This document shows, in pieces, positions 1 through 64,000 of a stretch of 64,000 nt of DNA. The notes under the pieces are model-generated. The model did no database searches and was not told the origin of the DNA. It worked only from the letters and a program-made list of their open reading frames with translations. The translations under genes were made by a program, and so were the position numbers. Position 1 is the first letter of the stretch, and every line of letters starts with the position of its first letter. The DNA comes from Sphagnum magellanicum. Lineage: Eukaryota > Streptophyta > Sphagnopsida > Sphagnales > Sphagnaceae. Location of the stretch: the NCBI GenBank assembly GCA_021904315.1, contig CM038917.1, forward strand, positions 6,866,041 to 6,930,040, in the 5' to 3' direction.

Positions 1-2640
1 TAATGAAATTGTGATAATAACTTAAAATATGATGTACCAAAATGATTTTAAAAAATTTGTTTAAGAAATCAATTTCATGAACAATGTTAAGCAATTCAAA
101 AAATATTGTCACGGATGCATGTCACCCCCCCCACCCAATTGTTGTCAACAACATTATATATTTACTTCATGGAAAATTGGGGTGTTTTGAAAATAAATAA
201 TTACAAAAAAAACCCCATTGTCATCTATGATAGCAGGTTGTTTGAAAAAAACTAATTAAAGTGCCTAAAGATGAGTTTTAGTTTATTCCAAAAATCCATT
301 ATTATTAATAGCATTATGTAATTTATAAATGTTTAAAACATCCAAAACCAATTGTTGTCAACAATATTGGTTAAATTTGACAAAAATCATGGCACCTTTA
401 ATGAATAATGAAAAAAAACCCATTGTTGCCAATGATAGTTATACATAGGTTGGAAAGAAGTTGTGGCATCTTTAAAGGAAGGGGAGGAAAAAACCTAGTA
501 TCGTCAATGACACTGGGTCAGTTTGCTCGAAAAAAATATTTAAAATTTTAAATTAAAAAAAATTAAAAATGACTATGGGGTGGATGTTAGCATAGTAATG
601 GTAATATAATTAATTAAAAAAATTAATGATGGCATTTTAAACAATAGCCATGAAATAAATCTATAATGAATTTACATTATTTATTCAACAAATGTTATAT
701 CATATATAATTAGATTGTGTTTCATGAAACTCTAGTTAATGAAAATTATGGGAAAAAAATTATCCATAAAAATTTAGCAATAAAATAAAACATTCATCCA
801 TAATGAGGATGAATGTTTACATTCATTCCCATGTTTGCTTCTAGGTTTACTAGGACAACATTCATTTTGCAGTTAAATTCTTGGGTTTCATTTGCATGTG
901 TATAAGGGAAAAAACATTTTACCATCCCAAGTTCCAACTTTAGGCTCTAAGCTTAGGCTCCAAGCTCATGCAGTAGCTTGCCTCTTTATTTTTGTAGTTT
1001 TGATAAAATGTAATAACATAATGTCTTTTTATTTTTATTGTCACATCACAAAAAGTAGCATTATAGTCACCCTATAATCACATGCTTTCATGACTAGTTT
1101 CAATCACAGTAGTCATATCAGTCAACATTAACAACTCCATGTGAATGCCAAACTTGCCATATTACTAGTGTGAAAGCCATACTTTTGTAATAGTGGTAAC
1201 ATGTTTGAACCTAAAAGCTACATGTGAACATGTTAAGTACCCTATTATAGCTTAGGATAGATTACAATTAATTAAATTATAATACACATTTTTTGAATAA
1301 ATGACAAATTGCCACATGTTTTATGGGCGGTTTCCACATCATATTAACCATCATCCATGGCAATGAATGAGAATTTTTGGTTTAGTCATAAGGTTTTTAA
1401 CTGCACTTCAACTTCATGGAAATGTCATGTCTTTTATGTTTAATTGTCTTATGTCACTTGTCTAAGGCAACTAGGGGTATTTCTAATTGCAATTGTCCAT
1501 TACAATTACAAATGAGTTGCCAACTCAGTTGTTGATTTTCAAATTTTTCTAGTGTTACTATTGTTTATTTGCGTGCTTATTGCCATAATTGTCTTGTTAT
1601 TAATCTTTTATCATCACCTTATTTGCTTGGTTGCCTACCAACCCATCTTATTTGCTCCCATAACTTTTTGCAATTGAGCTTTTCCACCCCCACTTTTCTT
1701 ACTTACATGCCTATTGCCATAATGACGAAAAAACAATATATCCCACAAACGCCAATTCAAAATTTGCTACCTTCAACAATTGTTTCTTTAGATGCAAATA
1801 ATAGAAGTTTGTTTAGAAAATCAATTTTGTAAATTACCTATAATAGTTTGTTAGAGAATGGTGTTCAATTATAGTAGGTTTAAAATGGATGGTGTAAGAT
1901 GGTGCAATACTAAACGAACCTGACAACCTCTTGCTAACAATGCTAATCTATTCGTAAAACAGTTCCACACACATCAACTCAAAATCTCAAAGCAATTGGC
2001 AATAGTATGAAGGGTCATTGATCACTGATTAGATTGGTTGTAAAATAATGCACACAATATCTAAAGCCAATTGCATACCTTGTTGTTACAATATAATTTC
2101 AACCTAGTTCTTTTTGCTTGAGTCTAGCTTGTTGTTTTAATCCTAATGTTCTTCCACTAGTTGAAGCTATTATGCATCCACTTAATGTTACAACTCCAAT
2201 TTAGGTAGAACTATGTTGTAAATAATTTTCAATGATTGTTGTAATTGTTGGATTGACATTAATTTTTTCAATCTTTAGAATGAATGTGAAAAGAGGAGTT
2301 ACTGCATTAGTCTCCAAAGTTGATACATAAAAAATCATATGAATGCTTTTGTAATTCTAATTTTTTCCTAACCTTTAATATTATTTCTTTCATGTCTTGC
2401 ACTTGCATCCAAGCTTAATGGGTCCACCCACAAATTTGAGGTTTAAGGTTTTTCATCTTGAAATTAATGTGTGGCTTTTGTCCATCATAGATTTGCTATT
2501 TGATAACATATGTAGTTCATTTGTTAAAATTGACCTTGAGAGCATGTTTCAAAGCTTTTTGTATGATAATATCTATAGGTTACAATTCACTAGTACAAAT
2601 ACTTAAAACTGGCTGTTTCCACTGAAACCTGAATAATTGC
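1..2640. other. AT-rich intergenic DNA
   Basis: No gene is supported. The first 550 bases hold two degenerate copies, about 214 bases apart, of a block centred on the palindrome-like motif attgttgtcaaca (137-152 and 351-364), each followed about 70 bases later by an 'aaacccattgt' motif. Short ORFs here show no protein-like features. Confidence 0.5.
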
Positions 2641-2941
2641 TTTTCTTTTATCTTGTGGATAGGAGCACAGATGGGATGTCTGGAGCCATGGATATCTGTT
2701 ATCTCATGGCTGGTATGGCCTGAGGGGGTTGGTGGCAGTTGAAGGGGAAGGGGAAGAGAGAAAGGAGAGAGGGGGGAGCAGTTAGGCTGCTGCTGCAGCA
2801 GCAGCAGCACTTAGCATTGCAGAGTGCAGGTAGTTGTTGCTGCCTTCTGGGATTCCCCTCTTTCTCGCACCTGCTTCCCTTCCAGCCCCACAACTCCCCT
2901 GTCTCCTTCTTCACAGATCCAAGTTCACAAGTTTCAGCCTT

Positions 2942-2964
2942 TCTCTCTCTCTCTCTCTCTCTCA
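2942..2964. repeat. (CT)n microsatellite in a pyrimidine-rich tract
   Basis: About eleven CT units sit in a pyrimidine-rich tract of roughly 150 bases. Such tracts are common in plant 5' leaders, and this one lies 280 bases upstream of a possible gene start. Confidence 0.85.
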
Positions 2965-3246
2965 CCCCATCACAAACTCTTGCTTCCATTCTATATGTCT
3001 CCATCTTTGCACCTGCCACTGACTTTACAGCACCCAATTGATAGTAGCTACAGTGTTTATCTCCCTGGACCTTCTGAAACCCAAGTTTCAAGTTTCTTCT
3101 GTTGATCTGCTTTCTCTTTTGGGTACTTGAGTACTGTGTCAGTGTCACTGTACTCGTCATCATGGAGAAATCTGGGATGAGACCGATGCCCACATGCGCA
3201 CTTCAACCAAGACTCTGACGCCAGATTTTTATTCTTCTTCTGTACA

Positions 3247-3398
3247 ATGAAGGACAATTATGAGGAGCTGACCTTGGATTTCGAAGTGCTGTCTTGATCT
3301 CTGATCCTTTCTTGCACAATTTTGCTGCAACTGCAGGTTTCAGAAAGCCGCTATTGGACAAATGAAGAACGGCAAAGATTGAGAAAGGCTATAAAGAC
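3247..3398 (+). CDS. Possible first exons of a MYB/SANT-like gene (fragment)
   Basis: An ATG at 3247 opens 13 codons that end at a GT donor (after 3285). After a 51-base gap ending in ctgcag, a 62-base exon (3337-3398) continues in the same phase and ends before gtaggc. It reads ESRYWTNEERQRLRKAIKT, which resembles the first helix of a SANT/MYB repeat: an aromatic-Trp-Thr start, an acidic pair, then a basic helix. A long pyrimidine-rich leader lies upstream. No exon with the rest of a MYB repeat was found downstream; the next plausible acceptor (about 3464) soon reaches a stop. A 51-base intron is short for a plant. This may be a captured or decayed gene start, and the family call is tentative. 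Confidence 0.3.
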
Positions 3399-3479
3399 GT
3401 AGGCATGCTTTTGTCTTCAAATCCTGCAACATTTTTGAATTTGAAGCCAATTTCTCTCTTTAGAGTATGTCAAGCTCCA

Positions 3480-5786
3480 GAGAACTAAGGAACTTCTCTA
3501 CTGTGACTGAAACTAAGGAGAGCCTTAAAACCCAAACCCCGAAATATGTGTGTGATCTCTTCTGTACGAGTCCTGTAGTTTTGGCACAGATTTTGCTGCA
3601 ATTGCCAAGTTTGTTGGAACCTGCAAACACTTGAACGATGTTTGAATGTTCCTATTTGATCCCATCAAAAAATTCCTAACTTTTGTGAACATTTCAATAG
3701 TCAATTAGGCATACAAGCTTTTAATTTGCTTGTAAGTTGAGCTATTGAATTTAATTCTATCTAGTTGTCTTTAGTGTTGATTATTGATTCTCATTAAATG
3801 TAAAATCTCGAATGAAGTTAATCCATTTCATTTTTCCATCATTTGAAGGTGGTAAACACCCCTAGGTTCAACTTGTGAATACAACCCAAGAAGGTAATAA
3901 ATATTCATTTACAATTGTAGAGATTGCCATAGCGACTTGTCTCTTGTTCTCCACCCCTAATACTTAATTGTGTTCTATACCTTTGTTTTCCTAGGTCCTT
4001 TTTCCAACTATCAAAACAAGATGCACCTTGGAAGAATGGAATAAACTTTAACTAGGTAAGTTATTTTGTGCACCATGTTTCTATCAATTTGCTAACATTT
4101 TGCTAGTTGTTATGGTTGCCATGTAGGAAGACCAATTCATGAAATGTTTTAATAATTGCTTGGTCCATTTTCTAGTGACAATAAAACCTCCATGAAGATC
4201 ATTCTGGAAAGTCTTAGCAGCAAATTTGAAATCCACCAGACCTTTTTAAATTGGTTGAACTATAGAGGTAATAAGGATTGTTTAATAAAATGTAAACAAT
4301 CAATCATGAGCCACACCCACCCCTTTAGGCCACTACATTTTATTATTTCAAAAATATTCTTAGATTTTTTTAATATCTTTTTATAAATATTTTATAAATT
4401 CATTTAAAAAATATTGTTATGCTAAGGTTTACATAAAAAATTGTCAAAAATGTGTCATTTTCAAATCTTTTCAAATTTTGTGTTGGGCATTTTTATTGTT
4501 TAAAATTCTTAGTTAATTTTTTTTTTTAAAAGATAATTTTTATTCATTAGATTGATTTCAAAATTTTAGGATATGTATATATAGAAAAAAAGTAGTATAA
4601 TTTTTTTTAAAAATTAAAAAAAAAAAAACACTCAAAACTAAATTGCTTTGATACATATTAACAAAACAACACTTGACACTTCTCATCTTCTACAACATTA
4701 TCACAATTGTGCTAATTAAATAGACTGATTAACACACTCTATTGCAGCTTTTCAATCCCCATTTCTACTTTCAGAAGCATCTACATCAAAAACAAAACTA
4801 AGCATGGCACTGTGAACCTTATGCTATTTTTTGCATCTTTCCCTCCCTCTCAACTCATGTGCAAGCAAAGCCCTTTACAAAAGGGTAGCCAAACCTTGAG
4901 AAATAAAGTTAAAAATAAACCTCAAGAAATTAAAAAATCCCCAAATTTATAAAATTAAGAAATAATTTTAGTCAATATTGATAGAGTAAATATATACATA
5001 TTAATACATGGTTTTACATCATTGCCAAATATTTAAAATTTGAATAATATGCTACTAAATATTTCCCAAAAAAATTGGTCAAAACTGATTTTGAAAAATA
5101 ACATAATTATTCTTAAATAAAGTTTCGATAGTATCGCATAATCCATAACGTGTCTCAAACCGAGAAACATCCATCTATACTTCTCCATCATAATCTCTAT
5201 AAGTAAAAAATAATACTTTTGAACTACCATATTTCAATTCCATTATGCTTAGGGTTGAAGATAGTGAAGGGAGAGATATAAGGAGGCTAAACTTGAACTT
5301 TAAATATCAAGATAATTGAAAGAGGGAAGAAAAAGGAGCTACAAGTGTTGTTAATGCATTGTAGGTTCAGTAGAGTAATTATGCCATGGCATAGAATGAA
5401 AAGTACAAAGAGAGATGGACCCCTCAAACTTGCAAGTAGGGTTGATTTAGCATTTTCTAAACACATTTCAACACTCTTTAGAAATTTCAAGTGGGGCTCA
5501 TTTTGGGCCAATTTGGATACAACTTAGCAATTTCACTATTTTAAAATCTCAAGACATAACTTTCAAGTGGGGTTGATTCCGGGTGGATTAGAATACAACA
5601 TAGCAAAATTTTCTAGAAATTCTAGAGAAATTTCTATGCTTGAATTTGAAAGGGGACTCTGCAAATTTGGAGTGGAGTGTGTAGTGACAGTTTTTGAAGA
5701 TGAGGATTAATAATTTTTGCCTTATAAAATCATGGTTTTGCAGGAGCATAATTTTTTTTTATACAAATGATTTTTCTAGCTTAAAA
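3480..5786. other. Intergenic DNA, no gene seen
   Basis: AT-rich, with long A and T runs around 4500-4630. No ORF shows family features and no repeat with clear ends was found. Confidence 0.5.
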
Positions 5787-5788
5787 TA

Positions 5789-6478
5789 CAATAAACCCTC
5801 TTTATAATCATGCCCTTGGTGATCATTTTTTTTGTGACACTAATGAATTGTGATTTAAACATGTATAATCACCTTCCATATAAACCCTTACAAGATCGTG
5901 ACTATAGGCCCAAAAAAAAAAACTTTACAAAATAGATCTTTTATGGTAGAATAAATTGGTGTCAATCGTTTAAATTTTTTACATGGGTTATTCTAAGCTC
6001 TACTATGCATCATTAGACTTGAAGAAGATTGTCATTTTGGACTATTTTAATGTTATGATTTACATTGAATTTGAGCTCCTTAACTATTAGCTTGTGTATT
6101 TTGTCAACTAGATTTTTTCAATTAAGTTTTTTTTGTTTTCTTGACAAGTTCGCACATCTTTGCTTGTCTACATTAGAAAGTTGTTTTTTTTTTTCCTTTT
6201 CAACTAGATTCATTGTTGTAGTTTGCACAACTTGAACACAAAACAACACTAAGAACGCCAAAAGGAACTTCAATTTACAAAGCCCTAATATTTGCTCTAA
6301 ATTTCCCCTATTATAATCACATTTACAAAAAAAAATTAATAAATATTTTGTGCTACTGACGAATGTGATAATGACTCTAAAAAATGGTGTTTCTTATTAA
6401 ACTAGATGGTTACCAAGAAATGTGTGACACAAACCAAAATGTGACTAAAATAGATGTGATTATAAAGGGGGTTTATTG
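5789..6478. mobile_element. TA-flanked MITE with about 22-bp terminal inverted repeats
   Basis: The left end (CAATAAACCCTCTTTATAATC, from 5789) is matched in reverse complement by the right end (ending GGGGGTTTATTG at 6478) with one mismatch. TA dinucleotides border both ends, as expected for Tc1/mariner (Stowaway-like) insertion. The interior of about 690 bases codes for nothing, so this is a non-autonomous element. Confidence 0.65.
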
Positions 6479-6544
6479 TATATAATATACATGTAGGGTT
6501 GATGAGAGACCTTGAATGCAATCATCTTTCAAGCAATATCTTAC

Positions 6545-6850
6545 TCATGCAGGCTATGCTGTTGGCCAAGTGTGAACTTGCTACTTCTCAACTATTTTTT
6601 TGTTTCGAAGTTGTTTTTTTGTAATTTAATTGATTTTTTTAGCAATAAAAATTACTCAAAATTCAATATCCCTCTCACTTTAGTTCTAAAAGTTTTCACA
6701 TCACATTCCTTAAATCCTACTCATTGAGGGCTTTCTAACAATACCAAGAGTGCACTAAGATTCTTCTATAATTTTTACTTTTGATTTAAATAAATTTTCA
6801 ATGAATTTTTTTTTCAATACTCAATAACTTCTCCATGGTAGGCTGAAACA
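6545..6850. repeat. Dispersed repeat family R1, copy 1
   Basis: Starts near 'gttggccaagtgtgaac' and includes 'actcaaaattcaatat', 'tttctaacaataccaagag' and a closing 'ttctccatggtaggctgaaac'. The same ordered motifs recur at 23210-23560 and 23700-24110. No terminal repeats or coding content identify its class. Confidence 0.5.
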
Positions 6851-8107
6851 TTATGAAACCAATTGGGTCGTTCAGAAAGACCCAGAGGGTATTCACCAAG
6901 ATGATACTCAGGTTAACAAAATGAACCCTGTGTAGGCGATACTAGTAACCCTGGACTCCAGTTCTCAACTAGGTTCTAGGGACATAGGGTACCTAAGGGT
7001 AGGGTTTAGGCTATTTGGAAACTTACAAAGTATCTCAAGCTGATTCGTGTTCTGGCCATATAAGTATTAAAAAAATTATAGAATAGTTTGTATTTTAAAA
7101 TAAACTTAAATACCACAACATTTCTAATTGCAAATTTATGAAAGATATGTTATTATATTATTAATCGACCAATATGAAAAAATTAAGAACAGATTGTGAA
7201 GGAGAGAAAAAAAAAGGAATCTTGAAGGGTATGAAAATTTTGAAAATTGAAAAATCATTGAGGTTCTTTGAAAAAAATAGTTTGAAAAAACTGGGGCAGC
7301 CGTCATTGAAAAAAAAAAGTGATACCCGCCCAACACTGGTTGTAACTCCTTGGTAGGCACTGTACACTTTGTAAGAAGAGTTTGCACTGGAGTGTAGGCT
7401 GCCAAAGAGGATGGATCTAGATGGATGGATGGATGTGGAAAATCCATAAGCCATAAATTCATGCATCTATCTATTATAGTTAAGTATTATGGATGTACAG
7501 AATGACTTTTCAAGCATATTATTCCTCAAGTCAAAGTGGGAGGAGGTTCAATATAGCTAGAAGTTATCAAATTTCAATGAGCAGTGCTTGAGAAACTCTC
7601 AGGGATAATTGCAGATCTGTTTTGTGCAATCAAAAAAATTTGGGAAAATACTCTTCAATGTCATGAGCACAAAAATGATTTCTTCCGAGTTGGTAATTTT
7701 TGTATCTTTGTTTCCTGGTAGAATATTGTGGGGTGATCAAACAAGCTGCTGTGCTGTACGTGCAATCAGTTAAAGATCAGATGTAGAATTTTTTGGGACC
7801 AAGCACCTTTTGGTGTATCCAGAATTTTTCTGTTGCAGAGGGACTTGCATAAATAATTGTGCACAGTTGTAGATCCAGAGCTTCTTATAACTGCACTCTG
7901 TCTTATCACAGTTTTAAGTATTTAGCTAATTAGCTGGAGAAGAATTCGTTCGTATGCAGTACTTGTCTCTGGCCTTAAAGAGAGACTTGATGCTCAAGAA
8001 CTGATCATACATCAAGTTGCAAGATCTCTATCTAGATGGATTAACATGCAAGGAGATGGTTAAACAGTTGAAGGATAATGTTGTTGGATCCAACACACAT
8101 GCAGCCC
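6851..8107. other. Intergenic DNA upstream of duplication copy A
   Basis: No supported gene. The overlapping minus-strand ORFs at 7136-7466 are low-complexity and Phe/Ser-rich, with no recognisable domain. Confidence 0.45.
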
Positions 8108-8868
8108 GTTCTGGAGCACAAATGTTTTGAATTCCAACTGATGTGTACAAGCTTGAATCAACACAGTTGCTGCTGCGAAGCTTGGTAGATTCACAGGTAC
8201 ATTCATGCAATCAGTCAGAGATGATCAGAAGAAGAAAGCCTGAACCAGCTACAATTTACAACAATGACAAGAATAATGTTCAGATGAAAGCACGCTTGCA
8301 CTTTACTGCAAAATTCAAATACAGCCAAGTCTAAGTCCTTACAACAATTGCACTGCAACATGATCTCTCTATATATGTTTACAAGAAAGAATCAAAAGAA
8401 ACCAGTTGAACCAGCAAATTCTATTCTTCTCTTCTTTTGTGTGTTAAGAACTGGACATGTATGACCCAAAAGTATTCATGAAGATTCTTACACAAGTTTG
8501 AACCCTCAAACTTTTCAAAACACATGCTGGCAAAAATCACTAAGAACATTCATGAAGCTCTCTCTAGAGTGTGTCAAAGTTTGACACATTCAATTTACTA
8601 CAATGTTACAATATGATCCTTGAATCTCTTGCAGCTGGCAAAAGTTCAGCACACTGCAATGTTAGATCAATTCATTAATGAAAAGTATGAATTTTATTGC
8701 AAGGTTCAAACTTCAAAAGTTCTATGGCTGCCAATGTAAATTTTTTTTTGAGATCCTACTAGAGATGAGCAACAACAACTGATCATCTCCTCCCTTGAGA
8801 GCTGCGGACTTGCACAAAAAAAGTGTCCCAGTACTGAACACATGCAGATCACTGTACTACAACACTGA

Positions 8869-11800
8869 TCAGAAACGGATACCCAAGCGGGGTGTGAAAG
8901 GAAGGCCTACAATGCGATCCACCCGCCTGCCATGCACACCAAGGAATGGGAACCTAGGAAGCCATGTCCAAGTGCCATCCACCAAGTGGTACATAACGGC
9001 CTCATTTCCTGAATCACTCATGAGGAAGATTCTACCACTCTGGTAGAAACAGTTCAAAGTGTGTTCTGAATTAGCTTGTTTGTTGGGAAGAAATACTTGC
9101 ACATTTGTATACATTGTGGAAACCAAGGTGGGCTCTTCTATCACTTCTTGCTGCAGTAGTCCGCTACGTACCACCTGCTCTGGTCCCGGCAGCTCATAGA
9201 TCGAAACCTCGCAGTTACAAATGTTGTCGACAAGGAAAACCCGGTCTTCGGACGCCACTAGATGGGGTAATGGCCGCCCCAGCTTCAGATCTTTCCACTG
9301 TTGGGGTTTGCGGAGGAGTGTTATCATGTTTCCCGTTTGCAGCACATATGCTACGCACACACCAGAGACGAAAGAGATCATGTAGAGCACGCCCTTGCAG
9401 TAAGCGCTCAAAACGGCTGGAACTTCAGTGTACGCCACCACTAGATTGACTCTGCGAGATGCGAATACCATCACGGGAAAGTCTTCGGTGGCCGGGACAT
9501 CCACAGGAGCACTCCATGCCTTGGTTCTGGAGTCGTAGATACGAAGCACGTTGTGGTACAGTCTCTCGGGTCTGCGTCCTGCTTCACGCTCGGGTTTCCG
9601 TTTGTGCCAGTTCGACAACCCCATAACAATGAGCTGAAAGCTTGCTGAGCTCTGCTCTCTCCAATCAGCTGGGTTGTTGTTGTTGTTGTTCCCAACAGCT
9701 AGTGGCGGCACCTCTATCATCTCATGTACAATTCCGTGGAATGTGCCATCTCTAGGAAGAACCATGAACTTCCTGTTGAACGGAGAACACATGATGTAAG
9801 CTGCGACACGCGGAGTGGTGTAGCAGATCACACCAGCACACGATCGCAGCGGCACTTTGGCATGAGGTGGTAGCCATGACAAATTGGGAGCTTGCTGCCA
9901 TGCAGTCAGACCCAGGTTGAATGTCATCCCCAGCCTGGTCCTAGGCTGCCGGCCCGTGCGGTTGGGGTAGAAAATTGGAGACTTTGCTGCCATTGTCTCT
10001 AACACTGGTGATAACATTTGGAAGTGAGAGTCCATCAACTCTCTGAAGTACTGTTTGTTCAAACAAGCACATATACTCAGATCTTTGAGCGACAGCATGC
10101 TCATGATTCTTACAACGCAGTCCTCCGAGAGCTGTGAAGCAGGAAAGCGTATCCTACGGAAGGTGTACACAGCAGTTCTTTGTCTCCGAGTCATGGTTTG
10201 CAGCTGGTGTGGAGGATCAATATCCGAACGCCTGAAATCCATCCACATAAGAAACACTTGAGGAAAGACTTCTAGGGTTTCAAACAATTGGAAGCATTAG
10301 CATCCACCACATGACTACTGCCCAAATTGCTCACTCCCACGATAAGAAAGAGATGATGCTCACATTGAGACTAGAAACTCGATTCTACGTGAAAATGTGT
10401 TTGTGGAAATTCAGGATGTTATATTGATGGGAGAGTACATGCAGTGATCATCACCTATTTACCTGCTGCTGGAGGCAATGTTGGAGGGATGCATTGGAAG
10501 GTATCTGAGATTAAGGAGTGCCTCTGCTACTTCAAGCTCGCACAACTCTATATCTAGTTTGCCCTTTCCCTTGTCAAGGTAAGACATTGGAGTTGCAGGG
10601 ATGGACGGTCTATTCTGCGAAGCTCTCAGATTGTCTACTGGCCGAACTGGTGGCCGAGGTGCAACAGACTGCGAACCTCTCGAATTGTCTACTGGCCGAG
10701 GTGGCCGGGGTACAGAAGGCAGCAGCTGGGTTGCCACGGGTGGACAGCCGGGTATAGAAGGCCGCTGCTGGGTTTGCACTGGGCGACGGACGGGTATAGA
10801 TCGCAGCTGCTGGGTTTGCACGGGTCGACGGACGGGTATAGGAGGCAGCTGCTGCGCTGGCCGGGGTGGCCGGATGGGTATAGGAGGGAGCTGATGGGTT
10901 TGCCGGGATGGCCGGAAGGGTAGAGAAGGTAGCTGATGGGTTGGCCGGGGCGGTATAGGAGGTAGCTGATGCCGGGATGGCCGGACGGGTATAGGAGGCA
11001 GCTGCTGAGATGGCCGGGGTGGTGGCCGGAGTGCAACAGGCAACTGGTCGGGCCGTTCAGTTAGCCATCTAGTCTCCTGACGTATTGGAACATTCCGAAA
11101 ACCCGTTATCGTGGTGGGTGCAACCGGTTCCGAGTTTCTGTACTGTGGATTCAGTCGACTAGATCGTGTCCGGACGCCAGTCCTGACACCAGTGGAAGCA
11201 GCAGTTGGGCGATATTGGACCCGCGGGACCACCTCATGAGCGAGTGGAGCTGAAGGACTCCTGTTCTGCTGCAGAGTCGATGATGATCGTAGCACTGGCC
11301 GATGTGCAGGAGCTGAAGGACTCCGGCTCTGCTGTAGAGTCGAAGATAACTCGCCGATGGCCATCAGCTGCATCCATCTCAGCCCACATTTCAGCTCGTA
11401 AGGCTGCATCGCCTTCAACATACTCTGCAGCCAGGAGTAGCATATGGAAATTTCGTAGTTCCGACATCTTCTTAGATCGGTTTCTGCAACTCCTGCAAAA
11501 CACAATCGATCAGGGATCTTAATTGAGGATGTATAACATACTTGCTGCAACTTGCACAACCATACAAAGCAACACATACATGACATCAGTTCATGTGATT
11601 TCCAGTTTATCGCCTCCAAACCAAATGCTTCCTGAAGACGACAAAAAAATGCACGCTCCTAGACGATGCATAGGATCCAATGCAAGGAAATGCAAGCTGG
11701 GCTATGACAAAACGGAAGGTCCCATAACTCATCGGCTAGCATTCGATCCTACAGCCCATCCATTGACATAACAAAGCATGTGCACTTCTACTGGTTACAT

Positions 11801-12773
11801 GACAACATGACAACAATGAGAAAAAAAGACGCATTGCCATGAGCATATACATAAATCACTACATATCATACCACAAACACATAGCTCACTTAAATCACTA
11901 CATATCATATCACATACACATAGCTGAGGCCGAATAGGAGAACCTCTGCAAGCACAGTACATCACTTCATGGGAAGATACATGCAGGAGCATCATACAGA
12001 AACAAGGACAGGAGAACCAACTCTGCAAGCAACCGTACACCACTTGGGACAATTGTACGAACATCATACAGAATAACAGTAGGTCGAGAACCTGTGGAAG
12101 CAACAGAAGACCACTCAAGGAAGGATACATACACGAGCATCATACACAAAGAACGATAGGAGCACCAGCTCTCCAAGCAACAGAAGAACATCAATTGCGA
12201 CAATAAACACACGAGTTTCATTCACAGCAACACGAGAATGTTGCAAGCAAGCAACAATGGATCACATCATAACTTGGGATGATACATGTACATGAACATC
12301 ATACAGAACAGTAACAATAGGAGAACCTCTGCAAGCAAGCAAACAAGCAACAGTAGATCACCTAAGGAGAAACTTGCACGAGCATAATACAGAACAACGA
12401 CAACAGGAGAACCTGTGTAAGCAACCGACCGACCGACCAACCAACAAACAGTAGATCACTTGGGAAGACACTTGCACGAGTACAATGCAGAACAAAAATT
12501 GGAGAACCAGCAGCTCTGCAAGCAACAACAACAGTTAACAACAGTTTGTATAAGATGACGATCACTTGGGATACTTGGAAGAGGATCATACAAAGCAGCA
12601 GCAATAACAACAGCAACACACTTGTTAGAGCGATGAGATACATGTATGAAAAACCATAGAATGATGCACAATATAAAGAGCGAGATACATGAAGCCGCAT
12701 GAAGGATTAAACTTTCTCAACGCATCAAGTAAGAAAACTCACCCCTGGTTGTCGATCGAGTACAACCATCCAT
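8869..12773 (-). CDS. Proline-rich/F-box protein, copy A (three-exon model)
   Basis: CDS exons on the minus strand: 12773-12743 (31 b, optional first exon), 11492-10463 and 10231-8869. The second exon appears to end in a stop, but that TAA lies inside a donor (CAG|GTAAAT). Splicing to TTTCAG|G at 10231 rebuilds an Arg codon and runs straight into the F-box frame. The model gives 807 residues. Its middle has about ten repeats of the type QLPPIPVRP. Then come a charged segment (KGKGKLDIELCELEVAEALL), an F-box at about 383-423 (FPASQLSEDCVVRIMSML) and about 380 residues resembling a kelch/galactose-oxidase propeller. By family, F-box proteins link substrates to SKP1-CUL1 ubiquitin ligases. The internal ATG at 11467, used in the copy B model, is out of frame here because of an 11-bp deletion near 11350, so copy A needs the ATG at 12773. 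If that exon is not used, copy A is broken. Confidence 0.65.
11493..12742 (-). other. First intron of copy A, holding a degenerate tandem array
   Basis: Bounded on the minus strand by G|GTGAGTTTTC at 12742 and TTTTGCAG|G at 11493. Between about 11930 and 12560 it contains at least seven degenerate copies (spacing about 70-95 b, with one wider gap) of a block with 'cacttgggaagatac', 'gagcatcatacagaac' and 'ggagaacctctgcaagcaa' (+ strand). Long minus-strand ORFs through the array are by-products of the repeat. Confidence 0.55.
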
Positions 12774-13620
12774 CGCCTACTAATACAGAATAGATCGGAA
12801 CATGGATCGAATCATCAGATGCAAGATGCAACAAAAGAAACGAAAAGAAAACACTAGTGTACTGAAAGGGAAACAAATCCATGCGCATGGGCGATATAAA
12901 TACTCACCACTGATAGAATTCGCGATTCAACTCGCTAAAGAAAGCAGAGCGATTCAACGAAAATCACTGTGATTCAACGTCGCGGGAGCAGCAGCACACG
13001 CGCGGGCTCGATAGGTCACACTCGCGGATCGACACTCACAATTAGAAAGAAAGAAAGAAAAAAAACTGCTCTGCATAAAACAGTTGGAAGCTCTGTGAGC
13101 GAATTAGGCTACTGGAATCTCAGAGCATTCTCAGAGCTGAGGAGGAGGAGGAGGAACAGGGGACGAACATAAAACAGTTGCAAGGTCCACGCCGCGAATT
13201 AGGCTACTCGATCTGAGACCATATTCTAAAAGCTTTAGAGGAGGAGGACCAGGAGCAGGGGACCACGACAACAGTTCTCAGGGCTACTGCAGAGGAGGAG
13301 GAGGAGGAGGAGGAACAGGGGACGACTAAAGAACTGTTGCTCGTTGCTGCCCGAATTTAACCTATTTGAATCTCTGACGAATGGCAGAGCTGCAGCAGCG
13401 GATGACGATGAGGGGAAGAAAAAGAGCAGCAGCAGATCACCAAGATCACGATGAAAAACCCAGAAAACCAAATATCCTGTAAAACCAAAGCAATGCAAAC
13501 CACAAACTGAGCTCTCAGAACACTAACAACGTCTTACGCCTTCTGGAAAGACTAAACTGCCTCTCTTAATGGGCTGTGAAGGTGTCAGCTCTGGCTGGAC
13601 ACCGCTTTTGTCTTATTGTA
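12774..13620 (-). promoter_or_regulatory. Putative 5' leader and promoter region, copy A
   Basis: GC-richer than its surroundings and conserved in copy B. It carries a second donor-like site (CAGTG|GTGAGTATTT near 12909 on the minus strand), so a further non-coding leader exon is likely. GGAGGA runs at 13138-13156, 13240-13250 and 13295-13315 are CCTCCT on the gene strand, as in pyrimidine-rich plant leaders. A TGGGCT (site II-like) motif lies at about 13570. No transcription start can be fixed from sequence alone. Confidence 0.35.
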
Positions 13621-14830
13621 CATAATTGCCTATTTCTTGAATCTTGGCAAAGGAATTTTTTTAAATTATATGGTTAGCTAGCAACCATGATAATTACCCA
13701 TGGTCAGCTATGATAATTAACCACGCTAGGACAAATTTCAGCCATGTTATGATCAATTTTTGCCGGTATGATATTAATTAGCCATGCTAATTTCAATTTT
13801 AGTCATATTTCATTCCATGTATTCATGTAATCTATGTGTGATGATATAACTCTATCATCCATTCTCTCCATTTTTTTCACCTCACCACCTATCTTGAATC
13901 ATTAAGATCACAGTGCGGAATTTGGTAATTCGCAATTCAAAACTACCACTCCTCCAAGCCCTCAAATCCTCTAGTGGTCAATGTAATTTGTTAATCATGC
14001 TCAAGTGTACAAAATATGTGAATAATTAAATACTTTGATCATGTAATACAAATCTATTTGAATATATTATGTGTTGGTCATACATGTGTGTACATAATTA
14101 TGTATGTGAATGTATTGATCATGTACATACATGTTGCATACAAAAATATGTGAATTGAAGTGTTGAGATCGTGTACATGCAAAACTTATATATAGGTGTT
14201 GATCATATGTATGACCAATTCTGTGAATGTGTTTTAATCATGTAAACAAGTTATGTGCAAATGGGTACCAGGTGAAATGTCCAGAGTGAGGTGTTACCAT
14301 GGCAACTTCAACATTTCAATGTCAAAGAATTATTTTATTTTTAACATTCCATGTCCAAGACTAGAATATTTTTATTCTAAAAGATTTTATAATTTTCCTT
14401 CACAAAAGTTCTTTGTTTATTGAAAAAATAATTTTTTCCAAAATTTCAACATTTCTGAAATAATATAATTAGTGTTGAAACTTGAAGCTTCATATGCAAA
14501 ATTATACATGAATTCACATTTTGAGGTCATGTATGTCCAAATTTTATATATGTATGTGTTGATCCATGCATACACAATTATGTGAATGTATCTTATATCA
14601 TGTGTATGAGTTATGTGTGAATGGGGTACTAGCTGAAGTGCCCAAAGTGAGGTATTACCAGGCAACTGCAACATTTCAATGTTTTTATTTTTAAGATTCT
14701 ATGTCAAAAACTAGAATATTCCAGAATATATTAAAATATTCTTTGTTCTCCTTCACAAAATTTTATTTGTTGAGTTTTGTTTTTGTTTTGATAACTTCAA
14801 CATATCTCAAATAATCGAATTACTGTTAAA
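13621..14830. repeat. AT-rich tail of copy A with a ~350-bp internal duplication
   Basis: The block with 'tgcaaatgggtaccag...' (about 14259) recurs about 350 bases later as 'tgtgaatggggtactagc...' (about 14611). Both are followed by 'gcaact.caacatttcaatgt' and 'actagaatatt'. The same structure is present in copy B. The upstream part (13640-13830) repeats 'agccatgataatta'-type phrases. Confidence 0.6.
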
Positions 14831-15659
14831 AGCTGGCAGAGGAGTAAGTTCGTTGCAGCAATCAATTGCGCAGTAAGTACTGTACTGCGGTAGTACCTAG
14901 GCTGGTCAGGCACTAACTAAATATTTTTGAATTTGCTAATTTTTTTGAAAAGTACCAACCTGGCTGAAAATCTGAAAAAGACTCTTGAAAGCAAACTAGC
15001 TTCATTATTTAGTATAGTGCATAATTGTAGAATTTATTTTTGTTTTACTTCCAAAAGTAAATGACAAAAAAATTATTATTACATTAGGCATCTTCTACCA
15101 AACCAGCCTAGGTAATATGATAATGTGCAACAACTAACAAGGTATAACAACCCACCCAAAGAAAGATGACATTTAATAGCATGATGTAGAATGTGCTTTC
15201 ATGTGCTTGAGGAAATTCGGAAGATTTTCTTTATTTGGTTGATTTCACATACTTCTCTAGAGAAAATAGATATATTATATATAATTGGTTTTCATTCAAG
15301 ACTTATAATGTGGTAGGAAAGATCTGAATGTTTTTCTTTCAGATGCCAAACATTATCTTTTAGACCATGGGTCACTCAAAGATTATAGCAAAGATTTTAA
15401 GTGAAGAGACGAGAAGCAAATTCCAATTCAAAGGCATAAGGTAATAATGTATGATGAGAGTGATAGTGCTAATTCATATCTGGGGCTTTGTGGTTATCTT
15501 TTATCCACAGCACACAATTCAATCCACATGACATGGGTGCTGTGTGCATTAGGAGACCTGTCAAGTTAAAGTTGTTGCAATTTGAAAAACAGTTTTTACA
15601 ATCACAATCAAAATGAGATTGCAAAGTGTTTTAGTTTATTTACCTTCACCACTGACTGT

Positions 15660-16420
15660 TACCTTTCAGTACCTAATGAACTCAGTCTACTGTAATCATA
15701 GATGGCCAAAGTGAACCAGCACCCAATAGCACACCATGTAGGACGGATCATGTGTGAATAAGAAATGCTTTTTCATTGTATTACTACCCCACAGCTAACC
15801 ATAGTGGTCAGTTATGTACTAACCATCCACATGTACCTACCTAATAGTCACCAAGTGCCTTCCCTCCTTACCTACCATCATAGGAACCCACATGAGATGG
15901 GGTACTGTGCTCCTTAGGAGGGGCAGTAAAAGTTGATCCAATTCAGGAAATTTTTTTGCTGCAATCACAAATAAGATGAGATTGCAAAGTGTTGTAGTTA
16001 ATTTATCCTCACCAATGACTCTTGCTGAAACAGTCCCTAATCAACAGTATTTACTGTAATCATTGATTTCTTTTCCAAGAATTTGGGCCAAAGTGAACCA
16101 GCGCACCATGTAAGATGGTGTGTGGAAAGGAAACTTTTTCATTGTATTATTGTCCCATAGTTAACCACTGTGGTTAGCGAGTACTAACGAATCACATTAT
16201 CTACCTACCTAGTGGACATCCATCGCCTTTCCTCCTTACCTGCCTTCCTTCCTTCGGAGGATCCTGCTTGGGATTGGCACTGTGCCCATTAGGAGGTGGA
16301 GTAAAAGCTGATGCAATTTGGATAACAATTTGTTACAATCACAAACAAGATGAGATTGCAAACTGTTTTAGTTGATTTATTTTCATCAATGACTTTTGCT
16401 GAAATAATCCTTTTAATCAA
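15660..16420. repeat. Two ~361-bp degenerate tandem units, copy A
   Basis: The phrases 'actgtaatcat.gat', 'ggccaaagtgaaccagc', 'tttttcattgtattact' and 'cctacctaatag/agtgg' recur in order about 361 bases apart (15672 and 16033). Each unit contains a palindrome-like 'taaccatagtggtta' segment. Copy B has the same units, and a third unit lies outside the duplication at about 44650-44900. Confidence 0.6.
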
Positions 16421-17184
16421 GGTTGTCAGCCCAAGTATACCAGGGGATGTCTCATGGACCTCTAGGATCTCCTGATTCTAACATCCAATAAAAATGTAGG
16501 CTTATGACAATAAGTCATGGTTCAGGGACCTCTTGATTTGCTCAAACCATGTTGGGCAAGTGCTTGGAGCATTGGGAAGCATCAGGAAACATTGAGTGAC
16601 ACTCTCGGAGCACCAGGAGAGCGCTAGGGAACATTAAGAAACACCAAACAACTTTAGGAAGTGTTGAGAAACACATCAGGAAGGCCAAACAGCACATTAG
16701 GTGCACCAGGCATGACACCTAGAGTTTGAGGCATAACGCTGAGATTGTCAAGGCCTAACCCAAAAAATAAATAAATAAAAAGAAATGTCAGAAACTCTCG
16801 CACTCTCATTGCATTGTCCAATGCACCAAGAGGATCAAGTAGAATGTCAAGAGTGCCATAGCTTGAAAAACATAAACATAATTTAAATTTTTTTGACACC
16901 TCTCAGCATCAGTCCCAAGCGTCCTTGTGTGCCAAGGGCACTGTGCAAAACTCTAGGAGTATAAAGACTCCAAAAAAAAGACCAAAGACCAACATGTCAA
17001 TGCAGTGTCATAGACCACTTCAGGCAGCATGCCAACACTCTAGGAAAGTGCTTCTGTGGTCAATCATTAAATTTGTCCCATTCTTCTTGTTCCAGTGAGT
17101 CTCTTTATATAGAAGTCCTGGATCATCGTTGAGAACGTACCCTACAAAAGTTAGCAGTGGTGTTTTCCTAATCTGTCACTGAAA

Positions 17185-17349
17185 TTGACTCACAGTGCTG
17201 CAGGAACATGGCAATTTGCTGGCTCAGATCCTGCAGCTGAGGATGTCTTGGATCATACCACAATTACAGCAGAAGCCAGCAGGAACATAGTGGTGGCTGC
17301 TAAAGCAAAAGACTTGAACACCTCTTTGCTTACAAGTGATGAAATGAAG
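17185..17349 (+). other. Exon-like coding fragment of unknown origin
   Basis: An open stretch preceded by acceptor-like gactcacag/gctgcag and ending at AAG|GTCAG reads protein-like (FAGSDPAAEDVLDHTTITAE, then NIVVAAKAKDLNTSLLTSDE). I do not recognise the family, and no partner exon is convincing. It lies just past the right edge of duplication copy A and may be a gene relic or a fragment carried by a repeat. Confidence 0.25.
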
Positions 17350-18117
17350 GTCAGAACATCTACCATCTAATCTGATTTCATGTTTGATTACAACTTGTCG
17401 TGTGCTTTTAGTTAGTTACAGGTGAGTTCAAGACTTAAGCTTGTGATTAACTTGCAGCCACTGGATGCAAGTTAAGACCTGGCTCAGGTTACAACTACCA
17501 ATCCAGATGCTCTCAGGGTATGTTCTGGGGCTTAATATGTAAGATTATCAGAAAGCAGGAGATTAAGTGAGCAAGCTCTTAGATGAGATGCTCCAGGGTA
17601 GGCGATACTGCTCACTAAAAAATTGAGCCATTGTCAAAATGTTCTACATTTTATCTTGTAAATTTGATCAGCCCAATGGGAATCCTTAGACAGAGTTTGT
17701 ACACACGAAACACTTTTTCATTAATCAAGAAGCTACCTAATCTCTGTCAAAATTACATAAGAAGAAGCCAGTTAAACATACCAGAGGGCTGTCCTATCAT
17801 CACTTGCACACATTTTATATTTTATAGAAAAACCTTGTGCAAGATAAATCCTCAAACCACTGGCTTTATTGAAATGGGGCTCACACTCAGCTCCACCTCA
17901 CAGGAGCCCATATTCAGACAAAACCCATGGCCGAGGGTTTTGCCCTACACATGGAGCCCACCCAATTTTCATAATGCGCAACTACTTCAAGAAATAAAAA
18001 CTTGACAGGTTTTTACATGCAGTAAAGCCCCAGACCAGGAGGACATTGCTGAAATTGGGGAAACACCCTTGGCTCCTGCCTTGCAATCCCTCATTTCAGT
18101 AATCCATTACCCTAGTG

Positions 18118-18310
18118 CCTTGGCCAATTCGACACTAATTATATTAATTTAAAGAATTGTTGAAATTTTCAAAAATTATTTCTTGCAAATAAAAAAATAT
18201 TGTGAAAGATAATAGTGAGTATCTAGGAATATTTTATTTGTTGAAATGAATTTTTCAAAATTAATTAATTATTTCATGAACATGTGTTGAAATGGCCAAG
18301 GTACTACAGT
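18118..18310. repeat. Dispersed repeat R2, copy 1
   Basis: From 'ccttggccaattcgacac' to 'atggccaaggtactacag' this matches 53463-53655 with small indels. In both places it sits beside a sequence related to the Harbinger-type MITE at 53102-53458. Confidence 0.6.
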
Positions 18311-18547
18311 TGTCCTGAGGCTTTACCTACCACATATGGTCATTCCTTACCCACAAGCCCCAACCCACCCGCCCCAAGTCACCCTTTGCTCTCCTGCACC
18401 CCAAGTTATAACTGCCCATGCAGCAACCAAACATCTGCCACTGCATGATGGATGCACACGTTTTGTTGCAGGCCTGCAACTACAATTGGGAGGCACACTA
18501 GACACCCCAAAAGGTAACGTTGGGCCTATCAATTACGGGGCTCAGAG

Positions 18548-18760
18548 CATCTGCAGCAGAGCTCAGTATGTGATCTGCAAAAAGTATTTTTCACATCCAA
18601 GTTTGGTTATTTACGTTTATGCAACCCCAAAGATAAAACTGAAAGTGGGACATCAAATAGGTGGGGGACTACTAATAGCAAATCACTTGGAGCAATCATA
18701 TGATTAGCCAATCAGAAACACTCAGCAGCAATCAGATCATATTTATTACACTCTTGGCAG
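18548..18760 (-). mobile_element. Degraded relative of the 53.1-kb Harbinger-type MITE
   Basis: 'gagcatctgcagcagagctc' followed by 'agtatgtgatctgcaaaaag' matches the reverse complement of the right end of the 53102-53458 element. The internal phrases 'ggggactactaatagcaaa' and 'ccaatcagaaac' are shared in the + direction. No matching far end was found, so the copy is truncated or rearranged. Confidence 0.45.
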
Positions 18761-19977
18761 AGAGGTTTGAGATGAAAATAAAGACAAAAAAAACTTTGAT
18801 GATGATTATGACTTATCTTTGAATAGTGCTTTAGTTGGTGAAGGTTCATCTTCCCATGTTTGAAAATGAAAGATTGTATAAGCTTGAAACATTTTAAAAT
18901 TATTTCCATGAGAGTGGTTAGTAGTTGTGAGCTCCTACATGTGTTATCCTCTTATGTAATGAAACTTTTTTTCGTTAGTTATGTTTTTTGTGCAATTTTT
19001 TCTTCATTAATTTCAATTTGTTCATCTTTTGTTTGAGCTCATATTTATTTCATTGATTTTTTATGAATTTTAAAGTTGCATCTATTTTCTCACATTTTGA
19101 TTAATACACAAATATTTGATGGGGACGATACCACTTGAATGTTATACCTTACATAAATATAATGCATGTTGTCAATAATTCATTGCATTATTGTTATATC
19201 TAATGCACTACTTATCATGTTTATTTTTTCTTGTCATCTTATGTGTTATACATGTCATTACATCATCATTAGTTATTACATGTTTCTAGATATTAATTTT
19301 TGTGATTCTCATTATACTTAATGCATGTACCTAATGTCATCTTGTGATTGGCTAGTTGGATGTGCTAAAGTGATATGCTTGAGTATTTTGTTATAGTTAA
19401 CACCTACTTTGACTTGCTTATTGCTAAAAATATGTTTTAACTCTCTTTTGAATTCGAATGCTCACTTTGCAATTTCATACATATATCCTTGAGAGAAATA
19501 AATATCCATTTTATTTTTATTTTTAAGGTTGAAATATTGTGATTCATTTTCATTTGGCACCAACAAGTTCAAAAGACATTATCTATTGGCTCAAGGCAAG
19601 CACAAAAGGCCACCCACTACCCTATTAATGTTGGTTTTAAGTACAATGATTTTTTTAAGAAACTCCTATTGAAGGTAGGAAAGAGACTAGGAGAGATAAA
19701 AAAACTAGAGAGCTAGACAGTTTGAGGGGAGATATAATTCAAAAAACAAATATTACAACCAAGGTCCATAAACATTAGTCATTTTTACAACCTTTGTTTA
19801 ATTGTGGATACTTTTTTTTGACCATTTTTCTCCAAACTTATAAAAGATGTTTTAAGAAAATTATATTGGTTTTTAAAAGTTTTTTTGGGTGAAATTTGCT
19901 TTTTTTTGGGATTATTATAATTGCATTTTATAAAATTAAGGGTTTTTTATTGTTTTCAAAATTTGTGGAGATGGATC
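18761..19977. other. Intergenic DNA, no gene seen
   Basis: AT-rich sequence with T runs. No ORF or repeat boundary can be supported. Confidence 0.45.
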
Positions 19978-19982
19978 TCACC

Positions 19983-20804
19983 TGTCGCAACCCCACTTTG
20001 GCCAAGTGTGGGGGTGAAGCCCAACACTTGGAAAAGTTAGAGGTTTGGAGTCCTCCAGGACTCCCGAATGTTTAGAGCTCGGCAGCAAGGCCCAAAACAC
20101 CTCGCATTGGGGTGTTCTTGGTGTCATTGGAAAGGTCTTGAAACGTAGATATCGAAAATGGCCTCGCATTGACAATTCGGACATCTGCAACCCAAGTTAT
20201 GGGCAAAAGAAGGGCCGGGAGTCAAACTGGCAGTTTGACGTCCGACCACTAAAAGTCGGGAATCGACCTCTTCACGACGTCGCCTTGAAGAGTGCAACAC
20301 GGCGTTGGAAAGCTCTCGACGAGAGCTACAACATTGATTCAAGGCTCGTCCCGATCCAAGTTTGGGGCGAGGAGGTATGGCCGTTCAAAGTTTCGGGAGT
20401 CTAGCCGGGACACTTTCGGGACTCCATTTCGGGAGTCCCAACAAAATGTGCCATTCGGATGTAGCCTCCGTGACCAGCCGCAGAAAATACTATAAGGGGG
20501 GGAGGTGGTGGCTTCCCTCGAGTCCGGGTCGTGGTGAGTCTTGTGTGTCCAAATGCCTGTGGCAAGTCCCAACACCCAAGGGTGTCCCGAATGCTAAACT
20601 AACTCGATTTGGTTGATTTTTGGATGCAGATTCACACAAGTTAAGCTAGTCCCTCTTCCTAGTCTAATCCCTGGGCTCCCAACTCGACCCTCTACCCCTT
20701 TTTAAAGTTGGAAGCCGGGAGCGTGCTACCAAGTCTCAACTTTTCGCAACTTGACTTTGTGAAACCCTCAAGTGGGTTTCACCCCGTGACTTGGGAGCGC
20801 GTCA
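19983..20804 (+). mobile_element. Solo LTR (family L1), plus orientation
   Basis: It begins TGTCGCAACC and ends GAGCGCGTCA, with near-matching inverted termini (TGTCGC / GCGTCA). It is bordered by the 5-bp direct repeat TCACC (19978-19982 and 20805-20809). At 822 bp it is markedly GC-richer than its flanks and contains a TATA-like TATAAG at 20491. No retrotransposon body follows, so it is a solo LTR, expected from recombination between the two LTRs of a complete element. It is homologous to 21926-22756 in inverse orientation. Confidence 0.85.
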
Positions 20805-20929
20805 TCACCTCACTTGGGTAAGTGTTTATTATTTGGATGTTATTCTTCATTACACTTTAGAATTGTGCAACATCTAAATCTAAAGTGCATAATGTGTTTT
20901 CAAATTTAAATAGGAATATAATAGGATTC

Positions 20930-21440
20930 AATGTCTTTCCAATGTTCTATTGGTGATTTTTTCAATAAAAAAAAGTTCCATGGCATTGTGTTGCAAATTG
21001 TATGTGATGTAAACAAAATATTTGGAATGTTTGTGTTAGCCAACTTGGAGGGTTTCATGATGGTGGACAATTGAAGAAGTGTAGCCTATATGCACAATTG
21101 AAGTTTTGGGAAATTTTCTAAGAACCAATTATTACCATTCGAAGTATGAGATGCACTCCATTCTTAATTGGTGATGCAACTTATCCAATTTGTACTTACT
21201 TGGAAAAGAATTGAAAGACTCATAATCTTGTAAATGTGGACAAAACAAAATTCCAACATGAATTTTGGGATGGTGGTCAAAAAAAATGCATTAAGTTTTT
21301 TGAAAAAAAAATGGTGAATTTTGAAACATTTCAACTTCAAAGTTAGTAGAGCATCATTAATTACAATTGCTTGTTATGTACTTCACAAATATTGTGAAAT
21401 GTGGGGTGCACCAAAAGTTAAATTGGCAAATGAAAAAATT
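20930..21440 (+). pseudogene. PIF/Harbinger (DDE_Tnp_4) transposase relic
   Basis: Across several frames, conserved blocks of the plant Harbinger transposase can be read in order: HGIVLQIVCDVNKIFGMF (about 20979), a GFHDGGQLKKCSLY block (the HD motif region, about 21050), LIGDATYPICTYLEKN (second catalytic Asp region, about 21163), and RASLITIACYVLHKYCEMWG (C-terminal block, about 21350). Frame changes and stops separate the blocks, so it is long dead. It lies between two solo LTRs that inserted around it. The terminal repeats of the original element were not found. Confidence 0.7.
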
Positions 21441-21925
21441 TAAGTAGTAACAACTTAATAGGGTTTGATGTTGATAGATTGTTTATTATTAGAAAAGGAA
21501 AACATGCAAAAGAAGAATCACAATAAAACATTTTGGGATTTACAATCAAGTTTCGTGACTACGTTTTAATTAGGAAGGGCATATGGAATTAGTCACTCAT
21601 GAGTTGATAAACCCATGTCGTTTCACCCATTTAATTACAAAGCCCAATCCTCTTATCAACTGAAACTTTTTTATTTTGGCTTAATATTAAAATTCCATGT
21701 CATTAATTACCTTTGTATGATGTGTAAAGTGCATGTCATCTCAACTTAGTCGTTTTATTTGATTAAGTGTTACAAAAAACACCTTGATGGATGGATGACA
21801 TGTGTCAAAAATTTATAAACACATTATTAGTCATTGCACATTTACCAAAAGTCAACTTAATTTAACCCATGTAGTTAGGGTAATTAAAAATCAACCTAGC
21901 CTAACTTAGCTTACTTGGCCAAAAG

Positions 21926-22756
21926 TGACGCGCTCCCAAGTCACGGGGTGAAACCCACTTTAGGGTTTCACAAAGTCAAGTTGCGGAAAGTTGAACTTAG
22001 TAGCACGCTCCCGGCTTCCAACTCTAGAAAGGGGTAGAGGGTCGAGTTGGGAGCCCCGGGATTAGACTAGGAAGAGGGACTAGCTTAGCTTGTGTGATTC
22101 TGCATCCAAAAACCAACCCCACGAGGTTAGTTTAGCATTCGGGACACCCTTTGGTGTTGGGACTTGCCACGGGCACTTGGACACACAAGACTCACCACGG
22201 CCCGGACTCGGGGGAAGCCACCACCTTCCCCCATATAGTATTCTCTGCAGCTCGTCGCCGAGGCTACATCCAAATGGCACAAATTCCCGGGACTCCCAAG
22301 TTGGAGTCCCGAAATTGTCCCGAAATCGTCCCGGTTGGGGTCCCGGGACTTTGGGAGGTCATATCTTCTCGCCCTGACCTCCGATCGCGACGAGGTCTGA
22401 AGCAAAGTTGTAGCCCTCGTCGAGATCTTTCCAACGCCGTGTAGCACACCCGAATCGGACATCGCAAACTGGTCTATTCCCGACTTTTAGTGGTCGGGAG
22501 TCAAACTGCCAATTTGACTCCCGGCCCTTCTTTTGCCCATAACTTGCGCTACAGATATCCAAATCTCCAATGCGAGGGCATTTTAGACATCTACGTTTCG
22601 AGACCTTTCCAATGACACCAAGAACACCCCAATGCGAGGTGTTTTGCCCCTTGCTGTCGAGCTCTGAACATTCGGGAGTCCCGAAAGACTCCTAGCCTCC
22701 AACTTTTCCAAGTGTTGGGCTTCACCCCCACACTTGGCCAAAGTGGGGTTGCGACA
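21926..22756 (-). mobile_element. Solo LTR (family L1), minus orientation
   Basis: Read on the minus strand it begins TGTCGCAACC (22756) and ends GCGTCA (21926), 831 bp, homologous throughout to the LTR at 19983-20804. It has its own, different 5-bp target duplication AAAAG (21921-21925 and 22757-22761). This proves a separate insertion, not the right arm of an inverted-repeat transposon. It carries the same GC-rich segments and a TATA-like stretch near 22235-22240. Confidence 0.85.
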
Positions 22757-22761
22757 AAAAG

Positions 22762-22990
22762 TCAACCTAGTTAAATTATTTAACTTATGTTAGGTAATGT
22801 AAGTTACTTAACTTTGGCTAGGTGGTCTAAATTAAAAACAAACATCAGACTTCTAGCCCAAGAAACCTAGACTAGGCTACCTAACCTAAGCAAAATGACC
22901 TACGTATCATAAATTACAAGAGTGAGGACTTGAACCCTTCACCTTCACTTTGGGGTTCAAGTCTTCATCCATTGCATCTCCATTGACATT
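22762..22990. repeat. TAGGTTAGG-rich block with a tRNA-like B-box phrase
   Basis: 'cctagacta ggctacctaacctaag'-type sequence is followed on the minus strand by 'ggtgaagggttcaagtcct'. A related pairing of TAGGTAGG repeats with 'ggtgaggggttcaagtctt' occurs at 34740-34960. The ggttcaagtc phrase resembles a polymerase III B box. No A box or cloverleaf was found. Confidence 0.35.
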
Positions 22991-23209
22991 AATGCCATTG
23001 TGGCACCAAAGACATCCTCGTCACCATTAACATTCATAACCTCAATCTCAAAATTCATCACGTGCACACCTTGATCTATGGCATTAAGTATGCCATTTAT
23101 TTTGATAGTACTAAAAAAAATGTTATCAAAATGTTCAAACCATGGCCAATCTAATGGAAGTGCAACAATTAGCTCATTCACACTAGCCACACTTTATCTT
23201 ATACTAGTG

Positions 23210-23560
23210 TGACATGTGCTGTTGGCTCAAGTGTGAGCATGACTATGTAATTGTTCCAAACGTGAATAAGACCCTGATGCTTGTGAAAAATATTTTAAAT
23301 TTTAAATTAATTTTCAGTGACAAAAACATTGCTCAAAATTCAATATTCCCCCAATCTTAGGCCTAAAAACTAAGAAATCACCTGCATAAAATCCCAATTA
23401 TCAAGGAATTTCTAACAATGTCTAGAATGCACACAAATTTGCCTAATGTTTTTAGTTTTGAACTTCCAATGACAAACTTATTCAATACCTTTATACCTTA
23501 CGTCTAAACACTACCAAATTGGTACCTCAATGCACCCTCCTGCTCAAGGGATTTCCAACA
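23210..23560. repeat. Dispersed repeat family R1, copy 2
   Basis: Carries the ordered motifs 'gttggctcaagtgtgagc', 'gctcaaaattcaatatt', 'aatttctaacaatgtctag' and a 'tcaatacctttatacc' close, parallel to 6545-6850 and 23700-24110. It lies about 490 bases before copy 3, so the two form a degenerate tandem pair. Confidence 0.5.
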
Positions 23561-23699
23561 GTACCAAGTACCAAGAGCATGAAAGGGGGTCTCATCATTT
23601 GAGAGATCTCCACTAGACAACACAAACAAACAAACCACCTTCCTTAATATATAGATACCCTTGGCCCAAAGATTCACTATTATAACCTATACAGAGTGT

Positions 23700-24110
23700 A
23701 GGCTGAGTCATTGGCCCAAGTGTGAACACATTCTTTATTTTTCACATTTTCAGAATTGAAGATTTAAAATTTTGACAATGTGAACACATTGAGGGCTCAA
23801 CTGATTATTCCTTCCAAACCCAATATTTGCAATTTGTTTGAATTTCCAGCAACAAAATCCATTCAAAAATCAATATCTTCCACATCTTAGCTCTGAAAAT
23901 TGTGAAATAAACTCTATTAAATCTGACTCACCCAGGGCTTTCTAACAACACCAAGAACACCCCTAAATTCCAATGCAGTTTTCAGTTTCAATTTTATTCA
24001 TTTTTCATTGAGAAAATGATTCAATAATCAATAGTTTTCTCCACACTGTAGCTCCAAACAGTCTCAAACCAAGTCAGTGCACCCCTACTCATCAAAAGCT
24101 CTTTGAAGAT
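23700..24110. repeat. Dispersed repeat family R1, copy 3
   Basis: 'attggcccaagtgtgaac', 'tcaaaaatcaatatcttcc', 'gctttctaacaacaccaag' and 'ctccacactgtagctcc' recur in the same order as in copies 1 and 2. It is followed by 'acaaaacaaaacaaac' (about 24166), matching 'acacaaacaaacaaacc' after copy 2. Confidence 0.5.
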
Positions 24111-24629
24111 ACAAGGGCACAGCATGAAGCACCATGGTTTGGGAGGATCTCATCTCAGCATAACAAAACAAAACAAAACAAACTACCTTGTTTCATACAT
24201 AGATAGCCAAAGTGAAAGACTCCAACAGAGTGTTTCCAAAATCAAAATCTGATCACACACTTTTTCTGACATGCCAATGCAAAAGATGGTTCTAGCCTTT
24301 TTGTTTTTGGTATGCCTAATTGCCCATAAATTGAGGGGTGAAGAGCCACCAGTAAATTAAATCTAGAAGAGGCTTTTAATATATGGTGGCCTGGCAGGCT
24401 AGCACACACCTCTTGCTGGAGGTTTTTCTTCTTTTTTAAAAAATGTCTTATAAATATAGAATTTACACATCCAAGATGATTCAGCATGCATTCCAATTTC
24501 CAAGTTTGAAACTTAGAAATGCCTTAGTACACGGGTAGCTTCAACACATGTTTGACTAATAAGTAATCAATTAATTTAAAATTTCCATATTTTATAGTAA
24601 AATATTCCTGAACATTTGTTATTTTCTTT

Positions 24630-24846
24630 CACAAAATTTTGCTCTTTGAAAATTTCTATAAATTAATATATGACCAATTACTGACCGAGCTGCTGAGGTA
24701 TGCAGATAAATTAATTATTTGTGATGACAAGGGAGATACTTTTGCCGTGGGATGTGCAGCCTCAATATTTGATGAAAATCAATTCGAGCAGTTGTCACCT
24801 TGGGTGAAAAAGTTGGGTAGAGATCAGTTCTTTTCTCTTTTCTCCT
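24630..24846 (+). other. Exon-like open stretch of unknown family
   Basis: The frame reads protein-like text (YADKLIICDDKGDTFAVGCA, then ASIFDENQFEQLSPWVKKLG) that looks less random than the surrounding AT-rich ORFs. I do not recognise it. Neither splice sites nor flanking exons are convincing. It could be a gene fragment or chance. Confidence 0.2.
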
Positions 24847-24849
24847 GAC

Positions 24850-26255
24850 TTTTCTTTGTTTAAATCATGAAGTTAGGTTGTAAGGGAGGTTCCTGTATGA
24901 GTGCATTCTCCTAAGGAAGGGGCACCCAAGGGTGTTCCCAAACCTCAGGAGAACACATGAGTACGAGCACCTCCCCTTACTTTTTAACAACTCTCTTTCT
25001 ATTTTCTTGCTTCTTTCCCATTTAGTAGGGGAAAAAAATATTTCCATGGCAAAATGGGAACATCTAAATTGGGGGAGCTCCCCTGGCTTAACCCTCTAGG
25101 ATTCTTCTGCTGGCTTATTAGAACTAGGGTTGATGTCAATGTGGGATCCTGCAACAGAAAGACACTGTTCATGTTGTCAGCAAGTTGCGGGGGGATTGAC
25201 TGACTTTGGAGAAGTAGCAATTTAAATGGCTTTTTGAGGCTTCAGTTTTGGGTACTGGTTCACTTAAAGGGGGGAAAGGGGAAAGTGACCAAAAGCTCCT
25301 TTACAACTTCACCTTTCAGAAAAAATATCAAAATAAAGTACTCTAAATATTTGGCAATGAACTTTTGGTTGCCATGGGCATTCATCCCATCAAGTCCTGG
25401 GTCTTCAAGGTAGGCCTGAAAAGCTCCCTTACAGCCCAGGACAACATTATCCACTTCAGCAATGGAAGATTCAATATGAACTTTCCATCCGGTACCATTT
25501 TGCTTGGGTTGGGACTGGGGAACTCAAACTACCCTAATGTAAACCTAAGTCAAGAGCCCTGGGCATTATGGATGGATGAGTGATTTTAGGGTTCATTAGG
25601 CCATTGTCCACCTGTCTAGTTTGAGGGTGAACTAGTGTTGTCTGGTGGTTGTTAATTTCAAAAGGAACATTTGGTTCCAAAGCAAGCGTGTGATTCAAAG
25701 TTTGTTCCATGTGCACTAATCACTTGCATTGTTTGGCTTGTCCAAATGATTTGCATAAGAAACATTCATGAATTTATCATTTTGTCCTAATTCTCATTTT
25801 GGAGCTCTTGCACATCTCTCTTTTATTAGTGTGCGGAGTTACGGGATAATGTTCACAAGTTTTTTTTCATTTTACTTTCACTATGTCAAAACATGATGTT
25901 CATGATTTGACCAATTTATTACCAAATGTTCAAACCTAATCGTGTAGTCATATGTGAAATGTAAAATGTCTTGTAATAATTATTATGATTACATGATTAT
26001 AGTCATTTTTTCCATTGGTCATATTTGTAACTTAGGATGCAATTAATGACAACTAATGCTTTCAAACGAATGAATTATGAATGATTTTCATCCACTTAAT
26101 CCATCACATATCACATTAGTTACAAATATAATCAAACATTGGTCATGATGATGACATGAACTTAGAATCCTTAGATGTATATTATGATTTATTAAGGATA
26201 TTTTAAAAACTTTATATTGTGTGAAAATATTTATCTAAGGATATAAGTGTAAGTT
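24850..26255. other. Intergenic DNA, no gene seen
   Basis: 25050-25560 is less AT-rich and carries short ORFs on both strands, but none contains a recognisable motif. Confidence 0.4.
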
Positions 26256-26259
26256 AGGG

Positions 26260-27110
26260 GTTAGTATAGCTAGGCATGTCTACTTACTTAAATTACCTAT
26301 TTAACCTACCTACCCCCCCTATTTACATTTACCTATTTACTTACTTATGTTAAGTTAACTCCCTAGCCTAAGCTACCTACCTACCCGATTATGCTTACTT
26401 ACTTATTTACCTAGCGTACCTACTTTGCCTACCTATTTAGTCATTTATCTACATACTCACTTAAAACACTTACCTATTTACTTAATGTACCTATTTATTT
26501 TCCTTAAGCTACCTACTTCAGGAAATAATATAGGTAGGTACAATTTAGTAGGTAATAATTAAATATACCTATTTTTGTAACCTATGTGAAAAGGTAGCTA
26601 GTTAGGTTATGTAGGTAGGTAAGTTATAAGGTAGGCTAATTATACCTACTTACATTTATTATTTTATTTAGGCTTAGGTTAAGTTAAGTAGGTTGGGTAA
26701 TATGTAGTAGGAAAATGGTTAAATATGTAGACTATTTTGGTATGGGATAAAGGATAAGGGATAATGTTATAGTGTTTCCCTTTCATCAAATTTATTTCAT
26801 ATCTTTTGTCAACAAGTTTAACTTTGTAAACGATATAATCTAAAAGAAAAAATAATTTACACATATAGTACATGCATTAAAAATATTCGAAGCAGAAATA
26901 TCACTTTGGATGAACCAATCAAAAAGGTTTGTGACCATTAAATTAAATAGGATCCTACTTACCTATGCTTACTTACTAACCTAAACTAAGGCTACCTACC
27001 TGTTTATTTAGGCCTACCTACCTATTTTGGCTTATTTACATACCTAGGCTTTTAGCTTAAGCTTGTAGGCTACTTAATTAATCTTAAGCTAATAAATAAG
27101 TTTAGTTAGA
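26260..27110. repeat. Degenerate (ACCT)n / (TAGG)n block
   Basis: Dozens of ACCTACCT-type words (26280-26520, 26960-27080) and their complement TAGGTAGG (26525-26700) alternate in strand, giving patches of inverted symmetry. Shorter patches of the same words occur at 15830, 16200, 22760-22910, 34740-34850, 43230 and 44820. Confidence 0.6.
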
Positions 27111-28850
27111 TTGTGCACACGGCTTTACTATGGTTAAACACATGTCTACATTTCGTAAGTTAATAAATACCTGTTGTTTAATAATATTTCCTAAATGTAA
27201 TTATAAAAGTCATTGTCTTTCCCAACTATATAGTCATAGAAATCACATGACGAATGACATAAATTACTATGATTAAAAATATTACTAATGGTAAAAGCCA
27301 CAAGTTGAAAGGTGGCAAGGAAGGAAAAATAACTTGTGAATATCACAGGTTTTGAACACCTTGGCCATGAGTTACCATTTACATTCAATAAAAAGATTTT
27401 TAAAGACAAAAAGAAAGTGACAACTTATACCTAGCCTTGTGTGGAAGGTGGCCTTTACATATTGCAAGGTAATTTATTTCAACAATTTGTTTTAAAAGGA
27501 CATTTTGAAAGATCAATTTTGAAACACTTTGACAGAGTTCAAGATTAAGATATCTAATGAGGAAAGGAATGAGAGAATTATGTTGCAAAATGAAAAGGTC
27601 TTGGCACAATTGAAAAAAATGAATAGACATGTCACCTCGAACTTTTTCAAATGGCGATAGATTGTGATTGATGGGACATTTATCCCACCCATAGTATTAA
27701 GGACCTCTACTCTTTATACAATATGTGTGTTGGGTGAAAACACACTATGGCGACCCTATTTGGGGTGTCAAATTGTATTAATTTCTAGGGGTGTGCATGT
27801 TTGAATGTATTTCATTTTAAACTTTTGAAAGAATTTCGTAATATTTTTTCATATTAAATTAGAATATGACCTAGGCAAGATATTAAGAAAGAAATTATTT
27901 CATGTCAGTTTATAAAGTGGGAGATTGGGATATATTTGTGGAAACAAATGTAGTGTATTTGTGTACTCAAAAACATAAATATATTCCAAAAATAATTTAA
28001 ATGATTTTTAATATTTATGAAAGTTGAAATATATTGAACCATGTCATTTCACATAGTTTGAACCATGTTTGGATACCATGTGGTTTATTTTTTAAAATTC
28101 ATCTCAAAAAATGAATTTTTTTGGCAAAAATGCAATAAATTTGTGCTAAAAGTGAAATTTTGACAAATAATCACATTCACATGGAAGATGACAAGCATAG
28201 CTAGATGGTCCATTTTTAAAATTTCATTAAAATTGATTATTTTAATGATTAATGAAATTTTAAATAGTGTAGTCAAAATGAGACAATGGCCTTATTATAC
28301 CAATGTATATTATAAATATAAGCATGAATCCTTTAATATAGGTATTGAAATTTAATATTATTTTTAAATTAATATTACATAACATTATTTTTGTATAAAT
28401 AATAATTGTAGGGCTGAAAAATCAACATTGATACTGAACCATATTTTTGGAACAATTATGTTATATGTAATATATTACTAGACCCAAAAGTGCCTCAAAG
28501 AAGGGTCATTGTAATGTGTTTTCACCTTGTTGTAGATTTAACATCTATTTTATCATCTATTTGAAGCCCTAAATTTGCACCAACATCAAGTGTTAATGCA
28601 TAGACAAAAACATAAATGTTGTAATTGTAGTTGAAAAGTTTTGTCACCATGGCACATAAGAGATGGTTGAATATTATGATTAGAAAGCTTTGATCAAGGC
28701 AAAGATGGAAGTTAACATAAAGAAAAATAGTCAAATGAAATTTAACAATTTCAAAACAACTAAAGATATAAGAGTTTTAATAGATGCAAAATGAACATTT
28801 TAACTAACCCATTCTTGAGTAATAGTCCATTGCATATCATCATTCACTAC
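27111..28850. other. AT-rich intergenic DNA, no gene seen
   Basis: Only low-complexity ORFs, with no repeat boundary found. Confidence 0.45.
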
Positions 28851-28854
28851 AACA

Positions 28855-29000
28855 AAAGGGGTCCATATATAACAAATGATTTCATTAAATTTTGAGTGAA
28901 TTCACTAGTCACAGTGAACATGACCTAGTGAGGGATGTAGTGAATTCATTGGTCATAATGAATAGGGATTAGTGAATTACACCCACATTTTGTAGTAGTG
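28855..29000. mobile_element. 146-bp MITE with CACTA-type ends
   Basis: The left end CACTACAACAAAAGGGG and right end ATTTTGTAGTAGTG (CACTACTACAAAAT on the other strand) form terminal inverted repeats starting CACTA. A 3-bp duplication ATT lies immediately outside both ends (28852-28854, 29001-29003). CACTA ends and a 3-bp target duplication are the signature of En/Spm-type elements. The interior has internal symmetry (gtgaattcactagtcac / tagtgaattcattggtc) and no coding capacity. Confidence 0.8.
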
Positions 29001-29479
29001 ATTTATGGTTTCATAAATGTAAGATGAAAATTTTTCATTACATCATCACAAAATGCATTCTTACTTCAATTCCACATGAATGTGTTGTACATGACTATGT
29101 TGAAACATATTTTCATGTTTCATGTACAAGATGAATTAAAGTAATCATTGTTTTGGGGTCAATTTAGTTAATCACCTTGTCATAATGTGAGCCTTGCCGG
29201 TGGATTTTAAATGGGCCCAAATGGTGGGGACCATTAGTGTTATTAATTTATCAAATTCTGACAAATTAAAGTTTGTTAAAATCTTGAAAAAACCTAGAGT
29301 GTTTGCATTATGGCAAACATGTCTTGAATAGTCACATTTCGATTAAGTAATTGCCCGACACCTAAATTGAATTCATTTGTGTTGAATAGCTTCAATGTGT
29401 TAGCACTTGTAACTATAGTTACATAAACAATTTGATGTTGTTTGCATGTTCTTTGAAACATCTATTAAAATCACCCATG

Positions 29480-30140
29480 TCCAAATAAACATTGTATCCA
29501 AAAGAAACCATGAAGCACAAAGAAAAACCTTGTAAAAACTTAAAACAAGCCTTTAAAAAAACCTTAAAAAGAAACCCCCCAAAAAACCTCCAAAAGAAAT
29601 TTTAAAACAAGTCCTAAAAGAAACCCTAAAATAAGCCCCCAAAAATTTATATAAAAAACTATAAAACAAATCTTTTAAAAATGGAAAAAACAAATTGAAA
29701 AATTTTTAATAATGAAAATCACTTAAAAAAATGGGGGGACGAAAAAAAATAAAAAATCTTAAAAATTAGAAACAATTAAAATAAAACACCCTACAAGAAA
29801 AAACCTTTAAAAAAACAAGAAGAAACAAGAAATCAACCAAAACAAAATTAAATTAAATGAAATGGACAAATGAAAATGAAAAGAGCTTTCACAAATGAAA
29901 ATGAAAAAATGAAATAGGATTCAGAGATGAAAACACCCATTAATATAGATCATGTAAAAAAACCCCTAAAAGTTTGTGAAACAAACCCTAAGAAATCCCT
30001 CAAGTGGTGCGGCCTTGCACAAAAAAAGAAAAATGTCAAGGTTATTTTTTTTTTCAAAGAAGTCTTTTGAGTGTGCCTTAAAAAAACAAAAGGTGTAAAA
30101 AAAAAAATCAAAGAAATCATTCAAGTGTGCAATTAAAAAA
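29480..30140. repeat. A-rich low-complexity tract
   Basis: Long runs of A are broken by degenerate 'aaaccctaaaa / aaaccttaaaa' phrases on the plus strand. The words resemble CCCTAAA but are too irregular for a telomeric array. Confidence 0.6.
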
Positions 30141-31119
30141 AAGGGGCCCAAAACTAAAGTTTCACCTTCAAATCTTATTTCACCCCTATTACCATTATTG
30201 GTCTTCAATTTCATGATTTCATTCCCAGATAAAGGGATTTACAAACAACAAAACATGAGAAAAACTTGGAAAGGTGAGACATGATATGGGATTGAGGAGG
30301 ACTTTATGGATAAATTTAATATGGAATGAGACAATTGTCTACTTATGGTGCATTCACATTTGATGTTAAGTTAGTGTTGAATGAAAATCTAGGTGGCATT
30401 CTAGGAAGTACTCAATGTTAAATGGGTGATAGCCAATGTTTTTTTTTGGGTGAAAAATTTCCAAATTTCTCAAAAAATCCAAACCAACCACTTATAGGCT
30501 TGGACTTTTGTGGTGAAGTTTGTGTATTTTCGCCTAAAAACGCTGCCACACCTTAAAAGGTCACCTAAAAAACCATGACTTTGTAATCTAGTCGCCTTTT
30601 CAATGACAGATTGCCATTAGCATTTACCAGAATACCTTTAAGTAAAACCTTAAATCACCTACTTTGTGATGTTAGCTATTGAATAGTTGCCACCTTTTAC
30701 CCAACAAATGTGGGCCACTCGCCAAACCTTTCCTTTCCTACTCAAAACATTTTTCCATCCTTCCTTTTCTTTCCTAAAGTCCATTGCCATTTTTTCACCC
30801 CAAGGGCAAACTTTATTATTACAAAAGCTTACCAAAACAGTTTAAGTTTAAGCATTCAAGAACTTTCAGCTACTATTTTCCATGGTTCATTGATTTGTTT
30901 TACCTATTGAAGAAATTTCATTGTTGAACAAGGAGTTATAATTGCCAACATACATAATGCACATAGATGATGGGATTATGGGAATTGGGATTTGACGCTC
31001 ATTGCACAACTTCAATCACTAATAATTGAATGCAAGGTGCATCATGATTTTGGGTTTAGGAAGCTATTCCAAGATTTGTTTAGGTTAAAGGTATGTGAAC
31101 AACCTTTCTAACTTCTATA
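30141..31119. other. Intergenic DNA, no gene seen
   Basis: No supportable ORF or repeat. Confidence 0.4.
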
Positions 31120-31510
31120 TGGTTCAGTTACATGGGTTCACACATTCTACAGAGTCCACAAAATTTACATAGTTCATGCATTTTCCAAAATCCAAATTGT
31201 TTGGGAACTTCATTAGTTTTTTGGCTTTGCATTGTTTGGTTTCGTGGGTTTGCACACTTTGTAGATTGTCTGGGTTTGTTAACTTTTCGCTTCGTGTTGT
31301 TTGATTTTGTGGGTTTGCGCATTCTCTAGGCTGTTTGGGTTTGTCGATTTTTAGTTTCATGTTGCTCGGTTTGTGCATTTACACATTCTCTAAAGTGTTT
31401 AGACTTTGGGTTCATTGATTTTTGGCTTTTCATTGGTTTTGTGAGTTTTTGGATTCACATTTTGTTAAAGTTTTTTTATTTCGTGGGTTCTTGAGGTTTT
31501 TCTTGTTTTA
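31120..31510. repeat. Degenerate 65-71-bp tandem array
   Basis: The phrase 'ttttggctt..gttt...tgggttt.cacattct' recurs at about 31218, 31283, 31348 and 31419 (spacings 65, 65, 71), with weaker units before 31218. It makes minus-strand ORFs with repeating Asn/Gln/Thr-rich peptides; these are by-products. Confidence 0.65.
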
Positions 31511-34440
31511 CTAATGGTGGTGGGTGTTAGTGGTAACTGCATGGTGCATTTGGATTTTATCTACAATGCCCAAGAAGGTACAACTAGTGTACTCTAAATC
31601 TTTAAATTGTTCGAACAAGTGAAAAGTTGCATAGGTTGTCAAAATCTGAGTGAGCCTTCAAAGAACTTGACTAATAATTTATTACTTAGCAACCCAAGTG
31701 TGGTACCAAGATCAGTGTGAGAAATTGAAGCTTGTATAAGGTTCTCAATTTTTTTACATGAGTTTTTTGTCATTCAATTTCTTCAAAGTACATTATTTCA
31801 ACACTACTTTTTTTCCTTGTTCCTTACTTGAGTTTCAATCTTGTCGATGTGGCCAAATGTTAGTTGATAAGGACCGAGGCTATGCTCAATGAAATCTTGT
31901 ATGTAGAATGCCAATTTCTACAATTTTCATGCACTTACATTTCCCCCAATGTGTAAATGATGGAAAACTCCATCTGTGATGAAATTTGAAACATACCAAA
32001 TAACAATACCATCAAAATAGAAACCCAATAATAATTTTGTAAACTTCAAGTATGCACAACTATCCACAAACACAGTTAGCAAAAGTGGAACATGTTACAC
32101 ACAACATTTATTTTATAACACAACTCTAATCTTTTAACTTTTTTTTGTTATTGCAAATAAAAGGTCAAGCTAAGGCCTTTCAAGTTTGGAGTACAATGTG
32201 GAAAAGGAGTACTAGAGCTTTTCGCACAAGCTAAATTGAAACATGCTAATGAGTGGCCAAATGTTTTCTTAAAACATGTACACATATCCCTATGACCATA
32301 TCTACAAATTATTCACCATATCTTTAGGTCATTCTTTTCATAGTAGAAAATCTATCCATGCTCTATGGTAGGTACAAATTTTGAAAGTCTTGTGCTAGTG
32401 TTAGATTTAGCAACATCTTCTTTGCCATTCAATAAGAAGGTGTTGATTTGATTCATTGTTTCAAGAGTGGCCATGTATTTTAAGTGGGTGGTGTGTTTTA
32501 AAGTGCTAAAACATCTTTGAATTTTACAAGTTCTTTGAATCACTTTGGATTCTTAGATGCAAATTAATGCAACCATCTATGTATTAGCATTGACATACAA
32601 TATGTGACATTTTTGTGCCCATTATGGGTTCCAAATTGTAAACATTTTGGTGTCCCAATGGTATTTGATGAAAACTTCACCATGAACAATCCATTTGAAC
32701 CCCATGTTCATAAACCATATGTTTATGAATTATGACAACTTAAACTTCAAATTTAAAAATAACCAGAACATTAATACATATCAAATCAAATACATTCAAA
32801 TGTGAACACCCCTCATGCACAAAATCATTAAAATATTTTGTTATAAGGACAATAATGTAACATATATTCATCACATTTTTACATCCTAAGGGGTGAAAGC
32901 AAAGTAAAGTGTAGAACTAAATTACTTGCTAGTCTACTTATCAAGTGAACAAAAAGTAGGATCAAAACCCATCAAAAAATTGTTATACATTCAATCTTTT
33001 TAGTCAAATGATAAATAACAAGATACTTTTTCCTTATTATGCATTAATTTTAAAATTTTGCATTGTAAAAGTAGGTTTCAAGTATATTTTTCTAAATGCA
33101 AGTAGCTTTTAAAACCTACTTTTTGCAGTGTAACATTTGATTCAAGTATGTGTTAAATATATTTTACTAAAGAGATTTTTTTACTTTTTTTTTTGGTGAG
33201 GCCCTTGAATATATGATGATCTTTATGATATAACTTCATACATATACATTTCATTAAATTTTTTATTTAAAAAGTAGGTTTGAACACCATATTGACTAGT
33301 CAATTTCAAACCTACTTATTCCTTATTTTTATTATTCCAAAGCTTTTGAAAATTTGTAATTGATTTACAATAAACCCAATTGAGGGCTCAATAATTTCAA
33401 AATTAAATTTAAGTAAAATTTGAATATACTTTCTTGTGTTTTCATGAGAAAATTCTTTTTTTTTAATTTGATATTTTTTGGACAACTTTTTCTATATACT
33501 TTACCATGCTTTCACCCTAGGGGCACACATTATTTTATTTAAATGGACTAAAAAATATTCAAAAGATGCATGTTATTATCACTTATCAATGATAATAATC
33601 TTCAAACCATCCTAATGAACCCATTTCAATGCTTCGAAACACAAATGTTCTTAAGCTTGGACAAAAAATTCCTCATCACATAATCTACAATGGCAATGTT
33701 TGTTAGTTAAATTATGGATACCCATTCAAAATGCATATGGATTCTTTTGTAATTTCAAGGTTATTTATGGTGGGGAAAAAATACATGGACAATCCCCATC
33801 CTTTTTCCATCCTTTACAAGGTGAGTGTAAGGTATGGTGAACCAAAATGAAAATAACAAACTCCATATTTCACAACATAAGTGCAATCACAATGGTTATC
33901 ATATTTTAAGTAATGATATTTATTGTGTTCTATTTATTATGAAGACTTGGTTTGAGGTTGTTAATTTGCATATGTATATGATGTGTAAATTTTTAGGGGA
34001 AGTTATTCTTTGTATATTTTATGGAAAAATTGAAATAAAGGGGTATTTTTTGGTATGCCTTAAGTAATACAATATTCAATGAATGTTTTATTAAAATTAA
34101 AAATATTTGAAAAATATTCAAGGTCTATTCTCATAATCCAATTTTAAGCACCTATTTACATTTATGTATTTTATTTTATTTTCAATAAGTTGAACCTTAT
34201 ATGGTTTTTGCATGTCATTTGATAAAAATGGAAATAACTTCCTTTAGTTAGATTTGTTTTACATAATTTATTAAATTAGAAATAGCTATGGATTTTAAAA
34301 GTTCAAAATTATGGGTTGTCAACTTGATTTTGGACTTCGTATGGACTTCAAAATTGTTGAACAATCATTACAAGAAATCTATGTATTAACAACTAGTTTT
34401 AAGTTGTAAATATCACATGTGATTAGTATAATGTTCACTT
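31511..34440. other. AT-rich intergenic DNA, no gene seen
   Basis: No coding region, RNA gene or bounded mobile element could be supported. Confidence 0.45.
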
Positions 34441-34463
34441 GCCTTTAACAAGTTGCAAAAGAC

Positions 34464-34700
34464 AATACATGGCACCCAATTGCAAGTGTAGTTAGTTACA
34501 CAATTATTAACAACTACACTTGCAATTGGGTGCCATGTATTAACAATTAACAAGTGTAGTTAGTTACACAATTATAGTTTCCAAGTGTAGTTAGTTACAC
34601 AATTATAAACTAACTACACTTGCAATACATGGCACCCAATTGCAAGTGTAGTTGTTAATAATTGTGTAACTAACATACACTACAATTGCAAGTGTAGTGT
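34464..34700. repeat. Inverted-repeat (hairpin) cluster
   Basis: A 30-bp arm (34464-34493) is perfectly complementary to 34512-34541 across an 18-base loop. Further partial copies of the unit 'acccaattgcaagtgtagtt' in both orientations fill the region to about 34700. Another reversed copy lies at 35012-35041, 14 bases before duplication copy B starts. Confidence 0.9.
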
Positions 34701-34739
34701 GTGTTGGAAACCTACACCCTAACTACCTTAGATTGTCAA

Positions 34740-34970
34740 GGCTAGGAAGGTTGATAAAGTAGGTAGTTAAGTAGGTAGGATAGTTTGTTAAGTAAACTAA
34801 GTAAGTTAAGTATGATAGCTATGATAAACTATCTAAGTAAATTAGTAAAAATGATCATAATTGTAAAATGAAACAAAATCTAATACAATGCTAAAGGACT
34901 TGGTCTCCAAATGTGGAGGTGAGGGGTTCAAGTCTTTAATCTTGCAACCTATCTATATGACCAAGCTTGT
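34740..34970. repeat. TAGGTAGG block with B-box-like phrase, copy 2
   Basis: 'aagtaggtagttaagtaggtag' (34759-34780) is followed by 'ggaggtgaggggttcaagtc' (about 34914). The pair parallels 22762-22990. Confidence 0.35.
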
Positions 34971-35811
34971 CCTAGGTCGCTAACCAGTTAACTACACAAT
35001 ACATGGCAACTAACTAACTACACTTGCAATTGGGTGCCATGTATTGTCTTGTATTGTTCTGGAGCACAAATGTTTTGAATTCCAACCGGTGTGTACAAGC
35101 TTGGATCAACACACTTGCTGCTGCGAAGCTTGATAGATTCACAGGTACATTCATGCAATCAATCACAGATGATCAGAAGAAGAAAGCCTGAACCAGCTAC
35201 AATTTACAAGGACAAGAATAATGTTCAGACGAAAGCACGCTTGCACTTTACTGCAAAATTCAAATACAGCCAAGTCTAAGTCCTTACAACAATTGCACTG
35301 CAACATGATCTCTCTATATATGTTTACAAGAAAGAATCAAAAGAAAACAGTTGAACCAGCAAATTCTATTCTCTTCTTCTTTTGTGTGTTAAGAACTGGA
35401 CATGTATGACCCAAAAGCATTCATGAAGATTCTTACACAAGTTTGAACCCTCAAACTTTTCAACACACATGCTGGCAAAAATCACTAAGAACATTCATGA
35501 AGCTCTCTCTAGAGTGTGTCAAAGTTTGACACACTCAATTTACGACAATATTACAATTTCATCCTTGAATCTCTTGCAGCTGGCAAAAGTTCAGCACACT
35601 GCAATGTTGGCTCAATTCCTAAATGAAAAGTACGAATTTTATTGCAAGGTGCAAACTTCAAAAGTTCTATGGCTGCCAATGTAAATTTTTTTTTTGAGAT
35701 CCTAGAGATGAGCAACAACAACTGATCATCTCCTCCCTTGAGAGCTGCGGACTTGCACAAAAAAAGTGTCCCAGTACTGAACACATGCAGATCACTGTAC
35801 TACAACACTGA

Positions 35812-38426
35812 TCAGAAACGGATACCCAAGCGGGGTGTGAAAGGAAGGCCTACAATGCGATCCACCCGCCTGCCATGCACACTAAGGAGTGGGAACCTAG
35901 GAAGCGATGTCCAAGTGCCATCCACCAAATGGTACATAACGGCCTCATTTCCTGAATCACTCATGAGGAAGATTCTGCCACTCTGGTAGAAACAGTTCAA
36001 AGTGTGTTCTGAATTAGCTTGTTTGTTGGGAAGAAATACTTGCACATTTGTAAACATTGTGGAAACCAAGGTGGGCTCTTCTATCACTTCTTGCTGCAGT
36101 AGTCCGCTACGTACCACCTGCTCTGGTCCCGGCAGCTCATAGATCGAGACCTCGCAGTTACGAATGTTGTCGACAAGGAAAACCCGGTCTTCGGACGCCA
36201 CTAGATGGGGTAATGGCCGCCCCAGCTTCAGATCTTTCCACTGTTGGGGTTTGCGGAGGAGTGTTATCATGTTTCCCGTTTGCAGCACATATGCTACGCA
36301 CACACCAGAGACGAAAGAGATCATGTAGAGCACGCCCTTGCAGTAAGTGCTCAAAACGGCTGGAACTTCAGTGTATGCCACCACTAGATTGACTCTGCGA
36401 GATGCGAATACCATCAGGGGAAAGTCTTCGTTGGCCGGGACATCCACAGGAGCACTCCATGCCTTGGTTCTGGAGTCGTAGATCCGAAGCACGTTTTGGT
36501 ACAGCCTCTCGGGTCTGCGTCCTGCTTCACGCTCGGGATTCCGTTTGTGCCAGTTCGACAACCCCATAACAATGAGCTGAAAGCTTGCTGAGCTCTGCTC
36601 TCTCCAATCAGCTGGGTTGTTGTTGTTGTTTTTCCCAACAGCTAGTGGCGGCACCTCTATCATCTCGTGTACAATTCCGTGGAATGTGCCATCTCTAGGA
36701 AGAACCATGAACTTCCTGTTGAACGGAGAACACATGATGTAAGCTGCTACACGCGGAGTGGTGTAGCAGATCACACCAGCACACGATCGCAGCGGCACTT
36801 TGGCATGAGGTGGTAGCCATGACAAATCGGGAGCTTGCTGCCATGCATTCAGACCCAGGTTGAATGTCATCCCCAACCTGGTCTTAGGCTGCCGGCCCGT
36901 GCGGTTGGGGTAGAAAATTGGAGACTTTGCTGCCATTGTCTCTAACACTGGTGATAACATTTGGAAGTGAGAGTCCATCAATACTCTGAAGTACTGCTTG
37001 TTCAAACAAGCACATATGCTCAGATCTTTGAGCGACAGCATGCTCATGATTCTTACAACGCAGTCCTCCGAGAGCTGTGAAGCAGGAAAGCGTATCCTAC
37101 GGAAGGTGTACACAGCAGTTCTTTGTCTCCGAATCATGGTTTGCAGCTGGTGTGGAGGATAGATTTCCGAACTCCTGAAATCCATCCACATAAGAAACAC
37201 TTGAGGAAAGACTTCTAGGGTTTCAAACAATTGAAACCATTAGCATCCACCACATGACTACTGCCCAAATTGCTCACTCCCACGACAAGAAAGAGATGCT
37301 GCTCACATTGAGACCAGAAACTCGATTCTACGTGAAAACGTGTTGTGGAAATTCAGGATATTATATTGATGGGAGAGTACATGCAGTGATCATCACCTAT
37401 TTACCTGCTGCTGGAGGCAATGTTGGAGGGATGCATTGGAAGGTATCTGAGACTAAGGAGTGCCTCTGCTACTTCAAGCTCGCACAACTCTATATCTAGT
37501 TTGCCCTTTCCCTTGTCAAGGTAAGACATTGGAGTTGCAGGGATGGACGGTCTATTCTGCGAAGCTCTCAGATTGTCTACTGGCCGAACTGGTGGCCGAG
37601 GTGCAACAGACTGCGAACCTCTCGAATTGTCTACTGGCCGAGGTGGCCGGGGTACAGAAGGCAGCAGCTGGGTTGCCACGGGTGGACGGCCGGGTATAGA
37701 AGGCCGCTGCTGGGTTTGCACTGGTCGACAGACGGGTATAGAACGCAGCTGCTGGGTTTGCACGGGTCGACGGACGGGTATACGAGGCAGCTGCTGCGCT
37801 GGCCCGGGTTGCCTGACGGGTGTAGGAGGGAGCTGATGAGTTTGCCGGGATGGCCGGACGGGTAGAGGAGGTAGGTGATGGGTTGGCCGGGGCGGTATAG
37901 GAGGTAGCTGATGGGTTAGCCGGGATGGCCGGACGGGTATAGGAGGCAGCTGCTGAGATGGCCGGGCTGGTGGCCGGAGTGCAACAGGCAACTGGTCGGG
38001 CCGTTCAGTTAGCCGTCTAGTCTCCTGACGTATTGGAACATTCCGAAAACCCGTTATCGTGGTGGATGCAACCGGCTCCGAGTTTCTGTACTGTGGATTC
38101 AGTCGACTAGATCGTGTCCGGACACCAGTCCTGAAAACGGTGGAAGCAGCAGTTGGGCGATATTGGACCCGCGGGACCACCTCATGAGCGAGTGGAGCTG
38201 AAGGACTCCTGTTCTGCTGCAGAGTCGATGATGATCGTAGCACTGGCAGATGTGCAGGAGCCGAAGGACTTCGGCTCTGCTGTAGAGTCGAAGATAATCG
38301 TGGGCGCACTCGCCGATGGGCATCAGCTGCAACCATCTCATCCCACATTTCAGCTCGTAACGCTGCATCGCCTTCAACATACTCTGCAGCCAGGAGTAGC
38401 ATATGGAAATTTCGTAGTTCCGACAT
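35812..38426 (-). CDS. Proline-rich/F-box protein, copy B
   Basis: Exons 38426-37405 and 37174-35812 on the minus strand, joined by a 230-base intron with donor CAG|GTAAAT and acceptor TTTCAG|G; the phase is exact. The model gives 794 residues. Residues 1-40 (MSELRNFHMLLLAAEYVEGD...) look helical and acidic. A Ser/Arg-rich stretch and about ten QLPPIPVRP-type repeats follow to about 280, then a conserved charged tail, an F-box at about 370-410, and a propeller-like C-terminus with strands such as LRIYDSRTKAWSAPVDVP. F-box proteins recruit substrates to SCF ubiquitin ligases; a proline-rich N-terminus of this length is unusual. Over the 459 codons shared in the F-box ORF, A and B differ at 19 residues with no indel. 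An untranslated first exon is likely, since TTTTGCAG|G lies 25 bases upstream of this ATG. The alternative upstream ATG at 39726 would be out of frame here. Confidence 0.7.
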
Positions 38427-38451
38427 CTTCTTAGATCGGTTTCTGCAACTC

Positions 38452-39695
38452 CTGCAAAACACAATCGATCAGGGATCTTAATTGAGGATGTATAACATAT
38501 TTGCTGCAACTTGCACAACCATACAAAGCAACACATACATGACATCAATTCATGTGATTTCCAGTTTATCGACTCCAAACGAAATGCTTCCGGAAGATGA
38601 CAAGAAAATGCACGCTCCTAGATGCATAGGATCCAATGCAAGGAAATACAAGCTGGACTATGACAAAACGGAAGGTCCCATCACTCATCGGCTAGCATTC
38701 GATCCTACAGCCCATCCATTTACATAGCAAAGCATGTGCACTTCTACTGGTTACATGATAACAATGAGAAAAAAAGACGCACTGCCATGAGCATATACAT
38801 AAATCACTACATATCATACCACAAACACATAGCTCACTTAAATCACTACATATCATATCACATACACATAGCTGAGGCCGAATAGGAGAACCTCTGCAAG
38901 CAACAGTACATCACTTCATGGGAAGATACATGCAGGAGCATCATACAGAAACAAGGATAGGAGAACCAACTCTGCAAGCAACAGTAGACCACTTGGGACA
39001 ATCGTACGAACATCATACAGAATAACAATAGGTCGAGAACCTCTGCAAGCAACAGACGACCACTCAAGGAAGGATACATACACGAGCATCATACACAAAG
39101 AACGATAGGAGCACCAGCTCTGCAAGCAACAGAAGAACATCAATTGCGACGATAAACACACGAGTTTCATTCACAGCAACACGAGAATGTTGCAAGCAAG
39201 CAACAATGGATCACATCATAACTTGGGATGATACATGTACATGAACATCATACAGAACAGCAACAGTAGGAGAACCTCTGCAAGCAAGCAAACAAGCAAC
39301 AGTAGATCACCTAAGGAGAAACTTGCACGAGCATAATACAGAACAACGACAACAGGAGAACCTCTGTAAGCAACCAACCAAACGACCGACCAACCAACAA
39401 ACAGTAGATCACTTGGGAAGACACTTGCACGAGCACAATGCAGAACAAAAATTAGAGAACCAGCAGCTCTGCAAGCAACAACAACAGTTAACAACAGTTT
39501 GTATAAGATGATGATCACTTGGGATACTTGGAAGACGATCATACAAAGCAGCAGCAATAACAACAGCAACACACTTGTTAGAGCGATGAGATACATGTAT
39601 GAAAAACCATAGAATGATGCACAATATAAAGAGCGAGATACATGAAGCTGCATGACGGATTAAACTTTCTCAACGCATCAAGTAAGAAAACTCAC
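38452..39695 (-). other. Leader intron of copy B with a degenerate tandem array
   Basis: Bounded by G|GTGAGTTTTC (39695) and TTTTGCAG|G (38452) on the minus strand. It holds the same 70-95-b degenerate array as copy A (about 38870-39510), with unit phrases 'cacttgggaagaca', 'agcatcatacagaaca' and 'gagaacctctgcaagcaa'. Confidence 0.5.
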
Positions 39696-39726
39696 CCCTG
39701 GTTGTCGATCGAGTACAACCATCCAT

Positions 39727-40600
39727 CGCCTACTAATACAGAATAGATCGGAACATGGATCGAATCATTAGATGCAAGATGCAAGAAAAGAAAAGAAAAG
39801 AAAACACCAGTGTACTGAAAGGGAAACAAATCCATGCGTATGGGCGATATAAATACTCACCACTGATAGAATTCGCGATTCAACTCGCTGATGAAAGCAG
39901 AGCGATTCAACGAAAATCACTGTGATTCAACCTCGCGGGGAGCAGCAGCACGCGCGCGCGGGCTCGATCGGTTACACTAGCGGATCGACACTACAATTAG
40001 AAAGAAAGAAAGAAAAAAGAACTGCTCTGCATAAAACTGTTGGAAGCTCTGTGAGCGAATTAGGCTACTGGAATCTCAGAGCATTCTCAGAGCGGAGGAG
40101 GAGGAGGAACAGGGGACGAACATAAAACAGTTGCAAGGTCCACGCCGCGAATTAGGCTACTCGATCTGAGACCATATTCTCAAAGCTTTAGAGGAGGAGG
40201 ACGAGGAGCAGGGGACCACGACAACAGTTCTCAGGTCTAGTGCAGAGGAGGAGGAGGAGGAACAGGGGACGACTAATGAACTGTTGCTCATTGCTGCCCG
40301 AATTAACCTATTTGAATCTCTCACGAATGGCAGAGCTGCAGCGGCGGATGACGATGAGGGGAAGAAAAAGAGCAGCAGATCATCAAGATCACGATGAAAA
40401 CCCAGAAAACAAAATATCCTGCAAAACCAAAGCAATGCAAACCACAAACTGAGCTCTCAGAACACTAACAACGTCTTACGTCTTTCCAGAAAGACGAAAC
40501 GAAAATGACTACTGTGTCTGACTCCGCTCTCCCAGCTTTGGAAACTCTTAATGGGCTGTGAAGGTGTCCGTGCTGGTTGGACATCGCTTTTGTCTTATTT
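39727..40600 (-). promoter_or_regulatory. Putative 5' leader and promoter region, copy B
   Basis: Counterpart of 12774-13620. It has donor-like CAGTG|GTGAGTATTT near 39860, CCTCCT runs on the gene strand (40094-40110, 40188-40200, 40243-40260) and a TGGGCT motif near 40553. Relative to copy A it has about 30 extra bases near 40500-40540, so the promoters may not be equivalent. Confidence 0.35.
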
Positions 40601-41119
40601 TAGATAATTACCTATCTCTTGAATTAGTGAGGTGGGTTGAAGAGATCGTGGCAAAGTAAATTTTTTTAATTATATGGTTAGCTAGCAACCATGATAATTA
40701 CCCATGATCAGCTATGATAATTAACCATGCTAGGACAAATTTCAGCCATGTTATGATCAATTTTCGCCATGGTATGATATTAATTAGCCATGCTAATTTC
40801 AATTTTAGTCATATTTCATTCCATGTATTCATGTAATCTGTGTGTGATGATGTAACTCTATGATCCATTCTCTCCATTTTTTTCACCTCATCACCTAGCT
40901 TGAATCATTAAGATCACAGTGCGGAATTTGGTAATTTGCAATTCAAAACTACTACTCCTCCTCCAAGCCCTGAAATCCTCTAGTGGTCAATGTAATTTGT
41001 TAATCATGCTCAAGTGTACAAAATATGTGAATAATTAAATACTTTGATCATGTAATACAAATCTATTTGAATATATTATGTGTTGCTCATATATGTGTGT
41101 ACATAATTATGTATGTGAA

Positions 41120-42230
41120 TGTATTGACCATGTACATACATGTTGCATACAAAAATATGTGAATTGAAGTGTTGAGATCATGTACATGCAAAACTTATAT
41201 ATAGGTGTTGATCATATGTATAACCAATTCTGTGAATGTGTTTTAATCATGTAAACAAGTTATGTGCAAATGGGTACCAGCTGAAATGTCCAGAATGAAG
41301 TGTTACCATGGTAACTTCAACATTTCAATGTCAAAGAATTATTTTATTTTTAACATTCCATGTCCAAGCAGGTGCTAATAAGCCAAGGGGTAAATTTAGC
41401 AAAAATTGTGTTATTTTAATCCAGCCCAGGTCTCTTTCAGCGCTTGAGATTGTTCTCAGAGACTACGGTAACAAGAGTAATAAAAGCAGCCGGAGGATTA
41501 AAAGAAATCCTTGAGAGAGAGGATGAAGTTTCATCCATGGTCTCTTGTTGGAAGGAAGGGGTTAGTAAACCAAGGCTGCCCTCTGAGTGCTGCAAGATTC
41601 CTTTGCTTTTCCATAAGATTACTACCAGGTGGTAGGTACAGCTTTCTGAGCACTTCATTTTTTCTAGCTACTACGTCTTGAGGATTTACCCTTAGACGGC
41701 GAGTAAAAGTCTACTCTCATGATCTGCGAACTTATATTTTTTTATTCTAAAAGATTTTATAATTTTCCTTCACAAAAGTTCTTTGTTTATTGGAAAAAAA
41801 AAAAATCCAAAATTTCAACATTTCTGAAATAATATAATTAGTGTTGAAACTTGAAGCTTACATATGCAAAATTATATGTGAATTCACATGTTGAGGTCAT
41901 GTATGTCCAAATTTTATATATGTATGTGTTGATCCATGCATACACAATTATGTGAATGTATCTGATATCATGTGTACAAGTTATGTGTGAATGGGTGTAC
42001 TAGCTGAAGTGCCCAAAGTGAGGTATTACCGGGCAACTGCAACATTTCAATGTTGAATGGTTATTTTATTTTTAAGATTCTATGTCAAAAACTAGAATAT
42101 TTCAGAATATATTAAAAGATTCTTTGTTCTCCTTCACAAAATTTTATTTGTTGAGTTTTATTTTTGTTTTGATAACTTCAACATTTCTCAAATAATCTAA
42201 TTACTGTTAAAAGCTGGCAGAAGGGTAAGT
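41120..42230. repeat. ~350-bp internal duplication in copy B, split by an insertion
   Basis: Same two units as at 13980-14830 in copy A. The first unit is interrupted at 41369-41732. Confidence 0.55.
41369..41732. mobile_element. 364-base insertion unique to copy B
   Basis: It replaces a few bases after 'catgtccaag'. Copy A and the second internal unit of both copies read 'actagaatatt' here, so the insertion is derived. It begins CAGGTGCTAAT, is GC-richer than its surroundings, and is open in several frames (for example GGLKEILEREDEVSSMV and NKPRGKFSKNCVILIQPRSL). No terminal inverted repeats or target duplication were found. It may be transposed gene sequence or double-strand-break filler DNA. 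Confidence 0.6.
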
Positions 42231-43049
42231 TCGTTGCAACAATCAATTGCGCCAGTAAGTACTGTACTATGGTGGTACCTACGCTGGTTAGGCACTAACT
42301 AAATATTTTTGAATTCTCTAAATTTTTTGAAAAGTATTAACCTGGCATGCTGAAAATCTGAAAAAACCTCTTGAAAGCAAACTAGCTTCATTATTTAGTT
42401 TAGTGCCTAATTGTAGAATTTGTTTTTGTGTTACTTCCAAAAGTAAATGACAAAAAAATTATTATTATATTAGGCATCTTCTACCAAACCAGCCTAGGTA
42501 ATATGGTAATGTGCAACAACTAACAAGGTATAACAACCCGCCCAAAGAAAGACGACATTTAATAGCATGATGTAGAATGTGCTTTCATGTGCTTGAGGAA
42601 ATTCGGAAGATTTTCTTTATTTTGTTGATTTCACATACTTCTCTAAAGAAAATAGATATATTATATATAATTAATTGGTTTTCATTCAAGAGTTATAATG
42701 TGGTAGGAAAGATCCGAATGTTTTTCTTTCAGATGCCAAACATTATCTTTAAGACCATGGGTCACCCAAAGATTATAGCAAAGATTTTAAGTGAAGAGAC
42801 CAGAAGCAAATTCCAATTCAAAGGCATAAGGTAATAATGTATGATGAGAGAGCTAGTGCTAATCCATATCTGGGGCTTTGTGGTTATCTTTTATGCACAG
42901 CACACAATCGAATTCACATGACATGGGTGCTGTGTCCTTAGGAGACCTGTCAAGTTAAAGTTGCTGCAATTTGAAAAACAATTTTTACAATCACAATCAA
43001 GATGAGATTGCAGAGTGTTTTAGTTTATTTACCTTCACCACTGACTCTT

Positions 43050-43800
43050 ACTTTTCAGTACCTAATGAGTTCGGTCTATTGTAATCATAGATGGCCAAAG
43101 TGAACCAGCACCCAATAGCACAGCATGTCGGATGGATCATGTGTGAATAAGAAATGCTTTTTCATTGTATTACTATCCCACAGCTAACCATAGTGGTTAG
43201 TTATGTACTAACCATCCACACGTACCTACCTAATAGCCACCGAGTGCCTTCCCTCCTTACCTACCTTCATAGGAACCCACATGAGATGGGGTACTGTGCT
43301 CCTTAGGAGATGTAATAAAAGTTCATCCAATTCAGGAAAAAAAAATTGCTGGAATCACAAATAAGATGAGATTGCAAAGTGTTGCAGTTGAATTATCCTC
43401 ACCCATGACTGTTGTTGAAACAGTCCCTAATCAACAGTATTTACTGTAATCATTGATTTCTTTTCCAAGAATTTGGGCCAAAGTGAACCAGCGCACCATG
43501 CAAGATGGATGGTGTGTGGATAGGAAACACTTTTTCATTGTATTATTGTCCCATGGTTAACCACTGTGGTTAGCGACGAGTACTAATGAACCACATTTTC
43601 TACCTACCTAGTAGACATCAAACACCTTTCCTCCTTACCTACCTTTGTATGATCCCTGCTTGGGATTGGCACCGTGCCCCTTAGGAGGTGGAGTAAAAGC
43701 TGATGCAATTTGGATAACAATTTGTTACAATCACAAACAAGATGAGATTGCAAACTGTTTTAGTTGATTTATTTTCATCAATGACTTTTGCTGAAATAAT
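43050..43800. repeat. Two ~361-bp degenerate tandem units, copy B
   Basis: Matches 15660-16420 of copy A unit for unit, with the same 'ggccaaagtgaaccagc' and 'tttttcattgtatta' phrases. Confidence 0.6.
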
Positions 43801-44452
43801 CCTTTTAATCAAGGTTGTCAGCCCAAGTATCCCAGGGGACGTCTCATGGACCTTCTGGACCTCCTGCTTCTAGCATCCACTAAAAATGTAGGCTTAGGAC
43901 CATAAGCCATGGTTCAGGGACCTCTTGATTTGCTCAAACCATGTTGGGCAAGTGCATGGAGCACTGGGAAGCATTAGGAAACATTGAGTGACACCCTTGG
44001 AACACACCAGGAGAGCACTAGGGAACATTAAGAAACACCAAACAACCTTAGGAAGTGTTGAGAAACACATCAGGAAGGCCAAACAGCACATTAGGAGCAC
44101 CAGGCATGACACCTAGAGTTTGAGGCATAACGCTGAGATTGTTAAGGCCTAACCCAAAAAATAAGTAAATAAAAAGAAATGTCAGAAACCCTGGCCCTCC
44201 CATTGCATTGTCCAACGCACCAAGAGAATCAAGTAGAATGTCAAGAGTGCCATAGCTTGAAAAAATAAAAATAAACATAAACATAATTTTTTAAAAATTG
44301 ACACCTCTCAGCACCACTCCCAAGTGTCCTTGTGTGCCAAGAGCACCGGGCAAAACTCTAGGAGTATCAAGACTCCAAAAAAAAGACCAAAGACCAACAT
44401 GTCAAATGCAGTGTCATAGACCACTTCGGGCAGCATGCCAACACTCTAAGAA

Positions 44453-44910
44453 CCACACAAAGGAGCAAGATAGAGTGCCGAGGACCACATGAAATAGCAT
44501 GTCAACACACCAGGGACCATGCTGCGAACACCACCTGTGAGGTAAATGTGAACCAGAAAAATAAGAATGTAAAAACAATCTCCAAGGGAGGGACATTCCC
44601 ATAAGTCGCAGGACATCCCTAGCCTAAGTACGTTCCTTTTTGGCACCCCTGCCCCTAATGAACCTAATCAACACAGTGTACTAGTGTACTGTAATCTTCT
44701 ATTTATTTACCAAGAATTTGGGTGCCAGAGCGAACAAGCTCCAACTAACACACCATGTAGGATGGATGGTATGTAAACAAGAAACACTTTTTCATTGTAA
44801 TATTGTCCAACCATATTATCTACCTACCTAGTGGCCACCAATTGCCTTCCCTCCTTACCTCCTCTCCCTACATACTTACCCACTTATGCAGGTAGTTACT
44901 TAGATGATGT
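44453..44910. repeat. Continuation of the repeat field beyond copy B
   Basis: 44453-44640 continues the 'aacaccaggaccac..' phrase style of the duplicated segment. 44650-44900 is a third copy of the 361-bp unit ('actgtaatcttctatttatt', 'caagaatttgggtgccagag', 'tttttcattgtaatattgtcc'). None of this is present after copy A. Confidence 0.5.
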
Positions 44911-45594
44911 GTGAAGGTTGAAAGAGGAGGACTTATAAGACAGGTTCCCAAGGTGGAAACTTCTTTGCCTTTCATCCAATGGATGGTGCACTGGAGGGTG
45001 CTAGGTTGGTGTGCTCATCACGAAACCTTTCATTTTAAAATCGAATGATTGTTTCTCAAGAGAGATGATAATATGTGATTGAGGACCACCAACAAAAAAA
45101 ATTTGTAGCTCGACCAAGGTCTTGCTAAATCTACATTTCCAAGTGCAACAATCATTATAACTATACCAATAAAATGTGTGCACCCACACATCTAGTTGCA
45201 ACACTTGTCTTCATACAACACGCAAGCAAGAAACAAGACAAAAATTGGTGGTCAATGTACACATTTTGTGGCCATGTGAGAAGGTACTCAATAATAATTA
45301 AAATTGACACTCCCTGGAGGGAAAACTTGGGAAACCTATGCTGAAAAATGGTTGTACTTACATAAGGAAAACTAAAAGGGGATTGTAGTACCAATATGTC
45401 TATGCTTTCTTCCCATAGTGAAACTTGTATTTTCACACAGTTTTGTCCCATTGTCAATCAAGCAGCGCCTCGCAGAATGGCGCTGCCCCTTATGGAAAGT
45501 TCAAACCAACACCAGTCAAGATACCGGGCATTCCATGAAGTTCCCAAAAAATAACTCATAATCACTCTAGGTAAAAACACCCTGTGAACCTCAA
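44911..45594. other. Intergenic DNA, no gene seen
   Basis: The overlapping short minus-strand ORFs have no recognised motif. Confidence 0.4.
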
Positions 45595-46376
45595 AATGTG
45601 GACCAAATGAAACCTACATTGTTCAGGAATTTCTACGAGTAAATTTTATGGTTGCAAAGGGGAAATTCGAAGATTTTCTAGATGGTCCCAAAAAATGAAC
45701 CCATGGTTCACACTAAAGCCAAGATGCTCATTCAACAAAATGTGGGACCAAATGAAACCTACATTGTTTTGGAGTCTTCACTTCTAAATTTTATGTTTGC
45801 ATAAGGGAAATTCAAAGATTTTCTAGGTGGTCCCAAAAAATGAACTCATAGTTCACACTAAAGCCAAGATGCTCATTCCTCATAATGTGGGACCCAATGA
45901 AACTTACATTGTTTTGGAGTCTTCACTTCTAAATTTTATGTTTGCATAAGGGAAATTCAAAGATTTTCTAGGTGGTCCCAAAAAATGAACTCATAGTTCA
46001 CACTAAAGCCAAGATGCTCATTCCTCGTAATGTGGGACCGAATGAAACTTACATTGTTTTGGAGTCTTCACTTCTAAATTTTATGTTTGCATAAGGGAAA
46101 TTCAAAGATTTTCTAGGTGGTCCCAAAAAATGAACTCATAGTTCACACTAAAGCCAAGATGCTCATTCCTCATAATGTGGGACCCAATGAAACTTACATT
46201 GTTTTGGAGTCTTCACTTCTAAATTTTATGTTTGCATAGGGGAAATTCAAAGATTTTCTAGGTGAACTCATGGTTCACACTAAAGCCAAGATGCTCATTC
46301 CTCAAAATGTGGGACCAAATGACACCTATATTGTTTTGGAGTCTTTACTTCTAAATTTCATGTTTGCATAGGGGAA
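45595..46376. repeat. 145-bp tandem array, about five units
   Basis: The phrase 'agattttctaggtggtccc' or a close variant starts at 45671, 45816, 45961, 46106 and 46251, exactly 145 bases apart. The middle units are nearly identical; the outer ones diverge and the last has an internal deletion after 46260. This is a minisatellite in non-coding DNA. Confidence 0.95.
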
Positions 46377-46560
46377 ATTCAAGATTTCCTAAGTGTCCCA
46401 CAGGGAATGAGAGAATGGAGTCTAAATTTCATGTTTGCATAATGGAAATTCAAGATTTCCTAAGTGTCCCACAGGGAATGAGAGAATGGAGTCTAAATTT
46501 CATGTTTGCATAATGGAAATTCAAGATTTCCTAGGTGTCCCACAGGGAATGAGAGAAAGA
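46377..46560. repeat. 71-bp tandem array, three units
   Basis: 'aagatttcctaagtgtccca' starts at 46381, 46452 and 46523. The 71-base unit is a shortened derivative of the 145-bp unit: it keeps 'catgtttgcata.tggaaattcaa' and gains 'cagggaatgagagaatgga'. Confidence 0.95.
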
Positions 46561-48047
46561 CTCTTCAGGGATATACCTATTGTAGCTTTTTGCATTCTTG
46601 TTCTCAAGAGAAGAATGATGTGACAAGAATGATGAGAACCCACAATTGTGTGTGTGACATCTTGTTATTGTGTGCAACAATCATCTAAAATAGCATAGTT
46701 ATACTTGTTTGTACAATGTACTGTCTTCAAGGAATGCCATAGGTTCTTCTTTGTGTACACTCCCCTAATTACCTCTTTGATTTGGGGACTCTCTTTGATT
46801 TGCTCATGGATGACCTCTTTCTCACCCTGGTTTCCAGACAAGCTCATTCAATTCACAAGACCTACAACCTGATGTTTGCTATTACTTGTCTTGGAACAAT
46901 CTGTTTTCCTCATCTTTCAAGCTCTTCAGAGCTTCCCTCTTGACCCTCTTTGAGCTTTTGAGTTTTGAGTTTTTTTTTTTTTTTCTAACCTATTTTTTCA
47001 GCCCTCACCAATATTTCTGTTGACTTAGCAGCTTTTGGACAGCAGTACAGAAAACCTAGTACTGTTTGGTTACTGTTATATCACATTTCTTGGAGAAAGA
47101 ATATGGAGTAAATTCAAGCCATACCTGCATGTTGTGACATGACCACTTCCGAATCTCTTCAAATCTCCTTGCCTCAACTCACCTTATTTCTAGACTTGCA
47201 TCACTAAAAGGCCTGGTGCAGAACCTGCTTACAACACAACCTTCATTCCTATTACTTCAGGTACACATTTCCTGAATCCACAACATTTACACCCAATTCT
47301 TTCTCCTATTCTCAAGATTGCCATCTTCTCTACCACCTATCCCACCACAACTTGAATGCCAACCGATGGATCAAGAAGAAAGGCATACCAACAATTCATG
47401 CCCAACAAGCACCCAGCAGAGTAGACTGTCTTCCTTCATGGAGGGTGCTTCTCAAACTGTGACCTTCTGAATCTCAGCCACTGTGACTCATACTGCACTG
47501 AAATTGCAACCAAGGTATTCAATGAGACCATTGGATGTGACTTCTTGCACAACCTACCCAGATTGAAAACCGTCTGAAGAAAATCATTTCACAATTTGCA
47601 AACAAAAACTCTTAAATCTATTGGGAAAGGGATTTGAGAAAAGGAACAAAAGCACCAGAAGCCTTATCATGACTGGTCATGGTGGTTGCACTTATAGGTG
47701 CCTCAGCATATTGAGCATCTAAAAGGAAAGCTTCAAAATCAATAGCCACAAGTGAGGTTTGAAACAACACCAGGACAAGCATCTGTGGAAGCAGTCCAGT
47801 TGAGAACTGCACAACCAAACACAAGTTGTTACCCCATTCAACAGAGAAGTTTCTCTCCACTTTGAGGGAAATCAGGATAACATCACATAAGATATAACAA
47901 TCAGCAATGCTCTGCTTGATATGCAGAATCTGTTCAGAAACCAGTTGTACTCAGATAGGCTAAACTAATGTGGATAGCTAAATTACCACAATGTTGTTAG
48001 AAGTGTTGGAGATTGCTCTCCAGCACCATCTTGATGAAGCTCATGTT
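46561..48047. other. Region downstream of MutS2, no gene seen
   Basis: Base composition is closer to coding DNA than further left, but no ORF carries a recognisable domain. It may include the 3' UTR of the MutS2 transcript. Confidence 0.4.
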
Positions 48048-51000
48048 CTACTTAATATACACTATTGTACAACCTGGGTTCATGATACTCTCTTGCTCAA
48101 ATTTGGCCACATATGGATGCTTCTTCAGCACTTTCCACACTGCCTCTTTCACTGCACCTGTTCCCATGCCATGCACAACAAAAAGCACCGACTGGGGAGC
48201 TCGACTTGCCAGTGCTCTGTCCAACTCCTGTAAAGATTCCTCCACTCGACAACCACGCAAATCCAAAGTATTCCTAGAAGTCTGTACTGCAACCTCGTAT
48301 TTAGGCTCTGCTGCTGGAATCTCAGGCTGCTTTGACTGAATTGGCTTAACCAGCTGCTGATAGTGGGAGAAGAAAATTGAAGTTAGTGCAGCTCATAGAT
48401 CTGCTTGTCACTGCAAAAAGACTTTGATCATACTAGATCACACAGCACATGAAGCCCGACATGATCCTAGGGATGCCCAATCTTTGTTTTATCTCCTCAA
48501 GTTAATCAGGAGCTGCATCAAGATGCATCAAAATGCAATTGAAGGAGAAAGGAACTGCAGCTCACTAAACAAATCTAAATAAGTGCCCTGGCTCTTTCTT
48601 TTTTGGGTTGTATACATGTTACCCTTTTGGGTAGCCTCCTTTAGAATGATAAAAATTCTCTCTTTTTCTTAAGTCAACTCCCTGGAATCATCATCATAAG
48701 AATTACAACATTTTTTCTGGCAAGAACCTAGTAAATAACAGTGGACAGATATGTAAGAAAGCATATGCATGAAGTAGATTTACTTGTATTGATGTTCTCA
48801 CACTCCTTTCTCCTGAAGCTCCAGTACTCCCTCTTGTTATGATTTCACTAGCCTTCACTTTCATCTTCAGAGCACCAAGTTGCACAGTCAGGTACTCACT
48901 GTCACCCTGTGGTGGCTCCACAACAGTTGCTGGCAGTTTTCCAAGCCGTCGAATTATGACCTTGTCACCCACAGCAAGAACTCCCTTAGTGCCATCTGAG
49001 TCATTTTTTTGCAGAAATGGCATATCCACCTCCCCATGCTTTGGATTGTACTCTTCAGCAATTGCTGCTATGGCAGCTTGAGCATCCCGCATGGACAATG
49101 GATTCTCTTTCAAGCCACTCTCTTGTACCAATTCTTGGAATCCGGTCAGTACTTGCTCCATTCTTGCATTTGCTTCCATGATGCTTCTGTCAACTTCCTC
49201 TTCTTGTAAATGTCGAAGTTTGGCCTCATGCTTTGCCAAATTATGCACCTCAGCTTGAAGCTAACAGACCACAGCAAGCCTATGTCAGCCCTCAACATCA
49301 AGGAGAACAACTACAAGACTGGAAGATCAACCTCGATTATATGTTCTGTAACCAGTTTTCCCCAGACAAAACAATAGTGCGACAAGACATCTGTAAACTT
49401 TTGATGAGCTCACCTCATCATGTAGCTTTGTGATGGCTGCAAGAGCTACACCTGCAGCTTGGGCACACTCACGCTGTTCATCTCGTTGCTTTACAAGGGG
49501 CACCATCAGCTCACTATTCCTTTCACCAAAAGTTGCAGGAACCAGCTTTGTTACAAGTTCCTGGGCACGTGTCAGTACTTTTAGGTCAAACCCAAGAGAT
49601 GCTGCAATATCAAGAGCATTTGATTGCCCCGCAACCCCCCAAAGCACACGGTAAGTTGGTGCAATGTTTTGATGTCAAACTCGACTGAAGCATTCTCAAA
49701 TTGTGGATCTTGGTCTTTCAATCTGCGGAGCTCAGCACTGTGGGTTGTGGCAAGGGTTAACTGTACTGACAATGCTAAGCTGCCAAGAACTGCCGTCGCA
49801 AGAGCTGCACCTTCTGATGGGTCAGTCCCACCACCAACCTCATCAAGGAGAACCAACGATTTCTTGGTGCCTGCTTCCAGTATTTCACATACTCATCAGA
49901 TGTGACCACTGAAAGTTGATAAACTGCGCTCCAGCGACTGCAAAAGAATTTTCCTTCATCATCAATTTGCATAAAACAACAAAGCCAGCCGTTTGCAAAG
50001 CTGCATATGAAATCTGCAGAGCTGTTGCAAATGGCTGGAACATACTTCCTCTAGTACCTACAGCCCATAAGCTTTTTTACAGTGTCCAGCACATCCCAGC
50101 TCACTAAATTTTTAAAAAACAACCAAAGATTGATGCCAGAGTTTCAAACATCACCTGGTCATCACCAATGTCTGCCAGGACTCGGTCAAACCAGGGCAAC
50201 TGCAGCTGACCCACAGCAGGTACAAATAGCCCTGCTTTCGCCATTAACACAATCACACCCAAAGTCTTCAATGTTGCTGTCTTTCCCCCCGTGTTAGGAC
50301 CTGTGATTGTAACAACCTTGACAGACTCACAAATCTTGATATCAATTGGGACTGGCAATGTAGTCTCAATGAAACCAAAGCTTGAGGCATTTCCAGTGGA
50401 AATGCTTGAGGAGGAGGATCCTGTATTGATTTTGTTCTGGTGGATCACTCCATACCACTGAGTATTCAATGATGCTGAGAGTGCAGTTCCCAATAAAAGT
50501 GGGTGCCTAGCACCCTCAATGTCCACCATCAATTGATCCATATAGGGATTTTTGTGAACAAAGGCCATATCATTTTCACAAAAGACAGGACGAACTGCAT
50601 TTAGCCACATGGCATACCCTGCTCTTGCACATGCAAGATCAAGAGCAGTAACTCGCTGCAACAAATCTATCATGCTTTCAGACACATCAATTAGTGCGAA
50701 AGTCAAGCTTTGTAAAACAGCTGTTTCTTCAGCTTGCTCAGCTGCAGCAAGTCGTATCTCCTCATTGTTGAACTCCAATGCAGGCTCTGGCTCCATGAAC
50801 AGAGTGGCCCCTGAGTTACTGACATCCAGTGTAACTCCCCCAGATAGCAGAATCGGTTGCTGACAAAGTCGACACAGCATTGCTGTGTTTTGACTTGCTT
50901 GCTTGTGTCAAGTACAGTGGAGAAGGAGCAATCCAAGCATTGTTCAATCGATGCCTCCAACTCCACACATAAACTAGAACCAACCATGATTGACTGCAAT

Positions 51001-52003
51001 GGAGATATCAATGCAGGACCTGAACAGAGACAAAATCAGGGATGAGTTTAGGGCCTAGGGAAAGAGATTAAGATACCTGAAGTAGGTATCTTTCCCAATT
51101 ATCTTCCTCCTTGTCAAAGAGAAAGACTATACACATAAACTGACCAAGCAATCTACGAACCGTCACTTCCCTACCACTAAACCTTGTTCCATACAAAGGA
51201 GAAATTAGTCTACACAAATAGGACCCTACCTTGTTGAACTTGGTCATGCAGGCGGCGGGCAGAGGACAAGGTCTTCTTCACTGCACAAAGCTGAGTCACT
51301 GTACAGACATTACCAGAAAGTGCACCTGCTACAATACCTTGCAAATCTTCAATGCCAGAGAAATTAAGAGGAGTGGAAAGTGACCTTGCAGCTTCTGTTT
51401 GTGCTTGAAGCTCCTCGCTTTCGTCCACTGAGGCACCGATCGGAAGCCTGCCTTCCCTTGCAACCAAAATCCCCATTGGAGTGCATGCAAATTGCGCCAC
51501 TTGAGTACAGATCTTTGGCCCTCAAGAAGACCCTTTGTTATGCCTTCCACATTGCCCCTTTCATGATTGCTCTCAATTTCACCATCCTCAATATCAGCAG
51601 CTTCTTCAGTGCTTTGGTCCAACAGACTACTACTCACCTCTTCCAAGAGTTCTGCACCCCTATTGATCTCCCTCACAGCATGAGAAACTCCCCAGGGGCT
51701 TTCTGGCAATGGAAATGGATTGTAAGATTTGTAGCGAGAAGCTTTTACACAAGATGAGAAGACATGCAGAATTGGAAGAGTCATCATCCTGTATCTATCA
51801 TTCCTTGGTACAGAGACTCTGCCACTCCTGATTTTTGATTGTTGTGCCAAAGAGACCTTGAATAGAATGGATGACTTCAGTGGCATCAACAAATAATTAT
51901 TCCCCTTCCTTCCTTGAAGGCAAAAATTAAACAAGATCCGAAGCTCCATGCCATCCATGATGCCCAGCAATGTGTCCCAGCTTTCAACCAATAACAAAGC
52001 CAT
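48048..52003 (-). pseudogene. MUTS2: MutS2 homologue (Walker ATPase plus Smr domain), disabled
   Basis: Five exons are readable on the minus strand: 52003-51230, 51019-50155, 49937-49414, 49260-48784 and 48353-48048, all with GT-AG ends. Domains in order: a Ser/Arg/Lys-rich N-terminus that could be an organelle transit peptide; the N-terminal MutS2 segment (VAQFACTPMGILVAREGRLP); the core; Walker A GPNTGGKTATLKTLGV; Walker B LVLLDEVGGGTDP; the ATTHSAELRRL switch; a coiled coil; and a complete Smr domain (LDLRGCRVEESL, VHGMGTGAVKEAV) ending in TAG at 48048. MutS2 proteins bind branched DNA or collided ribosomes. Lesions: a 1-base loss at 51519-51523 inside a conserved LEWP motif; about 60 codons missing plus a frame change at about 50885-50915; two consecutive in-frame TGA codons (49893-49898); and a 1-base loss at about 49660-49664. 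Splice sites and the Smr reading frame remain intact, so decay is recent, or some of the indels are sequence errors. Confidence 0.75.
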
Positions 52004-52310
52004 GTAGAGAACTACTTGTCTTTGTCAGTTGCCATCTTCCCCATCACAAAGTTTGTGGCTGGATAATCAAGTCTATCAAAAGACTCATTCAGTTCTTGAT
52101 GAGATTATCAAGTCTGCACATGACAGAGAGGGCCTACTCCTCCCAAGGACATATGTGTCCATATAGCATTATGCCTGCACACATTCCAGATCAAGGATTT
52201 AAGGCCAGGAGCTCAAAGCAAATTGAAGAGTACACAATCAAGCTCAATCCTGAACCTGTGAGTGAAGGTGGATCACACAAAATAGTATATTCTGGAAAGA
52301 AGAAACATGC
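52004..52310. other. Region upstream of the MutS2 start
   Basis: No separate gene is supported. The actual MutS2 start may be any of several Met codons between 52003 and about 51790, so part of this stretch may be leader. Confidence 0.35.
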
Positions 52311-52315
52311 AAGCT

Positions 52316-52900
52316 TCAATTTGAGACTATGGGTTTGGGTGTCAAAGATTTCACAAGTTTTTGAGATTTCTAACTGATGCTTGAGGTGTTAGGATTTGGA
52401 CATAAGTCCAGTTGCAGAGCATCAGAGGAGAACAGGATCAGAAAGAAAGCTAAAATTACTATGGAGCGGAAAATTTCTGCACGCAAATTTTTGCAACAAC
52501 CTCAACCCAAATTCAAACGCTGTTGGATGACACAGAAAAGTCTATTATGGAAAGCTAAAACGTACAAGATTCTCTTTGAGACTATGGTTTAGGGTTTCTA
52601 AGATTTGAAAAGTTTTGTGAGATTTCTAATTCACGTTTGAGGTGTTAGGATTAGGACATACCGCCAGTTGCAGAGGATCAGAGAAGAAAGCTGCAATTTG
52701 GATGGAGAACCAAAAATTCTGCACTCAAATTTATGCAGGAAGCTTTTGCAACATACCCAAGATCCTGCACCAATTTTTTTCGCAGGAAATGTTTTTGCAA
52801 TAAAGCCAAAACTCTGCACGCTAATATTTGCAGGAATTTTTTACAACAACAACAACCTCAATCCAAATTCAAAAACAACCTAAATCATAAATTCACAAAG
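52316..52900. repeat. Direct repeat with ~255-bp spacing
   Basis: 'ttgagactatggg', 'agatttctaa.t', 'cttgaggtgttaggatttgg' and 'ccagttgcagagcatcagag' (52318-52440) recur in order about 255 bases on (52574-52690) with moderate divergence. A local tandem duplication upstream of MutS2. Confidence 0.7.
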
Positions 52901-52938
52901 CAAACAATTGAATTGCCCGATGATACTCCAGAGCCTTG

Positions 52939-52974
52939 AACCCTAAAAACAGCCAAAAACCCTAAACCCTAAAA
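52939..52974 (+). promoter_or_regulatory. Telo-box cluster (AAACCCTAA)
   Basis: Three CCCTAAA words occur in 36 bases (aaccctaaaaac ... aaccctaaaccctaaaag). Telo-boxes are known plant promoter elements of genes for translation and replication. This one lies about 0.9 kb upstream of the MutS2 start, so it may belong to its promoter. It is too short to be an interstitial telomere. Confidence 0.4.
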
Positions 52975-53101
52975 GCAGAGAAGGGAAATTGTTTGGACAA
53001 AACGCGACCACAAAAAACTGATCACTCTTCAGGAACTTTGAACTTTGCAAAGTCATGGATTATGAACAAATTTGTCAAAAATTTTGAAATTCAATACCTT
53101 A

Positions 53102-53458
53102 GAGCATCTCCTTCCTTACGTGATCACTATGTCACTCTGGATAATAAATTTAAATGTCTAAGTTTAGCTTTTTTTTCTGGCAACCCCACCAATAAAACTG
53201 TAACTGGAACTGCACATGTGTGGGGACTACTAATAGCAAACCACCTGGACCAAACATTATGATCGATCAATCAGAAATACTGATCCAATTTATTGCACTC
53301 CTTTATGGAGGTGCACAAGTGTGTTGCGCCTTTTACCAGCCAGGGCAAGTTGCACGCATTTGATGCAGAAAAACTCCTGAGCTAAACCGGCACATTTTGA
53401 CTTTTTCACTATAAATTTTCCTTTCTGGATCACATACTCAGCACCATTGGAGATGCTC
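53102..53458. mobile_element. Harbinger/Tourist-type MITE, 357 bp
   Basis: The ends GAGCATCTCC and GGAGATGCTC are perfect inverted repeats directly bordered by TTA on both sides (53099-53101, 53459-53461), the 3-bp target typical of PIF/Harbinger. Weaker inverted similarity extends inward (gtgatcactatg / cactataaa). Non-coding. It abuts repeat R2 (53463-53655), as does its degraded relative at 18548-18760. Confidence 0.75.
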
Positions 53459-53462
53459 TTAG

Positions 53463-53655
53463 TACCTGGCCAAATTCGACACTAATTATATTATTTTCAA
53501 AAATGTTGAAATTTTTAAAAATTATTTCTTCCAAATCAAAAATTATTGTGAAGGAAATAGTGGATATTTAAGAATATACCATTTGTTGAAATGAATGTTT
53601 CAAAATTAATTAATTATTCAGCGGACATGTGTTGAAATGGCCAAGGTACTACAGT
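53463..53655. repeat. Dispersed repeat R2, copy 2
   Basis: 'acctggccaaattcgacac' to 'atggccaaggtactacag' matches 18118-18310. Confidence 0.6.
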
Positions 53656-53698
53656 ACTAACCCAAACACAAGTTAAGTTTGAAACTCGCTAGTGGACT

Positions 53699-54103
53699 GA
53701 GGCCCACTCTACCTTTGGAGTCAGGGCCAATGTTCAACCCAAATTTAAATCCAGCATTCCTATTGGTGCAAAAGTTGAAATCAGCCTCAAGAGCCTTACA
53801 CTAAGAGTCAAGGCTGAAATAGAAAAAAAAAAAAAAAAAAAAAAAAAAAATTCAATCTGCCCCAAGCTACTAATAAATGCTGAACTTTATGGCCTTGTAT
53901 TGGCCCCGAGGCTGAAAAAAGGATACCATCAAATTTGGGAAGCCAATTTGCAACCCTTAGGGCCAAATGTTCGAGCATTTATTAATATCCTGACTTCAAT
54001 GTTCTAGCATTTACCAGTAACTTGGGGCCAATTTGCAACCCAAAAATGCTCGAAGTTAGCCTCAAAATTGTTTGACCCTGACTCCTAGTGTAAAAAGGGG
54101 CCT
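53699..54103. mobile_element. Probable MITE with degenerate terminal inverted repeats
   Basis: 'ggcccactctacctttggag' plus 'tcagggccaa' at the left matches the reverse complement of the right end (ttgaccctgactcctagtg, then taaaaaggggcc), with small indels. A further internal copy of the motif lies at 53792-53818. No clear target duplication was found. A run of 28 A (53823-53850) lies inside. Confidence 0.45.
53823..53850. repeat. Poly(A) run, 28 bases
   Basis: An uninterrupted run of A inside the probable MITE. The true length is uncertain in any assembly. Confidence 0.9.
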
Positions 54104-55711
54104 TAAGAATGATTCATACATCTTGTTAAGCCATCAGTGCTAAAGAAAAAAGCTATAATAAAAATAGCTAAAAGCATTTTTTATTTTTTTAATTTGTGAG
54201 AAAATGCATCTTGTAAGTAATAGTAATCATGAAAGTTAACCACACCAAAAAGTTTGCATGTTCACACATGAGGGCGATGCTACATGCCAGGGAGCAAGGC
54301 CTTATTGAAGCTTCATTTTGAAGATGTGAAAAAGAGGTAAGAATATTGATAATGGATATGAAGGTTTATTAATCTAATATTTCCTCACCTTTTATTTCCC
54401 TCATATGTTCTCATATGGTCTCCAATTAATCATCATTTATATGCCAATCTCAAATTATATAACATGGACATGAAAGACACAGGATAACATTTTTTTTCAT
54501 GTTATTTTCTGAAATGATATTGAAATAATAAATTTGAATTACCACTTTACGTACATACAAAATGAACCACTTGAAGACATAGATTTTGGAATGTGTAACA
54601 TCACACTTAAATTGGAACTAAACCATATATTTCACAAGGAAATCAAATGGAATCTTTCAAAATGATCAAATCATTTGCTCATTTTACTTGCTTCTAGAGC
54701 TCTAAATGTAGCCTTTTAAGCTAGTTTTAAAATATTGTATATTTTGTATAGGCATGCTTCAAGATCACCTATTTCTCACCATAAGGTTCAAGCTAATTCT
54801 AATATTAGTGTTGTAAAAGTGAATGTGTACTCCTTGCCTAGGTGCAACCCAACAAAATCCCACTCATCTTTTATTGAATTGGAGATAATCTCATAGCATT
54901 AAATTAGACATCACTTTTCCAGTTTAACCTTTTAAATATTGAATTGGGTCATAGTTTGAAACAAGTTGTAATGTCTTCAATTTCAAGAGTAATGTAATCA
55001 TGTTCAGTTTATTTTCCTTGCCCTCCATCCCAAATTTCCCACCAAGGGAAAAAAAAAAAAGAAGGATTGCATCATTGCAAATATGAGCACTTTTGGCACA
55101 ACAAATCCCTAGTCATCAATCCATAGAAGTAAAGGAAAAAAACATGTAAGTTACGTAACTCTAAGGGAACTATAACATTCCTAATTCTAGTTCTTTCCCA
55201 TTTAAGGTACATAGATATATGTAGTATATTCATACATGCAAGTGGCACCGACGCTTGTCATTATTATGGGTGCATGGTCGCACACAAATTGTACATCTGT
55301 TTTCAGATATGTAAGTTAGAGGCTTTTGAATTGCTAAAGAACAATATCTTGGATTCAAAGGGACAAAAAGAAACCCTCAATCTGCTCAACAAAATCTTTG
55401 TGACCAATCTAAGTAACCAATCTAGCTAAGTATAGTCCACTTAAAAATGCCTCATGTTTTGTGTCCAATCAAGTGTTGTGGGTGCAAAGTTCCTAAAACA
55501 ACCCGTGTATAGAAACTGAAGGAAAATGCATGAATCAAATTTTTTTTTAATTAATCAAATGAACCCACTTTGTTTCCTACATGATTATCCCTAACTTGAT
55601 TCAAATATGTGACACCATGATTTATTTTTACTTTGATTTTTAAAAAAATTCAACATCTACAAATTATTTTATATATGAGGATATGGCCCAAAAGTTGCCA
55701 GATTTCCCCAA

Positions 55712-55734
55712 CCCCCCCCCCCCCCCCCCCCCCC
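55712..55734. repeat. Poly(C) run, 23 bases
   Basis: An uninterrupted C run, rare in this AT-rich sequence, and a likely place for assembly length error. Confidence 0.9.
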
Positions 55735-55896
55735 AAATCATATTTCTGTAATAGATTTATAGCCAAAAATATAGAATGATGATTAAAAATACTTTTACAT
55801 CAATATCCTGTCTAGAGTTCAAAGCCAAATTTGGCTAAATTTTCATGTGGATGATTGCCAGCCACATCGGCTACACAAAAAAATTGAAGAAAAAGG

Positions 55897-55917
55897 AAAA
55901 AAAAAAAAAAAAAAAAA
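55897..55917. repeat. Poly(A) run, 21 bases
   Basis: An uninterrupted A run in non-coding DNA. Confidence 0.9.
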
Positions 55918-57180
55918 CCATTGTTGTGATTTCTATTTTAGAATGCTTAAAAAGTGAAACCATGTCAAGAAAATAGAGGTGTCTTGCTGACCACAATATG
56001 AGGGAACATGTCGGAAAATGAACACTGAATTCTTAATTATAAAATACAAGGGAGGTCCTTACAAGTTAGTAACAATGCTTTTAGGTTACGTGTGTGAAGG
56101 GTTTTCCAATTTAAGCTCAAAGGCCATTGAACTGCGGAGGTTTTCAGCAAGTATTGGTTTTTTTAAAGGGTGGGGAGGGGAGTGTTATTTTTCTAGTTTG
56201 AGGCTCTATGTTTTAGCCTACTCGGAATGTCAAATGGCACTTTCCCCTTGTAACTATCATTTCATTGCATGGATTGGGCAAATGAAGTTGAAGATTCATC
56301 GTTGTTAAAGTGTCAAAACTTGGCCTTTGTAGATTGGACTTCTTACTACCCGTCTTGAAGCACATTTGTATAGTCTTGGCAGTGTGTGCTTAAAAGCCAT
56401 AGCGGGCTGCTGCACCTGGTTGAGGTTCTTTTTCTCTTCCACACATCATACATAACTAGTGCACCTTCATCAGTAGTTGATTTGTGTCATACAATAATTT
56501 TTTTCATCCTAAGGTTTCTTTGTTATCGTTGACGATCGTCATTTTGTGACTTTGGGACCTATTTGCATAGGGTTTTAACTTTATTTTCGTTGTTTGTTTG
56601 CTTTTGTTTTTTTCTTTGGGTTGTGTTTACTTGTGCTCTCATTTACCTTGTTCTCATCCTTGATTTTTGTACAAAAGGGTTTTTTTTTCATGATGAAGCA
56701 CAAGTTCAGCATTATCATGATGGTAATGACCTTGTTGGGATTTTATAATGTATTAGGAGGCCATCTTAAATCCCTAAGATTCCTTTGTAGCAGAGAAGGT
56801 CATCTTAGAATTTCTAGGTAGGATCTTACATTTATTTTTTTTGGGTATAAGTTTAGGGTTTTTAGGCTTTAGGGTTTTTTTTCCTTCACATCAAAATAGG
56901 TGACAAAACCATGATTACAGACACTAATGCCCTCACCAGGGACCCGTAGTCGATGCAGCTTTTAGTCGATGTACTGAGTATATTCTCCAACTATCTACGT
57001 AGATAGTCGACTAGACTACTAAGCAACGTAGATAGTCAACTAGACTACTGAGCAACGGTCATATTAGACTAGACTACAGAGCAACAGTCATAATCAACTA
57101 GGCTACCGAGCAACGATCATAATCGACTATTACTCAGTTGTAATCGGGTCAATAAAAACTCAAAATAAACGTAACTTGCT

Positions 57181-57279
57181 ACTCGTGAGCGCAACACACT
57201 ACAGACTGTTGCGACTCGTGAACGCAACACACTACAGACTGTTGCGACTCATGAGCGCAACACACTACAGACTGTTGTC
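57181..57279. repeat. 33-bp tandem repeat, three units, in the hAT 5' region
   Basis: 'actcgtgagcgcaacacact' units start at 57181, 57214 and 57247. They lie between the left subterminal repeats and the transposase ATG, in the element's leader or promoter. Confidence 0.95.
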
Positions 57280-57317
57280 TACTACACTACACAATTGTTG
57301 TCACTAATTTATCATGG

Positions 57318-59909
57318 ATGATGGAGTCCCCTGCCCCATCGATCAACATCTCAGCTTCGGCCAATGATGGAGAGGTCGACGAGGCGCCTCATGAACCGCT
57401 TGACTCGCGGCTTGTGCCGATCAACGCTAACAAAACATTGCCGGTGTGGCAGTACTTCACCATGGTCAAGGACGGGCCAATCATGCGCAACAAGATCCAA
57501 TATGTTTATTGTTGCTTATTGTGCCTGAAGAAGTGCCCACACAAGTTCCTGGACAGCTTGGTTGCCATCTACAATGACACAACTGGCAATGCTCACAAAC
57601 ACATCGCTTCTAAGCACCCGAGCTTGCATCTGGCCCGCAAGCACCAGTCGCTTGAACCCAAACAACTGATATCAATTTCAACTTCTACATCCGTGAGCAC
57701 CAACAACATTCGCGCCTTCATCAAGAATGGCAATGATGCTGTCATCGAGCGCATTCATGCACTTGTTGCATGGCTGGTCGTCAACTGCAAGGCGCCGCTA
57801 TCGCTTGCCACTGATGTCAACCTGAATGAGGTCATCCAGGCAGTGTCATACCTAAAGCCAGGGTCATATGTTTCGATGACACCCGGTAAGATCAATCGCG
57901 CGCTCATCTCCATGTTTTCCAAGTTCACTGTGTGTTAAGGCGCTTATTGTCAAGGCGTGCGCAATGTACATGCCAACCGGCTATGACGAGCTTGTCGACG
58001 AGTATGCTGGTTCCAGCTATGGCTGGCTTGTGGTCTGCCATGATGGCTGGGACTCCATGATCAAGCAGTTCTTCAACATCTCAGTGTACTGGATCGACCT
58101 ATAGTCGTGGATCCGGTACAAACTGGCGTTCGGCCTGGCTATGCCAGACGGGCACAATGCCCAAGCCTGCAACGATGCGGCCATGGCTGTCCTAAAGCGC
58201 TACGGCATCCGCCATAGCGACATCATCTTGTCGATCAACGACACAACGAACACGTCCCTCGCAACCAATCGACTAATTGTCAGCACAGATGGCACTTGCA
58301 ACATGCATTTGGCAAACTTGGTTGCGACCATGCGACTGGGAAGCGAAAAAGGACAGTTAACAAGGAGATTGTCGACTCATTCAAAGAATGCGAGGACCTG
58401 CACCTGGCCGTGCGTCGAATGATCGGGTATGTTTGGAACAAAAAGGTCAAGTCGCACAAAATCAACTATGAAAAACACAACGAACAGATCGGCTACAATG
58501 TGATTAAGGTTGGCATCGATAATGACACACGCATTTCAGGCTACGAGCGCATGTACTAATAGGCGTTACGATGCAAGTGGACACTGCACCAATATTTTGC
58601 TCACGAGAAGTCGTTGGTGTGCAACGCCTACGAGCTATCAGACGAACGTTGGTAGTCCGTGGCTGAGGTCGAAGCCATCATACGATCAGTTTGCACCCTA
58701 TCATTCACGACACAGATCAACTCGCGACTAGTTGCTAGCGCTAGCTGGCCCAATATTGTTAAGACCAAGACTGCCGTTAGGCAAATGACTTACTCGGTCG
58801 TCAACATCATGCCATCATCCCGTTCTGGTGAGCAGTCAGACGAGGAGGACGGCTACGGTGGCGATGGCCGATGGGATGGCAAAACACGATGGGACCACTT
58901 GCCCAAGGTCAAGGTCAGAGTTGAACAATTGGGTGTGATCGGCAGCAAGCTGCAGGATCGCATCCAGAAAGAGTTGGACTCATATTTCCCATTCCTTAGC
59001 GATTAGCAACTGGTGGCCATGATATGCGACCCGATCATGCTAACACTGGCCTTGCCATGGCTATGTGCAACCGGGTACAAGGACAATGTTGACAATGCCA
59101 AGGAGCTTGTCAAGTCTGCTCTTGTTGATGAGGCCACACGCTCATTCCGACCACCCGAGCCCGACGCGATATGTAATGTGCCGCTCGACAATGATGACAT
59201 TGATGTACAAGTTTGTGACGATGACGATGTGTTCGGCATGGTCAATGTTGCTTCACTTAGCCAGGACATTGAAAGTAGAGCAAGTGCTACTCTCAACACA
59301 ACGACTCCAAGTGATTTGGCGAACGAAGCCTTCAAGGAGTGGATCTTGCTAAAGGTGGATTGGTTAGCATGGCTTTTGAACGAACAAAAGTTAGATGAGA
59401 TCGACAAGAGCAAGGTCCGCTCAGGCAACTGGATCTACGTTAGCGAGGTCGTCGATGTGTCATAGTGGTGGCGCAAAAACGGTGTGCATCACCGATTCGC
59501 AAAGCGCATCATAGCGCGACACCTTGGCGCACCTGATTCCAACGGCTTGCAGGAACGCATGTTCTCGGTCTGTAAGCACATTGACAATGCGCTTCAGCAG
59601 AACCTGGGCAACGCCAAGTTTGAGATGTTGTTGATGTTAGCATTCAACAAGGCATTTATCAAAGACATGGAAAGCAAAGACCTATTCACGGTCGACAACT
59701 TGATTACATCATTGAAGTCAGCAACAGATGCAACTAAGGCGGCTCCAAACATCATCAAATACTTTGATCTTGATGGTGATGTCGAAGATGACGAAACAGA
59801 CGAAGGCATGGAGATAGTAGCGATGTTGAAATCAACAGCTTGTGACATCCAACAACAACACAATGCGAATGGGTCTGCCATCGCTCAGAAGAGGGCTCGC
59901 AATGAGTAA
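57318..59909 (+). pseudogene. hAT transposase, BED zinc finger to hATC domain, disabled
   Basis: The ATG at 57318 opens a BED-type zinc finger (CCLLC ... HKHIASKH), then a linker. The catalytic region includes VCHDGWDSM (first Asp) and DGTCNMHLANL (the CxxH motif). It ends with the C-terminal hATC dimerisation block WWRKNGVHHRFAKR ... SNGLQERMFSVC, and a stop at 59909. Intact length would be about 860 residues. Lesions: a frame change near 57935 and a compensating one near 58322, plus in-frame stops TAG 58102, TAA 58557, TAG 58560, TAG 58653, TAG 59004 and TAG 59463. The frame is otherwise open from 58296 to the end, so this was a working transposase until recently. The intact ends could still be moved by a related transposase elsewhere. 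Confidence 0.9.
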
Positions 59910-60034
59910 ACGACAATAGTCTACAGTTGACTAATTCAAGGCCAGAGTAGTCGACTATCTATGGGTTAGAGGATAGATAATTACAACTACGACTATATGT
60001 AAATAAGGACCGACTACGGGTTCCTGGCCCTCAC

Positions 60035-63000
60035 CCACAAGCCTTACCTAGTGCTTAAACAGACACAAATAAACAGGCATAAGGTTCTTATGTCTACTTC
60101 TTAAGAGTGGGAAGGATCTTACACCTATACATATAGTAGGCACAATTTTCCTCCCTCTCTTAATGAGTAGACATAAGCTCATTCTTCCACAAGGAATTTC
60201 ATGGACATTATTAGTCGGCCTTCAAATGCACTAGGGAATTTCTCCAAGTTCTTAATGTTAGGGTTTAGTGCAATTGGGGATAAGTGGCTTATTAGTTTGG
60301 TGTGGTCATGTTCAATTGCATGTGTTATTACCATAAGCGATCGTAAAGCCCTGCCAATTTTTTTTTAAAAGTGTATTTTGAGGCTATATTATAAAGCAGA
60401 ATATGACGGCAGGGCATTTCAAAAAACCGGAATGCCTTTCATCAAATGTTACGAAGAGCATTCCATTTTCTGTAATGCCCCATCTTTTTTCCTCAATTTT
60501 TTTTTTTTAATACCCAACAGGTACCCACCAAATATTCATCGAGTATCATGAGAAAAAAATTAAGAATAAATAGATAAATAAATCAATAAAACCAGCATGG
60601 TGTTATGTTGGGCAATGTGCACATGACATTACTACAATATTGAAAGAAATGAGGTCCAATAGGCCCAATGTAAATATTCCACAAGTTGCTCAAATAAGAG
60701 TAAAATTTAAAAGGAATGAAATTTACATACAAATGTGTTTGGAAGTACAAAAGTTGGAAACTGGAAACTTTCCTTCTTCAACAGGAAGCCATTGAAATTT
60801 GAATTTCATTTCTTATGACCCACCTCTATGGGAAATTGCCAAAACTATATTTCTTTGAGCTTAATTTTGGCAACACAACTTAGTTTTGAAACAAAATTAT
60901 TTAAACACTATAAATTATGGGAGAAACAAAATTTATTCTACAGTATTTCTTTGAGCTTTCGTAGGCAACTCAACAATGACGAAGCAAGAAGAAAACAAAT
61001 ATGTCTAAAGAGCAAAATCCTTGGAAAAAAAAAGTTAGAACCCCCTTACTTTAGACCCCCATATATTTTTTCATTTCTTGTCCATTTTAAATAATTACGA
61101 AAATTATAAGCACGCTAACTTGAACTTTTCAATCCCTTTTTCAACTTTAAGGGAAATTGAGCTAAGTCCAAAGACTTTAACCTCCAAATTCTTTCCCTAC
61201 CAAAGTAAAACACTTATCAATCATGCCAACCTACAATTATTTTCAAAGGTTTTCATATATTTTTCATGTTTTGTCCATTTTGAGGAATCTTCTTGACAAT
61301 GGGTGTGCCAAGTGGAGGTCCACAATATCTATTTGAACTCCAAAGGCAACTGAGTTATATACAAGGATTTTTGGCTCTCTAGGAGTTTAAGTGTTTGGAC
61401 ATTGACCTATCTAACCTATCCATGTAATAGATCACATTAAATGTATTTTAAATCATTTTCTAATTGCATCATAGTTTCCATTTTTCTTGGTGAAAAATCA
61501 CCAATTTTTTCTTAAGTTTTAAGATTAACCAAATGTAGTATTGGATTTCATGGGTGGAATTTTTCATTTTTCACTTAAAATCAACCCTATTGAAAGGAAT
61601 CAATGTCATAACTCCTATTGAAAAGGATGGGTTGTTGTTTCAATATGAATAAATCAACAACGATGATTTGTTAGATCTCATTATAATAATGATGTGTGTT
61701 TTCATTTTACACATCATGGTTATAAAATTGTCATCAATTTTAGCCCAACCATCTTTGTTATTTGTTAAAGTAATCCCTTCTTTCCTACATACCCTTCATC
61801 AACTTCAATCTCTTACTTACAATTGTTTATTGCCAAAGCCTAAGTCTACGTCATTCCCTAGGTCCGAAGGGGTTGTGAGTTCATGGAGTTGAAGTTAACA
61901 TTGAATGAGGTTGGGCTGTTGAAAAATGTTATGGGCATTAAGATCAAGGTACTTGAATTTGCTAAATTTGCCATGAGATTTCAAAAGGTCTAACAACATG
62001 CACTAAAATTAGAATGTTTATGCTTATTAGCTTAGCACAAATATTTCTTGCACCACATCATGTATATCTTGATTTTGATGATGCATTATTTATAACACTT
62101 TTATTGTTGATCTTTTTCATCATCTTGCTCATCTTAGATATTTTCTACAAATAATAGGTTCTTGGTTTTGTTGTTGTTGTTGTTGGATTCAAAATTTTCT
62201 TTTTAGGACATTGTTGCAATGTAAATATTAGGATTGAAACAATAAATATGTTCATTGTTCATCATGCATTGTGCTCATTGTTGAGTTCCTTTGATGTGAG
62301 GAGTTTACATGTCATTAGGTTTTTAAGTCTTTAACACATTGTTCATTACACATTATGAAATTCACCATCAATTGCAAATTTATCATGTTTTTTTTGGGAG
62401 AATGTGTTTGAACGAACATTTTGTAGCTTGTTCATTGCAAATGAAATTTCATTATTGCACATTGGATTGTCACTAAGTTTAGGTTTTTTTTGCTAGGTTT
62501 TTGTTTTATGAAGACTTTATGGTAGCAAGGTGCCACCCCAAACTTCAATTTTAAATATTTTTGCATTTCATAAAATCTTTGTGATTTTTGACCTATTTTT
62601 CGAGTGTTGTTGTTTTAAATAAGAATACTTAAATATACATCATTGAATAACCTTAATGACTATAAAACATTTGATGCATTTCAATAAATTTAAGGGATAC
62701 ATAAGTTATTCTTTTAGTTTCATTTATAAATTCCTTTGTCATATTAAAACAATTAACCATTATTCTTAAAGGCAACTTGACACCTCATAAGTAAAAAATA
62801 TTTTTATGAATGGGTGAAAGTAGGAAAAATAAGCCAAGCAATGTGTGGAAAATCCTTAAAAAAACAATTTTGAAAATTTGAAAAATCGGCATGACAACAT
62901 ATATGTCAAAAAAATTGTTGAATTTTTAAATAAGTTCTTATCCTTTTAAAGTTGCAACTATAAAATTCCATTAAAATTCACCATGTTTCAAAAGTCCTTT

Positions 63001-64000
63001 CATATGTTTAAAACACTCAAGAAAAGCATGTGGACAAATGGTTTTTTTGTATCAAAAGTCCTTTTCCCTTATTAAATGTTCACCAAATTGTTTCAATTTT
63101 TTTGTGATCTTTAATATATTCCACAAGAAAGGATCTATGTGTTCAAAACATTCAAAAAATAAAAATACATATATCTTTTTAGAGTTCAATACTCGAATGT
63201 CCTTTTACACTATTATAGTTTTGAATTTGTAATCATGGTTCAAAGTAAAGTTATAGATTTGACTATAATATAAGGCTTGATGCAAAAAATTTGAATTTTT
63301 ATTATGTTATATGTCATATTTGGCCTCAAATTTGATATTCAGTTTGAAAAACTGTGTGAAAAATGTAGTATAAACCAATAGAAAATTGCCATGTGAAAAA
63401 TGTAGTCTTTGGAAAGGATTTTAACCTTGGCGCAATTGGCTCTTTTTTTTCATGCTTTCACCTTTTTGTGAACTTGTAAATTTCAATGTTCATGGCCAAC
63501 CAAGTTACCTTGGGTTGGATTGCAAGTGGGTATTAATGATGAGGTGCACATTTTGAAATCATGTAAAGGTATGTTCTAAGATAAAATAGAAAGATAAGTT
63601 GTTAGCCCCCTAAGTGGGAGTATCTCCAAAAACAAGGTGATTAAGAATATACTATGAGATTTATGAGAAAGAAGAAGAAGGGGGAGTGGTACACAAGTAA
63701 GGATTATGTAAACATAGTAAAAATGAAGTTGTTTACACCTACCAAAGTAGGAATCATTGTTGTAGTACATTGGGGAGGATTGTAAAAAGTTCAAATTCAA
63801 TTTGCCCCATTGATGTTCCACAGCTTGGAGCATCCAACACTTTGATGCTTGAGTATGAAGCTCATGTAGGGCACTATTTTAATTTTCAAACTTAGAAGAA
63901 AATTCAAAAATGCATTCAACAATCACAAGGGTGGGTTTTGGCCCAAGACATGTATATCTTATGTTCGAGGTCATTGGATCAACTCTTGTAGCAACCCAAT
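60035..64000. other. AT-rich intergenic DNA, no gene seen
   Basis: No ORF with recognisable features, no terminal-repeat element with a target duplication, and no tandem array was found. Confidence 0.45.

Follow-up and report, generated by a model that had tools for sequence, protein, structure and literature searches.

A proline-rich frame and an F-box frame are very probably two coding exons of one recently duplicated gene in Sphagnum magellanicum

Two neighboring open reading frames lie on the minus strand of the 64,000-nucleotide stretch of the Sphagnum magellanicum genome that we analyzed (C11:6866041-6930040, hereafter the window), the first proline-rich and the second F-box-like, which raises the question of whether they are two genes or one. 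An earlier note on this DNA had read them as a single gene, and the sequence supports this, since joining the frames restores an Arg codon and the F-box frame. Judged by their splice sites and frames, these two apparently separate frames very probably belong to a single plant F-box gene, each supplying one of its two coding exons. The window holds two copies, A and B, organized as follows.

37405..38426, minus strand: copy B coding exon 1, 1022 nt, 341 codons including the Arg codon split by the intron; leader, 14-residue proline-rich units and tail
37175..37404, minus strand: copy B intron, 230 nt, GTAAATAG...TTATGTGGATGGATTTCAG
35812..37174, minus strand: copy B coding exon 2, F-box followed by a C-terminal domain (possibly a propeller), ending in TGA
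10463..11467, minus strand: copy A exon 1, with an 11-nt deletion near 11346-11350
10232..10462, minus strand: copy A intron, 231 nt
8869..10231, minus strand: copy A exon 2, open F-box exon, its protein 96% identical to that of copy B

As for the splice sites, the consensus donor claimed at the end of the proline-rich frame (CAG/GTAAATAG, the slash marking the splice boundary) and the TTTCAG/G claimed near the start of the F-box frame were both confirmed on the minus strand. Removal of 37404-37175 (230 nt) in copy B or of 10462-10232 (231 nt) in copy A unites AG with G as an Arg codon and leaves the F-box frame intact. A GT-AG intron and a preserved frame, as in a spliced gene with two coding exons, are thus both present. 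The claim that the join holds in both copies, with introns of 231 and 230 nt, stands for the join and the frame, but the first ATG of copy A misses the proline-repeat frame because of the 11-nt deletion near the start of its exon 1. Among the 284 frame-compatible GT-AG introns of copy B (donors from 300 nt past the first ATG, acceptors up to 36900), the donor CAG/GTAAAT and acceptor TTTCAG/G score best, 3.5 bits ahead of a runner-up sharing the same donor, on an approximate plant splice-site matrix that is not moss-specific. On this matrix, the donor ranks within the best 4 of the 3,706 GTs and the acceptor within the best 13 of the 3,556 AGs on the minus strand of the window, copies A and B both being counted. 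An equally good frame-restoring intron appeared in none of 300 dinucleotide shuffles of 37420-37150. Chance splice sites are therefore rejected on site strength, frame match, and the shuffle test. The open frame of exon 1, at 340 codons, is also longer than in dinucleotide shuffles (mean 118, maximum 261, n = 500), a model that does not encompass its tandem array. In practice, annotation should join the two frames.

That the gene encodes an F-box protein is supported by comparison with a distant relative on contig C3. Taken alone, the exon 2 protein matches the F-box profile over residues 32-61 below threshold (16.2 bits against a Pfam cut-off of 20.5, E about 0.01), while the C3 relative has an F-box at E 1.9e-9 and aligns with the window protein in a pairwise comparison (E 5e-12) that spans the F-box and extends beyond it. 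It is thus via this relative that the window protein falls among F-box proteins by sequence. A profile built from four copies of the gene (see below) and the C3 relative gave 11 matches at E<=1 in the PDB, all weak (E 0.047-0.93), of which ten are F-box chains, among them 1fs1_A, which is otherwise labeled and was counted as the F-box of SKP2, and the remaining one is not. The earlier description of the product as an F-box/propeller protein is therefore upheld for the F-box, by profile and relative, whereas no propeller was detected in the window protein, the part after the F-box giving no Pfam match at E<=10. In the C3 relative, a KIB1-4 propeller matches at 3e-4, below the cut-off, and kelch is likewise below the cut-off. 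We infer only from the sub-threshold KIB1-4 match of this relative that the C-terminal domain may be a propeller. The C3 protein begins about 12 residues before its own F-box and has no proline exon in its ORF.

Exon 1 is made up of a leader of about 140 residues, a series of repeats, and a tail, and has no match in Pfam. Its core (residues 141-310) is 25.9% proline and 13.5% Arg. The repeats had been described as about ten nonapeptide-like units. Instead, Tandem Repeats Finder returned a 42-nt period in 7.5 copies with 77% matches, corresponding to a 14-residue unit of which RPSRQTHQLPPTPV is an example.

37650..37965, minus strand: tandem array, 42-nt (14-residue) unit, about 7.5 copies, rich in PxxPxR

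The array repeats PxxPx[RK], the class II SH3-ligand pattern. This pattern occurs nine times in copy B and nine times in copy C, against shuffled means of 1.65 and 1.58, and none of 2000 shuffles reached nine in either case; the excess is over composition, with tandem repetition uncontrolled. Since the shuffle ignores tandem structure, the nine sites are largely one unit repeated. Class I SH3 patterns are rarer than in shuffles (1 vs 2.76). Of the WW-ligand motifs, PPxY is absent from exon 1, and PPLP occurs once each in B and C, which is not above chance (456 and 494 of 2000 shuffles reach it). Consequently, of the SH3/WW-type partners suggested previously, the SH3 type is plausible and the WW type is disfavored. 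One protein encoded in the genome combines an SH3 domain over the cut-off with a BAR match just under it (27.9 of 28.5 bits) and resembles plant SH3P proteins. SH3P proteins are reported to occur in mosses, with five in Sphagnum fallax, and Arabidopsis SH3P2 to have a role in cell plate assembly (PMC6888108).

A search of the genome (438,994,042 bases, 31 contigs) with exon 2 revealed four copies with 95-100% identity and no internal stop: A and B in the window, and two others.

C11:6765008-6766366: copy C exon 2
C4:2735816-2737174: copy D exon 2

Further matches in this search were a degenerate relic on C18, which is 65% identical and has one stop, and the distant C3 relative (27%). All four copies keep the intron and an open F-box exon, and intron matches in the genome are confined to them (97-100%). 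Strong relatives of exon 1 are likewise limited in the genome to the four copies and two places on C13, with one weak match on C4 (E 4e-4). Any two copies differ by 1.8-4.0% over exon 1 and 0.9-2.7% over exon 2; the intron differs by 1.3-3.1% and the 248 nt upstream by 0-4.0%. Because the likeness is about the same for the exons, the intron, and the near flanks, intron conservation is useless as a discriminator. Copies A and B are 96% alike over 5.5 kb, and the four are about 95-97% alike over kilobases; by these measures they are recent segmental duplicates, and their agreement is therefore not independent evidence for the join. The join was assembled directly for A and B, and read for C and D from an alignment that keeps donor and acceptor. 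Carriage by a transposon was rejected, the flanks of A, C, and D still matching one another beyond 35056 (A-C 96%, A-D 93%, about 2 kb). Since only B diverges there, it is B that was rearranged downstream, and the copies are segmental duplications. The likeness between B and C, which copy B alone loses at window position 35056, resumes about 0.56 kb on in B and about 9.4 kb on in C, and a 40-nt exact inverted repeat lies near this break (34459-34498 and 35011-35050).

Elsewhere, the window contains a tandem array of ~145-nt blocks that are roughly 82-98% alike (45589-46557), and pieces of a MutS2-type gene, apparently split by introns, on the minus strand at 48703-50880 (an ORF with an MSSS domain at 48703-49248 and one with MutS domain V at 50104-50880). 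In 57318-59909 on the plus strand, an ORF matches a BED zinc finger weakly, below the cut-off (E 0.044), and further ORFs come after it; this may be what is left of a hAT-type transposon.

Two features lie upstream of the first ATG of copy B.

38427..38451, minus strand: possible 5' end of exon 1, at a strong acceptor TTTTGCAG/GAG, score 5.8
40403..40666, minus strand: upstream block, putatively a promoter or 5' leader, present as well next to the degenerate F-box relics of C18 and C5

With this acceptor 25 nt upstream of the first ATG, the exon would begin at 38451; a leader intron is therefore likely, which leaves the N-terminus uncertain. The supposed leader intron (38452-39600, minus strand) contains several repeated blocks with CTGTTGCTTGCAGAG or close forms, which amount to serial acceptor-like sites. 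Identity of the upstream block varies between copies, from 100% in C through 89% in D to 75%, over part of the block, in A. Both relics carry a block matching 40629-40403 (to 40422 on C5), followed on C18 by an intron-end remnant, GTGGATTTCAG/GAGTTCAGA, with an identical reading on C5, and then by exon 2 fragments, those of C18 being larger than those of C5, in the same order as in the gene. The C5 stretch (C5:398801-404800) is a second degenerate F-box gene relic, with the upstream block and remnants of the start of exon 2. This order, from upstream block to exon 2, fits one transcription unit that would start near 40.5 kb. No exon 1 match was found in either relic stretch; the relics are rearranged, with inverted pieces, and are therefore silent on whether the ancestor lacked the proline exon.

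The two C13 places are neighboring NLR-type genes, L033 (C13:13623349-13625037) and L034 (C13:13597971-13599629), both of which carry, close to the C-terminus, an inserted piece of the proline-rich exon.

37418..37649, minus strand: exon 1 tail segment, with a 97.4% identical copy near the C-terminus of an NLR gene on C13

L034 carries these 232 nt of exon 1 (37649-37418) at 97.4%, and L033 carries 156 nt at 94.9%. L033 has an NB-ARC domain (8.2e-40) and LRRs, and L034 can be called an NLR from an 86% match. The insert in L034 is 236 nt long, flanked by TATCC on both sides as against a single TATCC in L035, and has a TAG near its start. That in L033 is 153 nt long and keeps the NLR frame to its normal end. 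Among the matches listed (77 of 1,394 candidates scored), 20 extend over the query from residue 1 or 2 as far as residue 501 or further, and two of these 20 span the insert. Of the other 18, the two that were inspected at the site, the paralogues L035 and L036, run straight through it with no insert; the rest include L038 as well as C3:24825221 and C7:20666551, which reach 16 and 8 residues past 501. On the basis of these rows we rejected an origin of exon 1 from an NLR gene. The L034 piece carries the one state peculiar to copy B. Copying from the F-box exon into the NLR genes is most likely the direction, given that L035 and L036 are without the insert, that TATCC flanks it in L034, and that L034 shares the copy B state. 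The exon piece in an NLR is a clear-cut example of coding sequence transferred from one fast-evolving gene family of plants to another. It would be far-fetched to go further and propose that a young, lineage-specific array of SH3 ligands on an F-box receptor tethers an SCF ligase to an SH3 scaffold, a piece of the exon having then been copied into an NLR immune receptor, in frame in one NLR, so that the receptor bears part of the ligase as bait.

Exon 2 is free of stops and indels in all four copies. Exon 1 is intact in B (341 codons) and in C (330 codons, with a 33-nt in-frame deletion). Copy A has 11-nt and 6-nt deletions in exon 1, and in copy D codon 88 is a stop and two deletions have removed 1 nt and 12 nt; of the five exon 1 indels among the copies, three keep the frame. 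Taking the majority base as reference, we counted 19 synonymous and 38 nonsynonymous changes and one stop in exon 1, and 18, 32, and none in exon 2. Against the synonymous counts expected in the absence of constraint, purifying selection since duplication is not significant in exon 1 (19 vs 16.3, P=0.25) or in exon 2 (18 vs 13.7, P=0.11), the changes being few and the power low. Comparison of exon 2 with the C18 relic gives 18 synonymous changes vs 13.3 expected (P=0.08) and, in another stretch, 8 vs 6.5 (P=0.31). Selection, significant in neither exon, was consequently discarded as proof of coding. Functional maintenance of the proline-rich exon is unsupported, the exon being broken in two of four copies and constraint not significant. 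Copies A and D are probably decaying, or make the short F-box form only.

Together, these findings make it reasonably probable that the locus is a single spliced gene for an SCF receptor with an SH3-docking arm, in four recent copies of which A and D are probably decaying. Copies B and C would encode the substrate-receptor subunit of an SCF ubiquitin ligase, with a length of 794 residues in B; by analogy with established F-box biology, the F-box would bind SKP1 and the C-terminal domain, probably a propeller, would capture the substrate. The N-terminal arm, with about seven 14-residue units, would present repeated PxxPxR sites to an SH3 protein, and this docking would place the ligase at a membrane or cell-plate scaffold. 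Recruitment of an SH3 protein by the array is a guess based on the motif and on precedent. Should B and C be expressed, the repeat exon would add a candidate docking arm to a ubiquitin-ligase receptor, and the family, with this exon whole in two copies and disrupted in the other two, would offer a natural comparison; otherwise this is an ordinary duplicated F-box gene.

The readings that we weighed against this one are not mutually exclusive, since two of them, drift and a dispensable leader, overlap with the splice reading. It is possible, although we hold it to be a minority prospect, that the whole family is drifting, i.e., that it was recently duplicated, is weakly or not expressed under relaxed selection, and is without present function. 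This is compatible with the splice join and denies function. Neither exon is distinguishable from neutral substitution, two frameshifts and one stop have accumulated across the four copies, degenerate relics exist on C18 and C5, and relaxed selection and pseudogenes are reported to be enriched among F-box genes specific to particular plant lineages (PMC3030570). However, exon 2 is clean in all four copies and its synonymous changes lie slightly above expectation, also against the C18 relic, while the selection tests, with so few changes, have little power. An unlikely alternative accepts one transcription unit but takes the working product to be a short F-box protein, started within exon 2 or at an ATG just 5' of the acceptor, with the proline exon as a dispensable or disappearing leader. 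An ATG in the exon 2 frame is present at the intron end of all four copies (in copy B, ATGTGGATG is in the exon 2 frame immediately 5' of the acceptor), a Met common to the four lies at exon 2 residue 13, upstream of the F-box, and the C3 relative has just such a short start; the contrast between an exon 2 open in four copies and an exon 1 broken in two points the same way. Nevertheless, exon 1 remains open over its full length in B and C, most of its indels are multiples of three, and translation of the spliced RNA is expected from the exon 1 ATG. It is very unlikely that the arm docks the proteasome, as in FBXO7, instead of an SH3 protein: the proline content of the exon 1 core is close to the 27% reported for the FBXO7 region that binds the 20S core (PMC13252361), but the arm lies on the opposite side of the F-box, is Arg-rich as against Gly-rich in FBXO7, and is built of tandem PxxPxR units. 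Finally, two separate neighboring genes with splice-like ends arising by chance, a reading favored by each frame being open alone, are highly improbable in view of splice-site strength, frame agreement, and the shuffle test.

How does the single spliced SCF-receptor gene that we favor compare with known systems? Lineage-specific F-box genes of plants are reported to undergo rapid birth, decay, and relaxed selection (PMC3030570), and the family in the window fits this birth-and-decay picture. Among the reports listed in our literature searches, judged by titles and abstract openings, we recognized none on a plant protein that combines a proline-rich arm with an F-box. Plant F-box/kelch proteins and those of the KIB1-4 type likewise carry the F-box early in their folded part, together with a long C-terminal domain; they differ in their propeller, a match for which is absent from the window protein, and the ORF of the C3 relative is without the proline exon. 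Mammalian NCCRP1 also has a proline-rich N-terminus, of about 60 residues, and is related to the F-box family, but has no F-box pattern match and carries a lectin-type FBA domain (PMC3210139). FBXO7 and PI31 offer a proline-rich arm of similar proline content, in FBXO7 on an F-box protein, although that arm lies at the C-terminus, is rich in Gly, and binds the 20S core (PMC13252361). The architecture, which the earlier note had not recognized, resembles in layout that of human FBXL16, which is described as having a proline-rich domain N-terminal to the F-box, followed by LRRs (PMC10920083). FBXL16 is an animal protein with C-terminal LRRs, unlike the window protein, and the likeness is one of described layout; nevertheless, in both proteins a proline-rich arm precedes the F-box, and the architecture therefore has a precedent.
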